Shown here: positions 1-64,000 of the stretch, piece after piece
How the letters are laid out: each line of letters opens with the position of its first letter
How positions within the stretch are numbered: the stretch's first letter is position 1
Source: Prevotella sp.
Lineage (GTDB): Bacteria; Bacteroidota; Bacteroidia; Bacteroidales; Bacteroidaceae
Assembly (NCBI GenBank): GCA_017458005.1
Contig: JAFTGH010000014.1
Coordinates: 1-64,000, forward strand
Direction: 5' to 3'
Length of the DNA: 64,000 nucleotides
Notes under the pieces: generated by a model
Seen by the model: only the letters and a program-made list of their open reading frames with translations
Told to the model about the DNA's origin: nothing
Database searches by the model: none
Translations under genes and position numbers: made by a program

Positions 1-8
1 ATACGTTG

Positions 9-40
9 CAAAAATATGCTGAAATTCGGTAACTACCAAA
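9..40 (-). promoter_or_regulatory. Bacteroidetes-type promoter reading off the left edge
   Basis: On the minus strand TTTG (37-40) is followed after exactly 20 nt by TATTTTTG (9-16), a full match to the TTTG / TAnnTTTG consensus. It points out of the window, so the gene it drives is not visible. The 92 nt between it and the BspA-like stop codon contain a short direct repeat (TTGGTAGTT twice on the minus strand) and no gene. Confidence 0.55.
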
Positions 41-132
41 TTCCAACTACCAAGTGTTAAAAATCAAAAGTAACTGAAAATGAGAAAGATACAAATAGTT
101 GTTATTGGTCTTTCATAGTTATTATGGCCTAT

Positions 133-1113
133 CTAAATACAGCCAGAGAATGCATATTTTCCAATGACCGTAATACCTTCGGGAATAGTTATATTGGAAA
201 GCCTTTTACAGTTGTGAAATGTATATTCATCTATACTTGATACTTTGGAGGGAATAACAAAAGAAGTAAGACTGCTACAACTTGCAAATGCACCGTGCCC
301 CATTGATATTACGCTGTTGGGAATCGTGATGGAAGTTAAATTAGCACATGATTCAAATGCCATAAAACCTATCTGAGTCACACTGTTTGGTATTATTACG
401 GAAGTCAGTCCTGTCATACCAAATGCTCCATTCCCAATAGTTGTAACACTACTAGGAATATTAATATTATCTAAAGTGCTGATAGAGTGAAATGCCCAGT
501 CACCAATCGTTGTTACACTACTTGGAATAATGCTATTTTTACATCCTTGAATAATAGTATTGGTTGCAGTTTCAATAATACAGTTACAATTGTCACGAGA
601 GTCATACTTAGTGTTGCCTTCCAAAACTTTGATAGTTGTTAATGCAGTACAACTATAGAAAGCATATATCTCAATATCTGTAACCTTTTGAGGGATTATG
701 ATGGAAGTTAGTGCAGAACAGCCATAAAATGCCCCATATGCAATTCGCTCGACACTTTCGCCAATTTCCACTGAAGTCAACCTCACACAACCTTCAAAGG
801 CATTGTCACCAATTACTTTTACACTCTTTGATATAACAATTGAAGTTAAATCATAGGAATCATAAAACGCATAGCCACTAATGGATACCACACTATATTC
901 TACTCCATCGTAAACAACAGATTCTGGTATAACCACATCCCCAGAATATTGTGAATCACCAGATGTTACTTGTACTTCATTTGCTTGATATGATATATTA
1001 TTGTAATATATTCCATCAACTTCAAAGTCGTAGGCTGACGTTTCCAATGAATTGACAAAGAATGTCAAAAACATTAATATACGCAACAATTTATAGTTTG
1101 CCATATTCTTCAT
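133..1113 (-). CDS. BspA-like leucine-rich repeat surface protein (short)
   Basis: The 326-aa protein has an N-terminal hydrophobic signal segment (residues about 8-28) and then about ten LRR_5/BspA-type repeats of roughly 23 residues, recognisable by the recurring pattern AF..C..L.S..IP.SV..IG. Proteins of this family are secreted or surface-attached in Bacteroidetes and are implicated in adhesion. It ends abruptly in the middle of a repeat (…SGCI) and lacks any C-terminal sorting domain, so it may be truncated. It starts 8 nt after the stop of the 82-aa gene upstream, which itself overlaps the AbiH-like gene, so all three are probably co-transcribed. Met4 (1104) is an alternative start. Confidence 0.85.
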   Translation of the reverse strand: MKNMANYKLLRILMFLTFFVNSLETSAYDFEVDGIYYNNISYQANEVQVTSGDSQYSGDVVIPESVVYDGVEYSVVSISGYAFYDSYDLTSIVISKSVKVIGDNAFEGCVRLTSVEIGESVERIAYGAFYGCSALTSIIIPQKVTDIEIYAFYSCTALTTIKVLEGNTKYDSRDNCNCIIETATNTIIQGCKNSIIPSSVTTIGDWAFHSISTLDNINIPSSVTTIGNGAFGMTGLTSVIIPNSVTQIGFMAFESCANLTSITIPNSVISMGHGAFASCSSLTSFVIPSKVSSIDEYTFHNCKRLSNITIPEGITVIGKYAFSGCI

Positions 1114-1121
1114 ATCTTCTA

Positions 1122-1370
1122 TTATTTATTTTTTTCAACCACTAAAGGTGCTTCATTATTTTTTCCACGTTGGGTAGTTATATGTGAGATGATAGACATC
1201 TTAATATCATTAGGATTATCACAGCCCGTAGTATCTATTGAACTTGCTGCAATATATGCTTTACCTGCTATAATACGAGGGGTTATTACCGCTGCATATG
1301 TAACATTGTTGAATGTGGCTTCTATAACTACATTCCCATCATTATTTAAGAAGTAAACTATATCATTCAT
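1122..1370 (-). CDS. Hypothetical 82-aa protein between AbiH-like and BspA-like genes
   Basis: I do not recognise a family. The 82-aa sequence has no clear signal peptide or transmembrane helix, is rich in Asn, Ile and Val with alternating hydrophobic residues suggesting beta strands, and ends in a charged tail. Its ATG overlaps the last 8 nt of the AbiH-like gene and its stop lies 8 nt before the BspA-like start, which argues for translational coupling in a three-gene unit. Judged a real gene because of that tight packing. Confidence 0.55.
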   Translation of the reverse strand: MNDIVYFLNNDGNVVIEATFNNVTYAAVITPRIIAGKAYIAASSIDTTGCDNPNDIKMSIISHITTQRGKNNEAPLVVEKNK

Positions 1371-2445
1371 ATTGTTTCTTTTTTATATCTTCAAGTAATT
1401 CTTTAAAAAGACTATCAGACTCTGTTTTATCCTTACCAATGTCATCTGTTAGGATTATCTCCACATTTGTATGAGCAAATAAATCTCTAACGGATATATT
1501 TGATTTCCTTAAATTATCAAGCAATGTTACTCTAGAATCTTTATCTTTTGTTATTATTGTAAGTTTTCTGTTCTTATCTGTATTTGAAGTCAGAACCCCA
1601 AAGTATTCTTTAAAATAACCAAAGTCCATCTCATTTAATGAATGACCAAAAAATATAACGTGTTCAGTTTTAAGTAAATCAGAGGCTATACAAGTAGATT
1701 TATAGATTGGATTATTCGATTTTAATAAGAAAGTATAATTTGGAGCAATCTCATTAAGATTGTTCGTCTCAATACCAAGTATAATACTGTTATCTTCGAT
1801 GTTGCCCTTGAATATAGTTTTTTCTTCTATTTCCCCATGAACTCTTATAGGATCCGAGGAATAATGGCTAATAACAGCATTAATTATTAAACGAATAGGC
1901 GTGTAGTTAAATGAATATATAATATTCCTCTCAGAACTGAAGACCTTAAGCAACTGACCTGCAGAAGATTTCTCCATTTCATTTGATTGTTTCAAATCGT
2001 TTCCCGTATTGAAAAGACTGACAAGATATTTAACTAATGCTTCACACACAAGTTCAAATTCTTCTTTGTCTTCTTCGACGTTATTGACAAAACTTCCATC
2101 TGGTTTTCTTGACACATACTCTAGAAGTGCATGTTCAATATCATACCATCGGTCGTAAAACTTCTTTCCATAAAGATAATCTATTAAAGATGGGGTCGCT
2201 TTTTCTTGATTACGTTTTTCTTGAATACGTTTTACGTACATCCTTTTGAAGATACAACTCTCTACAAAATTTCTATATGACGTAGATAATCCTAAATTCA
2301 AATCAAATCCATTTCCTATCACTAGCATATGATTATATTTATACTTGAACCTATTCATCCTGTCGATGATAGATTTCAACTCTCCAATAGGGGCAACAAC
2401 CATAACCTTTGTGCCATCTTTTGAATAATAGAATTCTCTTTCCAT
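1363..2445 (-). CDS. AbiH-like abortive infection protein
   Basis: The N-terminal motif VIGNGFDLNLGL (about residues 42-53), followed by a TSYRNF segment, is the signature of the bacteriophage abortive infection AbiH family (PF14253). The original lactococcal AbiH blocks phage growth; the mechanism is unclear. A late GHSLNEMDFGYF segment also fits the family. Length is 360 aa from ATG 2445; a longer reading to 2496 adds 17 residues of low-complexity sequence and seems less likely. The gene leads an apparent operon with the 82-aa and BspA-like genes. Defence function here is inferred from the family only. Confidence 0.8.
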   Translation of the reverse strand: MEREFYYSKDGTKVMVVAPIGELKSIIDRMNRFKYKYNHMLVIGNGFDLNLGLSTSYRNFVESCIFKRMYVKRIQEKRNQEKATPSLIDYLYGKKFYDRWYDIEHALLEYVSRKPDGSFVNNVEEDKEEFELVCEALVKYLVSLFNTGNDLKQSNEMEKSSAGQLLKVFSSERNIIYSFNYTPIRLIINAVISHYSSDPIRVHGEIEEKTIFKGNIEDNSIILGIETNNLNEIAPNYTFLLKSNNPIYKSTCIASDLLKTEHVIFFGHSLNEMDFGYFKEYFGVLTSNTDKNRKLTIITKDKDSRVTLLDNLRKSNISVRDLFAHTNVEIILTDDIGKDKTESDSLFKELLEDIKKKQYE

Positions 2446-2607
2446 TTTTCTTTCTTTACTTACTATTTTACTTCTCACAGCAACACAACAATACACACTC
2501 GAAGAGTTGTCTCTCCGAGAATGTCAGGAAGTGGTAGTAAAAAAGTTATCGGATTCTCTTGGTCAAAGTCTTGGGATTCATCCTTGTATCCCAAATATCC
2601 ATGATGG

Positions 2608-2895
2608 TTACAGCCATGGATGGAGTTTCTTTAGTTCGGCATGTAAATCATCGATCCTCACCCATTTGCTAGGGTCATCCAACTCTTTCTCTGCTTTGTC
2701 GATTCTGGCAATTGCCTCTTCTGGAGTCTTAGGTCCAAGAATTGGCAATCGGTCCCAGTCGAGATCGTCAATCCAATCATGGGTAGCAGTTACACCAACA
2801 GACCGGGGCATGTCTACGACAGGCTCCGCAAGTGGTTCGGATGCCATATCCTTACTTTCTTCTTCGTCAAACTGTGGATATCTTTTTTCTTCCAT
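2608..2895 (-). CDS. Small acidic protein of unknown function
   Basis: This 95-aa protein is strongly acidic, with an N-terminal disordered-looking stretch and a C-terminal helical part (about residues 55-95: PKTPEEAIARIDKAE, then a DDLHAELKK helix ending in HPWL). It has its own well-matched promoter immediately upstream (2917-2948). The C-terminal pattern reminds me of small antitoxin-like proteins common in Bacteroidales, but no toxin partner follows: the next 110 bp towards AbiH hold only very short open frames. Family not identified. Confidence 0.6.
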   Translation of the reverse strand: MEEKRYPQFDEEESKDMASEPLAEPVVDMPRSVGVTATHDWIDDLDWDRLPILGPKTPEEAIARIDKAEKELDDPSKWVRIDDLHAELKKLHPWL

Positions 2896-2916
2896 AACAA
2901 TGCTTCATTGATGTTG

Positions 2917-2948
2917 CAAATATACGGATTTATGATGAGATAGCCAAA
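2917..2948 (-). promoter_or_regulatory. Promoter of the 95-aa acidic protein gene
   Basis: Minus-strand TTTG (2945-2948), 20-nt spacer, TATATTTG (2917-2924): full match to the Bacteroidetes consensus. The expected start near 2910 leaves a leader of about 15 nt before ATG 2895. Confidence 0.7.
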
Positions 2949-3036
2949 CTTTTCAGCAGAAATCATTCCACGATTCTACCAACTTCCTGTGTGTCACTAT
3001 GTCAAGGATCGCTTTGGGTTGCCCCGTCACTATTTT

Positions 3037-4002
3037 TTATGGTGTTGGATTATCTCCGCCACCAGGATAACTTGTCTCTGTTGTGAAAGAGGTGCTGTTG
3101 CTATATTGAGTTCCTCCATTCGTTACGACGTATGCACGAACATAGTATGTTGTTGCAGATGAGAGACTCTCCAACTTGAACGTAGCAGAACCTTGTTTAT
3201 CGGTGCCACTTTTTGACACATACGGGTTCTTCTCAATAGTAGGATCGCTACTAGTAGAATAGCAAACACCGTAAGTGGTAACCGTCGTCTCAAAGTTATA
3301 GGAGAAAGTCACTTCTGCCTCGTGCTTCCTTATGTTGGATACTTGAGGGTATGTGACTCCCAACGTTGTTGGAGTGGCAGCACCTGCCTGTTTGATGGTC
3401 AACATCTGCGTTTTCCCTTCTGTACTGGTGAAGGTCAGAATGGCACTTCGCTCACTGCTCGTGTTCTCTTGTACGGTAATAGTAACGATACCGTTTCCTT
3501 CTCCTGACTCTGGGATGACGGTCATCCAGTTAGTCTTGCCAGATATCTCCCAATGCGTATTACTGCTAACAGTAACCTGTTTGCTCTCCGCAGAACTGGT
3601 GAAGTCTAAAGATGTCTCACTGAGCGACAAAGTCTCGACATTTCCCAACTGCGTAATCGTTGGATTACGGGTAATGGCTCCACTCGTGCTCTTAACTGTT
3701 ATGATTGCTGTTCGCTCTGACACCTGGGTGTTCTCGTATAACTGAATGGTCACATCTTGCGTGCCACGACCTTTAGTAGGAGTGATACTGCGAATCCATG
3801 AGTCATTATACGTAATGACCCAATCGCAATTGTTGCTTGCTTGAATATTTATAGTGGCTGTGGTAGCATCTCCTGAGACTGTAATGCTTTGCACATTCAG
3901 GTATTCAGAACCTCCAGACGGATTGTCTCCGCCTCCCGCATCATCGCCTCCACAGGCTATCAACAAGAGGATGGAAAATAAAAATGATAGTGTTTTCTTC
4001 AT
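3037..4002 (-). CDS. BACON-domain lipoprotein
   Basis: The 321-aa protein has a lipoprotein signal (SILLLIACGG, lipidated Cys about residue 17) and a Gly/Asp-rich linker. Two BACON-type beta-sandwich repeats follow (about 35-120 and 125-207, each with a W…GxGxxxVTI..…..R.A.ltv.S..g motif), then a fibronectin-III-like C-terminal domain (about 212-305). BACON domains are common on surface proteins of Bacteroidetes and are thought to act as spacers or ligand-binding modules. It lies 15 nt after the PEGA/beta-barrel gene on the same strand, so the two are probably one operon making an envelope pair. Confidence 0.88.
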   Translation of the reverse strand: MKKTLSFLFSILLLIACGGDDAGGGDNPSGGSEYLNVQSITVSGDATTATINIQASNNCDWVITYNDSWIRSITPTKGRGTQDVTIQLYENTQVSERTAIITVKSTSGAITRNPTITQLGNVETLSLSETSLDFTSSAESKQVTVSSNTHWEISGKTNWMTVIPESGEGNGIVTITVQENTSSERSAILTFTSTEGKTQMLTIKQAGAATPTTLGVTYPQVSNIRKHEAEVTFSYNFETTVTTYGVCYSTSSDPTIEKNPYVSKSGTDKQGSATFKLESLSSATTYYVRAYVVTNGGTQYSNSTSFTTETSYPGGGDNPTP

Positions 4003-4017
4003 AAGAATCTCTATTTG

Positions 4018-5547
4018 TTAGAAACTAACCAGCAAGCCAGCATGAACGCCAAAGCCCTCACCAGAGAAGTTGCTGCTGTCTGTAATAGACTTGAAATTAT
4101 TGTCTTTCGAGAGTGCAAAAGAGTACTCTGGAGCCACAAAGATGTACAAATGCTGAACTGGAACAAGTATTAACTTAGCACCTATAGATAGATTTTGCGA
4201 AGAGGCACCATCGCCATAGGTCGTACTACCCTCGGTAGCAGCCTGGGCAGAAAGCGTGTTGTAACTATAACCTATCTGCGGCGTTAATACAAACTTGCGA
4301 AGCAGTGGTATCTGGTATCCATATTTCACACTGATAGTATTCATCTTGTATTTTGTGGCAGTATTGACATCGCCTCCCCAATACACAGCATCAGACTCTG
4401 CCAAGCCGAATGTATAACCTGCCTGGATGTCATGATTCCAAAGGACGAGTCCAAGAATACCCGTCACACCAGATAGAGACTGATAGGTAAAAGCACCTCC
4501 AAAATAGAAGGCGATGGGCTTGACATAACTGATACGCTCAAGGGTGATAGTGTCTTTGGTGGTTTGGTTATGCCTGATGGTATACTCATGGTTTTGAGTA
4601 ATATACCCCTTCTTACTGAATTCCACCTGATAGGTACCAATAGGCAGTGGAGGGTTTACTTGCATATCCAGTTCCCTGCCACCATTATAGGTGATCTTCG
4701 TATTTGCTGGTCTGGTGTATATGCTTAGGTATCCTGTATGTGGCGTAGGTGAGTTCGCAATTATCCTATTGTCTTGTTGAGCAGTTACGACGAATGATGT
4801 CATGGCAGGATCACTATCTGCCTTGCGAGTCTCAACGATATAGTTTCCTTCACGAAGCAAGGTCGTCCAACTGCCTTTACCTACCTGTCGATCATTGAAA
4901 TATATCTCGGCATTGTTATCCACAGTAATGGTGACATCTCCATAATAGCGACTCATGTCTTGCATATCCACGCTTTCAACTCTCCCCTGAGTACTGTCTG
5001 TAGGGACAACATTGATGGTCTTGGTTCCTTCATATAAGTCTTTCTGAGCCACAACGGTATGTTTTCCGTATGTCATGTACCTATTATAAATAGGCGACTT
5101 ACCTATCAGTTCTCCATCAACAGTTACATCAGATTGGGCTTGTGAAGTGGTAATGGTCACATACCGACCAATACCAATATCAAGAAGCATCTCATAGGTA
5201 CGTCCTCCTTGAACGGGAATAGGATAATGATACTCACGAAGAACGCCAAACGACTGATGGGTAATAGTGAGTTTCTGCGCCTGACGAGGTACGTACAACC
5301 AGATTTCACCTTTCTTATTTTCCGTAGCGACGATTCCAAGTGAACCTCCATTAAAGGTGAAATCCTGTTCTGGTGTAACAATCTTGATAAGAGCGGCTGT
5401 CTCTCCGTTTTGGTCAATTCTCTTGGTGCCGTATGTGTTAGCGGTCAAATCCTTGTCAAGGAGTTTGAAACTAACCACACTGATACCATCTGCCTTTGCA
5501 GACAGCGAGATAATTATTGTGAAAAAGAGCAGCAAGACCTTTCTCAT
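4018..5547 (-). CDS. PEGA-domain outer-membrane protein with C-terminal beta-barrel
   Basis: The 509-aa protein has a signal peptide (residues 1-19). Its middle contains two or three PEGA-type segments (about 150-205, 205-265 and 270-335: VTVDGELIGKSP, IYFNDRQVGKGSW, YLSIYTRPANTKI). The C-terminal part (about 345-509) has alternating aromatic strands ending in LLVSF, typical of an outer-membrane beta-barrel. PEGA domains are found on surface and sensor proteins. It is followed directly by the BACON lipoprotein. Upstream is a long leader region with many stem-loops and a TATCTTTG box, which may regulate it. Confidence 0.82.
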   Translation of the reverse strand: MRKVLLLFFTIIISLSAKADGISVVSFKLLDKDLTANTYGTKRIDQNGETAALIKIVTPEQDFTFNGGSLGIVATENKKGEIWLYVPRQAQKLTITHQSFGVLREYHYPIPVQGGRTYEMLLDIGIGRYVTITTSQAQSDVTVDGELIGKSPIYNRYMTYGKHTVVAQKDLYEGTKTINVVPTDSTQGRVESVDMQDMSRYYGDVTITVDNNAEIYFNDRQVGKGSWTTLLREGNYIVETRKADSDPAMTSFVVTAQQDNRIIANSPTPHTGYLSIYTRPANTKITYNGGRELDMQVNPPLPIGTYQVEFSKKGYITQNHEYTIRHNQTTKDTITLERISYVKPIAFYFGGAFTYQSLSGVTGILGLVLWNHDIQAGYTFGLAESDAVYWGGDVNTATKYKMNTISVKYGYQIPLLRKFVLTPQIGYSYNTLSAQAATEGSTTYGDGASSQNLSIGAKLILVPVQHLYIFVAPEYSFALSKDNNFKSITDSSNFSGEGFGVHAGLLVSF

Positions 5548-5568
5548 GGGTTTATTAAACTTTTGTGC

Positions 5569-5868
5569 CTATAGATCCCAAAGTCGGCAGTTAGTAGATT
5601 GCATTTTATAAATGCGAAAGACGTGGGATTTCTCTACTTCTCGCTTATCCCGTATGTGGGCTCTCGCATCGCCTTGACAAGGATAAGCAACTCGAGTTAG
5701 CCCACGCCAAGATATATTGTACAGGACACAATACACCCAACGCAGACGCTCCGTTGCGCATCTTCCTGTCATTTTGAATTTTGCGAGATTCACATACAGA
5801 AGATAACGTTCGTAAACGTCCTTTTATCACAAAAACATGACCCTCTTGCCCTTACGGACTAACTGAGT
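5569..5868 (-). ncRNA. Stem-loop-rich RNA: candidate ncRNA or long structured leader of the PEGA gene
   Basis: About 300 nt without a credible gene contain a series of stems. Arms in plus coordinates: 5656-5662/5699-5705 (with inner stems CTCG/CGAG and CCTT/AAGG), 5715-5720/5728-5733 with a 7-nt loop, 5744-5749/5758-5763, 5601-5605/5611-5615, 5625-5629/5647-5651, and the 14-nt near-palindrome 5806-5819. Two of the stems need G-U pairs that exist only in the minus-strand RNA, which supports that direction of transcription. A TATCTTTG box lies at 5875-5882. The short ORFs across it look like by-products of the RNA. It could be a free ncRNA, a cis-regulatory leader, or a copy of a dispersed repeat. 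Confidence 0.55.
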
Positions 5869-5874
5869 CAGGGG

Positions 5875-5902
5875 CAAAGATACGAATTATTTATGAAACA
5901 AA
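5875..5902 (-). promoter_or_regulatory. Probable promoter of the structured RNA / PEGA leader
   Basis: Minus-strand TATCTTTG (5875-5882) with TTTG at 5899-5902; the 16-nt spacing is shorter than the usual 19-21. The stretch 5875-5913 matches 6801-6839 at 34 of 39 positions, so the same promoter module occurs twice within 1 kb. Confidence 0.45.
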
Positions 5903-6096
5903 AAAGAAAAAGGAAAAAATATTTGGAGGTGTCATATAAACTTCGTACTTATAGAAATGAAGAAAGCCCCTCTCTGTTCCCCTAATGAGGGGGAGGACTA
6001 GGAATTATCTTAAATGATGTAAAAGTCTTTGCAGAATAGAAATTTTGTTGCACCTTCGCAGACGAGAATAGGAACATCAACTATTCGACTATCATT

Positions 6097-6310
6097 ATGG
6101 CACAGGAAGAAAGACAAACTGGTGAAATCGTATTGTACCAACCTGATGAGACCATTTGGCTTAATAGGCAGCAAATGGCTTTGCTATATGGCAGAGACAC
6201 AAAGACGATTGGTAAATATGTTACTAATACGTTAAAACAAGAGTTAAAAGACGAACCAGTTGGTGCAAAATTTGCGACAACTACAACGTATGGTAAAACA
6301 TATAAAAATC
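6097..6310 (+). pseudogene. Remnant of a RhuM-like (virulence protein RhuM family) gene
   Basis: The first 69 codons from ATG 6097 resemble the N-terminus of RhuM-family proteins (GEIVLYQPDE, then WLNRQQMALLYGRDTKTIGKYV, then AKFATTTTYGKTYK). Between DETI and WLNR about a dozen residues normal for the family seem missing. After GKTYK the usual continuation (a YYNLDVIISVGYR-type motif) is absent and the frame runs into unrelated sequence that holds a promoter and a small RNA. The open frame nominally ends at 6471, but homology stops near 6303. I read this as the decayed end of a former mobile or accessory gene. Confidence 0.65.
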
Positions 6311-6349
6311 TTCTTTTTACTGATAATCCCGCAAAAAAGAATCAAAAAG

Positions 6350-6381
6350 TTTGCATTATTCAGAAAAAAGACTTATTTTTG
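6350..6381 (+). promoter_or_regulatory. Consensus promoter of the candidate small RNA
   Basis: TTTG (6350-6353), a 20-nt spacer and TATTTTTG (6374-6381) match the Bacteroidetes promoter exactly. The start point would be near 6388, upstream of three stem-loops and a terminator, with no protein gene before the terminator. Confidence 0.65.
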
Positions 6382-6387
6382 CAATGT

Positions 6388-6480
6388 CAAAACAATGTTT
6401 TGGCTACGCCGCTGAATGCGGGGAGTAAGACTGAACCGACCCTGCTCCATTTAAAAGTCACCTTCAGGTGACTTTTATTT
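6388..6480 (+). ncRNA. Candidate small RNA of about 93 nt
   Basis: Between a consensus promoter (6350-6381) and a strong intrinsic terminator (6453-6480) lies a transcript-sized segment with its own hairpins: CAAAAC/GTTTTG (6388-6393/6397-6402), CCGC/GCGG (6409-6412/6418-6421), and GGAG/CTCC (6423-6426/6444-6447). No start codon followed by a useful frame exists inside it. Promoter, hairpins and terminator together are the classic layout of a trans-acting small RNA. It overlaps the 3' end of the RhuM-like remnant and faces the 86-aa gene tail-to-tail. Confidence 0.5.
6453..6480. terminator. Bidirectional intrinsic terminator
   Basis: A perfect 10-bp stem, AAAAGTCACC (6453-6462) and GGTGACTTTT (6467-6476), with a TTCA loop. 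The stem is flanked by T-runs on both strands (TTTTATTTTT on plus; AAAAG at the left arm gives CTTTT on minus). It can end the small RNA (plus) and the 86-aa gene (minus), whose stop codon lies inside the right arm. Confidence 0.8.
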
Positions 6481-6735
6481 TTCATACATCTTACGAAAAA
6501 TTCGATTGAACTTGACGTTCTTCGCAAAACCGCGATTTACTAAAAGTTGTTTATTACCCTTGAAAATTAACACCTCATTTGCCGAAGGGTTTTCTTCAAA
6601 ATATGCTTTAATGTCTGATGCCAACAAACGTGCATTGTAATCGGTTGTCATCTTGGCAATACGCTCTACTTGCCGAGAGAATTCCGCTCCCGTCAACACA
6701 TGCAATTTGGCTAGTTCATTGGTTATATCATCCAT
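6475..6735 (-). CDS. Hypothetical 86-aa protein with palindromic operator-like leader
   Basis: The 86-aa protein is soluble, mixed alpha/beta and basic at the C-terminus (NRGFAKNVKFNRIFRKMYEK). I do not recognise its family. Its gene is complete: a -7 box TACCTTTG (6801-6808 minus), a perfect 9-bp inverted repeat over the transcription start, an ATG at 6735 and an intrinsic terminator overlapping the stop. Such compact, self-contained units are often autoregulated, but no helix-turn-helix is obvious. Confidence 0.6.
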   Translation of the reverse strand: MDDITNELAKLHVLTGAEFSRQVERIAKMTTDYNARLLASDIKAYFEENPSANEVLIFKGNKQLLVNRGFAKNVKFNRIFRKMYEK

Positions 6736-6775
6736 CTTTATTTGAGTCTGAATAGTTGGTAACTATTTCTTCTCT

Positions 6776-6828
6776 TGTCAACTTTTGCAAGTTGACACTG
6801 CAAAGGTAGCGATTATTTCTGAAACAAA
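6776..6828 (-). promoter_or_regulatory. Promoter and 22-bp palindrome upstream of the 86-aa gene
   Basis: The -7 box TACCTTTG lies at 6801-6808 (minus) with TTTG at 6825-6828. Just downstream are the arms TGTCAACTT (6776-6784) and AAGTTGACA (6789-6797), a perfect 9-bp inverted repeat with a 4-nt centre. It covers the expected start point (about 6794), so it can be a protein-binding operator or a 5' hairpin in the RNA. Confidence 0.55.
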
Positions 6829-6896
6829 AAAGAAAAAGGGGAAGGAATTTATATGAATTTCCCGTTTCACAATAAGAAACGAAACTCCGTTCTGGA

Positions 6897-8888
6897 TTAT
6901 TTCCGATAACGTTTGATGATGCTATAGGCGGTGTAAAGACCTAACTCACCAGCCTTCGAGAGGTCGGTGATACCTGCTTCCTGCTGTTTGTTGGCGATAC
7001 GGGCGAGTCCACGGTTATAGTATGCCTCGGCAAGATGAGCATCGAGGTCAATAGCCTTCGTATAGTCGTCGATGGCATGCTGGTAGTCATTACGCTCCAC
7101 ATACACATTACCTCGGTTGTAATAGAGATAGGCACTCTCATTATAGCGGATTGCCTCCGTAAGATCGGACAGCACATTGGCAGTCTTCATTCTCACATCC
7201 GTACCCTGTGAGGCATTGAAGGCGTTGAGTTTCGACTGACAGGCGGCACGTTGCCAATAGGCAAGTGAGGAGGTTGAGTCAACTTGCAGATAGGTAGACA
7301 GGTCGTCTATAGCAGCCTCGAAGTTCTGGATGACACTATATGCGAGCGCCCGCTTAAACAACAGCATGGCAGCCTGACGGGTGTTCCGCTCACGGTCTAT
7401 CTGGCTCGACAGGGTGTCGATATACGCAAAATACTTCTTCGTGTCTTGCTCGTCGAGTGCGGACTGATTGCTGACGATATGCAAGGGGCGACCTTTCCCC
7501 TGCCCTACATTATAGGCATCAACCTGTTTGTCGAAGGCAATATACTGTTTCACCTGACTCTGCTCCTGCTCATAGGAGAGGATATACATCGGCAAGTAGT
7601 CGAGAGCCACACGACGGTTCTGCACCCTACCCCGATACTCGCTTTGGTATTCGTGCTCCATCTCCTGCTCGTCAGCGACAGCGAGTTGGTTGTATTTCTC
7701 GATATCGAGGTCGCTACGCTTACGCATCTGCTCCTTGGAAAGTCGTGGCTGTCTGCCCAGATAACGCTTGTCCATCTGTGCCTTCAGGATGCGAAACTCA
7801 TCCTGCTCCGCCTGCTTTGTCATGCCAATCCTACGATAGCAGGAGGCACGATGCTGCAAGCCAAACCAGAAATTAGGAAACTCGTCGATAACCTTTGTGT
7901 AGTCGCGGATGGCGCCACGGAGGTTTCCTGTATTCTCCAACAGCAAAGCACGGTTGAAGAGTGCCATCAGGTTATCGGGCTCCAAGTTCAGTACAAAGTC
8001 GAAATCCGTGATGGCACGGTTGTCGTCACCCACCTGAGCACGTAGCAGTCCACGGTTGTAATGTCCCAGGAAGTTGTTCGGGTCGAGGTCGAGCGCCGTA
8101 TCATAGTCTGCCATGGTGCCACGCAGATTGTTCTGATTGAAGCGAGCCAGCGCACGATTGATATAATTGGTGGCCTGTTTGGGTTGCAAATGGATTGCCT
8201 TAGAGAGATATTCCTCGCTCTCTTTCCACTCTTTTCTGGAAAGACTGATGACGGCACGCTGGCTCCATAGGTTGCCGTCATAGGGATCTACCTCCAGACT
8301 CTTGTCGAGGGCGGTGATAGCCTTTGCAGTATCTTGTTGCAGAATATATACCTCTGCCTGCATGGCATAGGCTGGCGCATGTCGGCTCCAACGGGTGATG
8401 ATGGTGTCGAGTTGAAGGAGTGCCGTGTCATAGTCTTTCTGATGGATATGGCAGAGCACCCTATTATGCCAAAGGCTCTGGCTCTCAGGGTCGTAGCGCA
8501 GTGCCTGATTATAGTCTTTGATAGCCTCGCCATACCGCTCCTGACGGATGCGACAGAGTCCACGAAGTTCATAGATCCCCACGACATAGGGGTTGCGCTT
8601 GATGGCCTCCGAGCAGTCTGCCTCGGCACCAGCGAAGTCGTCAAGATAGAACTTTGCCACTCCTCGATAGAACCAAGGCTCATAGAGATATGGTTTGGCA
8701 GATATTGCCTGATTGAAATACTGGATCGAAAGAACGTAGTCCTCGAAATACAGTGCCGACCTACCTATCATCACCAGTCGATCGGTCTTGAACTGGGCAT
8801 GCAAGGGTAAAAAGGTAAGAAGGTAAAAAAGTAAAAGACCTATCAGCCTCTTACCTTCCTGCTTCCAAAAGCAATCCTTCGTAGTCAT
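6897..8888 (-). CDS. Large tetratricopeptide-repeat protein, exported
   Basis: The 663-aa protein has a signal peptide (hydrophobic core about residues 17-29, cleavage likely after LHAQ). TPR units fill about 35-365 and 490-650; repeats such as A..DYNQALRYDP, A..DYDTALDLDPNN and AIDDYTKAIDLDAHLAEAYYNRG are plain. A charged linker (about 370-485) separates the two TPR blocks. TPR arrays scaffold protein-protein contacts; the partner is unknown. It sits directly downstream of def. A 23-bp perfect inverted repeat joins its leader to the signal-peptide coding region (see repeat at 8812-8923). Confidence 0.9.
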   Translation of the reverse strand: MTTKDCFWKQEGKRLIGLLLFYLLTFLPLHAQFKTDRLVMIGRSALYFEDYVLSIQYFNQAISAKPYLYEPWFYRGVAKFYLDDFAGAEADCSEAIKRNPYVVGIYELRGLCRIRQERYGEAIKDYNQALRYDPESQSLWHNRVLCHIHQKDYDTALLQLDTIITRWSRHAPAYAMQAEVYILQQDTAKAITALDKSLEVDPYDGNLWSQRAVISLSRKEWKESEEYLSKAIHLQPKQATNYINRALARFNQNNLRGTMADYDTALDLDPNNFLGHYNRGLLRAQVGDDNRAITDFDFVLNLEPDNLMALFNRALLLENTGNLRGAIRDYTKVIDEFPNFWFGLQHRASCYRRIGMTKQAEQDEFRILKAQMDKRYLGRQPRLSKEQMRKRSDLDIEKYNQLAVADEQEMEHEYQSEYRGRVQNRRVALDYLPMYILSYEQEQSQVKQYIAFDKQVDAYNVGQGKGRPLHIVSNQSALDEQDTKKYFAYIDTLSSQIDRERNTRQAAMLLFKRALAYSVIQNFEAAIDDLSTYLQVDSTSSLAYWQRAACQSKLNAFNASQGTDVRMKTANVLSDLTEAIRYNESAYLYYNRGNVYVERNDYQHAIDDYTKAIDLDAHLAEAYYNRGLARIANKQQEAGITDLSKAGELGLYTAYSIIKRYRK

Positions 8889-8923
8889 CTTTTTACCTTC
8901 TTACTTTTTTACCTTCTTACCTT
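8812..8923. repeat. 23-bp perfect inverted repeat bracketing the TPR gene start codon
   Basis: Positions 8812-8834 are the exact reverse complement of 8901-8923. The right copy lies 12-35 nt upstream of ATG 8888 in the def-TPR junction, the left copy inside the signal-peptide codons. Both are made of GGTAAGAA / GGTAAAAA units, the same short repeat seen at other gene junctions in this window. In mRNA the two arms could form a 23-bp stem with the start codon in its 66-nt loop. Confidence 0.75.
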
Positions 8924-8924
8924 C

Positions 8925-9476
8925 TTACCTTTTTGTCTTATACCCACAGCGGTAGCGTCCTTGAGTGAGTGCGCGCAACTTGCTCTTTATAAGTTGTTTA
9001 CGCAGAGGGGATACACGGTCGACAAAGACTTTTCCCTCCAGATGGTCGAACTCATGCTGCATCACACGGGTAAGATAGCCCTCCACCCACTCGTCGTGTG
9101 GTTTCAAATCGCCATCAAGCCATTGTACACGAATACGGGTAGGACGTGTCACCTTCTCATGGATGGCAGGAAGCGAGAGGCATCCCTCCTCCATCGTCTC
9201 TGTCTCCGTATCATCGTATTCCATGATATGCGGATTGATAAACACCTGGCGGAAACCTTTGTATTCGGGCATATCATCACTAATCACATCCAAGTCGATA
9301 ACCACGACACGGATAGACTTGCCAATCTGGGGGGCGGCAAGACCGATACCCTCACTCTCAGCAAGCGTATCCCACATGTCGGCTATCAACTGTTGCAAGT
9401 CGGGATAGTCGACAGGTATATCCTCGGCGACTTTACGAAGCACGGGATGACCATATATATAAATAGGTAGAACCAT
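8925..9476 (-). CDS. def: Peptide deformylase
   Basis: Removes the N-formyl group from new proteins in the cytoplasm. All three family motifs are present in the 183-aa protein: GIGLAAPQ (43-50), EGCLS (97-101, metal-ligand Cys) and HEFDH (141-145, metal-ligand His pair with catalytic Glu). Length is normal. It lies between ruvX and the TPR gene on the same strand with gaps of 12 and 36 nt, both made of GGTAAAAA-like repeats, so the three are probably one operon. Confidence 0.97.
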   Translation of the reverse strand: MVLPIYIYGHPVLRKVAEDIPVDYPDLQQLIADMWDTLAESEGIGLAAPQIGKSIRVVVIDLDVISDDMPEYKGFRQVFINPHIMEYDDTETETMEEGCLSLPAIHEKVTRPTRIRVQWLDGDLKPHDEWVEGYLTRVMQHEFDHLEGKVFVDRVSPLRKQLIKSKLRALTQGRYRCGYKTKR

Positions 9477-9488
9477 CTTTTTCTTTTT

Positions 9489-9905
9489 TTACCTTTTTAC
9501 CGAGCGCATATAATCTTGCAAGATAATAGTGGCACTGATCTCGTCTACGAGTGCCTTGTCCTGACGTGCCTTCTTCCGCAAGCCTCCTTCAAGCATCGCC
9601 TGATGGGCAAGAACAGAGGTGAAACGCTCATCGTAGAACTCGATGGGAATCTGTGGCATCGCTTTACGCCATCGGTTGACGAACTGCTGCACACGCTGCA
9701 GATTCTCACTGGGCTGTCCGTTGGGCTGTCGAGGCTCGCCTATCACGATGCGCTCCACCTCCTCACGAGCCACGTAAGCCTGCAGATATTCAAAGAGTTC
9801 TGATGTAGAGACAGTCGCCAATCCTCCCGCTATGATCTGGAGAGGATCGGTGACTGCCAAACCTGTACGTTTCTTTCCGTAGTCTATTGATAAGATACGT
9901 GCCAC
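9489..9905 (-). CDS. ruvX: Putative Holliday junction resolvase RuvX/YqgF
   Basis: The 138-aa protein has the RNase H-like fold signature of the YqgF family: SIDYGKKRTGLAVTDP (6-21, catalytic Asp8), IGEPRQ (55-60), DERFTS (92-97) and DEISATIILQ (121-130). YqgF proteins act in pre-16S rRNA 5' maturation and are also called RuvX resolvases. It sits directly upstream of def and downstream of the SPOR lipoprotein on the same strand. Confidence 0.95.
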   Translation of the reverse strand: MARILSIDYGKKRTGLAVTDPLQIIAGGLATVSTSELFEYLQAYVAREEVERIVIGEPRQPNGQPSENLQRVQQFVNRWRKAMPQIPIEFYDERFTSVLAHQAMLEGGLRKKARQDKALVDEISATIILQDYMRSVKR

Positions 9906-9923
9906 GTCAGTGCCTCTCAGCCT

Positions 9924-10433
9924 TTAACGGGCATTATAGAGCAACCATGCTCCAGCATACTTGCTCTGCAAGTCGTTACGACTGGCAGCAGCCTCCTCCT
10001 TGGTGTCGAAAGTAGTAGCGATGACACGATACATGTTACGCTCCTCGTTCTTCACAACCTGAGCATCATATCCTGCATTACGCAACTGCTGCTGCAAACC
10101 AGTGGCATTAGCCTCCAAAGAGAAGGAGCCAACAACCACGCTGAAATTCTTCAGACCATTTCCAGACACCAGTGAGACACGCTCCTGGGTAACCTTGACA
10201 TTATCGGTATTATCCACCACCTGAGTGTTGTTGGCTGCTTTCTCCTCCAAGGGAACTACCACATTGGTCTCAGCCTGCTGAGTCTGTACGACAGGTTGTT
10301 GCTGTTGCTGCTGGATCTCCTCTTGCTGCTTTGCCTTCAGATAGGCCTGCTTATAGGCGCTCTCGCTTGATTTACAACTGGTGAAAACCATTGCTGCACA
10401 TACTCCTGCACATAATACGATGTACTTTTTCAT
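9924..10433 (-). CDS. SPOR-domain lipoprotein
   Basis: The 169-aa protein has a lipoprotein signal (AAMVFTSC, Cys about residue 20), a Gln-rich linker with a run of six Gln (about 41-46), and a C-terminal SPOR domain (about 92-166: FSVVVGSFSLEANATGLQQQL…YRVIATTF). SPOR domains bind denuded peptidoglycan at division sites, so the protein probably acts in the periplasm during cell division. First gene of the run SPOR-ruvX-def-TPR. Confidence 0.9.
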   Translation of the reverse strand: MKKYIVLCAGVCAAMVFTSCKSSESAYKQAYLKAKQQEEIQQQQQQPVVQTQQAETNVVVPLEEKAANNTQVVDNTDNVKVTQERVSLVSGNGLKNFSVVVGSFSLEANATGLQQQLRNAGYDAQVVKNEERNMYRVIATTFDTKEEAAASRNDLQSKYAGAWLLYNAR

Positions 10434-10582
10434 TTTTCTTCTTTATTTTTAATTAGACGTATTTCCTTAAAATCACGTGCGAAATTACAAAATATCGGGC
10501 AAATGGAGAGAAAAAACGTGCATAAAGTTTGTTAAATAAGGAAAATCTAACTGATTTAACAAAAAATGTCTCTCAAATTGCC

Positions 10583-10611
10583 TTTGTTTTCAAAAACTTT
10601 CCATATATTTG
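10583..10611 (+). promoter_or_regulatory. Promoter of the YtxH operon
   Basis: A -7 box TATATTTG (10604-10611) with TTTG at 10583-10586, spacing 17. Expected start about 10618, giving a leader near 40 nt before ATG 10656. The rest of the 220-bp divergent gap is AT-rich with no other feature seen. Confidence 0.5.
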
Positions 10612-10655
10612 CAGATACAATTCGTAAGTATTACTAATTCAAAACAATAACGACT

Positions 10656-10874
10656 ATGAGAAGTTTAGGTTTTTTAGGCGCATTCTTCGGCGGTGCTATT
10701 GCCGGTGCAGTGATTGGTTTGTTGCTCGCTCCTGAAAAGGGAGAGGACACCCGTACGAAAATTACAGATGCTGTGGACGATTTCATGAAGAAGCACAACA
10801 TCAAACTGAGCCGCAAGGAGGTAAGCGACCTCGTTGACGACATCACAGAAGCCGCTCCTGAAGTAGAAGATTAA
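10656..10874 (+). CDS. YtxH-domain small membrane protein
   Basis: The 72-aa protein has one Gly/Ala-rich transmembrane helix (about 5-25, AFFGGAIAGAVIGLLLAP) followed by the YtxH hallmark PEKGEDTRTKI and an amphipathic acidic tail. YtxH proteins (PF12732) are general-stress-associated membrane proteins of unknown activity. It opens a three-gene operon with the holin-like and 95-aa proteins, 5 nt and then 4 nt apart. Confidence 0.85.
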   Translation: MRSLGFLGAFFGGAIAGAVIGLLLAPEKGEDTRTKITDAVDDFMKKHNIKLSRKEVSDLVDDITEAAPEVED

Positions 10875-10879
10875 TCAAG

Positions 10880-11230
10880 ATGCTGTCAAGCGACAAGAAC
10901 GTAGAGACTATAGCGCAACTGGCGGAGATCGTCAAGCACTATCTGGGAATTCAGACAGAGTATCTGAAGTTGGATGTTGTTGACAAGTTAGTCCGCCTGT
11001 TGACGTTTATCGCACTATCAGTTGTGTTTTTGCTCATCATACTGGGAGTGGCGATGTTCTGTTCGTTTGCTATTGCTTTCTGGCTTGCCTCCTACACGGG
11101 GACGGCTGTTGCCTTCCTCGTAGTAGGAGCGCTCCATTTGTTGCTTATCCTCCTTTTCTTTATCAAGCGAAAAGCATGGATAGAAAAGCCCTTGGTTCGT
11201 TTCTTTGCTAACCTCCTTTTAAATAAATAA
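10880..11230 (+). CDS. Phage holin superfamily III-like membrane protein
   Basis: The 116-aa protein has two strong transmembrane helices (about 38-65 and 70-95) and basic flanks. The layout matches the putative Actinobacterial Holin-X / phage holin superfamily III-type proteins often encoded beside YtxH. Nothing else phage-like is nearby, so this is a chromosomal membrane gene, not a lysis gene. Confidence 0.7.
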   Translation: MLSSDKNVETIAQLAEIVKHYLGIQTEYLKLDVVDKLVRLLTFIALSVVFLLIILGVAMFCSFAIAFWLASYTGTAVAFLVVGALHLLLILLFFIKRKAWIEKPLVRFFANLLLNK

Positions 11231-11234
11231 TGTG

Positions 11235-11519
11235 ATGAAGTTGCCAGTACAAGATCCCAAGACCAATAACTTTCAGTCGCTTGAAGATATTCAGGCGAGG
11301 AAGGACGAGTTGTTAGAGCAACTTCAAACAGACAACGACCATTTTGGTACCAAGTGGAATCAGTTGTTCGTTTCTAAGGAGGACAACTCCAAGACTGCGT
11401 TTATTGGAGGACTACTTGTCAACAGCATTACTGTCATCGACTTTATTCTGACAGCAAGGAAACTCTATAAGAACTATGGTTCTATCTTTGGCTTGGGAAA
11501 GAGGAAAAAGAAAAAATAG
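11235..11519 (+). CDS. Hypothetical 94-aa protein of the YtxH operon
   Basis: Not assigned to a family. The N-terminal half is a charged helix (ARKDELLEQLQ), the middle has a single hydrophobic segment (about residues 54-72, FIGGLLVNSITVIDFILTA) and the C-terminus is a Lys/Arg tail (GKRKKKK), as in a small inner-membrane anchor protein. ATG 11235 is chosen over the GTG at 11232. It follows the holin-like gene by 4 nt, so it is co-translated with the YtxH operon. Confidence 0.75.
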   Translation: MKLPVQDPKTNNFQSLEDIQARKDELLEQLQTDNDHFGTKWNQLFVSKEDNSKTAFIGGLLVNSITVIDFILTARKLYKNYGSIFGLGKRKKKK

Positions 11520-11522
11520 CCC

Positions 11523-12284
11523 CTATCCTATCTCTATGATTTGCCCGTCGTATGCCATCTGAATATCAGAGGGCAAGGATGCGTTGACCTCCTCATGGCG
11601 ACCGATGTCATGACTGGAATGGATCAGCCACGTCTGACGTGCTCCTACCTTACGAGCAAAGGCAACAGCCTCGTCGAGGGTCTGATGAGAATGATGGGGT
11701 TTCTGACGAAGGGCATTGACCACAAGCGTGTCAACATCTCTCAAATAGTCCAGTTCTCCCTCGTCAATGGTTTTCATATCCGTGATATAGGCAAGTGCGC
11801 CTATCCTATATCCCAGGATGGGCAGGTCGTGGTGCATCACCTCTATCGGCATGATATCCAAATCACCGATATGTAATGGCTCATGTTTATGAATCTCATG
11901 GAGTTGGATGGCAGGAACACCAGGATAGCGATGCTCCGCAAAGCAATATGGCAACATCTGCAGTAACCCCTGACGGGCGATGGGGTCTGCATAGACATTG
12001 ATCTCGCCAAATTGGCAATAGGGTCGGATATCATCCATACCGCCCATATGGTCATAATGGGCATGTGTTATCAGAATACCATCTATCTTGCGAAACGGTT
12101 GAGGCATGATCTGTTGGCGAAAGTCAGGACCACAGTCTATCAGCACACGTGTAGTCTCCGTCTCTATCAAGGCGGAGCAACGCAATCGCTTGTCGTGCGG
12201 GTCTTCACTACTGCACGTATAGCACTGGCAACCGATGGTCGGTACGCCGCATGACGTTCCTGTTCCTAAGAAGGTGAGTCTCAT
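11523..12284 (-). CDS. MBL-fold metallo-hydrolase (PhnP/YycJ-like)
   Basis: The 253-aa protein begins LTFLGTGTSCGVPTIGC and carries the metal-binding motif HAHYDHMGG (74-82), later His residues (HHDLP, SSHD) and an early Cys cluster (C20, C21, C24) as in PhnP-like phosphodiesterases. Substrate unknown, probably a cyclic phosphodiester or nucleotide. Its ATG overlaps the murB stop by 4 nt (ATGA), so it is translationally coupled to murB. Confidence 0.9.
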   Translation of the reverse strand: MRLTFLGTGTSCGVPTIGCQCYTCSSEDPHDKRLRCSALIETETTRVLIDCGPDFRQQIMPQPFRKIDGILITHAHYDHMGGMDDIRPYCQFGEINVYADPIARQGLLQMLPYCFAEHRYPGVPAIQLHEIHKHEPLHIGDLDIMPIEVMHHDLPILGYRIGALAYITDMKTIDEGELDYLRDVDTLVVNALRQKPHHSHQTLDEAVAFARKVGARQTWLIHSSHDIGRHEEVNASLPSDIQMAYDGQIIEIG

Positions 12285-13285
12285 ATAATATTCACTTCTG
12301 GGTGTATCTCAATGCCGAACTTATCTTTGACATCATGCTGGATTGCCTTGCAGAGGTTGACAATCTCCTGTCCTGTGGCTCCTCCACGGTTCACAAGTAC
12401 TAACGCCTGTTTGTCATGCACTCCAGCACGTCCCATCGACTTGCCTTTCCATCCACACTGGTCTATCATCCACCCTGCGGGAATCTTCTCATGAGTATCA
12501 TCGACGGTATAGTGAGGCATGCCCTCATACGTTTCGGCGAGTTGCTCGTATTTCTCTCTGCTAACGATAGGGTTCATAAAGAAACTACCTGCATTCCCCA
12601 TCACTTGCGGGTCAGGCAACTTGGCGTTTCGGATGTCTATGATCGTCTGTCGCAACTGCTGGGCTGTAGGGACGTTGATACCTTGCCGCTCCAGTTCCGC
12701 GCGGATATTCCCATAGTCTAGATGAGGCTCAAAGGCGGTCTGCATCTGGTAGGTGACATGGGTAATCAGATAACGATTCTTCCACTCATGTTTGAAACGA
12801 CTTTGACGATAGGCATAGGCGCACTCCGCATTCTGGAAGATATGTGTCTCGCCTGTGGCAATCTCCACTGCCTCCACCTCTGTGATCAGGTCTTTCACCT
12901 CCACACCGTATGCACCGATATTCTGGACGGCACTGGCTCCCACGTCGCCAGGTATCAACGACAGGTTCTCGGCTCCATAAAGTTGACAGGAAACAGCATA
13001 AGCCACGACATCGTCCCATACCTCCCCACTGCCACAATACATTCGGGAGCCTATTATCTTGATACCTTTGATGGCGGCATGTACCACGATGCCCTCAAAA
13101 TCCCGAGTCAACAATAGATTACTGCCCCCTCCTATTATAATATAAGGTAAGGATGACTCACGGAGAACTGCTGCCACCTGCTGGGCTTCCTCCACACTGC
13201 CATATTCTAAGAAGCGATGACAGCGAGCCTCTATGCCAAAGGTGTTATGCCGCAATAAACTATAGTCTTTGATATCCTTCATCAT
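12281..13285 (-). CDS. murB: UDP-N-acetylenolpyruvoylglucosamine reductase
   Basis: Catalyses the NADPH/FAD-dependent reduction that yields UDP-MurNAc in peptidoglycan synthesis. FAD-binding motifs are visible: IIGGGSNLLLT, LSLIPGDVGASAVQNIGAYG and the catalytic-Ser region NAGSFFMNP, followed by P..WMIDQCGWKG. Length 334 aa. I place the start at ATG 13285, which overlaps the upstream stop as ATGA; the alternative ATG is 13282, and extension to 13309 would overlap the preceding gene by 28 nt. Confidence 0.95.
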   Translation of the reverse strand: MMKDIKDYSLLRHNTFGIEARCHRFLEYGSVEEAQQVAAVLRESSLPYIIIGGGSNLLLTRDFEGIVVHAAIKGIKIIGSRMYCGSGEVWDDVVAYAVSCQLYGAENLSLIPGDVGASAVQNIGAYGVEVKDLITEVEAVEIATGETHIFQNAECAYAYRQSRFKHEWKNRYLITHVTYQMQTAFEPHLDYGNIRAELERQGINVPTAQQLRQTIIDIRNAKLPDPQVMGNAGSFFMNPIVSREKYEQLAETYEGMPHYTVDDTHEKIPAGWMIDQCGWKGKSMGRAGVHDKQALVLVNRGGATGQEIVNLCKAIQHDVKDKFGIEIHPEVNII

Positions 13286-14124
13286 GTCGCGAGTTTTGTC
13301 AACTTCCACTTACCGCCCTCATGCTTGAAGGACAGTTCTATCTCCATACCGTTGGCAATACCTCGCAACACAAATATCTTACGACCTGTATCCTTCTGGG
13401 GCTCACCATATACGATATTATAAATCATCCCAGATGGCAATTCGGGGGCGAAAGCCTCCCATGTATCTGGAGTGATGACACCCTCCATCTGGGCAAAGTC
13501 GTCATCAGGATCTGGACCTACGAATTTCACCGTCTCAGCCAAGTGCTTCGACTGATATTCCACATCGGAAGAGAAATGCTCGTAGAAGGCAAGGAAAGAG
13601 GCATTGTGTGACTCGCTCAAAGGCATGTGGACCACCTCTTGCAGCATCCATAGCCCATCGACTCTGTCGAAGACAAACTGCTTGACAGTCTTTGCGTCAA
13701 GATAGATTTTCTCCACCACAGCATGATTGATAGAGGTGCTTTCCTGTACACGCTCCATCTCCTCCTCGCTGTCGAACAGTAGCGTATAGAAGTCTTGGTT
13801 CATGAAAAAGTGCTCCATCTGCCATTGTCCGTTCTTTATATAACTGACCTCTTCGCCACGCAACACTTTCAAAGGAAACTTGATTCGCGAGGACTGTAAC
13901 TTCTTGTTTGCCGCAAAGTTAAAGACAAAATCGTCAAAGAGTTCGTCTGCGGCTTTGGGCATGGGCGTATCCTCGGCAATCTCCTCTTCTAATGACGTAG
14001 CCATCGTATCAGTGGTCTGCGTCGAATCAACGGCACCCATTACGTCATTGCCACCACTCTTCTGCCCTTGACAAGCGGAAAACAGCAGTCCCACAACTGA
14101 AAAGACAAACAAATAACGTTTCAT
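13282..14124 (-). CDS. DUF4348 lipoprotein
   Basis: The 280-aa protein has a lipoprotein signal (VVGLLFSAC, Cys about 18), a Ser/Thr/Asp/Glu-rich linker, and then a domain recognised as DUF4348 (from about residue 60: LFDDFVFNFAANKKLQSSRIKFPL…). This family is confined largely to Bacteroidetes and its role is unknown. The gene is coupled to murB through an ATGA overlap and is divergent from pheS. Confidence 0.82.
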   Translation of the reverse strand: MKRYLFVFSVVGLLFSACQGQKSGGNDVMGAVDSTQTTDTMATSLEEEIAEDTPMPKAADELFDDFVFNFAANKKLQSSRIKFPLKVLRGEEVSYIKNGQWQMEHFFMNQDFYTLLFDSEEEMERVQESTSINHAVVEKIYLDAKTVKQFVFDRVDGLWMLQEVVHMPLSESHNASFLAFYEHFSSDVEYQSKHLAETVKFVGPDPDDDFAQMEGVITPDTWEAFAPELPSGMIYNIVYGEPQKDTGRKIFVLRGIANGMEIELSFKHEGGKWKLTKLAT

Positions 14125-14163
14125 CTTTGACTATGCAATAATACGCTACTCTCAAATTTGATG

Positions 14164-14223
14164 CAAAATTACAAAATATTTGAGAACTAACAATTGATAA
14201 TTGATAATTATTTTGTAATTTTG
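14164..14223. promoter_or_regulatory. Divergent promoters of the DUF4348 lipoprotein and pheS
   Basis: Minus-strand TAATTTTG at 14164-14171 faces the lipoprotein gene and plus-strand TAATTTTG at 14216-14223 faces pheS. Both have ATTG at about the -33 position, sharing the CAATTG at 14191-14196. The region between holds two copies of TTGATAA. Confidence 0.45.
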
Positions 14224-14251
14224 CACGCAAATTTTAATATAACGCAAGATT

Positions 14252-15310
14252 ATGATACTTGATAAGATAGACGAACTGCTGAAAGAGGTGCAGAATCTGA
14301 GTGCCCAGAATGCAGAGGAAGTTGAGCAACTGCGACTGAAATACCTGAGCAGGAAAGGTGAGATCACGGCACTGATGAATGACTTCCGTGAGGTGGCTGC
14401 CGACCAGAAAAAGACTGTCGGTATGAAAATCAACGAGTTGAAGACCCTTGCCACAGAGCGTATCAACCAACTGCGTGAGGAATGTCAGACTCAGGAGAAT
14501 GACGGCGAGGCTATCGACCTGACTCGCACTCCCTACCCCATTCAGTTAGGCACTCGCCATCCGTTGACGATTGTCACCAACGAGATTATCGACATCTTCA
14601 GCCGTATAGGATTTGTCCTTGCTGATGGTCCCGAGGTAGAGGATGACCTGCATGTGTTCACAAAGATGAACTTCGCTGCTGACCATCCTGCCCGTGACAT
14701 GCAAGACACCTTCTTTGTCAGTCAGCATCCCAATGATGTCACCAAGAATATCCTGTTGCGCTCACACACCTCCAGTGTGCAGGCTCGTGTCATGGAACAC
14801 ATGCATACGGAAGATGGAAAACTGACAGCGCCTATCCGTGTCATCTGTCCGGGACGTGTCTATCGTAACGAGGCTATCACAGCCCGTGCCCATTGCTTCT
14901 TCCATCAGGTGGAAGGTCTCTATATCGACAAGAACGTGTCATTCACAGACCTCAAGCAAGTGCTGCTCAGTTTTGCCCGTGAGATGTTCGGTGCTGACAC
15001 GAAGATTCGTCTGCGTCCTAGTTACTTCCCCTTCACAGAACCCAGTGCTGAGATGGATATCTCCTGCTTTATCTGTGGTGGTGAGGGATGTGGCTTCTGT
15101 AAACATACTGGCTGGGTTGAGATTCTCGGTTGTGGTATGGTAGATCCTAATGTGCTGGAACAATGTGGCATTGACTCTAAGATATACAGTGGCTATGCCT
15201 TCGGTATGGGCGTGGAGCGTATCACCAACTTGAAATATCAAGTCAGCGACCTCCGTATGTTCTCAGAGAACGATGTCCGTTTCTTGAAAGAATTCGAGGC
15301 AGCAAATTAA
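14252..15310 (+). CDS. pheS: Phenylalanyl-tRNA synthetase alpha subunit
   Basis: The 352-aa protein shows the N-terminal coiled coil, class II motif 2 (CPGRVYRNEAITARAHCFFHQVEG) and motif 3 (YAFGMGVERI), plus the PheS-typical FTEPSAEMDISC and GCGMVDPNVLEQCG. It charges tRNA-Phe together with PheT, which is not in this window. Its stop codon overlaps that of panE by 4 nt, tail-to-tail. Confidence 0.97.
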   Translation: MILDKIDELLKEVQNLSAQNAEEVEQLRLKYLSRKGEITALMNDFREVAADQKKTVGMKINELKTLATERINQLREECQTQENDGEAIDLTRTPYPIQLGTRHPLTIVTNEIIDIFSRIGFVLADGPEVEDDLHVFTKMNFAADHPARDMQDTFFVSQHPNDVTKNILLRSHTSSVQARVMEHMHTEDGKLTAPIRVICPGRVYRNEAITARAHCFFHQVEGLYIDKNVSFTDLKQVLLSFAREMFGADTKIRLRPSYFPFTEPSAEMDISCFICGGEGCGFCKHTGWVEILGCGMVDPNVLEQCGIDSKIYSGYAFGMGVERITNLKYQVSDLRMFSENDVRFLKEFEAAN

Positions 15311-16212
15311 TACTGCGCTTGCAGAAACTTTAACTCGGCTTCGAGCATTGCCAGTTTCGGCATCTCGAAGCCGACTTTTTTCGCCTCTGCGATAGGACGG
15401 GTATAGAGATAGGGAATCTCCATCGGACGATGATAGTCGAAGTCGAGTTTCATCGATGGGCTATATGGTGTCATCGCATCTGTCATCGCCATCATCTTAT
15501 CCGCAAACTCACTGGTCAACGTACTAACACCTAACGCATTTGCCGCACCAATCACTTCCATCATCTGGTCGTAGATCAGTTGACGAGTGGCAGGGTTTTT
15601 CAACAACTTATCTGTAGAAGTATTTAGTGCCACCGTCATCCCATTGAAAGGCATATTCCATACGGCTTTTCTCCATCGTGCCTCCAAATATGGAACCTCC
15701 GCAGCCTCGATACCCGCCTCTTGCATATCCGCAAGGATAGCGTGGAAACGAGTCTCTGAACAGGAGTAGTTACCCAGATTGATAGAACCATAACACTGAT
15801 GAGAGATATGTCCAGGTCCCACCTTACCGGAACAGATAAAGGCAAGCCCTGCCACTATCTGCAAGTTAGGAAATTGCTGTTGTAAGTCCTCCTCCAGTCC
15901 GATACCGTTCTGGATGAGCACCACCGTCGTCTGTGGGGTGAGGATAGGAGTCAAAAGGTCTTTTAGGAGATGGTTGTTGATAGACTTTAGTCCTACCAGG
16001 ACCACATCAGCCTTCGGCATCTGCCGTGTATCGCTGTAAGCCTTCACCCCATCAAGATGGAAACTGCCGTCACATGAGTCTATCTGTAATCCGTTTTCTT
16101 TGACATACTCATAGTCCGTATGCAACAGGAACCTAACTTCTCGTCCCGCCTTGCAAAGTCGTCCGCCATAGAAGCCTCCAATGGCGCCTGTACCTATCAC
16201 TGTATAATTCAT
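15307..16212 (-). CDS. panE: 2-dehydropantoate 2-reductase
   Basis: Reduces ketopantoate to pantoate in coenzyme A synthesis. The 301-aa protein starts with the Rossmann motif VIGTGAIGGFYGGRL, contains the family VLIQNGIGLEE and a conserved Lys in the WRKAVWNMPFN motif, and ends with the helical ApbA C-terminal domain. ATG 16212 is chosen; the upstream GTG (16221) adds only three residues. Confidence 0.92.
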   Translation of the reverse strand: MNYTVIGTGAIGGFYGGRLCKAGREVRFLLHTDYEYVKENGLQIDSCDGSFHLDGVKAYSDTRQMPKADVVLVGLKSINNHLLKDLLTPILTPQTTVVLIQNGIGLEEDLQQQFPNLQIVAGLAFICSGKVGPGHISHQCYGSINLGNYSCSETRFHAILADMQEAGIEAAEVPYLEARWRKAVWNMPFNGMTVALNTSTDKLLKNPATRQLIYDQMMEVIGAANALGVSTLTSEFADKMMAMTDAMTPYSPSMKLDFDYHRPMEIPYLYTRPIAEAKKVGFEMPKLAMLEAELKFLQAQY

Positions 16213-16231
16213 GATGCTCACTATTTTGATG

Positions 16232-16263
16232 CAAAGATAGTTAATTAATCACATTTTTCCAAA
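16232..16263 (-). promoter_or_regulatory. Promoter of panE
   Basis: Minus-strand TTTG (16260-16263), 20-nt spacer, TATCTTTG (16232-16239); start expected near 16225. Full consensus match. Confidence 0.7.
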
Positions 16264-16281
16264 TATGTCAGAAATAATATG

Positions 16282-16289
16282 TACCTTTG
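16282..16289 (+). promoter_or_regulatory. -7 box of the clostripain-like gene
   Basis: TACCTTTG at 16282-16289, 25 nt before ATG 16314; no good TTTG at -33. Its upstream part overlaps the divergent panE promoter. Confidence 0.5.
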
Positions 16290-16313
16290 CGTCTCAAGAA
16301 TCAGATATATAAT

Positions 16314-17513
16314 ATGAGAAAGATATTATTCTTTATTGTTTCAGCACTGATGCTTGTCGCCTGCTCCAGCAACGATGATGTGGAGACAAGACAACCAGCC
16401 AAGAGGACGGTGATGGTGTATGTCGCCGCAGAGAACACATTGTCAGGTAATGCCCAGAACGACATCAATGAGATGATACAGGGTGTGAAGTCTATCTCCA
16501 AATATGACAACCTAGTAGTCTTTGTCGATCGTGCCAGGTCGCAGGAGCCGCCTTTTATCATCCGTCTACAAGACAACGACAGGCAACCTGCTGACACCAT
16601 CAAGAAATACAGTAGCGACTTCTACTCCTCTGACCCAGACAAGATGAAAGAGGTATTAGGATGGATCATGAGCCAATATCCTGCAGACGACTACGGACTT
16701 GTCATATGGGGACACGGCAATGGCTGGGTCATCATGAACGATTCTGTCAGTACTCAAAGGGCTATTGCTGTGGATAGCGGAGATAACAGGGTCAGCGATA
16801 ACGGTCGATGGCTGAATATCCCATCGCTGAGAGTGGCTTTAAGTGCACTGCCCCACCCGTTTAAGTTTATCTTCGCTGACTGCTGTAACATGCAAAACAT
16901 AGAGGTGGCTTATGAGTTGAAAGACGTGACAGAATACTATATTGCGTCACCTGCTGGTATTCCTGGTGAGGGAGCCCCTTACCAGACAATTGTTCCCGAC
17001 CTGTTTCTCTATGATGATGTACAGATGTGCACTAAGACATGTGATGACTATAATGCCTTGACGGACGGCGAGAACGGACATCTGCCCATCACGGCATTCC
17101 GTACCAAAGACCTGCCATCATTGGTTACAGCAACAAAGGCAGCCTTGCAGACGATAGATCCATCAACGGTGAATACCGACGGACTTATTTATTACTATAC
17201 CTACCAGGTGTCAGACCCTGATGAGCATGTGATGTACGACATGAACGATTTCCTGTTACGCCATGCGGAGACATCAGCATATCAACAGTGGCATAATGCA
17301 CTGGAACAAGCGATAGTTTATAAGAAGATGAGCACGAGATGGCAAGTGATGGGTACACTGGTCTTCGACTTTGAAGTGACAGAAGAGCGTTTTGGAGGTA
17401 TCAGCATGTTTGTACCCTTAGCACGATATGAGAATACCCGTATTAAATATAATGAAGGTATCAAAAAGATGGCATGGTATCATGCTGTAGGCTGGTCGGA
17501 ACTTGGTTGGTGA
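16314..17513 (+). CDS. Clostripain-family (C11) cysteine protease, lipoprotein
   Basis: From ATG 16314 the 399-aa protein has a lipoprotein signal (ALMLVACSS, Cys 17). The peptidase C11 core follows: VMVYVAAENTL, catalytic His in WGHGNGW (134) and catalytic Cys in FADCCNM (190 or 191). C11 enzymes cleave after Arg or Lys and some mature other surface proteins. Probably exported and anchored to a membrane. Its 3' end overlaps the gldE 3' end by 34 nt, tail-to-tail. Confidence 0.88.
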   Translation: MRKILFFIVSALMLVACSSNDDVETRQPAKRTVMVYVAAENTLSGNAQNDINEMIQGVKSISKYDNLVVFVDRARSQEPPFIIRLQDNDRQPADTIKKYSSDFYSSDPDKMKEVLGWIMSQYPADDYGLVIWGHGNGWVIMNDSVSTQRAIAVDSGDNRVSDNGRWLNIPSLRVALSALPHPFKFIFADCCNMQNIEVAYELKDVTEYYIASPAGIPGEGAPYQTIVPDLFLYDDVQMCTKTCDDYNALTDGENGHLPITAFRTKDLPSLVTATKAALQTIDPSTVNTDGLIYYYTYQVSDPDEHVMYDMNDFLLRHAETSAYQQWHNALEQAIVYKKMSTRWQVMGTLVFDFEVTEERFGGISMFVPLARYENTRIKYNEGIKKMAWYHAVGWSELGW

Positions 17514-18811
17514 ACAACAACCTTCACCTTTGAGATACGACGCTCTTCCATCTCCTGGATCTCGAAGGTAAAATTCAGATAGTCTATCTTCTCATGCAAC
17601 TCAGGGAAGTCGCCCTTTATCTCTAATAGAAGTCCTGCTAGCGTATCGGCATCACCCTCGACATCCGAGAAAATCTCGTCGTCGAGTCCCAGAATCTTAT
17701 AGAAATCACTCAGCAATGTCTTTCCCTCAAAAACAAAGGTATTGCTGTTGATACGGACATAACTCTTCTCATCCTCGTCATACTCGTCGTTGATCTCTCC
17801 GACAATTTCCTCCAGAATATCCTCTAAAGTCACAATACCACTGGTACCGCCAAACTCATCAACCACAATGGCGATGTGCACCTTGTTCTCTTGGAACTCG
17901 CGCAAAAGGTCGTCAATCTTCTTCGTCTCAGGGACGAAATACGGAGGACGAATCAGTGACTGCCAACGGAAATTGGCAGGTTTACGCAGATGAGGCAACA
18001 AGTCTTTGATATACAAGATACCACGGATGTTGTCGCTATTATCCTGATAGACAGGGATACGAGAGTAGTTGTTATCTACAATACACTTCAACACCTCATT
18101 GAAGGACGACTTGAAATCAAGGTCTACCACATCCTGACGACTGGTCATAATCTCCTTTGCCGTCTCATCTCCAAAGCGGACAATACCCTCCAGCATGCGT
18201 TGCTCTTCCTTGATATCCTCCTTATCGGTCAACTCCAGAGCCTGTTCCAAGTCATCGACACTCAGCACATGACTCTCTTTCTGGACTACCTTACCAGCCA
18301 AGATGCCAGACTTGATAAGGATTGTTGCGAATGGATAGAAAAGTTTGCGACAGAAAAGGATGCCTCCCACAACGGTACGACAGAAGCGAAGTGGCTGTTG
18401 CCGGGTGTAAATTTTCGGCATGATCTCGCCAAACAACAGCAAGAGGAATGTCAGAATGACGGTGATGCATAGGAACTCCACCCAATAGGCTTGTCCGAAA
18501 TCAACTACTCGTGAGAAGAAATAGTTACAGAGCATGATAATCGTCACATTCACCAAATTATTGGTAATCAGGATTGTGGCAAGTGTCCGCTCTGAGTCTT
18601 CACGGAGTCGCATAATCTGGCGGTCACGCTCTGTTTTCTCCTCCTCCAACTCGCTTAGGTCAGAGGGCGTGAGAGAGAAGAAGGCAATCTCCGAACCTGA
18701 TGCATATCCTGAGAACAGGAGTAATATTCCTGCCAGAATAATAGCAATCATGGCACCATAGGTTGGTGCCATCACATGTATCTCATTGATTATCTGTGGA
18801 AGATTTTCCAT
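17480..18811 (-). CDS. gldE: GldE-like CBS-domain membrane protein (CNNM/CorC type)
   Basis: The 443-aa protein has an N-terminal DUF21/CNNM membrane domain (several helices to about 200), a CBS pair (about 215-345, with SRIPVYQ and VDEFGGTSGIVTLEDILEEIVGEI) and a C-terminal CorC/HlyC domain (about 350-430). In Bacteroidetes this gene typically follows ssb and is called gldE, after the gliding-motility protein; in non-gliders it is likely an ion-transport-associated protein. The start overlaps ssb by 29 nt; Met13 (18775) is an alternative. Confidence 0.85.
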   Translation of the reverse strand: MENLPQIINEIHVMAPTYGAMIAIILAGILLLFSGYASGSEIAFFSLTPSDLSELEEEKTERDRQIMRLREDSERTLATILITNNLVNVTIIMLCNYFFSRVVDFGQAYWVEFLCITVILTFLLLLFGEIMPKIYTRQQPLRFCRTVVGGILFCRKLFYPFATILIKSGILAGKVVQKESHVLSVDDLEQALELTDKEDIKEEQRMLEGIVRFGDETAKEIMTSRQDVVDLDFKSSFNEVLKCIVDNNYSRIPVYQDNSDNIRGILYIKDLLPHLRKPANFRWQSLIRPPYFVPETKKIDDLLREFQENKVHIAIVVDEFGGTSGIVTLEDILEEIVGEINDEYDEDEKSYVRINSNTFVFEGKTLLSDFYKILGLDDEIFSDVEGDADTLAGLLLEIKGDFPELHEKIDYLNFTFEIQEMEERRISKVKVVVHQPSSDQPTA

Positions 18812-19130
18812 TCAGCATTTCCATATTATCAGCCCATATCTCCGTCACATAGCGACGTTGACCTTGCTTGTCATCATAGGTCGAGTAGCGCAGACGTCCC
18901 TCAATATAGAGTTTATCGCCCTTATGGACATATTTCTCTACGATCTCGGCAAGTTTCCTCCATAATATCACGTTATGCCAATCAGTATGGTCAGGCACTT
19001 GTGTTCCGTTCTGCAACGTATAGCCACGCTCTGTAGTGGCGAGACGCAGACGTGCAACGGCAACCCCCTGCTCAACATATCGAACCTCAGGGTCGGCACC
19101 TACATTGCCTATTAGCATTACTTTATTCAT
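18783..19130 (-). CDS. ssb: Single-stranded DNA-binding protein
   Basis: The 115-aa OB-fold protein begins MNKVMLIGNVGADPEVRY and has the W..V..W.KLAEI…Y..KGD.LYIEGRL motif. The C-terminal tail is short and ends SSTDNQ, so it lacks the acidic DDDIPF-type tip of E. coli SSB; this is seen in some Bacteroidetes SSBs. It is followed by gldE with overlap, as is usual in the phylum. Confidence 0.93.
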   Translation of the reverse strand: MNKVMLIGNVGADPEVRYVEQGVAVARLRLATTERGYTLQNGTQVPDHTDWHNVILWRKLAEIVEKYVHKGDKLYIEGRLRYSTYDDKQGQRRYVTEIWADNMEMLNGKSSTDNQ

Positions 19131-19145
19131 AGGAAGGAATACAGA

Positions 19146-19685
19146 CTATTTACAATGTCCGAGATAACGGAACTTGAAATTCTTACCTTTAGCAGATGGG
19201 AACTGACTACGATCATCAACCCTACCACGGAGATAGTCAACGATACGGTTGTAACAATCCATACCTGACATTGCCTTACACTGGGCAACAAAATGAGTAT
19301 CACGATACTGGAACTTACCTGTACCTGGTACCATCAATACCCGCTTGAAATCAAGGGATCCCTCGTACCATCCTGGCATCTCTTCATTCAATCGAACCAA
19401 AGCAGGAGTCATCGGTTTCTCCATTCGGTCCATAGCAGGATGAACGGCACGTTTCTCCTTAAAGTCAAGCATGGTGGGAGCATCAGTCTTGATGATGATG
19501 AAATAAACACGAGGACGTATCTTATAACGCTTGGGGTAATAGACATCGCTAGCACAATAAGAGCGGATATCATTCTCAAGCATAGGATTCATACCGATAT
19601 CTTCAATATCAGCCAGAAACGCAATAGCGTCATCTACATTATCAACAAGCACTTCCTTGTCAAAATATCGTAAATATAAATTCAT
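19146..19685 (-). CDS. Conserved hypothetical 179-aa protein
   Basis: I do not recognise the family. The protein is soluble, basic and rich in aromatic residues, without signal or membrane segment. It begins MNLYLRYFDKEVLV and ends in a Lys-rich stretch (FPSAKGKNFKFRYLGHCK). It lies 15 nt upstream of ssb and only 34 nt downstream of the tRNA array on the same strand, so it may be transcribed by read-through from the tRNA promoter. Confidence 0.75.
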   Translation of the reverse strand: MNLYLRYFDKEVLVDNVDDAIAFLADIEDIGMNPMLENDIRSYCASDVYYPKRYKIRPRVYFIIIKTDAPTMLDFKEKRAVHPAMDRMEKPMTPALVRLNEEMPGWYEGSLDFKRVLMVPGTGKFQYRDTHFVAQCKAMSGMDCYNRIVDYLRGRVDDRSQFPSAKGKNFKFRYLGHCK

Positions 19686-19719
19686 AGAATAGTTTGGTTT
19701 TCATTTAGTCTATAAAAAG

Positions 19720-19792
19720 AGCGGAAAACGGGACTCGGACCCGCGACCCCAACCTTGGCAAGGTTGTGCTCTACCAACTGAGCTATTTCCGC
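19720..19792 (-). tRNA. tRNA-Gly (GCC), second copy
   Basis: A 73-nt cloverleaf on the minus strand with acceptor GCGGAAA/TTTCCGC, anticodon loop with GCC, T-arm GTCCGAGTCCC and discriminator U. CCA is not encoded. Identical to the copy at 20068-20140. Confidence 0.95.
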
Positions 19793-19826
19793 GTTTCTGC
19801 GAAATCAATCACTATTTCTTTTTACG

Positions 19827-19910
19827 TGAAGAGGAGGAGACTCGAACTCCCACGTCGCAATTGACACTACCCCCTCAAAGTAGCGCGTCTACCAATTCCG
19901 CCACCTCTCC
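19827..19910 (-). tRNA. tRNA-Leu (GAG)
   Basis: An 84-nt class II tRNA: acceptor GGAGAGG/CCTCTTC, D-arm TGGCGGAATTGGTAGACGCG, anticodon stem CTACT/GGTAG with loop TTGAGGG, long variable arm and T-loop TTCGAGT. No CCA encoded. Confidence 0.93.
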
Positions 19911-19936
19911 AACATGCTATTATTGAATAAAAAGAG

Positions 19937-20018
19937 TGCCCAGAACAGGACTCGAACCTGCACGCCTCGCGGCACACGCACCTGAAACGTGCGCGTCTAC
20001 CAATTCCGCCACCTGGGC
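19937..20018 (-). tRNA. tRNA-Leu (CAG)
   Basis: An 82-nt class II tRNA: acceptor GCCCAGG/TCTGGGC, anticodon stem CACGT/GCGTG with loop TTCAGGT (anticodon CAG), long variable arm and T-loop TTCGAGT. No CCA encoded. Confidence 0.93.
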
Positions 20019-20067
20019 ATTTGTTTCGCTAAGGTCATTCCTTAACGCTCTTTTTGTTCAACAAGTG

Positions 20068-20140
20068 AGCGGAAAACGGGACTCGGACCCGCGACCCCAA
20101 CCTTGGCAAGGTTGTGCTCTACCAACTGAGCTATTTCCGC
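20068..20140 (-). tRNA. tRNA-Gly (GCC), first copy
   Basis: A 73-nt tRNA identical to the one at 19720-19792. It is the first gene of the four-tRNA array in the direction of transcription, preceded by a good promoter at 20185-20215. Confidence 0.95.
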
Positions 20141-20184
20141 CTGTTCTTACCCCTTTCGGGGGTGCATTTCTCTAAATGCGAGTG

Positions 20185-20215
20185 CAAAGGTAATGCTTTT
20201 TTCGGAACTGACAAA
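20185..20215 (-). promoter_or_regulatory. Promoter of the tRNA array
   Basis: Minus-strand TTTG (20212-20215), 19-nt spacer, TACCTTTG (20185-20192). The expected leader (about 20178 down to 20141) contains hairpins GCATTT/AAATGC (20164-20179) and ACCCC/GGGGT-type arms around 20150-20163. Confidence 0.65.
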
Positions 20216-20264
20216 CTTTTCGACCGTTTTTTTAATAAAAAGTTTACTTTTATTGTTTCTGTCC

Positions 20265-21113
20265 CTACTTTTCCGATACTTCTGTCTGCTCACTAGTCTC
20301 TATTGCGACACCACGGCGCAACAGGTTGACTTTATAGACAATACTTTGGTAGCCGACAACAAAAAGACCTCGCTTCCGCAACTCCTTGATGTCTTTGGCA
20401 GACAGGCGAATGCGGAAGACACCTGATGCTCCCAAAGTGGCACATCCCCACTCATTCAACTGGTTAGCATTGCCTTCTAAGGTTTCTTCTGTGTCCTTAT
20501 AGATAGTTTTGATATTCCAATATTGGACAGAGGGGTCACTGCGATCGTTTTCATAGATAAACTCTAACTGATCACCTTCCTGCGTCTCAAGAAATTGATC
20601 AGCCTCAATAATTATATGTTGCTGGAAATTGCCGAAAGCGCACTCACCCTCCCAAATGGAAGTTGGGTTCCAGACAGAAGTACCAGGAGTGAGAAAGATT
20701 CGATTGACTATCAGGTCACAAGAGTCTGCAGACTGTAGGATCACCTCGTCAATCTGACTGGCATTTTGACCGTCAAAGTAAAAAATGAGGGAGGAGATTC
20801 CTGGTTTGCCATATACCCTCATGTTGTTGGATATCTTCAACTGGGTCGTGGCGGTTGTCGGTTTGGCAAACTCAACTGTGATAGACTCGTATCTTGACCA
20901 GTCAACAGGCAGGTTACGCTCACGCATCGACCCTACGAGTCCTCCCCATGGGATGGCATGATAGGTGATAGAACCGTCACTATTCCTCTCATAGGTCTCG
21001 TGAATATTCCAGGTTCCATTGAATCTCGATGTGAGGTTCAATCCGTCATCGTCGTTATTAGATGCGCATGCCATCAGAAGCATGGTTGTCGCTATTGCCC
21101 ATAATTTCCTCAT
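20265..21113 (-). CDS. Lipoprotein of unknown function
   Basis: The 282-aa protein has a lipoprotein signal (TTMLLMACAS, Cys 16) and an acidic linker. The rest is beta-rich, with what look like two similar jelly-roll halves (about 28-150 and 155-262), each with a W….VEF or FIYENDRSDP segment and a RI.L…I..LR.RG-type end. No catalytic motif was seen. Family not identified; likely a Bacteroidales-specific surface or periplasmic protein. Confidence 0.75.
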   Translation of the reverse strand: MRKLWAIATTMLLMACASNNDDDGLNLTSRFNGTWNIHETYERNSDGSITYHAIPWGGLVGSMRERNLPVDWSRYESITVEFAKPTTATTQLKISNNMRVYGKPGISSLIFYFDGQNASQIDEVILQSADSCDLIVNRIFLTPGTSVWNPTSIWEGECAFGNFQQHIIIEADQFLETQEGDQLEFIYENDRSDPSVQYWNIKTIYKDTEETLEGNANQLNEWGCATLGASGVFRIRLSAKDIKELRKRGLFVVGYQSIVYKVNLLRRGVAIETSEQTEVSEK

Positions 21114-21220
21114 TCCAAATCGTTTTAGTGTAGTTAGTACATTCTAGCGCTTTCGGCTGCGAAGATACACATAAAAAACGAAATAACAAAGGAATCTGGC
21201 AAAAAAGAACGTAAAGAGGA

Positions 21221-22342
21221 TTAATCCATACGATCCCGATAGTCTTCGTAGGTAAAACGGCGAAGCACTTCCAGACTGCCATCGCTGTGGAGCATGCCTA
21301 TAGAGGGATGTGTGATACCATTGAAGGTGTTCGTCTTAACAGTGGTGTAGTGAATCATATCCTCAAAGACCACTTCCTGCCCTATCTCTAACGGACTTTC
21401 AAACTTCCAAGCCCGCATAAAGTCGCCGGCAAGACAACTGTTGCCCCCCAGACGATAGACATTTGCTCCAGTCTCCTCCTCAACATGCACAGCCCCACGA
21501 ACGTCAGGGAAATACGGCATCTCAAGGCAATCTGGCATGTGACAAGTGAAACTAACGTCAAGGATTGCCGTCTTGATACCTTTGTCTTCTACGATATCCA
21601 CGACATGCGACACCAACGGTCCCGTCTGCCAGGCAAAAGCACTGCCAGGCTCGAAGATAACTTTCAGATGAGGATAACGGGCATGGAATCCGTGCATGAT
21701 CTTCACGAGAAACTCTATGTCATAGTCCTGACGGGTCACCAGATGCCCACCCCCAAAGTTAATCCATTTCAACTGAGAAAACCAAGGAGAGAACTTCTCC
21801 TCTATATGCTGGAGTGTACGTTCAAAGACATCGGCACCACTCTCACAATGGCAGTGGCAATGGAATCCCTCAATGTCAGAGGGCAACTGGACAGGAAGTT
21901 TGTCGGATGTGACACCAAATCGAGTTCCTGGAGCACAGGGGTTATACAACAACGTACCTACCTCCGAATACTCTGGGTTGACACGTAATCCAATAGAACA
22001 GGAAGCGGCTCTTTCATGATAACGCTCATATTGCGACAAGGAGTTGAACGTCAGATGCGACGAACAGGCGACAATCTCGTCAATCTCCTCGTCGGTATAG
22101 GCTGGAGAAAACGTGTGAGCCTTACTGCCAAACTCATGAAAGGCAAGTTTTGCCTCCGACAGCGAACTTGCCGTCGTGGCACGGATGTACTCACGGAAGA
22201 TGGGAAAGGTCTTCCAAAGCGCGAAAGCCTTAAAGGCAAGGATAAACTCTGAGTCTGTACGCTCTGCCACTTGTCGTATCAGTGACAGGTTACGACGAAG
22301 TTTCTCTTCCTCTATAATATAAATAGGTGTCTTTATATCCAT
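21221..22342 (-). CDS. nspC: Carboxynorspermidine/carboxyspermidine decarboxylase
   Basis: PLP-dependent decarboxylase of the alternative spermidine pathway. The 373-aa protein has the fold-III barrel with the PLP-Lys region FILAFKAFALW, the SSLSEAKLA motif, RVNPEYSEVGTLLYNPCAPGTRFGV, HCHCESGAD and GGNSCLAGDF, all typical of NspC. ATG 22342 is preferred over a TTG at 22354. It is divergent from the ThiE-like gene. Confidence 0.93.
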   Translation of the reverse strand: MDIKTPIYIIEEEKLRRNLSLIRQVAERTDSEFILAFKAFALWKTFPIFREYIRATTASSLSEAKLAFHEFGSKAHTFSPAYTDEEIDEIVACSSHLTFNSLSQYERYHERAASCSIGLRVNPEYSEVGTLLYNPCAPGTRFGVTSDKLPVQLPSDIEGFHCHCHCESGADVFERTLQHIEEKFSPWFSQLKWINFGGGHLVTRQDYDIEFLVKIMHGFHARYPHLKVIFEPGSAFAWQTGPLVSHVVDIVEDKGIKTAILDVSFTCHMPDCLEMPYFPDVRGAVHVEEETGANVYRLGGNSCLAGDFMRAWKFESPLEIGQEVVFEDMIHYTTVKTNTFNGITHPSIGMLHSDGSLEVLRRFTYEDYRDRMD

Positions 22343-22421
22343 TTTCTTGACCAAAAACTAAATTTCGACTGCAAAGATAACTTTTTATTGTGGTTAAATT
22401 GCATTATTCCATTAAAATTAT

Positions 22422-22429
22422 TAATTTTG
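22422..22429 (+). promoter_or_regulatory. -7 box upstream of the ThiE-like gene
   Basis: TAATTTTG at 22422-22429 with ATTG exactly 20 nt before it (22398-22401); start expected near 22436, leader about 17 nt before ATG 22453. It probably also serves prs and the thioredoxin-fold gene. Confidence 0.55.
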
Positions 22430-22452
22430 CAGGTGAATAGAGATTATAAGTC

Positions 22453-23061
22453 ATGAAACTCATCGTAATGACCCAACCCACGTTTTTCGTGGAGGAAGAT
22501 AAAATCATCACATCACTCTTCGAAGAGGGACTTGAATGTCTGCACCTATTCAAGCCAGGCTCCTCGCCTATGTATGCGGAGCGGCTGCTCACCCTTCTGT
22601 CGAGTGACTTCTACTCAAAGATTGTTGTCCATGATCATTTCTATCTGAAAGAAGAATATAAACTAAAAGGTATCCATCTTGATGACGAGCATACTCCCGT
22701 GCCAAACGGATATAAAGGGAAGTTCAGCCGTACTTGTACGAATATAGCAGATCTGAAGGAAGCCAAACGCCATGCTGAATATGTCTTTCTGAAGAGCATC
22801 TTCGACAGTCAGACCTTTGCGGAGGAAAAGTCATCTTTCACGGCAAACGAGTTAGAGCAGGCTACGAAACATGGATTGATAGACCGTCATGTCTATGCCC
22901 TCGGAGGAATGAATATTGACAACATTCGTGTTGCCAAGGATTTGGGCTTCGGTGGCGTGGTGATTAGTGGCGACCTCTGGAACCGTTTCGATATCCATCA
23001 GGAACAGGACTACAAAGAATTGATATCACATTTCGAGAAACTAAAGAAAATAATAGGATAA
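22453..23061 (+). CDS. ThiE/TenI-like thiamine phosphate synthase family protein
   Basis: The 202-aa TIM-barrel protein begins LIVMTQPTFFVEEDKII. It contains GIHLDDEHTP, FSRTCTNIADL and the C-terminal phosphate-binding ALGGMNIDNIRVAKDLGFGGVVISG, as in ThiE/TenI proteins. It stands apart from any thiamine operon and is followed by prs (16 nt), so it may be a divergent family member rather than the main thiamine phosphate synthase. Confidence 0.8.
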   Translation: MKLIVMTQPTFFVEEDKIITSLFEEGLECLHLFKPGSSPMYAERLLTLLSSDFYSKIVVHDHFYLKEEYKLKGIHLDDEHTPVPNGYKGKFSRTCTNIADLKEAKRHAEYVFLKSIFDSQTFAEEKSSFTANELEQATKHGLIDRHVYALGGMNIDNIRVAKDLGFGGVVISGDLWNRFDIHQEQDYKELISHFEKLKKIIG

Positions 23062-23077
23062 ATAATCTAAAACATAT

Positions 23078-24016
23078 ATGAGCACGAATAAGAACTACAT
23101 GGTGTTTTCTGGTACTGCCACAAAGTACCTCGCAGAGAAAATCTGCCAGAGTTTAGGATGTCCGCTCGGCGAACTGCAAATCACAAAGTTCTCCGACGGC
23201 GAGTTTGCTGTCTCTTATGAGGAGTCTATCCGTGGACGGGATATCTTCCTTGTACAGAGTACCTTCCCCAATAGCGACAACCTGATGGAACTGTTGCTGA
23301 TGATTGATGCGGCAAAGCGTGCGTCGGCACGTACCATCAATGCTGTCATCCCCTATTTCGGATGGGCTCGTCAGGATCGTAAGGACAAGCCTCGTGTCAG
23401 CATCGGCGCGAAACTGGTTGCCGACCTGCTTTCAGTGGCTGGTGTCGACCGTGTCATCACGATGGACTTGCATGCTGACCAGATTCAGGGATTCTTCGAC
23501 GTACCTGTAGACCATCTCTATGCGTCTAACGTCATTCTCCCCTATTTGCAAAGCCTACATCTCGACGACCTTGTGATTGCCTCTCCTGATGTAGGCGGTT
23601 CCAAGCGTGCCAACACCTATGCAAAATATCTCGGTTGTCCGCTGGTACTTTGCAACAAGACACGTGCCCGTGCCAATGTTGTGGCATCGATGCAGATTAT
23701 CGGTGATGTAGAGGGTAAGAATGTCGTTATCATCGACGACATGGTTGATACGGCAGGTACCATCACCAAGGCTGCCGATATCATGAAGGCTGCCGGAGCC
23801 AAGACGGTACGAGCCTGTGCCTCCCATTGTGTGATGAGTGGTCCTGCCAGCGACCGTGTACAGGAGTCTGCGCTGGAGGAGATTGTCTTCACCGACTCTA
23901 TCCCCTACACCCAGCGTTGCGCCAAGGTAAAACAACTCAGTGTCGCCGATCTGTTTGCTGAGACCATCCGTCGTGTGATTAACAACGAAAGTATATCCAG
24001 TCAATACATTGTATAA
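23078..24016 (+). CDS. prs: Ribose-phosphate pyrophosphokinase
   Basis: Makes PRPP from ribose-5-phosphate and ATP, feeding nucleotide, histidine and NAD synthesis. The 312-aa protein shows FSDGEFAVSYEESIRGRDIFLVQS, the catalytic flexible-loop region WARQDRKDKPR, MDLHADQIQGFF and the PRPP-binding loop VVIIDDMVDTAGT. Length is normal. Confidence 0.97.
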   Translation: MSTNKNYMVFSGTATKYLAEKICQSLGCPLGELQITKFSDGEFAVSYEESIRGRDIFLVQSTFPNSDNLMELLLMIDAAKRASARTINAVIPYFGWARQDRKDKPRVSIGAKLVADLLSVAGVDRVITMDLHADQIQGFFDVPVDHLYASNVILPYLQSLHLDDLVIASPDVGGSKRANTYAKYLGCPLVLCNKTRARANVVASMQIIGDVEGKNVVIIDDMVDTAGTITKAADIMKAAGAKTVRACASHCVMSGPASDRVQESALEEIVFTDSIPYTQRCAKVKQLSVADLFAETIRRVINNESISSQYIV

Positions 24017-24018
24017 TA

Positions 24019-25119
24019 ATGAACATCAAATCCATCATTATTATGACAGCAGCAGGCTTATCGCTTGCTGCTTGTCAGTCTAATACGTACCAAATCAAAG
24101 GCTCTGTCGAGGATGTCGCTGACGGTGATACTCTTTTTCTGACAACAGACTTGCAAAACGGGACACCACGTGATACCATTCTTGTCAAGGATGGACAGTT
24201 CGAACTCAAAGGCGAGACTGACTCTACCTATTTTTGTCTTATCTACAATCCAGAAGAAGAGGCATTGAGTCTTCCCATCTTCATTGAGCCTGGAACCATT
24301 AAGGTCAAACTCTCCAAGACACCTGGCGGCTCTCGTGTGGGAGGAACGGCTATTAATGACGAATGGCAGCGCTTGACAGATTCCACCTTTGTTGTCGCCA
24401 AGGAGATCAATAAGGTCGCTGAGAAAGTCTATACCCATGAGGATGCGACTCAGGAGGAACAGCAAAAGGCGATGGAGCAGATTGAGAAACTCAACAAGCG
24501 ATTTAGCGGTATCTTATTAAATTTTACGGAGCGTAATATCAAGAACGAACTGGGTTACTTCATCCTCACCTTCTATCCTGAGGAGATTCTTCCATCCAGT
24601 GAGCGCCTTCGTCTGATTAAGATGATGCCTGAGGATATCCGTCAGCGTGAGGCTATCCAAGAAATGGAGCAACTCATCGGCAACTCGGCAAAGACTGAGG
24701 AAGGCGCTGTCATCGACGACTTCACACTACCTTCCATGGAAGGAGCCCCCATGAGTATTATGAGCGAGGTGAAGAAGAACCGCATCACTGTCCTCGACTT
24801 CTGGGCTAGTTGGTGTGGTCCTTGTCGTCAGGAGACTCCACTAATGGTGGAGATTTACAAGAAATACAAGGACAAGGGACTTGGTTTTGTAGGCATCTCC
24901 CTCGACGAGGATGCTGACGCATGGAAACAGGCTACAGACCAGTTAGGAATAGTATGGCCTCAGATGAGTGACCTCAAAGGTTGGGAGAATGCTGCTGCCC
25001 AGATGTTCAACGTCACCAGTATTCCCCACACCGTCGTACTCGACCAGAACGGAAAGATCCTGCGTCGTGGACTCCGTGGTGAACAGTTAGAGCAGTTCAT
25101 CGCCGAGCAATTAAAATAA
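24019..25119 (+). CDS. Thioredoxin-fold lipoprotein (DUF4369 + TlpA/AhpC-TSA)
   Basis: The 366-aa protein has a lipoprotein signal (LSLAAC, Cys 19), an N-terminal DUF4369-like domain (about 22-125), a helical linker and a C-terminal thioredoxin domain with WCGPC (265-269) and cis-Pro region SIPHTVV. Such proteins are periplasmic thiol-disulfide oxidoreductases common in Bacteroidetes. The gene starts 2 nt after prs and is probably co-transcribed. A hairpin at 25151-25187 follows. Confidence 0.92.
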   Translation: MNIKSIIIMTAAGLSLAACQSNTYQIKGSVEDVADGDTLFLTTDLQNGTPRDTILVKDGQFELKGETDSTYFCLIYNPEEEALSLPIFIEPGTIKVKLSKTPGGSRVGGTAINDEWQRLTDSTFVVAKEINKVAEKVYTHEDATQEEQQKAMEQIEKLNKRFSGILLNFTERNIKNELGYFILTFYPEEILPSSERLRLIKMMPEDIRQREAIQEMEQLIGNSAKTEEGAVIDDFTLPSMEGAPMSIMSEVKKNRITVLDFWASWCGPCRQETPLMVEIYKKYKDKGLGFVGISLDEDADAWKQATDQLGIVWPQMSDLKGWENAAAQMFNVTSIPHTVVLDQNGKILRRGLRGEQLEQFIAEQLK

Positions 25120-25150
25120 TCGCATTGACAACCTTGCCTCTTACATACAA

Positions 25151-25187
25151 GAAGCCCGTATCTACCTCCATGGCTGATACGGGCTTC
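25151..25187. terminator. Hairpin between convergent thioredoxin-fold gene and rnfA
   Basis: A perfect 12-bp stem GAAGCCCGTATC (25151-25162) / GATACGGGCTTC (25176-25187) with a 13-nt loop in the convergent gap. T-runs are weak on both sides, so termination in either direction is likely but not certain. Confidence 0.65.
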
Positions 25188-25205
25188 ATGATATGAAAGG
25201 GATTC

Positions 25206-25808
25206 TTAATCGAGACCAAACAGGGTGCGAAGACCGCCGTCTACACCAGAGAAGCCCATGAAGGCGAGACTGAGCAGACCTGCGGAGAGCATGACGATAG
25301 CCATGCCGCGCATACCTTTAGGGATATTCACCAACTCCAACTGCTCACGCATACCAGCAAAGACGGTGAGTGCCAAGCCGAAGCCTAATGCCGTAGAGAA
25401 AGCATAGACCACTGACTGTAGCAGGTTATAGTCTTTCTGGATAACCAGAATGGCAACACCCAGCACAGCACAGTTGGTGGTAATCAAAGGCAGGAAGATG
25501 CCTAAAGCCTGATAAAGTGCAGGTGACACCTTCTTCAGCACAATCTCCACCATCTGCACGAGGGCGGCGATGACGAGGATGAAGGCGATGGTCTGCAGAT
25601 ACTGCAAGCCGAAAGCGTCAAGCACGTATTTCTGTACCAGCCACGTCACGATGGTGGCAAGGGTAAGCACGAAGGCTACGGCTGCCGACATACCTAACGA
25701 GGTGTCAATCTTCTTGGATACACCAAGGAACGGGCAGATGCCCAGGAACTGTGACAACACGATGTTGTTCACGAAGATGGCGCTAATGAAAATCAATATA
25801 TATTCCAT
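25206..25808 (-). CDS. rnfA: Rnf complex subunit A
   Basis: The 200-aa integral membrane protein has six predicted helices and the N-terminal FVNNIVLSQFLGICPFLGVSK and C-terminal GLLSLAFMGFSG motifs of RnfA/NqrE. The Rnf complex couples ferredoxin:NAD oxidoreduction to Na+ or H+ transport. Last gene of the operon B-C-D-G-E-A, 3 nt after rnfE. Confidence 0.95.
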   Translation of the reverse strand: MEYILIFISAIFVNNIVLSQFLGICPFLGVSKKIDTSLGMSAAVAFVLTLATIVTWLVQKYVLDAFGLQYLQTIAFILVIAALVQMVEIVLKKVSPALYQALGIFLPLITTNCAVLGVAILVIQKDYNLLQSVVYAFSTALGFGLALTVFAGMREQLELVNIPKGMRGMAIVMLSAGLLSLAFMGFSGVDGGLRTLFGLD

Positions 25809-25811
25809 ATC

Positions 25812-26396
25812 TTATGCCTTTCTAAGTTTGTTGACAATAGCGATCAGGAAGCCGAGGGTGATAAAAGCACCTGGAGGCAACACAAAGAGCAGGATGTTAT
25901 AAGTCTCAGGCAGCAGCGTGAGTCCGAAGATAGAGCCACTGCCCAGCAGTTCACGGCAGATGCCGAGCAATGTGAGACCGATGGTGAATCCCAGTCCGAT
26001 ACCAATACCATCGAAGAGAGAGGCAACGGGACTGTTCTTGGCAGCGAAAGCCTCCGCACGACCAAGGATGATACAGTTAACTACGATCAGTGGGATAAAC
26101 AGACCGAGTGCCGCGTCAATATCTGGCAGATAAGCCTTGATGACCAACTGAAGAATTGTCACGAAGGCTGCTATCACGACGATGAACACTGGGATGCGCA
26201 CCTTATCAGGGGTGACACTCTTCAGACAGGAGATTACGAAGTTGGTACAGATGAGTACCGCCATGGTGGCAAGTCCCATTGACATACCATTGATAGCCGA
26301 AGTCGTAGTGGCAAGTGTAGGACACATACCCAGCATCAGGACGAACGTGGGGTTCTCCTTGACGATGCCATTTTTAATAATATCTATATAACTCAT
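25812..26396 (-). CDS. rnfE: Rnf complex subunit E
   Basis: The 194-aa six-helix membrane protein is homologous to RnfA. Characteristic segments are ENPTFVLMLGMCPTLA, IPVFIVVIAAFVT and FIPLIVVNCIILGRAEAFA. It pairs with RnfA as inverted-topology halves around an Fe-S cluster in the membrane. It lies 3 nt after rnfG. Confidence 0.95.
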   Translation of the reverse strand: MSYIDIIKNGIVKENPTFVLMLGMCPTLATTTSAINGMSMGLATMAVLICTNFVISCLKSVTPDKVRIPVFIVVIAAFVTILQLVIKAYLPDIDAALGLFIPLIVVNCIILGRAEAFAAKNSPVASLFDGIGIGLGFTIGLTLLGICRELLGSGSIFGLTLLPETYNILLFVLPPGAFITLGFLIAIVNKLRKA

Positions 26397-26399
26397 AGT

Positions 26400-27026
26400 T
26401 TACTCCTCCTTATTTTGTTTAGTAGCCCCTGTGGCAGCATCCGCAGGAGTTGCCTTATAGGCATTGTATGCATTATTAATCGCCAAGAGGAAAGCACGGC
26501 TGGTGATGGTAGAGGCTGTGATGGCATCCACCTTACCGCCGTCCTTCGAGACAGTCAGAGGCTCAGCGGGGCTCTTTCCGATGATGTCACCTTTCTCGCC
26601 TTTCTGGAACCATTTGTCCGCCTTGGCACCCAGTCCTGGGGTCTCGGCATGCTCCAACAGGGTATAGCCCAGAATCTTTCCTTCTGGATCGAAGCCCACC
26701 AGAACCTTCAGGTCACCACCGAAGCCACCTGTCGTACTCTCGACAGCGGCACCAAGGTCTTTCTGTTGGGCATCCTGTACTTGATAGATGATATAGGTGA
26801 GTTCCTTGCCCTTGGCATCATTCTGTTTAACAGTGTCTGTCTTGGCGACAACAAGGTTATCGCATACCATAACGGTCTTGATACCATCGGCAAGCGCCTT
26901 GGTCTTCTGCTCAGCGATAGGTCCCTCCGTCAGATGGTTGACGAAGGCGAGGACACCGCCCATGATGACTGCCACTCCTGTGAGTACCAGTACCATATTC
27001 GTTAAAGATGATTCGAGTTTTTTCAT
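26400..27026 (-). CDS. rnfG: Rnf complex subunit G
   Basis: The 208-aa protein has an N-terminal membrane anchor (about 10-30) and a periplasmic FMN-binding domain. The flavinylation region near residues 165-175 reads DAITASTITSRA, a variant of the usual SGAT.TS motif. GYTLLEHAETPGLGAK is conserved in the family. A repeat made of AGTAAAAAGGTAAA units lies directly upstream of its start. Confidence 0.93.
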   Translation of the reverse strand: MKKLESSLTNMVLVLTGVAVIMGGVLAFVNHLTEGPIAEQKTKALADGIKTVMVCDNLVVAKTDTVKQNDAKGKELTYIIYQVQDAQQKDLGAAVESTTGGFGGDLKVLVGFDPEGKILGYTLLEHAETPGLGAKADKWFQKGEKGDIIGKSPAEPLTVSKDGGKVDAITASTITSRAFLLAINNAYNAYKATPADAATGATKQNKEE

Positions 27027-27028
27027 AC

Positions 27029-27064
27029 TTTACCTTTTTACTCTTTTACCTTTTTACTTTTTTT
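27029..27064 (-). repeat. Tandem AGTAAAAAGGTAAA repeat before rnfG
   Basis: Two 14-nt copies of AGTAAAAAGGTAAA (minus strand) fill the rnfD-rnfG junction. The first copy includes the end of the rnfD coding sequence (EKK stop). Nearly the same arrangement precedes rnfD at 28056-28092. Confidence 0.6.
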
Positions 27065-28052
27065 CTGGCACTTCACCAAAGCGCTTTGGTTTCACATAAT
27101 TATTAATCAGCGGTGTGAACGCATTCATAATCAGAATGGCGAACGACATACCCTCCGGATAAGCACCCCAGTTACGGATGATGACTGTCAGGAAACCGAT
27201 AGCGACACCGTAGATAATCTGACCTTTAGGAGTCATCGGTGAGGTGACATAATCGGTAGCCATGAAGATGGCACCCAGCATCATACCACCACTGAGAATC
27301 ACGCTGAGAGGATCAGCATAGACTGGGCTGGCGAGATGCAGCAGACCAGCGAACACGAAGACGGTAGCGAGGATGCTGACAGGGATATGCCAAGTGATGA
27401 TCTTCTTCCAGAGCATATAGACCAGTCCCAGCAAGAGGGCAAGGGCACAAATCTCACCCATCGCTCCCGCACCATCGGGATGGTTACCCAGGAAGAGTGC
27501 CATGGAGTCAGGCAGTTGGTCGAGCACACTGGCATCCCCGCTCTTGATGGCGTACTTCATGATAGAAAGCGGTGTGGCACCTGTCTCCGCGTCGAGATAG
27601 GAAGTCAACTGCCCGACTTTCGGCCAAGTCGTCATCTGTGCAGGGAAGGCAACCAACAGGGCGGCACGTCCTACCAACGCAGGGTTGAAGAGGTTATTAC
27701 CCAGTCCTCCGAAGGTCATCTTACCCACGCCGATAGCGAACAAGGCGCCGATGATGATGATCCAGATAGGGAGATTGGATGGAAGGTTGAAGCCGAGCAA
27801 CAGACCCGTCAGGACAGCAGAGCCGTCACAGATGGTGGTACGCTCGTTCTTCAGCATAAACTTATTGATAGCCCACTCGAAGAGCACACAGGCAGCGACA
27901 CTTGTCGCACAGACAATAGCGGAGCCGATGCCGAAATACCAGAACGATACGAGGAGGGCGGGCAGCAGGGCGATAATCACGCCGTACATATTACGCTCAA
28001 CGGTATCTGTTCCATGTGCGTGGGGCGATAATGATACAATTAATTTTCCCAT
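27054..28052 (-). CDS. rnfD: Rnf complex subunit D
   Basis: The 332-aa membrane protein has about nine helices. The covalent FMN-attachment motif is visible as GATPLSIM (Thr near residue 158), and HAHGTDTVERNMYGVIIALLPA at the N-terminus is typical. It is shorter than many RnfD proteins but complete in motifs. Confidence 0.94.
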   Translation of the reverse strand: MGKLIVSLSPHAHGTDTVERNMYGVIIALLPALLVSFWYFGIGSAIVCATSVAACVLFEWAINKFMLKNERTTICDGSAVLTGLLLGFNLPSNLPIWIIIIGALFAIGVGKMTFGGLGNNLFNPALVGRAALLVAFPAQMTTWPKVGQLTSYLDAETGATPLSIMKYAIKSGDASVLDQLPDSMALFLGNHPDGAGAMGEICALALLLGLVYMLWKKIITWHIPVSILATVFVFAGLLHLASPVYADPLSVILSGGMMLGAIFMATDYVTSPMTPKGQIIYGVAIGFLTVIIRNWGAYPEGMSFAILIMNAFTPLINNYVKPKRFGEVPEKK

Positions 28053-28055
28053 TGT

Positions 28056-28092
28056 ATTTTACCTTTTTACTTGTTTACCTTTTTACTTTTTT
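28056..28092 (-). repeat. Tandem AGTAAAAAGGTAAA repeat before rnfD
   Basis: Two copies of AGTAAAAAGGTAAA (minus strand) span the rnfC end and the leader of rnfD, matching the rnfG leader except for two or three bases and a few extra nt before the ATG. Confidence 0.6.
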
Positions 28093-29459
28093 TGAGCAGC
28101 GGCAGCACGGCTGCGGATAATTCCCATTACTGTTGTCTTTCCAAGACGAATGTTGTCGAGCAACGGACGGTGAGCAGGACAAGTGAACTGGCAAGAGCCA
28201 CACTCGATACAACTGACCACATCCTCCGCCTCACTGCGCTCCCAGTTCTGGACTGCGGCAAGTTTGGCAAGCAGATAAGGCTCCAGCCCCATCGGGCACA
28301 CACCCACACACTTCGCACAACGGATACAGGGCTGTGGCTCCTTGCGGACAGCCTCGTCGTCAGAGATAATCGTCACGGAGTTGGTACCCTTGCAGATAGG
28401 TACCTCGACAGAGGTCAGTGCCTTACCCATCATAGGACCACCAGCCAGCAACTTATTGTCGCCCTCAGGCATACCACCGCATGCGTCAATCAAGTCCTTC
28501 ATCGGCGTACCCATACGAACGAGGAAGTTGCCTGGGTTGGCAAGACGCTTACCTGTCACTGTGGTGTAACGCTCAAAGAGCGGCTTATGCTTCATCACTG
28601 CCTCATAGACTGCGAAGGCAGTACCTACGTTTTGCACGATGGCACCCACATTGACTGGGATAGCAGGAGGTGCAGGCACCTGGCGGCGGATGACAGCATC
28701 AACGAGTTGCTTCTCACCACCCTGTGGGTAGCGCTGCTTCAAAGGTACAACCTCTACCTGATAGGCAGAGCCATTGAACTTCTCCGCACATTTCTGGGTG
28801 AGCAACTCAATAGCCTTGGGCTTGTTGGTCTCAATACCAATATAACCAGTGGTCACCTTGGCACCCTTCATCAACAGTTCGAGACCAATCAGAATCTCAT
28901 CGGCATGCTCCATCATCAGACGATAGTCGGCAGTGATATAGGGCTCGCACTCTACGGCGTTGATGATCACACACTCCGCCTTTGCCGTGGGAGGAGGTGT
29001 CAGTTTGATGAAAGTGGGGAAACAAGCGCCACCCATACCGACAACACCTGCATCCTTGATGCGGTTGACAATCTCCTCTGGAGTCAACTCCGGGTGTGCC
29101 TCCACCGTCTCTAATTTCTCAGAGCGGTCGATGGACTCTTCCCATTCGTCACCCTCCACATTAATAATAATAACAGGCTTACGATAACCAGTGGCATCGA
29201 TTGCCGTGTCAATCTTGAATACGGTACCACTAACGGATGAGAAGATAGGAGCCGACACGAAACCGCCAGCCTCCGCAATCATCGTACCCACCTTCACCTT
29301 ATCGCCCTTGGCGACAACAGGTTTGGCAGGAGCACCGATATGCTGACTCAAGGGGAAGATAGCCTGCTTGGGCAGTGCGGCGACCTTGGTCTCCACCTCA
29401 TGCGTCAGTTTATTCTCTTCTGGGTGAATACCACCTATACGGAATGTTCTTACGTTCAT
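28083..29459 (-). CDS. rnfC: Rnf complex subunit C
   Basis: The 458-aa peripheral subunit carries the NADH/flavin-binding region (GVGMGGACFPTFIK, ECEPYITADYRLM) and a C-terminal pair of [4Fe-4S] motifs (CIRCAKCVGVCPMGLEPY and CIECGSCQFTCPAHRPL). It receives electrons from or passes them to NAD. Its ATG overlaps the rnfB stop by 4 nt. Confidence 0.96.
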   Translation of the reverse strand: MNVRTFRIGGIHPEENKLTHEVETKVAALPKQAIFPLSQHIGAPAKPVVAKGDKVKVGTMIAEAGGFVSAPIFSSVSGTVFKIDTAIDATGYRKPVIIINVEGDEWEESIDRSEKLETVEAHPELTPEEIVNRIKDAGVVGMGGACFPTFIKLTPPPTAKAECVIINAVECEPYITADYRLMMEHADEILIGLELLMKGAKVTTGYIGIETNKPKAIELLTQKCAEKFNGSAYQVEVVPLKQRYPQGGEKQLVDAVIRRQVPAPPAIPVNVGAIVQNVGTAFAVYEAVMKHKPLFERYTTVTGKRLANPGNFLVRMGTPMKDLIDACGGMPEGDNKLLAGGPMMGKALTSVEVPICKGTNSVTIISDDEAVRKEPQPCIRCAKCVGVCPMGLEPYLLAKLAAVQNWERSEAEDVVSCIECGSCQFTCPAHRPLLDNIRLGKTTVMGIIRSRAAAAQKK

Positions 29460-30349
29460 GCTTGTTCCTCCTTTTCTTTAATAGGTTCGGTAGGTGTAGT
29501 AGGTTCGGTAGGTTTGGGCTTGGGAGCCGGGAAATTCACAGCGTGGATGGCGTTGGTAGGACAAACGGCAACACACTTCTTGCAGAGGCGACACTTGTTG
29601 AAGTCGATGTAAGAGACATTGCCCTCGATGGTGATGGCACCAAACTTACACTCCTTCTCACACTTGCCGCAACCGATGCAGGCAGCCTTACATGCCTTCA
29701 TGGCAACAGGACCCTTGTCCTTGTTGACACAAGAGACAAAGACTCTCCTACCCTTCGGTCCTTTCTTACGGAGTTCGATGATGTGACGAGGACAAGCCTT
29801 CACACAAGCGCCACAAGAGGTACACTTCTCCTCATCGACCTCAGGAAGACCTGTCTCGGGATTCATGTGGATAGCGTCGAACTGACAAGCAGCGACACAG
29901 TCACCACAACCCAGACAACCGAAGCCGCATGCTGTCTCACCAGCACCACAGGCATTCATTGCCGCACAAGAGCGCAATCCGTTGTACTCGGCAATCTTCG
30001 GTCGGAGGGCACATGTACCATTACAACGTACCACAGCCACCATCGGCTCACCATTGGCGATCGCCATTCCCAGCAAATCAGCCACCTTACCCATCACTTC
30101 CTGTCCACCAACAGGGCATTTCAGACCGTCGAGGCTTCCTGCGTCAGCACCTTTGACAAGGGCATCGGCAAGACCGCCGCAACCTGCGAAGCCGCATCCG
30201 CCGCAGTTAGCACCAGGCAGCACTTCCGTGACCTGGGCGATACGGGGATCCTCGTAGACAGCGAATTTCTTGGAGCAGGCATACAGTACGATGGCGGCAA
30301 TCAATCCGATACCACCTAATACTGCAACTGCAATCAACATAAAATTCAT
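29456..30349 (-). CDS. rnfB: Rnf complex subunit B (ferredoxin-type)
   Basis: The 297-aa protein has an N-terminal membrane helix (1-25) and a cytoplasmic part rich in Cys: the first cluster NCGGCGFAGCGG…CPVGG (about 48-80) and several [4Fe-4S] ferredoxin motifs (CLGCGDCVAACQF, CTSCGACVKACPR, CIGCGKCEKECKF, CRLCKKCVAVCPT). It is the entry point for ferredoxin electrons. The tail is Pro/Thr-rich. Confidence 0.96.
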   Translation of the reverse strand: MNFMLIAVAVLGGIGLIAAIVLYACSKKFAVYEDPRIAQVTEVLPGANCGGCGFAGCGGLADALVKGADAGSLDGLKCPVGGQEVMGKVADLLGMAIANGEPMVAVVRCNGTCALRPKIAEYNGLRSCAAMNACGAGETACGFGCLGCGDCVAACQFDAIHMNPETGLPEVDEEKCTSCGACVKACPRHIIELRKKGPKGRRVFVSCVNKDKGPVAMKACKAACIGCGKCEKECKFGAITIEGNVSYIDFNKCRLCKKCVAVCPTNAIHAVNFPAPKPKPTEPTTPTEPIKEKEEQA

Positions 30350-30367
30350 AATCTTTTTGTATTTGTT

Positions 30368-30790
30368 TTAGTTATAAGACTCTATCGTGAAAGCCATCTG
30401 CCTGCGCATCCGATGACGCAGCAGGTACAACAGTCCATAATAAGGCACCAAGGTCAGCAGTCCGCTCAAGGCGGCAACGCCCTCGTCGCCCGTCTGCCAA
30501 AGCACGATGACCAAGACGGCAACCATCAGTATGAATGGAATGCCAAATGCCCATAGCAAGGCACGGGCTGCGATGTCGCCTGTTGTCGACACCACCACCT
30601 GCTGTCCTTTCGTCAACTGTTTTGCGACAGTGTCGCAAAATACGTCAACAATCTTTTCCTTCGCCTCTGCGGCATTGCAGTAGCCTGCCACCTTACAGGC
30701 GGCACATGCGGAAGTCTGGAGAATGCGAACATGCACACACCCCTCTTCTATACTGTCAATGATACCCTCATGACGAATTTTATTTCTCAT
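30368..30790 (-). CDS. SoxR-reducing system protein RseC family
   Basis: The 140-aa protein has an N-terminal Cys-rich region (SACAACKVAGYC, about 28-39) and two transmembrane helices (about 78-96 and 103-122), the layout of RseC-like proteins that accompany rnf/rsx genes. I start it at ATG 30790; the frame is open further upstream (to 31126) but that part overlaps the opposite gene and passes the TACCTTTG box at 30818-30825. First gene of the rnf operon, 18 nt before rnfB. Confidence 0.9.
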   Translation of the reverse strand: MRNKIRHEGIIDSIEEGCVHVRILQTSACAACKVAGYCNAAEAKEKIVDVFCDTVAKQLTKGQQVVVSTTGDIAARALLWAFGIPFILMVAVLVIVLWQTGDEGVAALSGLLTLVPYYGLLYLLRHRMRRQMAFTIESYN

Positions 30791-30817
30791 AGATTTGCAA
30801 TATCGACTTAGCAAATG

Positions 30818-30825
30818 CAAAGGTA
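30818..30825 (-). promoter_or_regulatory. -7 box of the rnf operon
   Basis: TACCTTTG (minus) 28 nt upstream of the RseC-like start codon; no clear TTTG at -33. The opposite-facing promoter at 30887-30918 lies about 60 bp away. Confidence 0.5.
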
Positions 30826-30886
30826 CTACAAAAATGTGAATAAAAGATGCATCAAATAAAATATTTTTGAAAAATATTCGTAATCG

Positions 30887-30918
30887 TTTGCAGTTATCCA
30901 TTCTTTTATTTACTTTTG
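30887..30918 (+). promoter_or_regulatory. Promoter of the 146-aa gene
   Basis: TTTG (30887-30890), 20-nt spacer, TACTTTTG (30911-30918); start near 30925, leader about 16 nt. Full consensus match. Confidence 0.7.
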
Positions 30919-30940
30919 CAACAACAATTAGAATAAAACG

Positions 30941-31381
30941 ATGAAAGCAACAGATCAAACACTTCAGCAAATCGCCCGCGCCATCCGTAAGGTAGCAGAC
31001 AAGTTTCCAGCCAACGAGGAAGCAGGTGTCCTCACTGATATCCACCTCAGGGTAACACAGGAGACTGGTGAACTTGTTGCCTTTGACGATGACGACAAAG
31101 AAATCACCCGTTGTGTCGTAGAGCAATGGATCGACAACAAGGAGGATGATTTCTATCAGGATGTGGCAACCGTCCTTCGCGCGGAGTTAGGTAAACAGAA
31201 AGAGACAATCGAGCAGATGGCGATTCTCAAGCCCTACTCTTTCGTGCTGGAGGACGATGACCATGAGCATGTCGCAGAACTGTACTTAGTAGACGACGAC
31301 ACCGCTATCATCGACCAAGAACTCATGGCAGGTCTTGACAAGGACTTGGACAGTTTCCTTGAGAACCTGCTGAAGGACTAA
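30941..31381 (+). CDS. Conserved hypothetical acidic protein, 146 aa
   Basis: The acidic protein is probably cytoplasmic. It has a helix at the N-terminus, a beta-rich centre with an Asp run (FDDDDKEITR), and an acidic C-terminal helix (DKDLDSFLENLLKD). Family not recognised. It stands alone with its own strong promoter and is followed tail-to-tail by a small lipoprotein gene. Confidence 0.8.
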   Translation: MKATDQTLQQIARAIRKVADKFPANEEAGVLTDIHLRVTQETGELVAFDDDDKEITRCVVEQWIDNKEDDFYQDVATVLRAELGKQKETIEQMAILKPYSFVLEDDDHEHVAELYLVDDDTAIIDQELMAGLDKDLDSFLENLLKD

Positions 31382-31393
31382 CCCGTAACCGCC

Positions 31394-31660
31394 TTAATAG
31401 CCCTCACGGAACATGCGCTCCGCACCAGAGGCGTCAGGATGACCTCCTGCCTCTCCTGGTATATCAGGAATCTCCAACAAAGGCTCATCCTGCCAACTAT
31501 CGTCCTCTGTCGTCTCCTTGATATCATTCTTCTGAGCCGTGTCCACAGGAATACGCACCTGCTCCATCTGCTGTCTGTGGTCTGTCTTTGGGCGGAAGCG
31601 GTTGCATCCGACAAAGGCGAGAACCATGAGAGCGGTTAAGACATAGAAACTTTTCTTCAT
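31394..31660 (-). CDS. Small lipoprotein, 88 aa
   Basis: Signal peptide with lipobox LAFVGC (Cys 19), then a charged, Pro/Glu-rich mature part of about 70 residues without recognisable fold. It lies 23 nt downstream of the LysM glucosaminidase gene on the same strand and may be co-transcribed with it. Confidence 0.7.
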   Translation of the reverse strand: MKKSFYVLTALMVLAFVGCNRFRPKTDHRQQMEQVRIPVDTAQKNDIKETTEDDSWQDEPLLEIPDIPGEAGGHPDASGAERMFREGY

Positions 31661-31683
31661 ATCTATATTTTGTTAAGTAGTTG

Positions 31684-32574
31684 TTATCTGACTCTTAGGA
31701 CATCCCCCACCTTGATCTGGTAGTCGGGCGTCAAATCATTCATCTTATAGAGGTACTTCAGACGGATGCCATATCGCTGGGAGATGGTGTACATCGACTC
31801 GCCTCCGACCACGGTATGGGGACGGTTCTTGTATTCCTTGGGCGCATTACGGCGTTTCTTCTGCAACCAGACGAAATCGCCCTCCTCCAAATGTGCGTCA
31901 CGCTCATTCTCATTATACTTGGCAAGTTTCTTGTAGGAGACACCCATGTCATCACCAATGGTACGATAGGTGTCACCGGCATTTGCTATCACGTAATAGT
32001 TCTGGTTGAACTCATAGACACGATGACTGGGCATCTGACCTCCCACAGTCTTACCGCCACTCTTACCCTCGTCGTATTCGTAGAGTTTATAGAGTTGGAT
32101 GATGTCTATCAACTGGATGGCATAGCGGGGATTGGTGGCATAGCCGCACGACTTCAAACCGTATGCCCATCCCTTATAGTCGGTTGGCTTCAACTGGAAC
32201 AACGAACTATAGCGGTTGCTGGTCGTCAGGAACTTAGAATGGTCCTCGTAACTGTCGTAAGCATTGTCGTAAGCACGGAAGCACTCGTTGCGCTCGTCGT
32301 CATCTTGATAGATCGCCCTACCCGTCCAACCATGGCATTTGATGCCAAAATGGTTGTTGCCCTTGGTGGCGAGCACACTCCTTCCTGCCCCAGACTCCAA
32401 TACGCCTTGTGCCAGCGTGATACTGGCAGGGATATGGTAGCGTTTCATCTGCTGAATCGCCAAGTCCTTATATTGATCGAAGTACTGCTGATATTGCTGA
32501 CTCCATTTCATCTGCCCCGACATAGGCAGTGAAATGAGACATATCAGCAGACTGGTAAGAAGTTCCTTTTTCAT
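31684..32574 (-). CDS. Glucosaminidase with LysM domains (peptidoglycan hydrolase)
   Basis: The 296-aa protein has a signal peptide (to about 20) and a glucosaminidase (FlgJ/LytG-like) domain about 25-165 (ITLAQGVLESGAGRS, NNHFGIKC, Y.S.ED.S.FL). Two LysM-type segments follow (about 190-230 and 250-296, the second HTVVGGESMYTISQRYGIRLKYLYKMN). It probably cuts glycan strands in the periplasm. ATG 32574 is preferred to 32580. Confidence 0.92.
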   Translation of the reverse strand: MKKELLTSLLICLISLPMSGQMKWSQQYQQYFDQYKDLAIQQMKRYHIPASITLAQGVLESGAGRSVLATKGNNHFGIKCHGWTGRAIYQDDDERNECFRAYDNAYDSYEDHSKFLTTSNRYSSLFQLKPTDYKGWAYGLKSCGYATNPRYAIQLIDIIQLYKLYEYDEGKSGGKTVGGQMPSHRVYEFNQNYYVIANAGDTYRTIGDDMGVSYKKLAKYNENERDAHLEEGDFVWLQKKRRNAPKEYKNRPHTVVGGESMYTISQRYGIRLKYLYKMNDLTPDYQIKVGDVLRVR

Positions 32575-32592
32575 GAACATTTACTGAATTAT

Positions 32593-32628
32593 GTTGCAAA
32601 AATAAGGAAAAATAATTATATTTGCAAC
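32593..32628. promoter_or_regulatory. Overlapping divergent promoters in a 36-bp palindrome
   Basis: GTTGCAAA (32593-32600) and TTTGCAAC (32621-32628) are perfect inverted arms. The minus -7 box TATTTTTG (32597-32604) serves the glucosaminidase and the plus -7 box TATATTTG (32617-32624) serves cdd. Each has GTTG at its -33 position inside the other promoter, so the two cannot be occupied at once. Confidence 0.6.
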
Positions 32629-32643
32629 AAAAAAGGAAAGATT

Positions 32644-33117
32644 ATGGAAGAGTTGGTGCTGAAATCCACGATTCAGGTGGTAAAGATGGAGGAATTGGCA
32701 GAGCAAGAGCAGGCATTGGTCGACAGTGCCATCGCGGCTACAAGCCATTCCTATGCAGTCTATTCCCACTTCCATGTGGGAGCCGCTGTCCTGCTGGCAA
32801 ATGGCAAGACAGTATTGGGTTGCAATCAGGAGAATGTGTCCTATCCTGCAGGCATCTGTGCTGAGCGATCGGCAATCTACGCCGCAGGCGCACAGTATCC
32901 TGACATCCCTGTTGAGACGCTTGCCATCGCTGCCCGCGACACAGAGGGGAACCTGTTGGAGGAGCCCATCAGTCCATGTGGCATCTGCCGACAGGTCATC
33001 GTAGAGACGGAGACACGTTTCCATCGTCCCATACGCATCCTTCTGCATGGAACGAAACACGTTTATATCATTCAGGGTATCAAGGCATTAATGCCTTTAA
33101 GTTTCAAAGAATTCTAA
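32644..33117 (+). CDS. cdd: Cytidine deaminase
   Basis: The 157-aa protein has the zinc site C72-A-E-R and PCGIC (111-115), and SHFHVGAAVL near the substrate pocket. It deaminates cytidine or deoxycytidine in pyrimidine salvage. Its 3' end overlaps that of the next gene by 14 nt, tail-to-tail. Confidence 0.96.
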   Translation: MEELVLKSTIQVVKMEELAEQEQALVDSAIAATSHSYAVYSHFHVGAAVLLANGKTVLGCNQENVSYPAGICAERSAIYAAGAQYPDIPVETLAIAARDTEGNLLEEPISPCGICRQVIVETETRFHRPIRILLHGTKHVYIIQGIKALMPLSFKEF

Positions 33118-34387
33118 GGTCGCCTATCTTGTTCTGGAAAGCAGGTGACTCCTCTTTGATGGAGAAATTATAGAAGAGGTTGTCCGTGTCGAAAGTCACA
33201 AAATGCTTCTCACCTTGTATCTCGTCTTTCGGACTCTCCCAGATAATATTCTCAAACTCCTCCGTATCGGCAGGCTGGAGTGTTCGGAGAATACAATTGA
33301 CGAAGGAATAGTCGGCACCCTCGCCCATAATCACATCCTCCTCATAGCCCGTTACGAGGGTGTTGTCACACACCAATATGCTCTCTGCGTCAAAGCGCAG
33401 TGCCACCCCCCTGTCAGCAGAGAAAGGATAGAATTGCGCCAAGGTGGTATGGTTGACATACACGGTAGCCCCTATCACATTCAGACAATCGCCTAATGTG
33501 TTGGTGATACGGCAACTGTCGATATCCGCCGTCGCCTCTTTCAGTTCCAGACCCGTCCCCTTGCAGTTATGGATGATGCAGCGCAACAGGGAGAGGGACG
33601 ACTTGGAGTCGCAGGAGATACCAGCGTAACTGCTACGTATCTCGCAGTCTGTCATCCTGTTCGCTGTCGAACTGGCGGCGATGAAGATTCCTTTCCATTG
33701 TCCGCTCACACGGTCGTATGGCAGATAGGAGAACATGCGGTCGAGCCGATCACCACGGAACAGGCAACTGTCGGCTATCAACGTACCGTTGACCGTCAAG
33801 CCTGCGCCGTCGTGGAAATACAACTGGGCATGCGACAGTGTCAGGGTGGCGCCCTCGGCAATCGTCATCCCCTTCTGGATGATGATAGGACGTCGCTCGT
33901 CCAAGACCATATCCTCAGAGACGACCCATTCATCGTACTGGATAGCCTTCCAACTGTAGGCGCTCAACTTCAAAGGCTGCTCCCTGCCGTTCTCCAAGGC
34001 GAAGACCAACTGATCCTCCACCCGTTGCGGCTCGTCCTCCTGGGTCTCAGGTGCCGTCAACTCCACAAACACACGGATGGAGTCGCCCTTGCGAATCTCA
34101 AAATCGTAGGCGACAGAATCCACGTAGTTGCCATCCACATTCACACGGAAACCTGACTGCGACGGACTGTTCAGACGAACCTCACGGATGCGGACACCAG
34201 ACTCTCCCCTATTATAGACCCAGAAATCATAAGTGCGTGTCGATGTCTGGTTGAAGACGGTGTCCATGGCAAGACTGTCGATTGAGAAGTCAAGCATGGA
34301 AGATGCGTCTGACGAGAACTTGTCGTTGTCAGAGCAACTGACCAGAAAGGCGGTCAGGATGAGGAGTAATAAAGGAATCCGCTTCAT
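33104..34387 (-). CDS. Right-handed beta-helix lipoprotein
   Basis: The 427-aa protein has a lipoprotein signal (ILTAFLVSCS, Cys about 18). An N-terminal Ig-like region (about 30-140) is followed by a solenoid of short beta-helix turns (about 150-385: IIIQKGMTIAEGATLTLSH, LTVNGTLIADSCLFRGD, DCEIRSSYAGISC, LRCIIHNCKGTGLELK, SCRITNTLGDCLNVIG). Such folds usually bind or cut carbohydrates, but no catalytic residues could be assigned. ATG 34387 gives the expected signal peptide; 16 upstream codons are probably not used. Confidence 0.85.
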   Translation of the reverse strand: MKRIPLLLLILTAFLVSCSDNDKFSSDASSMLDFSIDSLAMDTVFNQTSTRTYDFWVYNRGESGVRIREVRLNSPSQSGFRVNVDGNYVDSVAYDFEIRKGDSIRVFVELTAPETQEDEPQRVEDQLVFALENGREQPLKLSAYSWKAIQYDEWVVSEDMVLDERRPIIIQKGMTIAEGATLTLSHAQLYFHDGAGLTVNGTLIADSCLFRGDRLDRMFSYLPYDRVSGQWKGIFIAASSTANRMTDCEIRSSYAGISCDSKSSLSLLRCIIHNCKGTGLELKEATADIDSCRITNTLGDCLNVIGATVYVNHTTLAQFYPFSADRGVALRFDAESILVCDNTLVTGYEEDVIMGEGADYSFVNCILRTLQPADTEEFENIIWESPKDEIQGEKHFVTFDTDNLFYNFSIKEESPAFQNKIGDLRIL

Positions 34388-34424
34388 CTGATGATAAAAC
34401 GGATTCCCTATTTGATTATTGTCT

Positions 34425-34982
34425 CTATTTACCAAAATATCTCTTTAACAAACCTGCGAAACCAGCACCATGACGCGCCTCGTCCTTCGCCATCTCATGA
34501 ACGGTGTCGTGAATAGCGTCGAAACCAGCAGCCTTGGCATTTTTGGCGATACGGAACTTATCCTCGCAAGCACCAGCCTCTGCGGCAGCGCGCTTCTCCA
34601 GATTGGTCTTGGTGTCCCATACGCACTCACCCAGCAACTCAGCGAAACGACTCGCATGGTCAGCCTCCTCGAAAGCATAACGCTTGAAAGCCTCTGCGAT
34701 CTCGGGATATCCCTCACGGTCAGCCTGACGAGCCATGGCAAGATACATACCTACCTCACCACACTCACCATTGAAATGGTTGCGGAGGTCGTCGATCATC
34801 TCTTGTGATACACCCTCGGGCTTGCCGTCACCAATCTTATGTACGGTAGCATAGGTCACGTCGGCATCCTCTTTCAACTCAGAGAACTTAGAGGCAGGAG
34901 CCTTACAGATGGGGCACTTCTCGGGAGCAGCATCGCCTTCATAGATATATCCACAAACGGCGCAAATGAATTTCTTCTTCAT
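34425..34982 (-). CDS. Reverse rubrerythrin (peroxide-scavenging)
   Basis: The 185-aa protein has an N-terminal rubredoxin-type Fe site (C7, C10, C23, C26) followed by a ferritin-like four-helix domain with di-iron ligands in [28 protein letters not shown] and [10 protein letters not shown]. The rubredoxin part precedes the ferritin part, the reverse of classic rubrerythrin. It probably reduces peroxide in an anaerobe. Preceded by a perfect promoter (35020-35051). Confidence 0.94.
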
Positions 34983-35019
34983 AGCAGTAATTGTTTAGTT
35001 TTAAGAATAATACTTTTCG

Positions 35020-35051
35020 CAAAGATACGAAGAAAAAACAAATCCTGCAAA
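35020..35051 (-). promoter_or_regulatory. Promoter of the rubrerythrin gene
   Basis: Minus-strand TTTG (35048-35051), 20-nt spacer, TATCTTTG (35020-35027). Start near 35013, leader about 31 nt. Confidence 0.7.
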
Positions 35052-35107
35052 TTTCTTCTGCTTTTTCTCTTAATTTATACGTTGTCTAAGGTCATGCAGA
35101 CCTCTTT

Positions 35108-35202
35108 TCGAATGTAAGTCACAAACGAGGAGTTTGAACGTTACATTCACCTCGAATGTAAGCCACAAACACCTTGGAAGTCTGTCTTATTTTAAATAAG
35201 AC
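35108..35202. repeat. Direct repeat and palindrome at the island border
   Basis: TCGAATGTAAGTCACAAAC (35108-35126) recurs at 35152-35170 with one change. Between them TTACATTC (35141-35148) is inverted to GAATGTAA (35154-35161). A 19-nt palindrome with 9-bp arms (GTCTTATTT/AAATAAGAC) lies at 35184-35202. No gene here. Confidence 0.7.
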
Positions 35203-35235
35203 ATACCGACTGATTTTTTAAAGAATTCGAAAAAA

Positions 35236-35436
35236 CTACTCCCCTACTCCCGTCATGTGGCTCACCCCCCGATAAATAAAGGGCGCAAGGCACGGGAGTA
35301 GAAGGATGTTCTACTCCCGTACTAGTCCCTTTTTAAGTTCACGGGAGAAGGACGGGAGTAGTAGAATTTTCTACTCCCGTCCTGAAACGCCTTGTACATC
35401 GGCATTTCAGAAGAAAAAGGGAGTATGGGAGTAGAT
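35236..35436. repeat. Cluster of GGGAGTA/TACTCCC motifs forming two tandem palindromes
   Basis: The 10-mer ACGGGAGTAG or its complement occurs repeatedly. Perfect hairpins are 35292-35303/35309-35320 (12 bp) and 35351-35361/35371-35381 (11 bp), about 60 bp apart. Single copies lie at 35236-35253 (two direct copies) and 35420-35435 (two direct copies of GGGAGTA), with a near copy at 35341-35348. The order and spacing resemble an iteron-like or binding-site cluster. Confidence 0.75.
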
Positions 35437-35470
35437 TTTGTGAAATTCTTTTTTATGCGACAAATGATGA

Positions 35471-35571
35471 AGGTGCCGCCTCCTCGCTACGAAGCCCGTA
35501 CCTCCAAGGGCAGGAGGCGGCACCTCCGAGGGTCGAAGGTACGGCCTTCGAAGGGAGGACGTCGGGGCTTC
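35471..35571. repeat. GC-rich nested palindromes
   Basis: A perfect 14-bp stem 35471-35484/35512-35525 (AGGTGCCGCCTCCT) is followed by TCGAAGG/CCTTCGA (35533-35539/35545-35551). GAAGCCC (35491-35497) can pair with GGGCTTC (35565-35571), so alternative folds compete. The composition is clearly more GC-rich than its AT-rich surroundings. The open frame across this stretch is judged not to be a gene. Confidence 0.65.
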
Positions 35572-35593
35572 TTCCGTGAGCAGGCTCCTACGT

Positions 35594-35672
35594 GCAACCT
35601 CATGACAACCTTGACAACCTCAAAAAGGTTGCAAAGCCTGTGGTTATCGGTGTTTTGTCAACCTGACAACCT
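35594..35672. repeat. TGACAACCT direct repeats with a GCAACCT/AGGTTGC hairpin
   Basis: TGACAACCT occurs at 35603-35611, 35612-35620 and 35664-35672, with a related TGTCAACC just before the last. GCAACCT (35594-35600) can pair with AGGTTGC (35626-35632). The remaining bases to 35780 are AT-rich without a visible gene. Confidence 0.6.
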
Positions 35673-35779
35673 TTTTATTGAAAATTTCCTGTTATGGAAG
35701 TTTTTGCTATATAAAAAAATCGTGTTTGAGTGAATCAAGGCAGAGTCCTCAAATTTTTTTACTTAGCAAATTAAAAAAT

Positions 35780-36442
35780 CTATATAATACTCACTTCTAA
35801 CTTAAGTTTCATCATAGCATCAATGATGCGGAGCATTTTGTACTTTTCTTTTGTTTGGCTTGGAACTGTCAGCCATAGGTCTTGTCCAACCTGCACTTGA
35901 CCATTGTACTTTTTCATAGTAGTAATAATTGGCTTGTTCATGAATGACAGTTCCTTTCGCTTAATGTTTTCAGGACCAATCTGCCAAATAGTATCTAACA
36001 GGGTATCAATAGGATTCTCGCCTGCAGCATATTCGCCATTAGAAAACTTCACGAGCAACTTACTATCGCGTTTCTTTTTCTTCTGAACAACTTTCACGTC
36101 ACTGGCAATGAAGTCCGTACCAATCTCAACTTGCATGTTAAGATTAAACTGCCTAATAATCACCAATAGTTGTCTGAACTTCTTATCAGAATCGCTGTTT
36201 ACATTCACAAACCAACCATTGCACAGAGACTTTACGTACTCTTCATTCCCTGAATATGCTGTTTTACTGAGCAATGGCTCATGAGAATTCTCTAAAGATA
36301 TACTATCATAAAGACTTGTATCAAGATTAGCCAGAGCCTCCACAAATGTCATGGTGGTACTCTTGTGGCAGATGACACTTCCGTCGGGCAACGTCACTCT
36401 CAGCAATTTCTTCTTTGCTCGCTGTCGCAGGTTCTCATCCAT
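35780..36442 (-). CDS. Unknown protein of two tandem similar domains, R-M operon
   Basis: The 220-aa protein is an internal duplication. Residues about 13-107 and 127-220 align: LLRVTLPDGSVICHKST…FVEAL… matches KLLVKFSNGEYAAGENPIDTL…, and …GWFVNVNSDSDKKFRQLL…FNLNMQVEI matches …DLWLTVPSQTKEKYKMLR…LKLEVSII. A Lys-rich linker (KKKKRDSK) joins them. Single copies of a similar small domain occur in other restriction-modification operons as I recall, function unknown. It starts 3 nt after the endonuclease gene, so it is part of the operon; a regulator, DNA-binding accessory or immunity factor are all possible. Confidence 0.8.
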   Translation of the reverse strand: MDENLRQRAKKKLLRVTLPDGSVICHKSTTMTFVEALANLDTSLYDSISLENSHEPLLSKTAYSGNEEYVKSLCNGWFVNVNSDSDKKFRQLLVIIRQFNLNMQVEIGTDFIASDVKVVQKKKKRDSKLLVKFSNGEYAAGENPIDTLLDTIWQIGPENIKRKELSFMNKPIITTMKKYNGQVQVGQDLWLTVPSQTKEKYKMLRIIDAMMKLKLEVSII

Positions 36443-36445
36443 AAT

Positions 36446-37642
36446 TCAACGCATCACAAAATGTCTTGGCATATGTTCCTGTCTTTCCTTCACCATTCCT
36501 ATGAACGAAGACAGGTCTGTAATATCTGTCCTATAGTCTTTCGGAAAACTCTGAATGTACTTCTTTGGAACCACCAGCCTCAGATTATAGTCCCTCATTT
36601 CACGCAATTGATTGGCAGAAATTCCCTGTTGAAGCGTAAACAAGTATTTCACATCTACCCTGTCTGCCTCATTCAGAACCTGACGCCATCGGTCTTTGCA
36701 CGTTGTCTTAGCACCCAACACTGTTATCAAATCACCAGGAAATTCTAAGTTATGATAACACTCTCCATTTGGAAAGAGGAAATCCGGTTTCTTGTTCTCC
36801 TCCGTTACGGCTTGTTCTTCAAATATCAACTCATTATGCGTGAATATATCTGCCAAATGATGCTCTAATGATTTACCCGCCCTTGACTTTCGACGATTCA
36901 AAACCTCATTAGCCATTGAGACAAATGACTCAATGGAATCGAAAGGGTGTGTGCAGATGTTAGCATACACCTTTTCCTCCATGCTTTTGAACAGGCTGTA
37001 TTCAGTATCTATCCAACCTAAGAGAACATCATCGGGTTTAGCCACAATACTGCGACTATTAATACTATTCGCCTCGTTATAACAATTCCTTGCACCTAAA
37101 GCCATAATCCTTGTTTCAGGGAACATGTCATATTGGTTCACAAACTTGGAAATAAGAGAGAATAGCCTTTGCTCTGGTCTCAGTGACCGAGAGACATCTA
37201 TAAGTTGGTTGGTCTTGTCCGATGACAAATTGAAGAAAGAGAAGAACTCGTCAATATCGTCGTCCGACCGCAGCACATACGCCACATAGTAATTGCGCTC
37301 AACACGAGCAAGTACCAACAAGTCCCCCACATTGTCATCGGTAAGATACGGAAAGGCGCGTCCAAACCGCGTCAGCCGATATTCATTCCGTGTTCCAACG
37401 CCATAATAAATAAAACGGCTGTCAGTTTCAAAATCGTCCTGCCATTTAATTTTGATATATCGGTCAACATTACTTCCTTTCACTCCCTCTGTTTCTAAAA
37501 ACATCGACCATGCTTCCTTTGAAATATGAAAGCCACATTGATGTCCTCCTGTTGTACCAGTATCGTTGGCAGTAATAAATTTGCACAATGCAGCAGAGGA
37601 ATGTTGCACTTTGCTGATTGCGGAATTAAGGATTTCACTCAT
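36446..37642 (-). CDS. EcoRII-like type II restriction endonuclease
   Basis: The 398-aa protein closely follows the EcoRII plan (404 aa). An N-terminal B3-like DNA-binding domain (about 10-130, GTTGGHQCGFHI…RYIKI.W…RNEYRLTRFGRAFPYL) is followed by a C-terminal catalytic domain (about 245-390) with RRKSRAGKSLEHHL, PDFLFPNGECYHNLEFP (286-302) and KTTCKDRWRQVLNEA (312-326). EcoRII cuts CCWGG and needs two sites; that specificity is likely but inferred. The partner methyltransferase is 5 nt upstream. Confidence 0.93.
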   Translation of the reverse strand: MSEILNSAISKVQHSSAALCKFITANDTGTTGGHQCGFHISKEAWSMFLETEGVKGSNVDRYIKIKWQDDFETDSRFIYYGVGTRNEYRLTRFGRAFPYLTDDNVGDLLVLARVERNYYVAYVLRSDDDIDEFFSFFNLSSDKTNQLIDVSRSLRPEQRLFSLISKFVNQYDMFPETRIMALGARNCYNEANSINSRSIVAKPDDVLLGWIDTEYSLFKSMEEKVYANICTHPFDSIESFVSMANEVLNRRKSRAGKSLEHHLADIFTHNELIFEEQAVTEENKKPDFLFPNGECYHNLEFPGDLITVLGAKTTCKDRWRQVLNEADRVDVKYLFTLQQGISANQLREMRDYNLRLVVPKKYIQSFPKDYRTDITDLSSFIGMVKERQEHMPRHFVMR

Positions 37643-37647
37643 AACTA

Positions 37648-38952
37648 CTATGGATTAAGCATTGTTTTAATTATCCTTTTCGATACGGCCGTAATGAGAG
37701 GGACTACTACCGAATTGCCACATTGTCGATATGCCTGCACATCGGAAACGGCACTCAATATATAAGTATCTGGGTATCCCATTAGCCTTGCACATTCCCG
37801 TGGGGTCAGCCGTCGAGGGTTTATACCTTCTCCTTGTGGAATAAGAATTTCTGAGCCATCTTTATAATATCGAGCACTCAACGTTCTTGTTATTCCATTT
37901 AGGTCTACAAGACCAAAGCCAAACCCATTCCCTTTTTCCTGATGGCGAACAGCATACTTCTGTAAATAATCCCACAGTTTATCAGAAAGGGTGTACTTCC
38001 CATCAACAAGAGGCTCAAGTATTTGTCCTATTGATATATTGGACTCTTTCTGTTCTGGGAATTCAAAAGACTCCTCACCATGGTATAATTCTTTGTTGAA
38101 TCCAACTATCATAATTCGCTCACGATGCTGTGGTACATATGCTTTGCCATCCATCACCAAATAATGGATAGAATAGTTAAGTTCCTCTAATGTCTCTTTG
38201 ATGATACGGAAAGTGTTTCCTTGGTCATGCGAGACTAGATTCTTCACATTCTCCAAAAAAAATGCTTTAGGTCGATGACGGTTTATGATGTCTGCAACGT
38301 CGAAAAACAAAGTTCCTTGCGTTTTATCCTTGAATCCAGTTTCACGCCCCAAACTCTTCTTTTTTGATACGCCTGCTATTGAAAACGGTTGGCATGGAAA
38401 TCCCGCACATAATACATCGAAGGTCTTGGGGATATAACTCTTTGTTGACTCCTTCGTTATATCTCCAAAAGGCATTTCCCCAAAATTTGCCATATATGTT
38501 TTCTGTGCATATTTGTTCCATTCTGACGAAAACACGCATTTTCCCCCTTGTGCCTGCATGGCGAGTCTAAAGCCCCCCATTCCAGCAAACAAATCTATAA
38601 ATGTGAACTTAGGACGTTTTGGATCTGGAAAGGGTATCTCAAAGAAATCTTGGAACAATTCGTATTGAATAGGATTCTCTGCCGCCTTTGTTGCAGTCTT
38701 TGCATCCAAGTCAGGAAAAGCGTAGAAAATGAAATCACGGATATACTGTATTGCTTCAAGATTTTCCTCTCTTCTCTTCTTGATTCCACGTATATTCCCT
38801 GTATTATGGAGAAAATGCGTAATGACTGCCATTTGGTCTGTATATGACTTTTCACCATATACAGAAACACGGAAATCCTTCCCTGCTATCGTTTCTTTCT
38901 TTATATTCTCTGGAAAAGAGGATAGTTTTAGTTGCCCTTTAATATCTTTCAT
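37648..38952 (-). CDS. DNA (cytosine-5) methyltransferase (Dcm/M.EcoRII-like)
   Basis: The 434-aa protein has the ordered C5-MTase motifs: motif I FIDLFAGMGGFRLA (118-131), motif IV catalytic GFPCQPFS (184-191, Cys187), motif VI LENVKNL (233-239), motif VIII QHRERIMIVGF, and late motifs IX and X (RLTPRECARLMGYPD, QCGNSVVVPL). It should protect the sites cut by the EcoRII-like enzyme. An N-terminal extension of about 110 residues is as in M.EcoRII. Confidence 0.95.
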   Translation of the reverse strand: MKDIKGQLKLSSFPENIKKETIAGKDFRVSVYGEKSYTDQMAVITHFLHNTGNIRGIKKRREENLEAIQYIRDFIFYAFPDLDAKTATKAAENPIQYELFQDFFEIPFPDPKRPKFTFIDLFAGMGGFRLAMQAQGGKCVFSSEWNKYAQKTYMANFGEMPFGDITKESTKSYIPKTFDVLCAGFPCQPFSIAGVSKKKSLGRETGFKDKTQGTLFFDVADIINRHRPKAFFLENVKNLVSHDQGNTFRIIKETLEELNYSIHYLVMDGKAYVPQHRERIMIVGFNKELYHGEESFEFPEQKESNISIGQILEPLVDGKYTLSDKLWDYLQKYAVRHQEKGNGFGFGLVDLNGITRTLSARYYKDGSEILIPQGEGINPRRLTPRECARLMGYPDTYILSAVSDVQAYRQCGNSVVVPLITAVSKRIIKTMLNP

Positions 38953-38972
38953 GAATTATAACCTTTCTAATA

Positions 38973-40991
38973 TCAACAATTAAAACCTTGTTCTTGTGCC
39001 TTCTCCACTATTTTCAAAGCAGTAAGAGCCTGTTTCAATGATGTTATAGGGCGATTTCTTGAGCGCATTGTGCCATAATTGAATGCGGCCTTGCGCTCCA
39101 TGGGTGTCAGCATATCGTTCTTCTTAGCCCAAGCAGCAAGAGCAAACCAGTAATTTGGTTCTATTTTCTCCGCTTCTTGTATACGATTCTGTTGAGTTTC
39201 ATTCAAGTAGGAGCCGTCATCGTTAGTATCAGGCTGCATCATATCGTCAGAGAACTTTTCCAACTCTCCCAGTCTTATTTTTAGTTTACTCCAGCAGTCA
39301 GACTTCTTAGACCATTCACCAACATTCGAAGACTGACCGCCAACTCCTGCTCCAGTTAAATGGGACCACACCAATGGAATGAGTTTTTCGATCTTCTCTA
39401 CGACCTCATGCTGAATATTCTGATGCTCCCAAATGTAGGTTAAGTCCAATTGACCATCAGAAAGGAACGAGATTGCAGCCATGACATAAGTATTCATGTT
39501 TGCTTTATATCCACCAAGGTTCTTTGACTTGACAATTGCATCAATCGAATTAAACAGAATTCCCTTGGCAACTAGATTCTTAAAATACCTGGCAGAAATG
39601 GTTGGCTTTTCACGCTTTATAGTAGCAACAAATTGAATATAATTCTTTTCTGCACCCTTACAAACTTCGTACGGTTTCTGTAACCAAGAAACTTCGTATT
39701 TAGCGATATCCGTCTTAGTTATTTTCTGTTTCTTCGGGTATTCAATCTTGAAACTCTTTTCGTTATACCCATTCAACTGCGCCAATTGGTCAATGTACTG
39801 ACCACGAGTACGTTCAAAATACCATTTACATACAGGTTTGTTGTTTCCATTGGGCACCCACTCGGAACGGCTGAACTTTTCCAAATCTACCAAATAAGGA
39901 TCATTGGCTGAGAAATCCGAGTTCTTAATAGCAGTCTGACTGTTTGCTGACACTGAAATGGATTTAATTATTTCGTCATTGTGCTCCGCATCACGAATGA
40001 CGCTAATCTTCATCGGTACATAAACCTTGCTAAGGTCTACTTCTTTGTCACTTATTGATGCCGCGATTGAGGCAGTCGTCTGACCGCCATTCACAATCTG
40101 CCAGTCATACAACCGCGTTATGTAAAGCGTTCCATCAATTTCTTTGGTCTCAATCTCACTGGCTGTCGTAGATATTCCATTATTATAGGAAAAAAACATA
40201 TCGGGTGCAGTGCGAAGCGTCTTGCGTATCTCTTTATTAACTTTTCCTTTAAACTGAAGGAATGTACGGACGTTCTTTTCTAACAAGACCTGTTGATATT
40301 GTTTGTATATCTTTGCTAACGTGATACCTGGGATAATGGCAAGATAAGCATCTACAAACAAGTTTTGCTCACTCATCTTCAGACATTGTAACTCCGTGTT
40401 ATAGTTAGTAGGGAAATCAATCTCCACCTTCTCCTTTCCAGCACGGATATTATGCTGTTGGTAGACGCGCTGCATGTCCCAGACGTTATATTCAATCACA
40501 TAGTCATTGTCATCACTTTCCACAGCAGCAGGAACAGCAGATGGATCCGTCAAGCCATCAGTAATAACATAAATACGCAATTGGCTAATATGCCCTTTCG
40601 TACTCTGCACAAGTTTTGCAACCTCGACTATCTCATCACTCGGAGCAACATCCACATTCTTGAAAAGCGCACCCGTCATAGCCTCGCGATAAAAAGCCAT
40701 TAAGAAGTTAAATCCCTGCTGTACCTTACTGTTATTCACTTTCCCAAGTAGTGTCTCAGCCTTTACCAAATAGAAGAGGTCAAGTGATTCCGCCTCGTCA
40801 TTATAGTCATAAGCCGTTATACGCGAACGGGTCTTTTGGAAAGAACAAATCTCTGGGGCATTTACCTCCCCATTATCCTCTATATACTCTAATATGCTGG
40901 CTGCCAGTTCTTGGTCGTAGTCACTGCCCGTCATTTCAACGGAAATCTTGACATTCCCAATAAATTCTTGTGCAAATTCTTTAATATCCAT
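38973..40991 (-). CDS. AIPR-family abortive infection phage resistance protein
   Basis: From ATG 40991 the protein is 672 aa. The AIPR signature (PF10592) is clear: MFFSYNNGISTTASEI, DWQIVNGGQTTASIAAS, VPMKISVI and SISVSANSQTAIKNSDFSANDPY. AIPR proteins were first noted in phage resistance and often sit beside restriction-modification genes; the activity is not well established. It is the first gene of the island operon, 20 nt before the methyltransferase. The 34 codons upstream to 41093 are unlikely, because the TACCTTTG box (41015-41022) lies within them. Confidence 0.92.
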   Translation of the reverse strand: MDIKEFAQEFIGNVKISVEMTGSDYDQELAASILEYIEDNGEVNAPEICSFQKTRSRITAYDYNDEAESLDLFYLVKAETLLGKVNNSKVQQGFNFLMAFYREAMTGALFKNVDVAPSDEIVEVAKLVQSTKGHISQLRIYVITDGLTDPSAVPAAVESDDNDYVIEYNVWDMQRVYQQHNIRAGKEKVEIDFPTNYNTELQCLKMSEQNLFVDAYLAIIPGITLAKIYKQYQQVLLEKNVRTFLQFKGKVNKEIRKTLRTAPDMFFSYNNGISTTASEIETKEIDGTLYITRLYDWQIVNGGQTTASIAASISDKEVDLSKVYVPMKISVIRDAEHNDEIIKSISVSANSQTAIKNSDFSANDPYLVDLEKFSRSEWVPNGNNKPVCKWYFERTRGQYIDQLAQLNGYNEKSFKIEYPKKQKITKTDIAKYEVSWLQKPYEVCKGAEKNYIQFVATIKREKPTISARYFKNLVAKGILFNSIDAIVKSKNLGGYKANMNTYVMAAISFLSDGQLDLTYIWEHQNIQHEVVEKIEKLIPLVWSHLTGAGVGGQSSNVGEWSKKSDCWSKLKIRLGELEKFSDDMMQPDTNDDGSYLNETQQNRIQEAEKIEPNYWFALAAWAKKNDMLTPMERKAAFNYGTMRSRNRPITSLKQALTALKIVEKAQEQGFNC

Positions 40992-41014
40992 AGTGATATA
41001 TTGATTTCTCAATG

Positions 41015-41022
41015 CAAAGGTA
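41015..41022 (-). promoter_or_regulatory. -7 box of the defence island operon
   Basis: TACCTTTG (minus), 24 nt before ATG 40991; no good TTTG at the -33 distance, so activity may be weak or regulated. Confidence 0.5.
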
Positions 41023-41214
41023 ATCATTTTTAGCGAGAGTCCATCATGTTTTACTTTTATTAAGTTAATCATCGTTTCTTGTACTATCCTCAAACTTGAT
41101 TTCTATCTCCTTACCACTTCGCTAAAGGCCGATAAACAACATTTATTGCGTTTCCAAAAAGCATTAGATTTCTCTGGCTAACATTCCCCTTTTTCGTAAA
41201 ACAACTGCAATTTA

Positions 41215-41564
41215 ACATGAGTTCAACGAATTTAATTCATCCAACAGATTAGGTTATTTACTTTGATACACAATATCGTTGGGCACATTGGTATCGTTTT
41301 CATTGCCGCTGGGTTCTATATAGTACCTAAGGAAAATAAATCGCTAATAGGTATCCATAAACCATTCTCTTTTGCATATTGCTCCGCAACACGCTCCTCA
41401 ACTTCGAAATGATTTACAAGTTCTTTGCCATCTCGAAGTTCCGCTTCATATAATTGGCAGCGTCTATGGAGTTCATTGGCGACTTCATAGATTCTTCGAT
41501 TTTGTGGAGTTTCCTCTCCACTGCCTCCTTGTGAAACTGATTCAAATATGTCATTGCTCATCAT
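41215..41564 (-). pseudogene. Decayed polyvalent-protein-like gene
   Basis: The intact N-terminal frame (82 aa from 41564) ends KENGLWIPISDLFSLGTI then stop. The typical continuation is still visible in shifted frames: EPSGNENDTNVP right after the stop, then a KVNNL-like stretch interrupted by a further stop and shift. ENGLWIP..DLF.LG.PSGNENDT is a pattern I know from small kinase-like polyvalent-protein genes of Bacteroidales mobile elements. At least two frame disruptions make this a pseudogene at the edge of the island. Confidence 0.6.
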
Positions 41565-41630
41565 TTGTTATGATTTATATGCAAAGATACAAATATTTTT
41601 GTAATCAACAAGGATTATAGGGAAAAGTTT

Positions 41631-41756
41631 TTATTGAAACAAATCCCCTTCTACCCTGTTGTCATGAGAGGTTTCATTACTTAGGGCATCCACGTACCCC
41701 ATGAAGAGATCAACACACGCTACGATGATAGCACTGATAAAAAATAAACTAATCAT
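41631..41756 (-). CDS. Possible 41-aa membrane peptide
   Basis: ATG 41756 opens a 41-codon frame: a hydrophobic helix (MISLFFISAIIVACVDLFMG) and a polar tail ending EGDLFQ. A TACCTTTG box lies 29 nt upstream (41785-41792). The distance is right for a leader of about 22 nt, which makes a real small gene plausible. No homology known to me. Confidence 0.4.
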   Translation of the reverse strand: MISLFFISAIIVACVDLFMGYVDALSNETSHDNRVEGDLFQ

Positions 41757-41784
41757 ATTGCATTCTTTTTAAATGTTTCTGGTG

Positions 41785-41792
41785 CAAAGGTA
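41785..41792 (-). promoter_or_regulatory. -7 box before the 41-aa frame
   Basis: TACCTTTG on the minus strand; TTTG lies 14 nt upstream inside the terminator hairpin, shorter than the usual spacing. Confidence 0.4.
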
Positions 41793-41795
41793 AAA

Positions 41796-41826
41796 GTCAG
41801 GTGTCCCAAAGCGTGGGACACCTGAC
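41796..41826 (-). terminator. Strong intrinsic terminator after the acetylesterase gene
   Basis: A perfect 13-bp stem 41796-41808/41814-41826 (GTCAGGTGTCCCA) with a 5-nt loop, followed on the minus strand by TTTTA. It lies 49 nt after the stop of the GDSL gene. Confidence 0.8.
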
Positions 41827-41874
41827 AAGTATTTTTGTTAAAGAATGCTAATAGGGATGGTGATGCCGTTGTGT

Positions 41875-42705
41875 CTATTCCTTAAACTCAGCATCATGAT
41901 GGTATTTCGCCAACACAGGAATCTCTTGGACGAGAGCGGCTGCCAACCTGCCTGCCACGACATGCGCACCATACTGATTATAATGGGTGTTGTCCTGACG
42001 ACCATCAGGTAAGGCAGGATGCTCACCAGGCTTGTACCACATGTGTAGTTTCTTGGAGCCCTCCACACCCAGCGACTGCTCGAGGTCATGGGTGATCTTT
42101 GTCGCATCCACGAAATGGACATTCATCCGCTGGGCGACATCACGAGGAGCCACGGCATAGAGTTTGTGGGTGTCGATGAGCGAATCACCCTCAACAACCT
42201 TGGCGGCATCAGCGAAGGTCGTGTTACGAAGCGACTCGTCATCTGCTGTCTTCATCGGCTTTTGGGCGAAGTTACGGCGTACCACGGGATTCATGATGAC
42301 GGGGATACCACCTTTCTCACGAGTCTCACGAACATATTTTGCCAAGGTGTAATCGAAAGTTGAGCCTGGGTCGGTATGACGGTCGAGACCTGGTTTCTCG
42401 TCATTATGTCCGAACTGGATAATCACATAGTCGCCTGGCTTCATGAGTGAGAGGACTTTATCCCATCGTCCCTCATTGATGAAGGAAATGGAGGAACGTC
42501 CGTTCACCGCATGATTGTCGACTCGCACATACGTAGAGTCGAAGAAACACTGGAGCGCCATGCCCCACCCTCTCTCTGGCGAGCCTTTCGACAAGTCTTT
42601 CTTTGCCGCCGTTGAGTCGCCGATAATGAAAATCGTGGTCACGTGATCTCTTGTGAAAGAGGTCAGCATGACAAGTGCGACGAGGAGAAAGAGGATTTTC
42701 TTCAT
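41875..42705 (-). CDS. Rhamnogalacturonan acetylesterase-like SGNH hydrolase
   Basis: The 276-aa protein has a signal peptide (to about 18) and the SGNH blocks: FIIGDSTAA (catalytic Ser), [22 protein letters not shown] and a late [14 protein letters not shown] (Asp-His pair). The GDSTAA…GHND pattern is that of RhgT/YesT-type pectin acetylesterases, which remove acetyl groups from rhamnogalacturonan. Exported. It overlaps the hisS stop by 4 nt, an unusual partner, so it is probably carried on the hisS transcript. Confidence 0.88.
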
Positions 42706-44060
42706 AACCGACTTATTAGTTCATCAGGTGTCAGCAATTGCTGCTCACCCGTCTCCATATTCTTCAAGGTAATCTTACCCTCATTCATCTCGTTCTCGCC
42801 AGCAAGAGCCACAAATGGAATCTGCTTCGCATTGGCATAACTCATCTGCTTTTTCATCTTGGCGGCATCAGGATAGATCTCCGCACGGAAGCCATTCTCG
42901 CGTACCTTATTTATAATAGGTAGGCAATAGGCTGTCTCTTGCTCGCCAAAATTGATGAATAGAATCTGAGTAGCATTCATGGAGTCTTTGGGGTATAGAT
43001 CGAGCGTGTTCAGCACATCGTAGATACGGTCGGCGCCAAAGGAGATGCCCACGCCACTCAGACCTGGCATACCAAAAATACCAGTCAGGTTGTCGTAGCG
43101 ACCACCGCCTGTGATACTACCCATCTCCACATCCAATGCCTTCACCTCGAAGATAGCACCAGTATAATAGTTCAGTCCACGAGCCAAGGTAAGGTCAAGT
43201 TGTATCTCGTTCTTAAGACCGACTGTCGCCAATGTGTTAAGGATATAGCGGGTTTCCTCCACGCCTTTCAGTCCTGTCTCACTATCCTTCAGCACCTCGG
43301 CAATCGTCTGCAGTTTCTCCTCATTCGAACCACTCAGGGAAATGATCGGTTGCAGTCGTGCGATAGCCTCCTCGCTGATGCCGTCAGCACGGAGTTCCTC
43401 ATTGACATTGTCGATACCTATCTTGTCCAGTTTGTCGATGGCAACGGTAATATCCACGATCTTATCCGCCTCACCGATGACCTCCGCAATACCTGTTAGT
43501 ATCTTGCGGTTGTTGATCTTGATCTGAACACGAATGCCAAAGCGAGTGAAGACAGTATCCACAATCTGCATCAACTCCACCTCGTTGAGCAAGGAGTCGG
43601 AGCCTACGACATCGGCATCACACTGATAAAACTCACGATAGCGTCCCTTCTGAGGACGGTCAGCACGCCATACTGGCTGTATCTGATAACGTTTGAAAGG
43701 CAGTTGCAGTTCCTCACGATGCATCACCACATAGCGGGCAAAGGGGACGGTGAGGTCATAACGCAGTCCCTTCTCGCACAGTTTAGCGGCGAGATGCAGG
43801 GCATTACGCTCCTGCAGTTCCTGTTCTGTGACCTTGCCCATAAAGTCTCCGCTATTCAGGACTTTGAAGAGCAGTTTGTCACCCTCTTCTCCATACTTGC
43901 CCATCAGTGTCTGCAGAGTCTCCATAGCAGGTGTCTCTATCTGCTGAAAGCCATAGAGCGCATAGACCTCACGGATGGTGTTGAAGATATAGTTGCGCTT
44001 CGCCATCTCGACAGGTCCGAAATCGCGAGTGCCTTTAGGTATACTTGGTTTCTGTGCCAT
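42702..44060 (-). CDS. hisS: Histidyl-tRNA synthetase
   Basis: The 452-aa class II synthetase has motif 1 at [16 protein letters not shown], motif 2 at [24 protein letters not shown], the HisA box [15 protein letters not shown] and motif 3 [11 protein letters not shown], plus a C-terminal anticodon-binding domain. It is shortly followed by the acetylesterase gene and directly preceded by purA. Confidence 0.97.
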
Positions 44061-45332
44061 TTATTTTCTTACGATAGTTTGTGCTCGGTCTGGACCGATA
44101 GAGATAATCTTGATAGGAGTCTCCAACTCCGCCTCGAGGAACTTGATATACTCCTTGAAAGCCTGTGGGAACTGGTCTTCGCTGGTAAACTGTGTCATAT
44201 CCGTCTTCCATCCTGGCAATTCCTTATAGACAGGCTCGATACCCTCCTCTATGTTATAGGGGAAGTAGTCGATTTCCTTGCCATGCTGCTTGTAGGCGAC
44301 ACATGCCTTGATGGTGTCAAAATCGTCAAGGACATCGCTCTTCATCATGATCAACTGGGTGACTCCATTCACCATGATAGAGTATTTCAGTGCCACAAGG
44401 TCAATCCATCCGCAACGACGCTCACGACCAGTCACAGCACCATACTCATGACCTAAGTCACGAATACGCTTGCCCGTCTCGTCAAAGAGTTCGGTGGGGA
44501 AAGGACCTGCTCCAACACGAGTGCAGTATGCTTTCATGATGCCATACACATCACCAATCTTATTAGGACCAATACCCAGACCAGTGCAAGCACCAGCACA
44601 AATCGTATTAGAGGATGTGACAAAAGGATAGGAGCCAAAGTCGATGTCGAGCATCGTTCCCTGGGCGCCCTCGCACAAAACGCTCTTGCCACTCTTCAAC
44701 AGGTTGTTGATCTCGTGCTCAGAGTCGACGATAGGGAACTGGCGGAGATAGTCGATACCCTCCAGCCATTTCTTCTCGACCTCCGTAATATCATAGTCAA
44801 AGTTCAGCGACTTCAAGATAGCCTCATGACGTGCTTTCGCCTTGGCATACTTCTCCTCAAAATTCTCAAGGATATCACCAACTCGCAAGCCATTACGAGA
44901 CACCTTGTCCGTATAGGTCGGACCAATACCTTTTCCTGTCGTGCCAACCTTGTTCTTTCCCTTTTGAGCCTCATAGGCTGCGTCCAGCACACGATGGGTG
45001 GGCATGATGAGATGGGCTTTCTTGGAGATATGCAGGCGATTCCTCAACTCATGGCCACTGGCTTCCAAAGCCTTAGCCTCCTCCATAAACAAGTCAGGAG
45101 CCAAGACGACACCATTACCAATAATATTGACCTTACCGCCTTGGAAAATACCAGAGGGAATGCTGCGAAGCACATATTTCTGTCCCTCAAACTCCAGCGT
45201 ATGACCAGCATTAGGACCGCCCTGGAAACGGGCAACGACATCATACTGGGGGGTCAACACGTCAACCACCTTGCCTTTTCCCTCATCGCCCCACTGCAGA
45301 CCGAGCAGGACATCAACTTTACCTTGATTCAT
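44061..45332 (-). CDS. purA: Adenylosuccinate synthetase
   Basis: The 423-aa GTP-dependent enzyme converts IMP to adenylosuccinate. Motifs are LGLQWGDEGKGKVVD at the N-terminus, GGPNAGHT, GTTGKGIGPTY, EGAQGTMLDIDFGSYPFVTSSN and GRERRCGWID. Its start overlaps the Fur-family stop by 14 nt, and hisS begins immediately after its stop. Confidence 0.97.
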   Translation of the reverse strand: MNQGKVDVLLGLQWGDEGKGKVVDVLTPQYDVVARFQGGPNAGHTLEFEGQKYVLRSIPSGIFQGGKVNIIGNGVVLAPDLFMEEAKALEASGHELRNRLHISKKAHLIMPTHRVLDAAYEAQKGKNKVGTTGKGIGPTYTDKVSRNGLRVGDILENFEEKYAKAKARHEAILKSLNFDYDITEVEKKWLEGIDYLRQFPIVDSEHEINNLLKSGKSVLCEGAQGTMLDIDFGSYPFVTSSNTICAGACTGLGIGPNKIGDVYGIMKAYCTRVGAGPFPTELFDETGKRIRDLGHEYGAVTGRERRCGWIDLVALKYSIMVNGVTQLIMMKSDVLDDFDTIKACVAYKQHGKEIDYFPYNIEEGIEPVYKELPGWKTDMTQFTSEDQFPQAFKEYIKFLEAELETPIKIISIGPDRAQTIVRK

Positions 45333-45825
45333 CTTTTTGCTTATTTAAATTTTGATTGCTTTTCTTTGTTTTTGTTCGCGTGATCTTCGCCTGGCAGGTA
45401 CTACATATTCCATAAATATATAAGGAATAGCCATCTTTACGGAACCGCTTCAGGTGCATGTTACTGATAGTCTCTGATATCTGAGGCGACTTGATTTCTG
45501 TCACCTTCCCACAGACCGTACAGATCTGGTGGCTATGGCTGTTGTTGTCGTAACATGCCTCGTATTTTGTCTGTCCTTGGAAACGATGACGGATGACCAA
45601 GCGTAACTCCATAAACAACTTCAGCGTGTTATAAAGTGTGGCCCTGCTAACAGGGAATCTGTTCTCCTCTGCCAGTTTCTCACTCAGTTCCTCGAGAGTG
45701 AAGTGTCTGTTGATATCGTAGACAGCATCCAGAATCGCATATCGCTCTGGCGTCTTTCGGCGATTGTTCACCTCCAGATAATTGTTCAGAATCTGCCTGA
45801 CAGTTGCCCTTACACTTTCTTTCAT
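45319..45825 (-). CDS. Fur-family metalloregulator
   Basis: The 168-aa protein has an N-terminal winged helix (R.TPERYAILDAV, SRATLYNTLKLF) and a C-terminal dimerisation/metal domain with H-S-H, CTVCGK and CSTCQ (a structural zinc site with two CxxC pairs). It could sense iron, zinc or peroxide (PerR); residues visible do not decide. It leads the Fur-purA-hisS-esterase transcript; -7 box TAATTTTG at 45851-45858. Confidence 0.9.
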   Translation of the reverse strand: MKESVRATVRQILNNYLEVNNRRKTPERYAILDAVYDINRHFTLEELSEKLAEENRFPVSRATLYNTLKLFMELRLVIRHRFQGQTKYEACYDNNSHSHQICTVCGKVTEIKSPQISETISNMHLKRFRKDGYSLYIYGICSTCQAKITRTKTKKSNQNLNKQKDESR

Positions 45826-45850
45826 CTAATCATTAATACCTAAAACCGCA

Positions 45851-45858
45851 CAAAATTA
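45851..45858 (-). promoter_or_regulatory. -7 box of the Fur-family operon
   Basis: TAATTTTG on the minus strand, 25 nt before ATG 45825; no clear -33 TTTG. Confidence 0.45.
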
Positions 45859-45890
45859 CAATAATTTCTTTAGAATAAGGCATTAATTAT

Positions 45891-46511
45891 TTAAAAAAGT
45901 TCTAAATTAAGACTTTTAAGCGCACTTTTCGCCATTCGCTCATACACAAGTCCCAATTCTGAAAACCTTATAACACTTTGCATAGCCGCTTTTCGTACCA
46001 TTAAAGAAGGACTCTGAAGGGCAGCCAAAGCCTGGTCAAGGAACTCGTTGATTCCCCGCTCGTTAGGTTCTTGACGGTTCATAAACAAGCGAGTCAGAAT
46101 ATGGAAGCCACACAATTGGTAGAGTTCTTTGTCTGAGGCCATCCATTGATACGCCTTCTCTGGAGCAAACGGGAGATACTGATATAGATTGAAGGCTGCC
46201 TGCTCGGCTATTTCCTGAGAGACAGTCTGCTCCATCCAGATATCCACCACTTCTGGCAACATCCTCTCTGCTGGCATGATCATCGTTGCAAGAATCTTAC
46301 ATTCTCTTACGTCTGTCTTCCATAATTCAATCGCCAGGTCGTAGTCTTTGCCTATCTCGCCAGCCTTCTCTCTTAGCATCGGAATAGAAGCGCCCCAGTT
46401 CAGTTTATACTCAACGCCCTTATCACGCATCGACTGCGCCGTCTGTCCGTCCATCAACTGACGGAACGACTGTTTGATCTCTTTGACTCTGTCTTGTATC
46501 TGATTGCTCAT
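45891..46511 (-). CDS. DNA alkylation repair-like HEAT protein
   Basis: The 206-aa all-helical protein resembles the DNA alkylation repair family (AlkC/AlkD-like, PF08713): YKLNWGASIPMLREKA, LWKTDVRECKILATMI and helical repeats to the end. It is shorter than AlkD and some catalytic residues are not evident, so glycosylase activity is uncertain. Its start overlaps the DPP III stop by 4 nt. Confidence 0.75.
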   Translation of the reverse strand: MSNQIQDRVKEIKQSFRQLMDGQTAQSMRDKGVEYKLNWGASIPMLREKAGEIGKDYDLAIELWKTDVRECKILATMIMPAERMLPEVVDIWMEQTVSQEIAEQAAFNLYQYLPFAPEKAYQWMASDKELYQLCGFHILTRLFMNRQEPNERGINEFLDQALAALQSPSLMVRKAAMQSVIRFSELGLVYERMAKSALKSLNLELF

Positions 46512-48451
46512 ATCAACGTACCATATTCCGAACTATAACGGAGCATCTGCTGCGCATACTTCTCGGTATAGTCTAACTGGATATCAGTGATCTCTCCCTT
46601 CTCATTCCTCAGAGGAGTCATCTTTGGGTTAATAAAACCTTTATAAGGTGCGAGGTCCAGGCGATGATAGCGCTCCAATATCTCCTGATGTACGACTGGG
46701 TCAACCTTCACCGCATAACGCTCTACCATCTGTCTGGCAGCCTCATAGTCGCCCTCGCTCTTGATTCTCTGTATTTCCGCTAACAGCGTGGCTATCATTT
46801 GACGCAACACCGCATAGTCTTTGATCTCCAGATAGGTTTTCCCCTCTCGCTGAATCAAAGAGAGTGTATCTCCATGTTCCATACACCACCGTGCTATCAA
46901 GGCACGGTTACGCATATGCGCTTCCTCTATCTGATGTCCTGGCTGGATGCGTATCAACTGCGTCAGCAAGCCATTCATCATATAACTATAATACTGGGAC
47001 TTATAGGCTTCCATATCCGGGAGCAAACCTAACTCCACCATTTTAGGGTCGGCGATATAGTAGAGTCCAAACAGATCTGCCCTTGCCTCCTCAATAGTAT
47101 TGCCGTATGCTTTCAAGGCATCCGGATCCGTGCCAGGCAACAGTTGTCCGCTACCATGTCCGAGACACTCGTGCAAATCGGTATGAAGGTCATCACAAAG
47201 GTCTCCATACCTCTCTATCATCGCCAAAGTCTGGTCGTCAATCACAAACTCCTCTTTAAAGCCATTGCCATGGGCGGCTTTATTGTATGCGTCAGTGATG
47301 TTGCTAATCGTGACACTCTTGCTGCCATACTCGGCTCTGATCCAGTCGGCATTGGGAAGATTAATACCAATGGCGGTAGAGGGGTACTCATCACCTCCCA
47401 GCATTGCCGCACAGATGGCATTGGCACTCACGCCCTTGACTTCCTTCTTCCGGAATCGAGGATCCACAGGAGAGTGATCTTCAAACCATTGGGCATTATT
47501 ACTGATTGTCTGGGTGCGCTTGGTCGCCTCCAAATCCTTGTATTCCACAATTCCCTCCCAGGAACCTTTCAGACCTAGCGGGTCACCATATACCTCGATA
47601 AAACCATTTACAAAATCCACCCTGCCGTCATGCTCACTTACCCATTCTTTACAATAGGTGTTGAAACTATGCAGGTCGCCAGTCTTGTAATAGTCAACCA
47701 AATGACTGATAATATCTGTCTGTTTCGGATTCTCCGCATATTCTTTTGCCTGTTCCAGCCAATAGACAATCTTTTCTATCGCTTTTGAATAGCGTCCACC
47801 TACACGCCAGATGTCTTCACAAACCTTTCCTTCCCGTTTGACCAGTGTTGAGTTAAGTCCGAAAGAGGGAGGCTCATCCCCCTCATAGGCTTCCTTTTGG
47901 CTTTGATAATAGTTCTCTGCCTCCTCTTGCGTGACATCTTGATAGAAATTGCAAGCAGAGGTCTTGACGAGATCCTCCCCATCAGCCTTATTAACTCGCT
48001 TGGGATAGAGGTTGGGGTCAAAGATAACAGGAAACAGATCTGCACAAAAGGCATCTAACGTCTCTCCATCAGATAAGGGGAGGCACTCTTTGGGGACTTG
48101 TTGCAACATTTTGCGAAGATAATCCTCACTAAATCCTGGTTGGAACTTCTCCGAGCCATAATGATGGTAGATACCATTAGAAAACCAGATACGTTTCAAA
48201 TAGATTTCCAAAGCCCTGAAATCATCTGTGTCGTGTTGTATCTGCGGTGCCGTATAGATAGCCTCCAGCATCTTGCGGATGCGAAGATTATACTTGCCAA
48301 ACTGGTCAAAAGTGATGTCACGACCATAGAGAGTCGCCTTTGACAACGCATATATATATCGTTTTTGACGCAAAGTTAACTGCTCAAAACCAACAAGTTG
48401 GTATCTGAGCAGTTGAAGGTCTGCAAAACGTTCGTCAGAATAACTAACCAT
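46508..48451 (-). CDS. Dipeptidyl peptidase III (M49)
   Basis: The 647-aa zinc metallopeptidase has the M49-specific HECLGH (427-432) and EEARAD (454-459) metal motifs, without a signal peptide. It removes dipeptides from peptide N-termini, probably in the cytoplasm. Homologues in Bacteroides are sometimes misnamed dihydrofolate reductase. Translationally coupled to the alkylation-repair-like gene. Confidence 0.93.
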   Translation of the reverse strand: MVSYSDERFADLQLLRYQLVGFEQLTLRQKRYIYALSKATLYGRDITFDQFGKYNLRIRKMLEAIYTAPQIQHDTDDFRALEIYLKRIWFSNGIYHHYGSEKFQPGFSEDYLRKMLQQVPKECLPLSDGETLDAFCADLFPVIFDPNLYPKRVNKADGEDLVKTSACNFYQDVTQEEAENYYQSQKEAYEGDEPPSFGLNSTLVKREGKVCEDIWRVGGRYSKAIEKIVYWLEQAKEYAENPKQTDIISHLVDYYKTGDLHSFNTYCKEWVSEHDGRVDFVNGFIEVYGDPLGLKGSWEGIVEYKDLEATKRTQTISNNAQWFEDHSPVDPRFRKKEVKGVSANAICAAMLGGDEYPSTAIGINLPNADWIRAEYGSKSVTISNITDAYNKAAHGNGFKEEFVIDDQTLAMIERYGDLCDDLHTDLHECLGHGSGQLLPGTDPDALKAYGNTIEEARADLFGLYYIADPKMVELGLLPDMEAYKSQYYSYMMNGLLTQLIRIQPGHQIEEAHMRNRALIARWCMEHGDTLSLIQREGKTYLEIKDYAVLRQMIATLLAEIQRIKSEGDYEAARQMVERYAVKVDPVVHQEILERYHRLDLAPYKGFINPKMTPLRNEKGEITDIQLDYTEKYAQQMLRYSSEYGTLI

Positions 48452-48461
48452 TTTTGATTCT

Positions 48462-48917
48462 CTACTTGTCCTTTTTCCTCTTTTGAACTTTCTGAGATGG
48501 ATGCTTCTCGTAATGCTGCATACGATACTCCCGAGGAGTCATGTTCATGAATTTGTAGAATGAGGCATAGAATGACTGGCGGTTAGCAAAGCCTACCATG
48601 TCACTCACCTCCTCCATCGTCAAATCCTGATAACGCTTATCCACCATAAGAGTCATCGCCTCCTCGATGCGGAATTTGTTGACAAAGGATGTGTAGTTCA
48701 TGTGGAACTGCACACTCACAACAGCCGAGATATAACGGGTGTTGGTCCCCAAATCATCCGCAAGTTTTTTTGCAGAGTAATCCTTGTCCTTGTATTTTTT
48801 CTTCATTACAATGACATCAAGGATTCTTTCTTTTAAATCATCCATCAACTGAGGATTAACCAACGTCCTATACGCGGCTTCCTTTACTTTTTTCTCAGTA
48901 ATATTATACTTGGCCAT
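48462..48917 (-). CDS. AraC-type DNA-binding protein (HTH domain only)
   Basis: The 151-aa protein consists of a short N-terminal helix region and a double AraC helix-turn-helix (about 45-140: YSAKKLADDLGTNTRYISAVV…FANRQSFYASFYKFMNMTPREYR) with a Lys/Arg tail. No ligand-binding or receiver domain, so it may need a partner or act constitutively. ATG 48917 is chosen over TTG 48923. A TATATTTG box lies at 48949-48956 on the same strand. Confidence 0.88.
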   Translation of the reverse strand: MAKYNITEKKVKEAAYRTLVNPQLMDDLKERILDVIVMKKKYKDKDYSAKKLADDLGTNTRYISAVVSVQFHMNYTSFVNKFRIEEAMTLMVDKRYQDLTMEEVSDMVGFANRQSFYASFYKFMNMTPREYRMQHYEKHPSQKVQKRKKDK

Positions 48918-49009
48918 AGTCAAGGTTGAATGATATATTAATACTTTGCAAATATAGTGAAAAAAAATTAGATTTCACCATTTTTCAACATTTATTTAGA
49001 AAAAAAGAA

Positions 49010-49017
49010 TAACTTTG
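49010..49017 (+). promoter_or_regulatory. -7 box of recQ
   Basis: TAACTTTG at 49010-49017, start near 49024 and ATG at 49045. This also argues against the longer reading of recQ from 49015. Confidence 0.5.
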
Positions 49018-49044
49018 TCGATAATTTTAGGAATTTTCAGTAAA

Positions 49045-50865
49045 ATGGACACAAAAACTCTTTTAAAAAACTATTACGGCTATGACTCTTTTAGAGCCAA
49101 TCAAGAAGAGATTATCAACACTGTTCTCCACCACCAAGACTGTCTGGTGCTCATGCCGACTGGAGGAGGAAAGAGCATTTGTTATCAGATTCCAGCCATA
49201 GCAATGCAAGGTACTGCTGTTATCATTTCGCCATTGATTAGTTTAATGAAGGATCAGGTAGAGAGCCTGAGAGCGAATGGCATTGAGGCGGCAGCCCTCA
49301 ATAGCGGCAATGATTTCAGCACCGACACCATCGTTCGAAGAAAATGCATTGACGGCAGCCTGAAATTGCTTTATATATCCCCAGAGAAGTTGCTTTCTGA
49401 GATTCCGTTTTTGTTAAAACAAATGACTATCTCCCTATTTGCAATAGATGAGGCTCATTGCATCAGTCAATGGGGGCATGACTTCCGTCCGGAATATACA
49501 CAATTAGATATCCTCCATCAAGAGTTTCCTGACATTCCCATCATGGCGCTAACTGCCACTGCGGATAAGATTACCCGTCAGGACATCATTAAACAACTCC
49601 AACTGAAAAATCCTCAGGTGTTCATCTCAAGTTTCGACCGTCCGAATCTGAGTCTAACCGTAAAAAGAGGATATGCGACGAAGGAGAAGGATAATTACAT
49701 TTTGCAATTCATCAAGGCACGTCCCACAGAAAGCGGCATTATCTACTGTCTTAGTAGGAAAACTACAGAAAAAGTATCCAAGTTCCTGAACAGTAAAGGA
49801 ATATTCTCTTCTGTCTATCATGCTGGATTGACGCAAAAAGAAAGAGACAAAGCACAAATAGACTTTCAGAAAGATGATGTCCAGATAATCTGTGCTACAA
49901 TCGCTTTTGGTATGGGTATTGACAAAAGTAACGTACGGTGGGTCATCCACTATAACATGCCGAAGAGCATCGAAAACTTCTATCAGGAAATCGGTCGCGC
50001 AGGTCGTGACGGAGCCCCTGCCGACACGGTTCTCTTTTACTCGCTTGCCGATGTCGTCCAACTATCACAATTCGCCAAGGAGAGCGGACAAAAGGATATT
50101 AATCTCGACAAACTGAAGCAGATGCAGAACTACGCTGAATCCAACATCTGCCGTCGTCGCATTTTGTTAAATTATTTCGGAGAGCAAAGAGATTACGACT
50201 GTGACAATTGTGATGTATGTATGAATCCTCCTCGACGTTTCGATGGCACCACCTATATTCAAATGGCGTTAAGTGCCATGAAACGTACGGAAGAGTCTGT
50301 TCGGACTTCTACCATCATAGAAATCCTAAAGGGAATCTACTCACCAACTGTCAAACGAAAAGGATATGATACGCTCAAGACTTTCGGAGTTGGAAAGGAC
50401 ATCTCCACCAACGACTGGCAAGATTATCTGCTGCAAATGCTGCAAATGGGATTTATCGAAATAGCGTACGATCAAAATAATATTGTGAAGATCACAGAAA
50501 GTGGCAATGATGTGCTTTACGGTCGCAAAAAAGCAGAGTTATGTGTCATCGATCATACCGTCAAGGAAGTCGCCAAGTCTAAGAGACTACATTTGGAGAT
50601 ACCCACCATCACCATACCTGGACTCCCAGAGACCACAGGCATAGAAGACAAGAAACTTTTCGAGGCGCTGCGGAGCCTTCGTCGTCAATGTGCGGAAGAA
50701 GAGGGCTTTCCTTCTTATATTATTTTCAGCGACAAGGTGCTACACTCTCTTGCCACTATAAAACCTGTATCCTTGGATGCTTTCGGATTCATACAAGGGA
50801 TTGGAGAGCATAAGAAAAAGAAGTATGGCAAACGTTTTGTAGATCTTATCCAGAAATTCGTCTAA
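49045..50865 (+). CDS. recQ: ATP-dependent DNA helicase RecQ
   Basis: The 606-aa superfamily 2 helicase has Walker A MPTGGGKS (37-44), DEAH box IDEAHCISQWGHDFRPEY, motif VI QEIGRAGRDG, a RecQ zinc site (CRRR…DCDNCDVC), a winged-helix RQC domain and a C-terminal HRDC domain (LRSLRRQCAEEEGFPSYIIFSD). It functions in recombination and repair. Its stop overlaps that of the BrkB gene, tail-to-tail. Confidence 0.97.
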   Translation: MDTKTLLKNYYGYDSFRANQEEIINTVLHHQDCLVLMPTGGGKSICYQIPAIAMQGTAVIISPLISLMKDQVESLRANGIEAAALNSGNDFSTDTIVRRKCIDGSLKLLYISPEKLLSEIPFLLKQMTISLFAIDEAHCISQWGHDFRPEYTQLDILHQEFPDIPIMALTATADKITRQDIIKQLQLKNPQVFISSFDRPNLSLTVKRGYATKEKDNYILQFIKARPTESGIIYCLSRKTTEKVSKFLNSKGIFSSVYHAGLTQKERDKAQIDFQKDDVQIICATIAFGMGIDKSNVRWVIHYNMPKSIENFYQEIGRAGRDGAPADTVLFYSLADVVQLSQFAKESGQKDINLDKLKQMQNYAESNICRRRILLNYFGEQRDYDCDNCDVCMNPPRRFDGTTYIQMALSAMKRTEESVRTSTIIEILKGIYSPTVKRKGYDTLKTFGVGKDISTNDWQDYLLQMLQMGFIEIAYDQNNIVKITESGNDVLYGRKKAELCVIDHTVKEVAKSKRLHLEIPTITIPGLPETTGIEDKKLFEALRSLRRQCAEEEGFPSYIIFSDKVLHSLATIKPVSLDAFGFIQGIGEHKKKKYGKRFVDLIQKFV

Positions 50866-52187
50866 GGACGTAAACTCTGCAGTTTGATATCACGGAGAGC
50901 GTGGAGATAGTTCAATCGTTGCTCCATCGCCTTTCCCCACTCCTCGGAGAAGAGTTCGCTCACATCTAGGTCAATCTTCCATTGTCCTCGTGACTCCATA
51001 CGGTCCAACATGGTACCCAGGGTCAGGTTATTAATGTCCTCCGCAGGCATAAAAAGAGAGGTCTCCCCTTTTTCGTCATTAGTAATCTCAATGAGCAACT
51101 TGGCATCTATCAACTCATATAGCAGGTCATTGACTATACGGATGGGGATATTTGTCTCTGCCCGTAAGTCTACCGCCGTATAAGGCTTTCCACCGTCAGC
51201 GAAGCGATGACATATCCGACTCATCAGCAGGGCACATAACATCGTACGGTAGCGATAACTGATCTCTCCTGTCTCAGCATCATAATCATAATAGTCCAGA
51301 TACTGATTCGTGTAACAAAGTTCCGCACCAAGCAGACAGATCGTCCAGGATATTTGTACCCATAGCATAAACAAAGGAAGAGCGGCAAAAGAGCCGTAGA
51401 TAGCATTATATCCTGAGAGAAACAATTGCGAATGAATATAGAATATCTGCAAGCCCTGCATGGCGATACCAGCAAGGATGCCAGGTATGACGGCATTGAC
51501 TGGTTTTACATGGGTATTCGGCATGAAGATATAGAGAGCGATAAACATCGCAGACATCAGCACATAGGGAATCAGGTCTATCAAAAAACGAATAGCAGGA
51601 CCTAACATCAGGAAATCAGGCATTGAGTCGGCTATGGTCGCCATGAAGATGGAGATACCTGATGTCACCACAATGATAATAGGGAAACAGAAGAACATCG
51701 CCAGATAGTCGGTGAATGTACGGAAAATACTACGAGGTTTCTTCACCTGCCAAATCTCGTTAAATGCGTCCTCCACATTGCTGACCAGCATTAATACCGT
51801 ATAAAGCATAAACAACAAGCCGATTCCCAGGAAAATACCACTTTTCGTATGTACCAGATAACTATTGACAAAGCCTATAATGACTTCTGCCACCTGTGGC
51901 TGTGACTGGAAAGCGTCACGAAACCAGATCTCGATGTATTTGTTATAGCCGAAGCCACGGGCTATGGCAAACACAACAGCAAGTATCGGCACGATAGCGA
52001 GAAGTGTGCTATAAGTCAGTGCCGCAGCCTTTGTCAACACACGTTTGGCAGTAAAGAAGCGGATGGCTAGCACTAATTTCTTTAAAATCTCCAACATAAG
52101 GAATCTAACAGGTGAAACATCACTTGCTGTAATCCTCCACATGTCAGTCTCGAAAAACTGGATAATCTGATCTATCTTTTTTCCCAT
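50862..52187 (-). CDS. YihY/BrkB-family inner membrane protein
   Basis: From ATG 52187 the 441-aa protein has an N-terminal cytoplasmic part, six helices of the YihY/BrkB domain (about 45-300: AAALTYSTLLAIVPILAVVFAIA…SFAALPLFMLWVQISW) and a C-terminal winged-helix-like region. The older label ribonuclease BN is wrong for this family. The gene begins only 23 nt after the RNase P RNA on the same strand, with no room for its own promoter, so its mRNA probably comes from the rnpB transcript. Confidence 0.88.
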   Translation of the reverse strand: MGKKIDQIIQFFETDMWRITASDVSPVRFLMLEILKKLVLAIRFFTAKRVLTKAAALTYSTLLAIVPILAVVFAIARGFGYNKYIEIWFRDAFQSQPQVAEVIIGFVNSYLVHTKSGIFLGIGLLFMLYTVLMLVSNVEDAFNEIWQVKKPRSIFRTFTDYLAMFFCFPIIIVVTSGISIFMATIADSMPDFLMLGPAIRFLIDLIPYVLMSAMFIALYIFMPNTHVKPVNAVIPGILAGIAMQGLQIFYIHSQLFLSGYNAIYGSFAALPLFMLWVQISWTICLLGAELCYTNQYLDYYDYDAETGEISYRYRTMLCALLMSRICHRFADGGKPYTAVDLRAETNIPIRIVNDLLYELIDAKLLIEITNDEKGETSLFMPAEDINNLTLGTMLDRMESRGQWKIDLDVSELFSEEWGKAMEQRLNYLHALRDIKLQSLRP

Positions 52188-52210
52188 CGCTGTGGTCGTT
52201 AATGATAAAA

Positions 52211-52602
52211 GAAAGCACTGTCTCTGTAAGCCGGGTTCTGTTCTCCCCTTGCGAGGAGCACCTGTCATTTATCTAGTCCGTAGGTCACCCTACGGCTCAA
52301 GCATTCCACCCTCCATCGTATTACTCGGACGGGCAGCCCTCAGACGATGGTTTACATGAACTTGCAGCCCCCAGATGGAACAGCCCGTTGATCACCCAAC
52401 GGCTGGTGGTCTCTTACACCACCTTCTCACCCTTACCTCATGTCGAGGCGGTTATTTTCTTCTTCCGACACCAACTGTCACCAACTGCTTCCACTTTCAG
52501 AAGTGGGGTGCCCTCTGCTGCCCGGACTTTCCTCTCGTGCCCTTCCCTCCATCAAAAAGACAGAGGTGGTTGACACCAGCGACAGGTCGAGACACTGCTT
52601 TC
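52211..52602 (-). ncRNA. rnpB: RNase P RNA
   Basis: The 3' segment ACAGAACCCGGCTTACAG (minus, 52222-52239) is the universal RNase P RNA signature. The ends pair as P1: GAAAGCAGTGTCTC near 52602 with GAGACAGTGCTTTC at 52211-52224, one mismatch. GC-rich stem-loops throughout match a bacterial type A RNA of about 390 nt. It is the catalytic part of the enzyme that removes tRNA 5' leaders. TATCTTTG box at 52608-52615. Not a protein gene: the short ORFs across it are ignored. Confidence 0.92.
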
Positions 52603-52607
52603 GCCTG

Positions 52608-52615
52608 CAAAGATA
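52608..52615 (-). promoter_or_regulatory. -7 box of rnpB
   Basis: TATCTTTG on the minus strand, about 6 nt before the predicted 5' end of RNase P RNA. No TTTG at the -33 distance. Confidence 0.6.
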
Positions 52616-52657
52616 CAAATAAGTGAGAATAGAAAAAAATATTTCAGAAAAAATAAT

Positions 52658-52665
52658 TACCTTTG
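52658..52665 (+). promoter_or_regulatory. -7 box of the LMW phosphatase gene
   Basis: TACCTTTG at 52658-52665, ATG at 52691; divergent from rnpB. Confidence 0.5.
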
Positions 52666-52690
52666 CACCGATAAAAACATTTAGCAGCAC

Positions 52691-53188
52691 ATGAAACAAC
52701 GTATTCTGTTTATCTGTTTAGGCAATATTTGCCGCTCACCAGCGGCAGAGGGAATCTTCCAGCAACTGGTGGATGACCGTGGACTGTCCGATGATTTCCA
52801 TATCGACTCCGCTGCCATCGGTCCTTGGCATATCGGAGACTTACCAGATAAGCGAATGCGAGAATGTGGTAGACGTCATGGCTATCTTTTCAATAGCAGG
52901 GCACGCCAATTCTCATCTGATGACTTTCGGCATTTTGACCTTATTATTGGGATGGATCAGGACAATCTACGTGCTATCCGCTCTAAAGCAAAGTCAGAAG
53001 AAGACGGGAAGAAAATCCGTCTGATGGCAGATTTCCTTCGCCACCATCCTCATCATGCGACAATCCCCGACCCCTACTACGGCGTGGATAAAGACTTCGA
53101 ACTGGTCATTGAACTTCTGGAGGATGCATGTATGGGACTTTTAGATGTATTGCTTCACTCGCATAAATCAAAACCACAAGGAGAATAG
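52691..53188 (+). CDS. Low-molecular-weight protein tyrosine phosphatase
   Basis: The 165-aa protein has the P-loop CLGNICRS (Cys9…Arg15) and the late general-acid loop IPDPYYG (Asp about 130). It dephosphorylates phosphotyrosine in the cytoplasm; in many bacteria it regulates polysaccharide export or stress proteins. It is followed by greA after 2 nt. Confidence 0.94.
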   Translation: MKQRILFICLGNICRSPAAEGIFQQLVDDRGLSDDFHIDSAAIGPWHIGDLPDKRMRECGRRHGYLFNSRARQFSSDDFRHFDLIIGMDQDNLRAIRSKAKSEEDGKKIRLMADFLRHHPHHATIPDPYYGVDKDFELVIELLEDACMGLLDVLLHSHKSKPQGE

Positions 53189-53190
53189 AT

Positions 53191-53655
53191 ATGGAATATA
53201 TGTCTCAAGAAGGCTACGACAAATTGTTGGCCGAACTCCATCAATTGGAGAGTGTGGAATTGCCTCAAGTAAGAGAGGCTATCGCAGAGGCTCGTGACAA
53301 AGGGGATCTCAGCGAGAACTTCGAATATCATGCAGCCAAGCGAGAACAAGCGCGACTGCTGAGTAGAATACGTTTCAAGCAGAAAGTATTAGCAGGAGCA
53401 AGGGTTCTTGACATGTCAAGACGCAATACAGATAGTGTGCAGTTACTCTGTAAGGTAGAAATGACAAACTTGGCTAACAACAATAAGATGACCTATACGA
53501 TTGTCAGTCCTCACGAAGCAAACCTCCGCGAGGGTAAAATATCAGTAAAGTCACCCATAGCACAAGCCCTGATGAACAAAAAGGTTGGTGACATGATAGA
53601 GGTTCATGTTCCCGCAGGAACCATCAAACTGCGTATAGAGAATATCAACTTATAA
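53191..53655 (+). CDS. greA: Transcription elongation factor GreA
   Basis: The 154-aa protein has the N-terminal coiled coil (EGYDKLLAELHQLE, DKGDLSENFEYHAAKREQA) that enters the RNA polymerase secondary channel with its acidic tip (D..SEN), and a C-terminal FKBP-like domain (SPIAQALMNKKVGD). It rescues backtracked polymerase. Ends tail-to-tail with the WYL gene. Confidence 0.96.
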   Translation: MEYMSQEGYDKLLAELHQLESVELPQVREAIAEARDKGDLSENFEYHAAKREQARLLSRIRFKQKVLAGARVLDMSRRNTDSVQLLCKVEMTNLANNNKMTYTIVSPHEANLREGKISVKSPIAQALMNKKVGDMIEVHVPAGTIKLRIENINL

Positions 53656-54549
53656 ATAGAGTTGGGCGGCCTCTTGCAGGGCATCTTTGATTTTGTCAAC
53701 CAAAGATTGGGGAGATAGGACTTTCAAGCGATTGCCCCGAGAAAGGATTTGTCCCTGCAGATCAAGGGTAGGATGGAGAAATAACTCAAAGTCTGTATAG
53801 TCTTTCCCCGTGGCAACCTCCCGTTGGCTGTGATGAAGAGGCAAGTCTTTTAAGTAGTTCCACTCTGTTCCATAAGCACGAATGATGATTCGCTCTGGGG
53901 CGGCATCACCACGCACGACACCATAGCATTCACTGAAGTATTGGTCTGCGTTGAAGTCTGCATCCAAAGTAAAAGCCTCGTCAGTCACAGAGAGTTGCTT
54001 GATGCGGTCGAGTGAGAACACACTGAAAAACCCCGTATTGAAGCGAGCCAACAAATACCAACGACGGCGATATAGTTTGATACAATAGGGTGCCACGACG
54101 TATACTTTACACTCCGCCGCACTATACTTTTGATAGGTAATTTCCAATAAACGACTTTTCTTCATTGAGGTGATAATCTGTTCCATCCGCTCATCAGCCG
54201 ACGGGATAGACTCCAGCAGAATACGACTCTGAAGACCAAGGCTCTCACTAATCAGATTATTGACAGACAGCGTGGACAGCATCCATTTTTGGACACTATC
54301 CTCACGCAAGGCGTCTTCATTGCCAATATAATACTGATAACCATTCTTGCGGTCACAGTCAATATAAATACCAAAGATATCCTCAATGGCATCTTTATGA
54401 CGATTGAAAGTGCTACGAGCAAATTCCACTCCTCCGCTCATTTCCGTTTGTATCCATCGACGGTTAATCTCACGAAGTGTGATCTTACGGGCCTGGTATA
54501 TGGTATTCACCAACCAAATATATTCCTTAAATAGTGCAGGTGTTGTCAT
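53650..54549 (-). CDS. WYL-domain transcriptional regulator
   Basis: The 299-aa protein has an N-terminal winged-helix-like region (about 5-60), a WYL domain (about 135-205: ITYQKYSAAECKVYVVAPYCIKLYRRRWYLLARF) and a WCX-type C-terminus (about 225-295). WYL proteins often bind nucleic-acid fragments or nucleotides. It is divergent from purU; a perfect palindrome at 54624-54640 overlaps the purU -33 element and could be its operator. Confidence 0.88.
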   Translation of the reverse strand: MTTPALFKEYIWLVNTIYQARKITLREINRRWIQTEMSGGVEFARSTFNRHKDAIEDIFGIYIDCDRKNGYQYYIGNEDALREDSVQKWMLSTLSVNNLISESLGLQSRILLESIPSADERMEQIITSMKKSRLLEITYQKYSAAECKVYVVAPYCIKLYRRRWYLLARFNTGFFSVFSLDRIKQLSVTDEAFTLDADFNADQYFSECYGVVRGDAAPERIIIRAYGTEWNYLKDLPLHHSQREVATGKDYTDFELFLHPTLDLQGQILSRGNRLKVLSPQSLVDKIKDALQEAAQLYL

Positions 54550-54623
54550 GTCTTCATTGATTTAATTGTCCGCAAAGATACTAATAATTTTGATGAAAGC
54601 ACCCTTTCCACTTCATTTTTTGT

Positions 54624-54662
54624 CATTACCTTTGGTAATGTGAGAATTATTATGTAATTTTG
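54624..54662 (+). promoter_or_regulatory. purU promoter with overlapping palindromic operator
   Basis: TTTG (54631-54634), 20-nt spacer, TAATTTTG (54655-54662): exact consensus. The palindrome CATTACC-TTT-GGTAATG (54624-54640) is centred on the -33 element, the position for a repressor or activator site. The divergent WYL gene is the obvious candidate. Confidence 0.7.
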
Positions 54663-54689
54663 CACGTCAAAAGAATTACATAGAAAGAA

Positions 54690-55556
54690 ATGAAGAAATC
54701 AACAGCAATATTACTTCTACACTGTCCTGACCAACAGGGCATTATCTCAGAAGTGACTCGTTTTATCACAGACAATCAAGGTAACATTGTCTATCTTGAC
54801 CAATACGTAGACAAGCAAGACGGTATGTTCTTTATGCGTATCGAATGGGAACTGGAAGGTTTTCTGATTCCTCGTGAGAAGATACAAGAGTACATCAATA
54901 CCCTATATGCACAACGCTACCAGATGACTTGTAACCTCTATTTCAGCGACAAGCGTCCCCGTATGGCCATCTTCGTGTCGAAGATGAGCCACTGCCTCTA
55001 CGACTTACTGGCTCGCTGGAAGGCTGGTGAATGGGATGTGGACATCCCCTGTATCGTAAGCAACCACGAGGATTTGCGATATGTTGCCGAGCAGTTTGGT
55101 ATCCCCTATTACGTATGGAGCATCAAGAAGGACCATTCGAACAAAGAGGAGGTAGAGGCTGCCGAGATGGAGTTGTTGAAGAAAGAGCAGGTCACGTTTA
55201 TTGTCTTGGCTCGTTATATGCAGATTATCTCTGACGACATGATTGCCTCCTATCCCAATCATATCATCAACATCCACCACTCCTTCCTTCCTGCCTTTGT
55301 GGGGGCAAAACCTTACCATCAGGCATGGGAACGCGGTGTGAAGATTATCGGAGCCACTAGTCATTATGTGACAGCAGAGTTGGATGCGGGTCCTATCATT
55401 GAACAGGATGTGACACGCATCACCCACAAAGACACCCCAGAGAGTCTGGTACTGAAAGGTAAGGACTTGGAGAAGATAGTACTTTCACATGCCGTGTCAA
55501 AGCATATCCAACGTAAGATTCTAACCTATAAGAACAAGACCATTATCTTTAGTTAA
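54690..55556 (+). CDS. purU: Formyltetrahydrofolate deformylase
   Basis: The 288-aa protein has an N-terminal ACT domain (about 5-80, LHCPDQQGIISEVTRFI) and a formyltransferase-like catalytic domain with NIHHSFLPAFVGAKPYHQA and GATSHYVTAELDAGPII. It releases formate from 10-formyl-THF and so balances one-carbon units. It leads the purU-hisHAF-hisIE run. Confidence 0.95.
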   Translation: MKKSTAILLLHCPDQQGIISEVTRFITDNQGNIVYLDQYVDKQDGMFFMRIEWELEGFLIPREKIQEYINTLYAQRYQMTCNLYFSDKRPRMAIFVSKMSHCLYDLLARWKAGEWDVDIPCIVSNHEDLRYVAEQFGIPYYVWSIKKDHSNKEEVEAAEMELLKKEQVTFIVLARYMQIISDDMIASYPNHIINIHHSFLPAFVGAKPYHQAWERGVKIIGATSHYVTAELDAGPIIEQDVTRITHKDTPESLVLKGKDLEKIVLSHAVSKHIQRKILTYKNKTIIFS

Positions 55557-55558
55557 AC

Positions 55559-56140
55559 ATGAACGTTGCCATCGTAAAATATAATGCGGGGAATATCTAT
55601 TCCGTGGTCAATGCCTTGAGACGACTGGGCATTGAGCCGTTGTTGACGGACAATGCCGAACAGTTAAGGACTGCCGACAGGGTCCTGTTCCCTGGACAAG
55701 GAGAGGCACGTGGCGCTATGGAATACCTGAAGGCGCGTCGACTGGATGAGGTCATTCGTTCGTTACGACAGCCAGTGTTAGGTATTTGCGTAGGACAGCA
55801 GTTACTTTGTAAGCACTCCGAGGAAGGTAATGTAGACTGTATTGGCATCTTCGATGCAGAAGTGAGGCGTTTCCATCCCAAGCGCCATGAGGACAAGGTG
55901 CCCTGTATGGGTTGGAATCGTCTGACAGACGTAAAGAGTCCGCTTTTTGTGGAGGACACCTATGTGTATTTCGTACATAGTTATTACGTACCTTTCTGTG
56001 CCGACACAGTAGCCACGGCTGACTACATCCTACCCTACTCCGCTGCCCTCCAAAAGGAAAACTTCTACGCCTGTCAGTTTCATCCTGAGAAAAGCGGCAC
56101 GGTGGGCGAACAAATCATCAAGAAATTTCTGGAACTATGA
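55559..56140 (+). CDS. hisH: Imidazole glycerol phosphate synthase, glutaminase subunit
   Basis: The 193-aa class I amidotransferase has the nucleophile in LGICVGQQLL (Cys77), oxyanion FPGQGEARGAM, and the His-Glu pair in FHPEKSG. It supplies ammonia to HisF in histidine synthesis. Begins 2 nt after purU and overlaps hisA by 4 nt. Confidence 0.96.
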   Translation: MNVAIVKYNAGNIYSVVNALRRLGIEPLLTDNAEQLRTADRVLFPGQGEARGAMEYLKARRLDEVIRSLRQPVLGICVGQQLLCKHSEEGNVDCIGIFDAEVRRFHPKRHEDKVPCMGWNRLTDVKSPLFVEDTYVYFVHSYYVPFCADTVATADYILPYSAALQKENFYACQFHPEKSGTVGEQIIKKFLEL

Positions 56141-56862
56141 TAGAATTAATACCGGCAATCGATATCATTAACGGACAGTGTGTTCGCTTGACCAAAGGCG
56201 ATTATGACCAGAAAACGGTCTATCACGACTCCCCCGCCGAGGTGGCTCATGAGTTCGAGGAGATTGGTTTTCGACGTCTTCACGTCGTCGACCTTGACGG
56301 TGCGAAATCCAAACATATCGTCAATAGTTCTGTACTCCGCCATATCACGACAGCAACGAACATGCAAGTGGATTTTGGTGGAGGCATCAAGTCTGATGAG
56401 GATATCGAGACGGCTTTTGCCAACGGTGCCGCAATGGTCACGGTTGGTTCTATTGCCGTCACCCAGCCTGACCTGTTTTTCTCATGGTTGGAAAAATACG
56501 GGGCAGAGCGTATGATTCTCGGTGCTGATGTGCGTCATGGCAAAATCAGTATCAACGGGTGGAAAGAGGACTCCTCGGAAGAACTTTTACCCTTCCTTCA
56601 GAAATACATCGATGCTGGAGTACGTAATGTGCTCTGTACGGAGATTTCCAAAGACGGAACCCTACAAGGTCCCGCTATCGAACTATATAGTCAAGTGATG
56701 GAGGCATATCCCCAGTTGCACTTGATAGCCAGTGGCGGCGTGTCAAGCATGGAGGATATCCAAGCACTCGACAAGGCTGGCATCCCTGCTGTCGTTTTCG
56801 GGAAGGCAATCTATGAAGGTAAAATCAATCTAAGAGAACTATGGGACTGGCAAAACGCATAA
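56137..56862 (+). CDS. hisA: ProFAR isomerase
   Basis: The 241-aa TIM barrel shows [62 protein letters not shown], the catalytic ADVRHGKI and [11 protein letters not shown]. Catalyses the Amadori rearrangement of the fourth step of histidine synthesis. Overlaps hisF by 22 nt. Confidence 0.96.
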
Positions 56863-57629
56863 TACCTTGTCTGGATGTGAAAGACGGAGAGACCGTAAAA
56901 GGCACTAACTTCGTCAATCTCCGCCCCGCTGGTGACCCCGTGGAATTGGGGAAGGCATATAGTGTGCAAGGAGCCGACGAACTCGTGTTCCTCGACATCA
57001 CTGCCTCTTTCGAAGGGCGCAAGACCTTCACGGAGATGGTGACCCGTGTCGCCCAAGAGATTAATATTCCCTTCACGGTAGGTGGCGGTATCAATGAACT
57101 TGCCGATGTGGAGCGATTGTTATATGCTGGCGCCGATAAGGTCAGTATAAATAGTGCGGCAATCCGTCATCCAGAACTCATCGACGAGATTGCCTCTCGT
57201 TTTGGTAGTCAGGTGTGTGTGTGTGCCATTGACGCCCGTCTTGATGAGGATGGCATTCCCGCTGGCACGTCAACCCATAGCCTTTGGCACTGCTATCTGA
57301 AAGGTGGTCGTGAGCGCACAGAGCGAGGGCTCTTTGAATGGGCTCATGAGGTTCAGGAACGTGGTGCTGGGGAAATACTCTTCACCAGTATGAACCACGA
57401 CGGTACCAAGAATGGCTATGCCAATGAGGCGTTGCGCGAACTTGCCGATAGCCTCTCAATTCCTATCATCGCCAGTGGAGGAGCAGGCAAAATGGAACAT
57501 TTCAGGGATGTTTTCCTCGAAGGACATGCGGATGCAGCACTGGCAGCATCAGTCTTCCACTTCGGAGAGATTCCCGTTCCGCAGTTAAAACAATATTTAG
57601 CAAATGAAGGTATTAATGTAAGACTATGA
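56841..57629 (+). CDS. hisF: Imidazole glycerol phosphate synthase, cyclase subunit
   Basis: The 262-aa TIM barrel has [22 protein letters not shown] (catalytic Asp), [41 protein letters not shown] (second catalytic Asp) and [11 protein letters not shown]. Forms the synthase with HisH. An insert around [17 protein letters not shown] is seen in several Bacteroidetes HisF proteins. Confidence 0.96.
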
Positions 57630-58273
57630 AGATAGATTTCGAAAAGATGGGGGGACTCGTCCCCGCTATTATACAGGATGCGACGACGAAGAACGTTCTC
57701 ATGCTGGGCTTCATGAATGAAGAAGCCTACCAAAAGACGGTGGAGACAAAGCATGTCACATTCTGGAGTCGCACCCGTCAGACTCTTTGGACGAAAGGTG
57801 AGACTTCCGGACACTTTCTGAATCTCGTCAGCATGCAGATCGACTGCGACAACGACACGCTATTGGTGAAGGTTCATCCCATTGGACCAACCTGCCATAC
57901 TGGTACTGATACTTGTTGGGGTGAAGACAACGATATGAATCCCCTGCTCTTCCTTTCGGAACTGCAAGATTTCATCAACAAGCGCAAAGAGGAGATGCCA
58001 GAAGGCTCATACACGACGAAACTCTTCCGCGACGGAGTCAACAAAATAGCCCAGAAGGTGGGAGAAGAGGCTTTGGAGACCGTTATCGAGGCAACAAACG
58101 GCACCAACAACCATCTTGTATACGAGGCAAGTGACCTACTATACCATCTGTTGGTACTATTAACGGAGAAAGGACTGCGTATTGAGGATGTTGCCACAGA
58201 GTTACAGAAACGCCACGACCCAGAGTGGGATAAGAAACGACGTGAGGCAAAAGCCAACGGAGAGATGAAATAA
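57626..58273 (+). CDS. hisIE: Bifunctional phosphoribosyl-AMP cyclohydrolase / PRATP pyrophosphohydrolase
   Basis: The 215-aa fusion has an N-terminal HisI domain ([55 protein letters not shown]…GPTCHTG) and a C-terminal HisE domain ([25 protein letters not shown]). Steps two and three of histidine synthesis. Overlaps hisF by 4 nt. Confidence 0.96.
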
Positions 58274-58290
58274 TAAAAACATATACTACC

Positions 58291-59046
58291 ATGCTCATAG
58301 ATTATCAGAAGGCAAATATCTATCAGAAAGATGGAATCCTCGTTTTGAAGGAGGTGGACTTCCACGTTGACGAGGGAGAGTTTATATATATTATCGGTCG
58401 TGTGGGTGCTGGTAAAAGTACCCTGCTGAAGACACTCTATTTCGAATTAGATGTCGACGAGGCAGAGAATGCTTTTGTGCTGAATCACGACTTACGTGGC
58501 TTGAAACGTAAATATATCCCAGCACTACGCCGACAAATGGGTATCATCTTCCAGGATTTCCAGTTACTCAGCGACAGGACTGTGCATGACAATCTCGCTT
58601 TTGTGTTGAAAGCCACAGGATGGAAAGACAAAGAGGAGATAGAAGAGCGCATCAGTGACGTGCTGGAGGATGTGGAGATGCAGGATTTTGCCGACCGGTT
58701 CCCCCATGAACTTTCTGGTGGTGAGCAACAACGTATCGCCATTGCCCGTGCGATATTGAACAAGCCCAAAATCATTATCGCTGACGAACCGACTGGTAAT
58801 CTTGACCCGGAGACGGCAACCAACATCATTAGTTTGTTACGTCAGGTCACCCAAATGGGTACTGCTGTAGTGATGACGACCCACAACATTCCTCTACTGA
58901 AGGACTATCCTGGCATCGTATATCGTTGTATTGACGGTCACGTGGAGGAAATCACCAACGACTATAACAAGATAGCAGCCTACGAGCAGGAGAATGAGCC
59001 AGAAGAGATTCGAAAAGTAGACTACTCTTCTCGTGAGGACATATAA
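58291..59046 (+). CDS. ftsE: FtsE-like ABC ATPase
   Basis: The 251-aa ATPase has Walker A GRVGAGKSTL (36-45), Q-loop IFQDFQLLSD, signature LSGGEQQRIAIARA, Walker B IIIADEPTGNLD and switch His in MTTHNIPLL. The sequence pattern is FtsE-like; the partner FtsX is not adjacent. FtsEX regulates peptidoglycan hydrolases at the septum. An acidic/Lys C-terminal extension of about 25 residues is present. Confidence 0.85.
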   Translation: MLIDYQKANIYQKDGILVLKEVDFHVDEGEFIYIIGRVGAGKSTLLKTLYFELDVDEAENAFVLNHDLRGLKRKYIPALRRQMGIIFQDFQLLSDRTVHDNLAFVLKATGWKDKEEIEERISDVLEDVEMQDFADRFPHELSGGEQQRIAIARAILNKPKIIIADEPTGNLDPETATNIISLLRQVTQMGTAVVMTTHNIPLLKDYPGIVYRCIDGHVEEITNDYNKIAAYEQENEPEEIRKVDYSSREDI

Positions 59047-59077
59047 AGGAAAAATAAGAAATAAAAATAAGAGCACT

Positions 59078-60397
59078 ATGAAAGTAATGAAATTTGGCGG
59101 TACTTCGGTAGGAAGCCCAGACCGCATGAAAGAAGTCACGAAACTGGTCACCAAGTCAGGTGAGTCTGTTTTCGTCGTGTTATCAGCAATGTCGGGAACG
59201 ACCAATTCCCTGGTCGAGATCTCCGACTATCTCTACAAGAAGAATCCTGAGGGTGCCAATGAGGTTATCAATACTTTGGAGAAGAAGTACATGAGGCATA
59301 TTGACGAACTCTACTCCACTAAAGAGATGAAGGACACGACTCGTGATTTCATTGTCAACGAGATGAACTACCTGCGCTCGTTCACCAAAGAACTCTTCAC
59401 CTCTTTTGAGGAAAAGAGTATTGTGGCACAAGGTGAGATGATGTCTACCAATATGGTGGTTAACTACATGAAGGAACAGGGTATCAATGCCGTGTTGCTC
59501 AATGCCCTTGACTTTATGCGTACCGACAAGAACTCGGAGCCAGACCCAACCTATATTCGTGAGAAACTGAAGGCCATCATGGAAAACAACGAGGGGCAGC
59601 AAGTTTACATCACCCAAGGATTTATTTGCCGTAATGCCTACGGTGAGATTGACAACCTGCAGCGTGGTGGCTCTGATTATACCGCTTCTCTGGTTGGTGC
59701 CGCTCTCAATGCTGAGGAGATACAGATATGGACAGACATCGATGGCATGCACAATAATGATCCCCGTGTAGTTGACAAGACGGCTCCCGTTCATCAGTTG
59801 CATTTTGAAGAGGCTGCGGAACTTGCCTATTTCGGTGCCAAGATCCTGCACCCCACCTGTGTACAACCTGCGAAATACGCAGGTATTCCTGTCCGTCTGC
59901 TGAACACGATGGATCCTGACGCAGAGGGAACCACTATCAGTAATCAGACAGAATACGGTAAGATCAAGGCTGTTGCCGCCAAGGACAATATCATTGCCAT
60001 CAAGATAAAGTCAAGTCGTATGCTACTTGCCACTGGTTTCCTACGCAAGGTCTTTGAGATTTTCGAGAGTTACCAGACCCCTATCGACATGGTATGTACC
60101 TCAGAGGTTGGTGTCTCCATGTCTATCGACAATTCTGCCCACTTAGGCGAGATCGTGGACGAACTCAAGAAATACGGAACAGTAACGGTAGATACGAATA
60201 TGTGTATCATCTGCGTCGTGGGTGACCTTGACTGGTCGAATATCGGTTTTGAGACACTCACCTTGGACGCCATGAAGAACATTCCCGTTCGTATGGTCAG
60301 TTATGGAGGCTCCAACTACAATATCTCCTTCTTGATTCGTGAGGAGGATAAGAAGCGTGCCCTTCAGAGTCTGAGTGATACCCTATTCAACAAATAA
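59078..60397 (+). CDS. lysC: Aspartate kinase
   Basis: The 439-aa enzyme starts MKVMKFGGTSVGSPDR at ATG 59078 (an upstream in-frame ATG overlaps ftsE and is less likely). It has GGSDYTASLVGAALNAEEIQIWTDIDGM in the kinase domain and a C-terminal ACT pair (IKIKSSRMLLATGFLRKVFEIFESY, VRMVSYGGSNYNISFLI) for feedback control. First step of the aspartate family; followed by lysA. Confidence 0.95.
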   Translation: MKVMKFGGTSVGSPDRMKEVTKLVTKSGESVFVVLSAMSGTTNSLVEISDYLYKKNPEGANEVINTLEKKYMRHIDELYSTKEMKDTTRDFIVNEMNYLRSFTKELFTSFEEKSIVAQGEMMSTNMVVNYMKEQGINAVLLNALDFMRTDKNSEPDPTYIREKLKAIMENNEGQQVYITQGFICRNAYGEIDNLQRGGSDYTASLVGAALNAEEIQIWTDIDGMHNNDPRVVDKTAPVHQLHFEEAAELAYFGAKILHPTCVQPAKYAGIPVRLLNTMDPDAEGTTISNQTEYGKIKAVAAKDNIIAIKIKSSRMLLATGFLRKVFEIFESYQTPIDMVCTSEVGVSMSIDNSAHLGEIVDELKKYGTVTVDTNMCIICVVGDLDWSNIGFETLTLDAMKNIPVRMVSYGGSNYNISFLIREEDKKRALQSLSDTLFNK

Positions 60398-60417
60398 TAT
60401 CCTAACAACACAACACA

Positions 60418-61578
60418 ATGACAAAAGGACAATTCCCAACAGATAAGTTCCAACAACTCCAAACACCGTTCTATTATTACGATGCGGAGTTGTTGCGTAA
60501 GACTTTGCAATCCATCAACACAGAGGCAAGCAAGCATGAGGGCTTTGTGGTACACTATGCTGTCAAGGCGAATGCCAATCCTCAGATATTACGTATTATC
60601 CGTGAGGCAGGACTGGGTGCCGACTGTGTGAGCGGAGGTGAGATAGAAGCCTCTTTGAAAGCCGGTTTCCCTTCCTCTAAAATTGTCTATGCCGGAGTGG
60701 GAAAGAGTGACTGGGAGATTAACCTTGGACTGGACAACAACATCTTTTGCTTTAATGTGGAGAGCATACCAGAACTGGAGGTCATCAATGAGTTAGCCGC
60801 CCGGAAAGGAAAGGTTGCAAGAGTCGCTTTTCGGTTGAACCCCAATGTGGGGGCTCATACACATGCCAATATCACAACAGGTCTTGCTGAGAACAAGTTC
60901 GGTATCGCCATGCGTGATATGATGAGTGTCATAGAGGAATCTCAAGCCATGAGTCATGTCAAAGTCGTTGGACTTCATTTCCATATTGGCAGTCAGATTC
61001 TGGACATGGGTGATTTTGAGGCTCTCTGTAATCGGGTCAACGAACTGCAAAGTGAGTTGGAGCGTCATCGTATCATTGTGGAGCATATCAATGTGGGCGG
61101 TGGACTCGGTGTTGACTATCAGCACCCTAACCGTGTCCCCATACCCGATTTCAAGGCGTATTTCGACACTTATGCCAAGAAACTTAAGTTGCGTCCTGGT
61201 CAGACCCTGCACTTTGAACTCGGTCGTGCCGTAGTAGCACAATGTGGCAGTCTGATTACACGTACCTTATATATTAAGAAGGGAGCCACCAAACAGTTCT
61301 GTATTGTTGATGCTGGTTTTACCGATTTGATTCGCCCAGCCCTTTATCAGGCATATCATAAGATAGAGAATATTACCAGTGAGGAGCCTGCACAGGCGTA
61401 TGACGTTGTTGGACCTATCTGCGAGTCAACAGATGTCTTCGCCAAACAGATTGACTTGAACACGGCTCATCGTGGCGACTTGCTTGCCATACGCTCTGCT
61501 GGTGCCTACGGGGAGATCATGGCGTCGCAGTATAACTGCCGTCGTCTTCCGCAGGGCTATACGAGTGATGAGATATAA
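60418..61578 (+). CDS. lysA: Diaminopimelate decarboxylase
   Basis: The 386-aa PLP enzyme has YAVKANANP with PLP-Lys50, SGGEIEASLKAGF, GLHFHIGSQI, INVGGGLGVDY, ELGRAVVAQCG and PICESTDVFAK. It makes lysine from meso-DAP. With lysC 20 nt upstream it forms a lysine pair. Confidence 0.96.
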   Translation: MTKGQFPTDKFQQLQTPFYYYDAELLRKTLQSINTEASKHEGFVVHYAVKANANPQILRIIREAGLGADCVSGGEIEASLKAGFPSSKIVYAGVGKSDWEINLGLDNNIFCFNVESIPELEVINELAARKGKVARVAFRLNPNVGAHTHANITTGLAENKFGIAMRDMMSVIEESQAMSHVKVVGLHFHIGSQILDMGDFEALCNRVNELQSELERHRIIVEHINVGGGLGVDYQHPNRVPIPDFKAYFDTYAKKLKLRPGQTLHFELGRAVVAQCGSLITRTLYIKKGATKQFCIVDAGFTDLIRPALYQAYHKIENITSEEPAQAYDVVGPICESTDVFAKQIDLNTAHRGDLLAIRSAGAYGEIMASQYNCRRLPQGYTSDEI

Positions 61579-61587
61579 TGATTCATC

Positions 61588-62241
61588 ATGACTAACGACA
61601 ATAGAAATATCCAATTATCCATCGTGATGGTTGTGCACGATGAGGACACGATACTGGAACAGAACCTACCCGTGTTCCTGACCCAACCGTGCGACACCTG
61701 CTATGAGGTCATCGTTGTGGATGATGCCTCTTCTGACCAAACACCTGATGTACTGAAGGACTTGAAGGAGAAATATCCTCATCTTCATACCACCTTCTTC
61801 CCGAAGTCCGTACCCAATCCAAGCAGAACGCAACTGGCTTTATATGTAGGCATCAAAGCAGCCCATAGCGACTGTATTGTGATAGCCGACATCAAACGTC
61901 CACCGACATCTCCTGCATGGATAGACGGACTTGCCCAGGAACTGAGTAACGGTAATGCCGAGGTGGCTATGGTCTATAGTGACAGAAAGCGTACAGAGGA
62001 AGTCTATCTCCAGTCTTTCGATCAACTAGAGGATGCCGAGGGTTTCCTGTTAAAAGCCGAGAGACGTTCAGGAAAGGGACATCAAGGAAGCAGACTCAAG
62101 CGGAAAAGGGGCATCTACGACGCTGTCGCTATATGTCGGGCACGTATCTTTGATGCCGTGCGCTTATACGACCACACGGTGAAAGGCGGCAAACTACTGG
62201 GGCTTAGGATGGGTGTTCTCTGGAGAAACATGTTTAACTGA
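61588..62241 (+). CDS. GT2-like glycosyltransferase, short
   Basis: The 217-aa protein has the N-terminal GT2 fold: IQLSIVMVVHDEDTILEQNL, VIVVDDASSDQTPDVL and a region IVIADIKRPP in place of the usual DxD aspartates. It is shorter than a typical GT2 enzyme, has no membrane helix, and the altered DxD raises doubt about activity. The acceptor is unknown. Begins 9 nt after lysA and precedes the second glycosyltransferase-like gene by 11 nt. Confidence 0.78.
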   Translation: MTNDNRNIQLSIVMVVHDEDTILEQNLPVFLTQPCDTCYEVIVVDDASSDQTPDVLKDLKEKYPHLHTTFFPKSVPNPSRTQLALYVGIKAAHSDCIVIADIKRPPTSPAWIDGLAQELSNGNAEVAMVYSDRKRTEEVYLQSFDQLEDAEGFLLKAERRSGKGHQGSRLKRKRGIYDAVAICRARIFDAVRLYDHTVKGGKLLGLRMGVLWRNMFN

Positions 62242-62252
62242 TACCGATACCT

Positions 62253-63347
62253 ATGAAGATACTGCACTATATCGCAAAAGACGACAGCATGATCACAAGT
62301 TATGTGAACATGCTGGTAGGCAGTATGGGACTTGAAGCCGACAACAGTATCGTCATAAATGAGTCTGAAGCGAAAGAGCATCTTAAATCGACCCATTACG
62401 ATATCCTGCATATTCATGGTTGTTGGCATTTTGCCGCCTATCGTGTTCTCAAGCAAGCCATCAAGAGAGGAAGCCGTGTAGTGCTGTCACCCTACGGACA
62501 ATTAGAGCCGTGGATCATGGATGAGCGTTACTGGAAGGAGAAACTGCCCAAGAAGATTCTGTTCCAGAAAGATATTGTCGAGAAGGCGTATGCCGTCATC
62601 ATACAGGGAAAGATGGAAGAGGAGTGTATCCGCAATTTAGGGTGGAATACTCGTCTGGAGATTATCCGTAATCCTGTCATCACCCACTCTATCTCCCCAT
62701 CAGAGATGGCATATAAGACCTATTGTGTCTATCGCAAGGTGCTTGACAGCCATACCATAGAACTGATGCGTGACCAGACACGCCAACTGGTTCGCAGTTT
62801 CATCAAAGCAGGTATTACGGGGGACTGTCAATGGGTGACGGATGACCTCTATGAGATAAACGATCCTGAGCAATGGCGCTATGTGGTCATCTATTCCCAC
62901 TACGAGAATATCGCCAATATCATACGGCGAGGCGCTCATCTCCTGAATTACCGTATTCCTGACATAGAGGCGCATAACATCACCTGCTATCTCCCCAAGA
63001 ACTATGAGATGGCGAAGACCATACAGGATACTATCGGACTACAATACGCCTCAGAGAACGACCGTTTGATGGCCACTTTCAAACAAGTCCGCAAACTGAT
63101 GCTACACCGTCAACTGACAATCAGCCATCTTTGCGAGATTGACCGTGAACTCAGAGAGCACGACGTAGAGGAAGACCATCTGTGTGAGACGCTGAGAGAG
63201 GCAAGACTATACAAGACTGCCTGCCGCACGATGCAACTACTCTCCGAATGGACGGGGTTCGATGAGGGGTTCATGCCTCTCCCACCCTTGGACGATAAGA
63301 TAACCAAGCAAATCAGTAAACAAATCTATAACCACCTGAAGATATGA
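62253..63347 (+). CDS. GT4-like N-terminal half fused to an unknown helical domain
   Basis: The 364-aa protein begins MKILHYIAKDDSMITSYVNML and contains ILHIHGCWHF and VVLSPYGQLEPWIM as in the N-terminal Rossmann half of GT4 glycosyltransferases. After RNPVITHS (about 150) the nucleotide-sugar half is missing and is replaced by about 210 residues of charged helical sequence that I do not recognise (…DVEEDHLCETLREARLYKTACRTM…). Translated into fbp with an ATGA overlap. Either a specialised carbohydrate enzyme or a binding protein. Confidence 0.7.
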   Translation: MKILHYIAKDDSMITSYVNMLVGSMGLEADNSIVINESEAKEHLKSTHYDILHIHGCWHFAAYRVLKQAIKRGSRVVLSPYGQLEPWIMDERYWKEKLPKKILFQKDIVEKAYAVIIQGKMEEECIRNLGWNTRLEIIRNPVITHSISPSEMAYKTYCVYRKVLDSHTIELMRDQTRQLVRSFIKAGITGDCQWVTDDLYEINDPEQWRYVVIYSHYENIANIIRRGAHLLNYRIPDIEAHNITCYLPKNYEMAKTIQDTIGLQYASENDRLMATFKQVRKLMLHRQLTISHLCEIDRELREHDVEEDHLCETLREARLYKTACRTMQLLSEWTGFDEGFMPLPPLDDKITKQISKQIYNHLKI

Positions 63348-64000
63348 ATACCAGTGACTACACTAACCCTAATGACAAGAATCGGGACATGCACTATCTG
63401 CAACTGCTGTCCAACTCGTTTCCGACCATTGCGTCTGCCTCCACGGAGATTATCAACCTAGAGGCAATTCTGAACCTTCCGAAAGGTACGGAGCATTTCC
63501 TCGCGGACCTTCACGGAGAGAGTGAGGCATTTCTGCATGTCTTGAAAAATGCCTCCGGCAATATCAAGCGCAAGGTGACAGAACTCTTTGCCGGGGATAT
63601 CCGAGACAAAGAGCGTAAGGAATTGTGTACGCTGATTTATTATCCTGAACAGAAGATAGAACTCATCAAGGCTTCTGAGCCCGATATCGAGGACTGGTAT
63701 CATATCACCATCCATCGCCTTGTTGCCGTCTGTCGTGATGTCAGCAGCAAATACACTCGATCAAAGGTGCGTAAGTCTCTGCCAGAGGACTTCAGGTATA
63801 TTATCGAGGAACTGTTGCATGAGCGGACCGACGACTCGGACAAAGCGGCGTATGTGAGTGTCATTGTCGACACGATCATCTCCACGGGACGAGCCGATGA
63901 CTTCATCATCGCCCTCTGCAATGTCATCCAACGACTTGCCATCGACCAACTGCATATTCTTGGAGATATCTACGACCGTGGACCTGGTGCCCATATCATC
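63344..64000 (+). CDS. fbp: Fructose-1,6-bisphosphatase class 3 (partial, cut by window end)
   Basis: 219 codons are visible from ATG 63344. The protein starts MNTSDYTNPNDKNRDMHYLQLLSNSFPTIASA and includes HFLADLHGESEAF (metallophosphatase first motif), a long insert, then LHILGDIYDRGPGAHII (second motif, GDIYDRG). This is the Firmicutes/Bacteroidetes-type class 3 FBPase (about 650 aa) of gluconeogenesis. The frame is open at the right edge, so the gene continues outside the window. Confidence 0.94.
   Translation, partial: MNTSDYTNPNDKNRDMHYLQLLSNSFPTIASASTEIINLEAILNLPKGTEHFLADLHGESEAFLHVLKNASGNIKRKVTELFAGDIRDKERKELCTLIYYPEQKIELIKASEPDIEDWYHITIHRLVAVCRDVSSKYTRSKVRKSLPEDFRYIIEELLHERTDDSDKAAYVSVIVDTIISTGRADDFIIALCNVIQRLAIDQLHILGDIYDRGPGAHII

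Follow-up and report, generated by a model that had tools for sequence, protein, structure and literature searches.

Does an operon of four genes in a Prevotella genome, encoding an AIPR family protein, a C5-cytosine methyltransferase, an EcoRII-like nuclease and a 220-aa protein, form one fixed defence system, and what might its last gene do there? After replication, a restriction-modification (R-M) system has to leave its own half-methylated DNA uncut, and little is known of how accessory genes use this hemimethylated state. The operon lies in the window (the whole 64,000-nt stretch of DNA analysed), which is contig C48 of a 3.05-Mb genome (G000). A sequence-only reading had proposed that the combination is fixed, with AIPR as an abortive back-up to R-M and the 220-aa protein as a modulator.

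Open reading frame calls give the order AIPR, Dcm-like methyltransferase, EcoRII and 220-aa gene, all in one direction (Table 1) and separated by gaps of 20, 5 and 3 nt, as had been claimed. The AIPR open frame extends to a TTG at 41093; its closest homologues align from the ATG given in Table 1. The -7 box consensus is TAnnTTTG. The single box that the sequence-only reading took as a mark of one transcription unit is present before AIPR, and a motif scan of the operon found none between the genes; since TANNTTTG occurs 68 times in the whole window against 36 expected, this one box is weak evidence. In a relative (G721, locus L202) the rubrerythrin, esterase and HisRS genes are adjacent, and because only 31 bp lie there between rubrerythrin and esterase-HisRS, the operon looks like an insertion between them. 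No Rfam matches were found at 33000-44000.

Table 1. Features of the operon and its insertion site, in window positions
Feature	Position	Strand	Details
Inserted segment holding the operon	35090..41910		By comparison with relative G721 (L202)
220-aa tandem SeqA-like protein (P0001), last gene	35780..36442	minus	Domain 1 ~12-108, domain 2 ~124-220
EcoRII restriction endonuclease (P0002)	36446..37642	minus	398 aa; N-terminal and C-terminal catalytic domains
C5-cytosine DNA methyltransferase, Dcm-like (P0003)	37648..38952	minus	434 aa
AIPR family protein (P0004), first gene	38973..40991	minus	672 aa
-7 box TACCTTTG	41015..41022	minus	23 nt ahead of the AIPR start codon

Pfam upheld the domain assignments of the first three proteins. 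The methyltransferase carries DNA_methylase (PF00145, E 1.3e-90) and reaches NCBIfam TIGR00675, missing the cut-off of the narrower PRK10458 (373 of 710 bits); its top PDB matches are the Dcm-like 3lx6 and 3me5, and a motif check found the C5 methyltransferase motifs. The nuclease has EcoRII-C (E 2e-60) and EcoRII-N (E 1e-22), both over the Pfam cut-off, and aligns with R.EcoRII (1na6) in two stretches, its EcoRII-C core PDFLFP...KTTCKDRWRQ without gaps. We take this core and the methyltransferase motifs to be the catalytic ones. The R-M core is of the EcoRII type and probably methylates and cuts CCWGG. It resembles EcoRII R-M (R.EcoRII / M.EcoRII-Dcm) in having an EcoRII-N plus EcoRII-C nuclease adjacent to and co-directional with a Dcm-like C5 methyltransferase, and differs in being flanked by AIPR and the 220-aa gene.

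The AIPR protein matches PF10592 at E 8.2e-88 (295 bits, cut-off 25) and also AIPR_N (PF22879, E 8.5e-28); the motif [VI]NGGQTT is present in all 19 aligned AIPR sequences, P0004 among them. Association of AIPR with R-M genes was already in print, as the sequence-only reading had noted (passages in PMC2292703, PMC3506569 and PMC5608340), and the present protein, which matches the PADLOC MzaE and AbiU models, shares its domain and R-M neighbours with those cases, MzaE of MZA included. We rejected an MZA system: the NCBIfam MzaE equivalog scored 330 bits against a cut-off of 1050, and the Pfam, PADLOC and NCBIfam families listed for the rest of the operon include no Mza partner (for the methyltransferase, the best 25 of 61 PADLOC families). 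A HEPN toxin, predicted in AIPR in part of PMC3506569, is not relied on here, as Rx4-6H occurs in 13 of the 19 aligned AIPRs at no common position and is absent from six. A profile search of PDB sequences with AIPR returned weak, implausible rows only.

To ask how fixed the combination is, EcoRII-C was surveyed in 301 genomes of the family. It was present in 20, at 21 loci, all of which were examined in fetched stretches, some of them short (6.8 kb for L138). Neither accessory gene is present at 19 of these loci, on which ground we rejected a fixed EcoRII-AIPR-220-aa system. Among the 19 is another EcoRII system from the window's own genome (contig C58, L130). Eighteen of them hold a C5 methyltransferase-EcoRII pair, with the EcoRII frame split in L144, and L145 is an EcoRII locus with fragments only. 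Both accessory genes together were seen in the window alone; at the G030 locus EcoRII is directly followed by what is left of the 220-aa gene, its start region and residues 178-220, with no convincing AIPR. When the 19 loci and G030 were scanned for remnants at relaxed settings, this remnant was the one convincing row, the others having E values from 5e-4 (L140) to 0.1 and no match to the domain model at their loci.

The 220-aa protein was sought in 84,980 genomes with a search limited to two short peptide patterns, yielding 15 loci, 14 of them with a two-domain protein at 34-66% identity (the L069 gene has a stop codon); the named relatives are mostly Prevotella. An AIPR of the window's clade stands alongside the gene in six of the 14 (L062, L064, L065, L067, L071 and L074; cut by the contig end in L065), a McrB-like AAA gene and a 711-aa gene lie upstream in seven (L062-L068), and five have neither AIPR nor McrB-like genes (L069; L070, at a contig end; L072, L073 and L075). 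The converse search found AIPR at 70% identity or more in 3 of the 301 genomes of the family and 2 of 393 from the order, four distinct genomes in all, each with the 220-aa gene at the locus. At loci of distant AIPRs (31-46% identical) the domain is absent, in 13 of 13 from the family and in the five fetched of 16 from the order, some on short contigs. Random association with unrelated genes, the outcome that would have told against the earlier proposal, is thus not what was found for AIPR, and is found in part for the 220-aa gene, with its five loci of neither kind.

What lies with the pair varies. In the window the nuclease gene between them is EcoRII. L074 has a divergent C5 methyltransferase-EcoRII pair beside AIPR and the 220-aa gene, the latter transcribed away from the R-M pair. 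L062, L064, L065 and L067 have two C5 methyltransferases next to the AAA and 711-aa genes, some of them also an HNH or NOV_C gene, and L071 has two C5 methyltransferases, HNH, GmrSD and an HTH/WYL-like protein (WYL match under the cut-off). By Pfam or BLAST, C5 methyltransferases are present in all seven cores, the window's included. When the trees of AIPR and the 220-aa gene are reduced to the six loci that have complete copies of both, they agree in all three splits, the split of window and L062 being weak in the 220-aa tree; the two genes are co-inherited across R-M cores. By these comparisons the conserved unit is AIPR plus the 220-aa gene, seen with other R-M cores. In the EcoRII tree the window enzyme falls together (support 1.0) with those of L135, which lacks accessory genes, and L025, which is the remnant-bearing G030 locus; the L074 enzyme groups with that of L127 (support 0.85). 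From these groupings, EcoRII was probably acquired by the module on two or more occasions, or else swapped within it.

LlaJI/BsuMI-type R-M comprises two C5 methyltransferases and a McrB-like subunit. The four relatives with two C5 methyltransferases, AAA and 711-aa proteins resemble it, and differ in being preceded by AIPR and followed by the 220-aa gene. The AAA protein of L064 matches PADLOC REase_II models and has a third copy of the domain at its C-terminus, absent from the other six McrB-like proteins. Its 711-aa neighbour has no Pfam or PADLOC match, and a 711-aa profile gave only weak, implausible rows against PDB sequences.

The last protein of the operon had been described as two copies of one domain. 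The two halves indeed match by profile (probability 98, E 1.8e-13, from 15 aligned homologues, the E value being for this one comparison alone), and the predicted structure has two domains whose elements follow one another in almost the same order. Pfam, NCBIfam and PADLOC gave no significant family for it, and the family profile had no match among PDB sequences. The predicted fold and profile similarity point to a fold like that of the SeqA C-terminal DNA-binding domain, a relation that the sequence-only reading had missed. SeqA rows aligned with domain 1 only; the relation of domain 2 follows because it is related to domain 1. Pfam's own SeqA family (PF03925) was, among 25 members tested, listed for L024 at 13 bits (cut-off 25.5) and not for the other 24, P0001 included. 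KTSC rows were listed for three of the 25.

In contrast to the SeqA C-terminal domain, the present protein joins two copies of the domain in a single chain, and its genes lie in Bacteroidales R-M operons. Residues 1-33 of SeqA form an N-terminal oligomerisation domain (as laid out in part of PMC6225831). This domain and the linker are missing from P0001, which has no room for them because the first strand of domain 1 begins at residue 13. Of the SeqA contacts to GATC (R116, T117, R118, N150 and N152), the N150/N152 loop could be aligned and R116-R118 were not placed. The N152 position is D or N in 14 of 15 sequences; the N150 position is Q in 14 of 15, and in most copies the equivalent residue is Gln in domain 1, Pro in domain 2. 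Such an altered loop is compatible with a target site other than GATC, and all seven cores have C5 methyltransferases, which falls short of proving the target. The protein has a basic pI.

Single-domain relatives, some within longer proteins, occur at 21 loci. An R-M, GmrSD or BREX gene is adjacent or in the same run at nine of the 21, a count of hand-picked neighbours without a matched control: BREX at L028 and L053, Eco57I-type (type IIG-like) genes at L029, L030, L034, L054 and L055, HsdR (type I) at L057 and GmrSD at L033. At L051 and L052 the one gene scanned beside the relative is not a defence gene; scanned neighbours at L024, L026, L027, L056, L058 and L076 have no clear assignment, and L031, L032, L035 and L059 were outside the neighbour scan. 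In 53 control loci, with 4583 ORFs between them, the domain model had no match at E 1 or better. Through its predicted relation to SeqA, this domain family, repeatedly found next to R-M and BREX genes and without a match to a Pfam family of its own in these searches, gains an initial lead to structure and function.

R-M with AIPR and a modulator is still the best outline of the operon, amended in that the link with EcoRII is not fixed and the modulator is SeqA-like. The reading we favour, tentatively, is that an EcoRII-type R-M core is set between the parts of a co-inherited AIPR and tandem SeqA-like module, whose SeqA-like protein is a methylation reader gating AIPR. The SeqA fold reads half-methylated DNA in E. 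coli. The tandem protein would bind DNA and read the methylation state of the partner methyltransferase's sites, most likely the hemimethylated state after replication, its two linked domains standing in for a SeqA dimer. While self sites appear newly replicated or methylated it would keep AIPR inactive, and perhaps the nuclease too; once infecting DNA or a failure of methylation took the marks away, AIPR would be freed to stop the cell, backing up restriction as a second line of defence. More speculatively, SeqA-like domains, single and tandem, could be methylation-state readers of Bacteroidales defence at large (C5 R-M, type IIG-like, type I and BREX), the tandem form gating AIPR by hemimethylation from whichever methyltransferase fills the exchangeable core and guarding the R-M mark, not the phage.

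The main rival, which we consider unlikely, is a plain antitoxin or inhibitor that grips AIPR by protein-protein contact, its SeqA-like fold no longer reading DNA. The dependence is indeed one-way, clade AIPR being accompanied by the 220-aa gene in all four genomes where it was found, and the 220-aa gene being itself without AIPR in 8 of 14 fetched stretches; the decayed gene at G030, where AIPR is absent, and the replacement of SeqA Asn150 in most copies point the same way. An antitoxin is harder to reconcile with L063, L066 and L068, where the gene follows McrB-like AAA and 711-aa genes without AIPR, and with single-domain relatives beside BREX, type IIG-like and type I genes that have no AIPR among their scanned neighbours.

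R-M operons often need control, and the protein might instead regulate the operon or replication timing by SeqA-like sequestration, controlling the balance of methyltransferase and nuclease. Sequestration of hemimethylated origins by SeqA (described in part of PMC6225831) lends this some appeal. We find it improbable, given that the gene comes last in an operon whose -7 box precedes AIPR and that has none between its genes, is transcribed away from the R-M pair in L074, and is lacking at the 19 EcoRII loci, whose R-M balance does not need it. A DNA-targeting subunit, bringing the nuclease or AIPR to modified or unmodified sites in phage DNA, would suit the very different nucleases and effectors found as partners, the SeqA-like fold with its basic pI and the third domain copy on the L064 McrB-like protein, one of seven; EcoRII has N-terminal and catalytic domains of its own and does without the protein at those same loci, which makes this role more doubtful still. 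Defence genes cluster in general. That the four are mere neighbours in a defence island, functionally unlinked, is very hard to credit even though AIPR is commonly found with R-M genes (parts of PMC2292703 and PMC3506569), given the identical pruned trees, the short gaps and the recurrence of the pair around different cores.

The favoured reading would place a sensor of methylation within a bacterial defence system. If true, the tie of a SeqA-like protein to AIPR and swappable R-M cores would be a concrete, testable hemimethylation sensor, and would join replication-control proteins to phage defence. In the open-licence literature searched we found no report of a SeqA-like domain or protein paired with R-M or BREX operons; passages in PMC6326788 and PMC12707154 have SeqA used as a DNA marker.

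The 220-aa protein had no match in plasmids, and scans of viral contigs with P0001, A3, P0004 and L030, each by a few short peptide patterns, found no relative. Among phages there was a single match, at 22% (MT838449). Genomes G651 and G659 gave three more matches to the domain.

In all seven relatives' loci that carry a McrB-like AAA gene (L062-L068), the gene for an uncharacterised 711-aa protein lies between the McrB-like gene, which precedes it, and the SeqA-like gene, which follows. The copy of the 711-aa protein that was scanned gave no match in Pfam or PADLOC. The protein contains a GDSKYYK stretch which could be a PD-(D/E)XK-type site.

SeqA-like domains are also encoded in BREX operons in two different families (L028 and L053), and in the former BrxC and PglZ were confirmed. 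The MT838449 protein has an acidic N-terminal part ahead of its two SeqA-like domains; the record is a short contig from faecal samples.

SeqA-like features, the second EcoRII pair and flanking sequence
Feature	Location	Remark
McrB-like AAA protein	L064:5749-7866	C-terminus bears third SeqA-like domain, residues 604-703
Uncharacterised 711-aa protein	L062:7866-9998	plus five relatives, alignment A6
Protein with SeqA-like domain, BREX operon	L028:8673-9704	directly after BrxL
Protein with SeqA-like domain, BREX operon	L053:6509-7504	directly after BrxL
Two SeqA-like domains encoded	L003 (MT838449):1-1179	record labelled phage
Second C5 MTase-EcoRII pair	G000:C58:1-10000 (L130)	same genome as window
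N-terminal fragment of 220-aa gene, isolated	L023 (G199):9315-9479	residues 2-42, 66% identical
Stretch separating rubrerythrin from operon	window 35454-35574	recurs in G719 (L199)

The second pair is 71% (MTase) and 53% (EcoRII) identical to that of the window, and neither an AIPR nor a SeqA-like gene was found within the 10 kb fetched. At another locus (L093, G083:C298) an EcoRII C-terminal fragment, a C5 MTase and an AIPR are consecutive; this AIPR belongs to a different clade (33%), and the locus is a separate EcoRII-AIPR association in which the SeqA-like gene is absent.

Around the 220-aa gene fragment in G199 the remainder of the operon is absent. The G719 copy of the flanking stretch is inverted, lies near rubrerythrin and is 72% identical.
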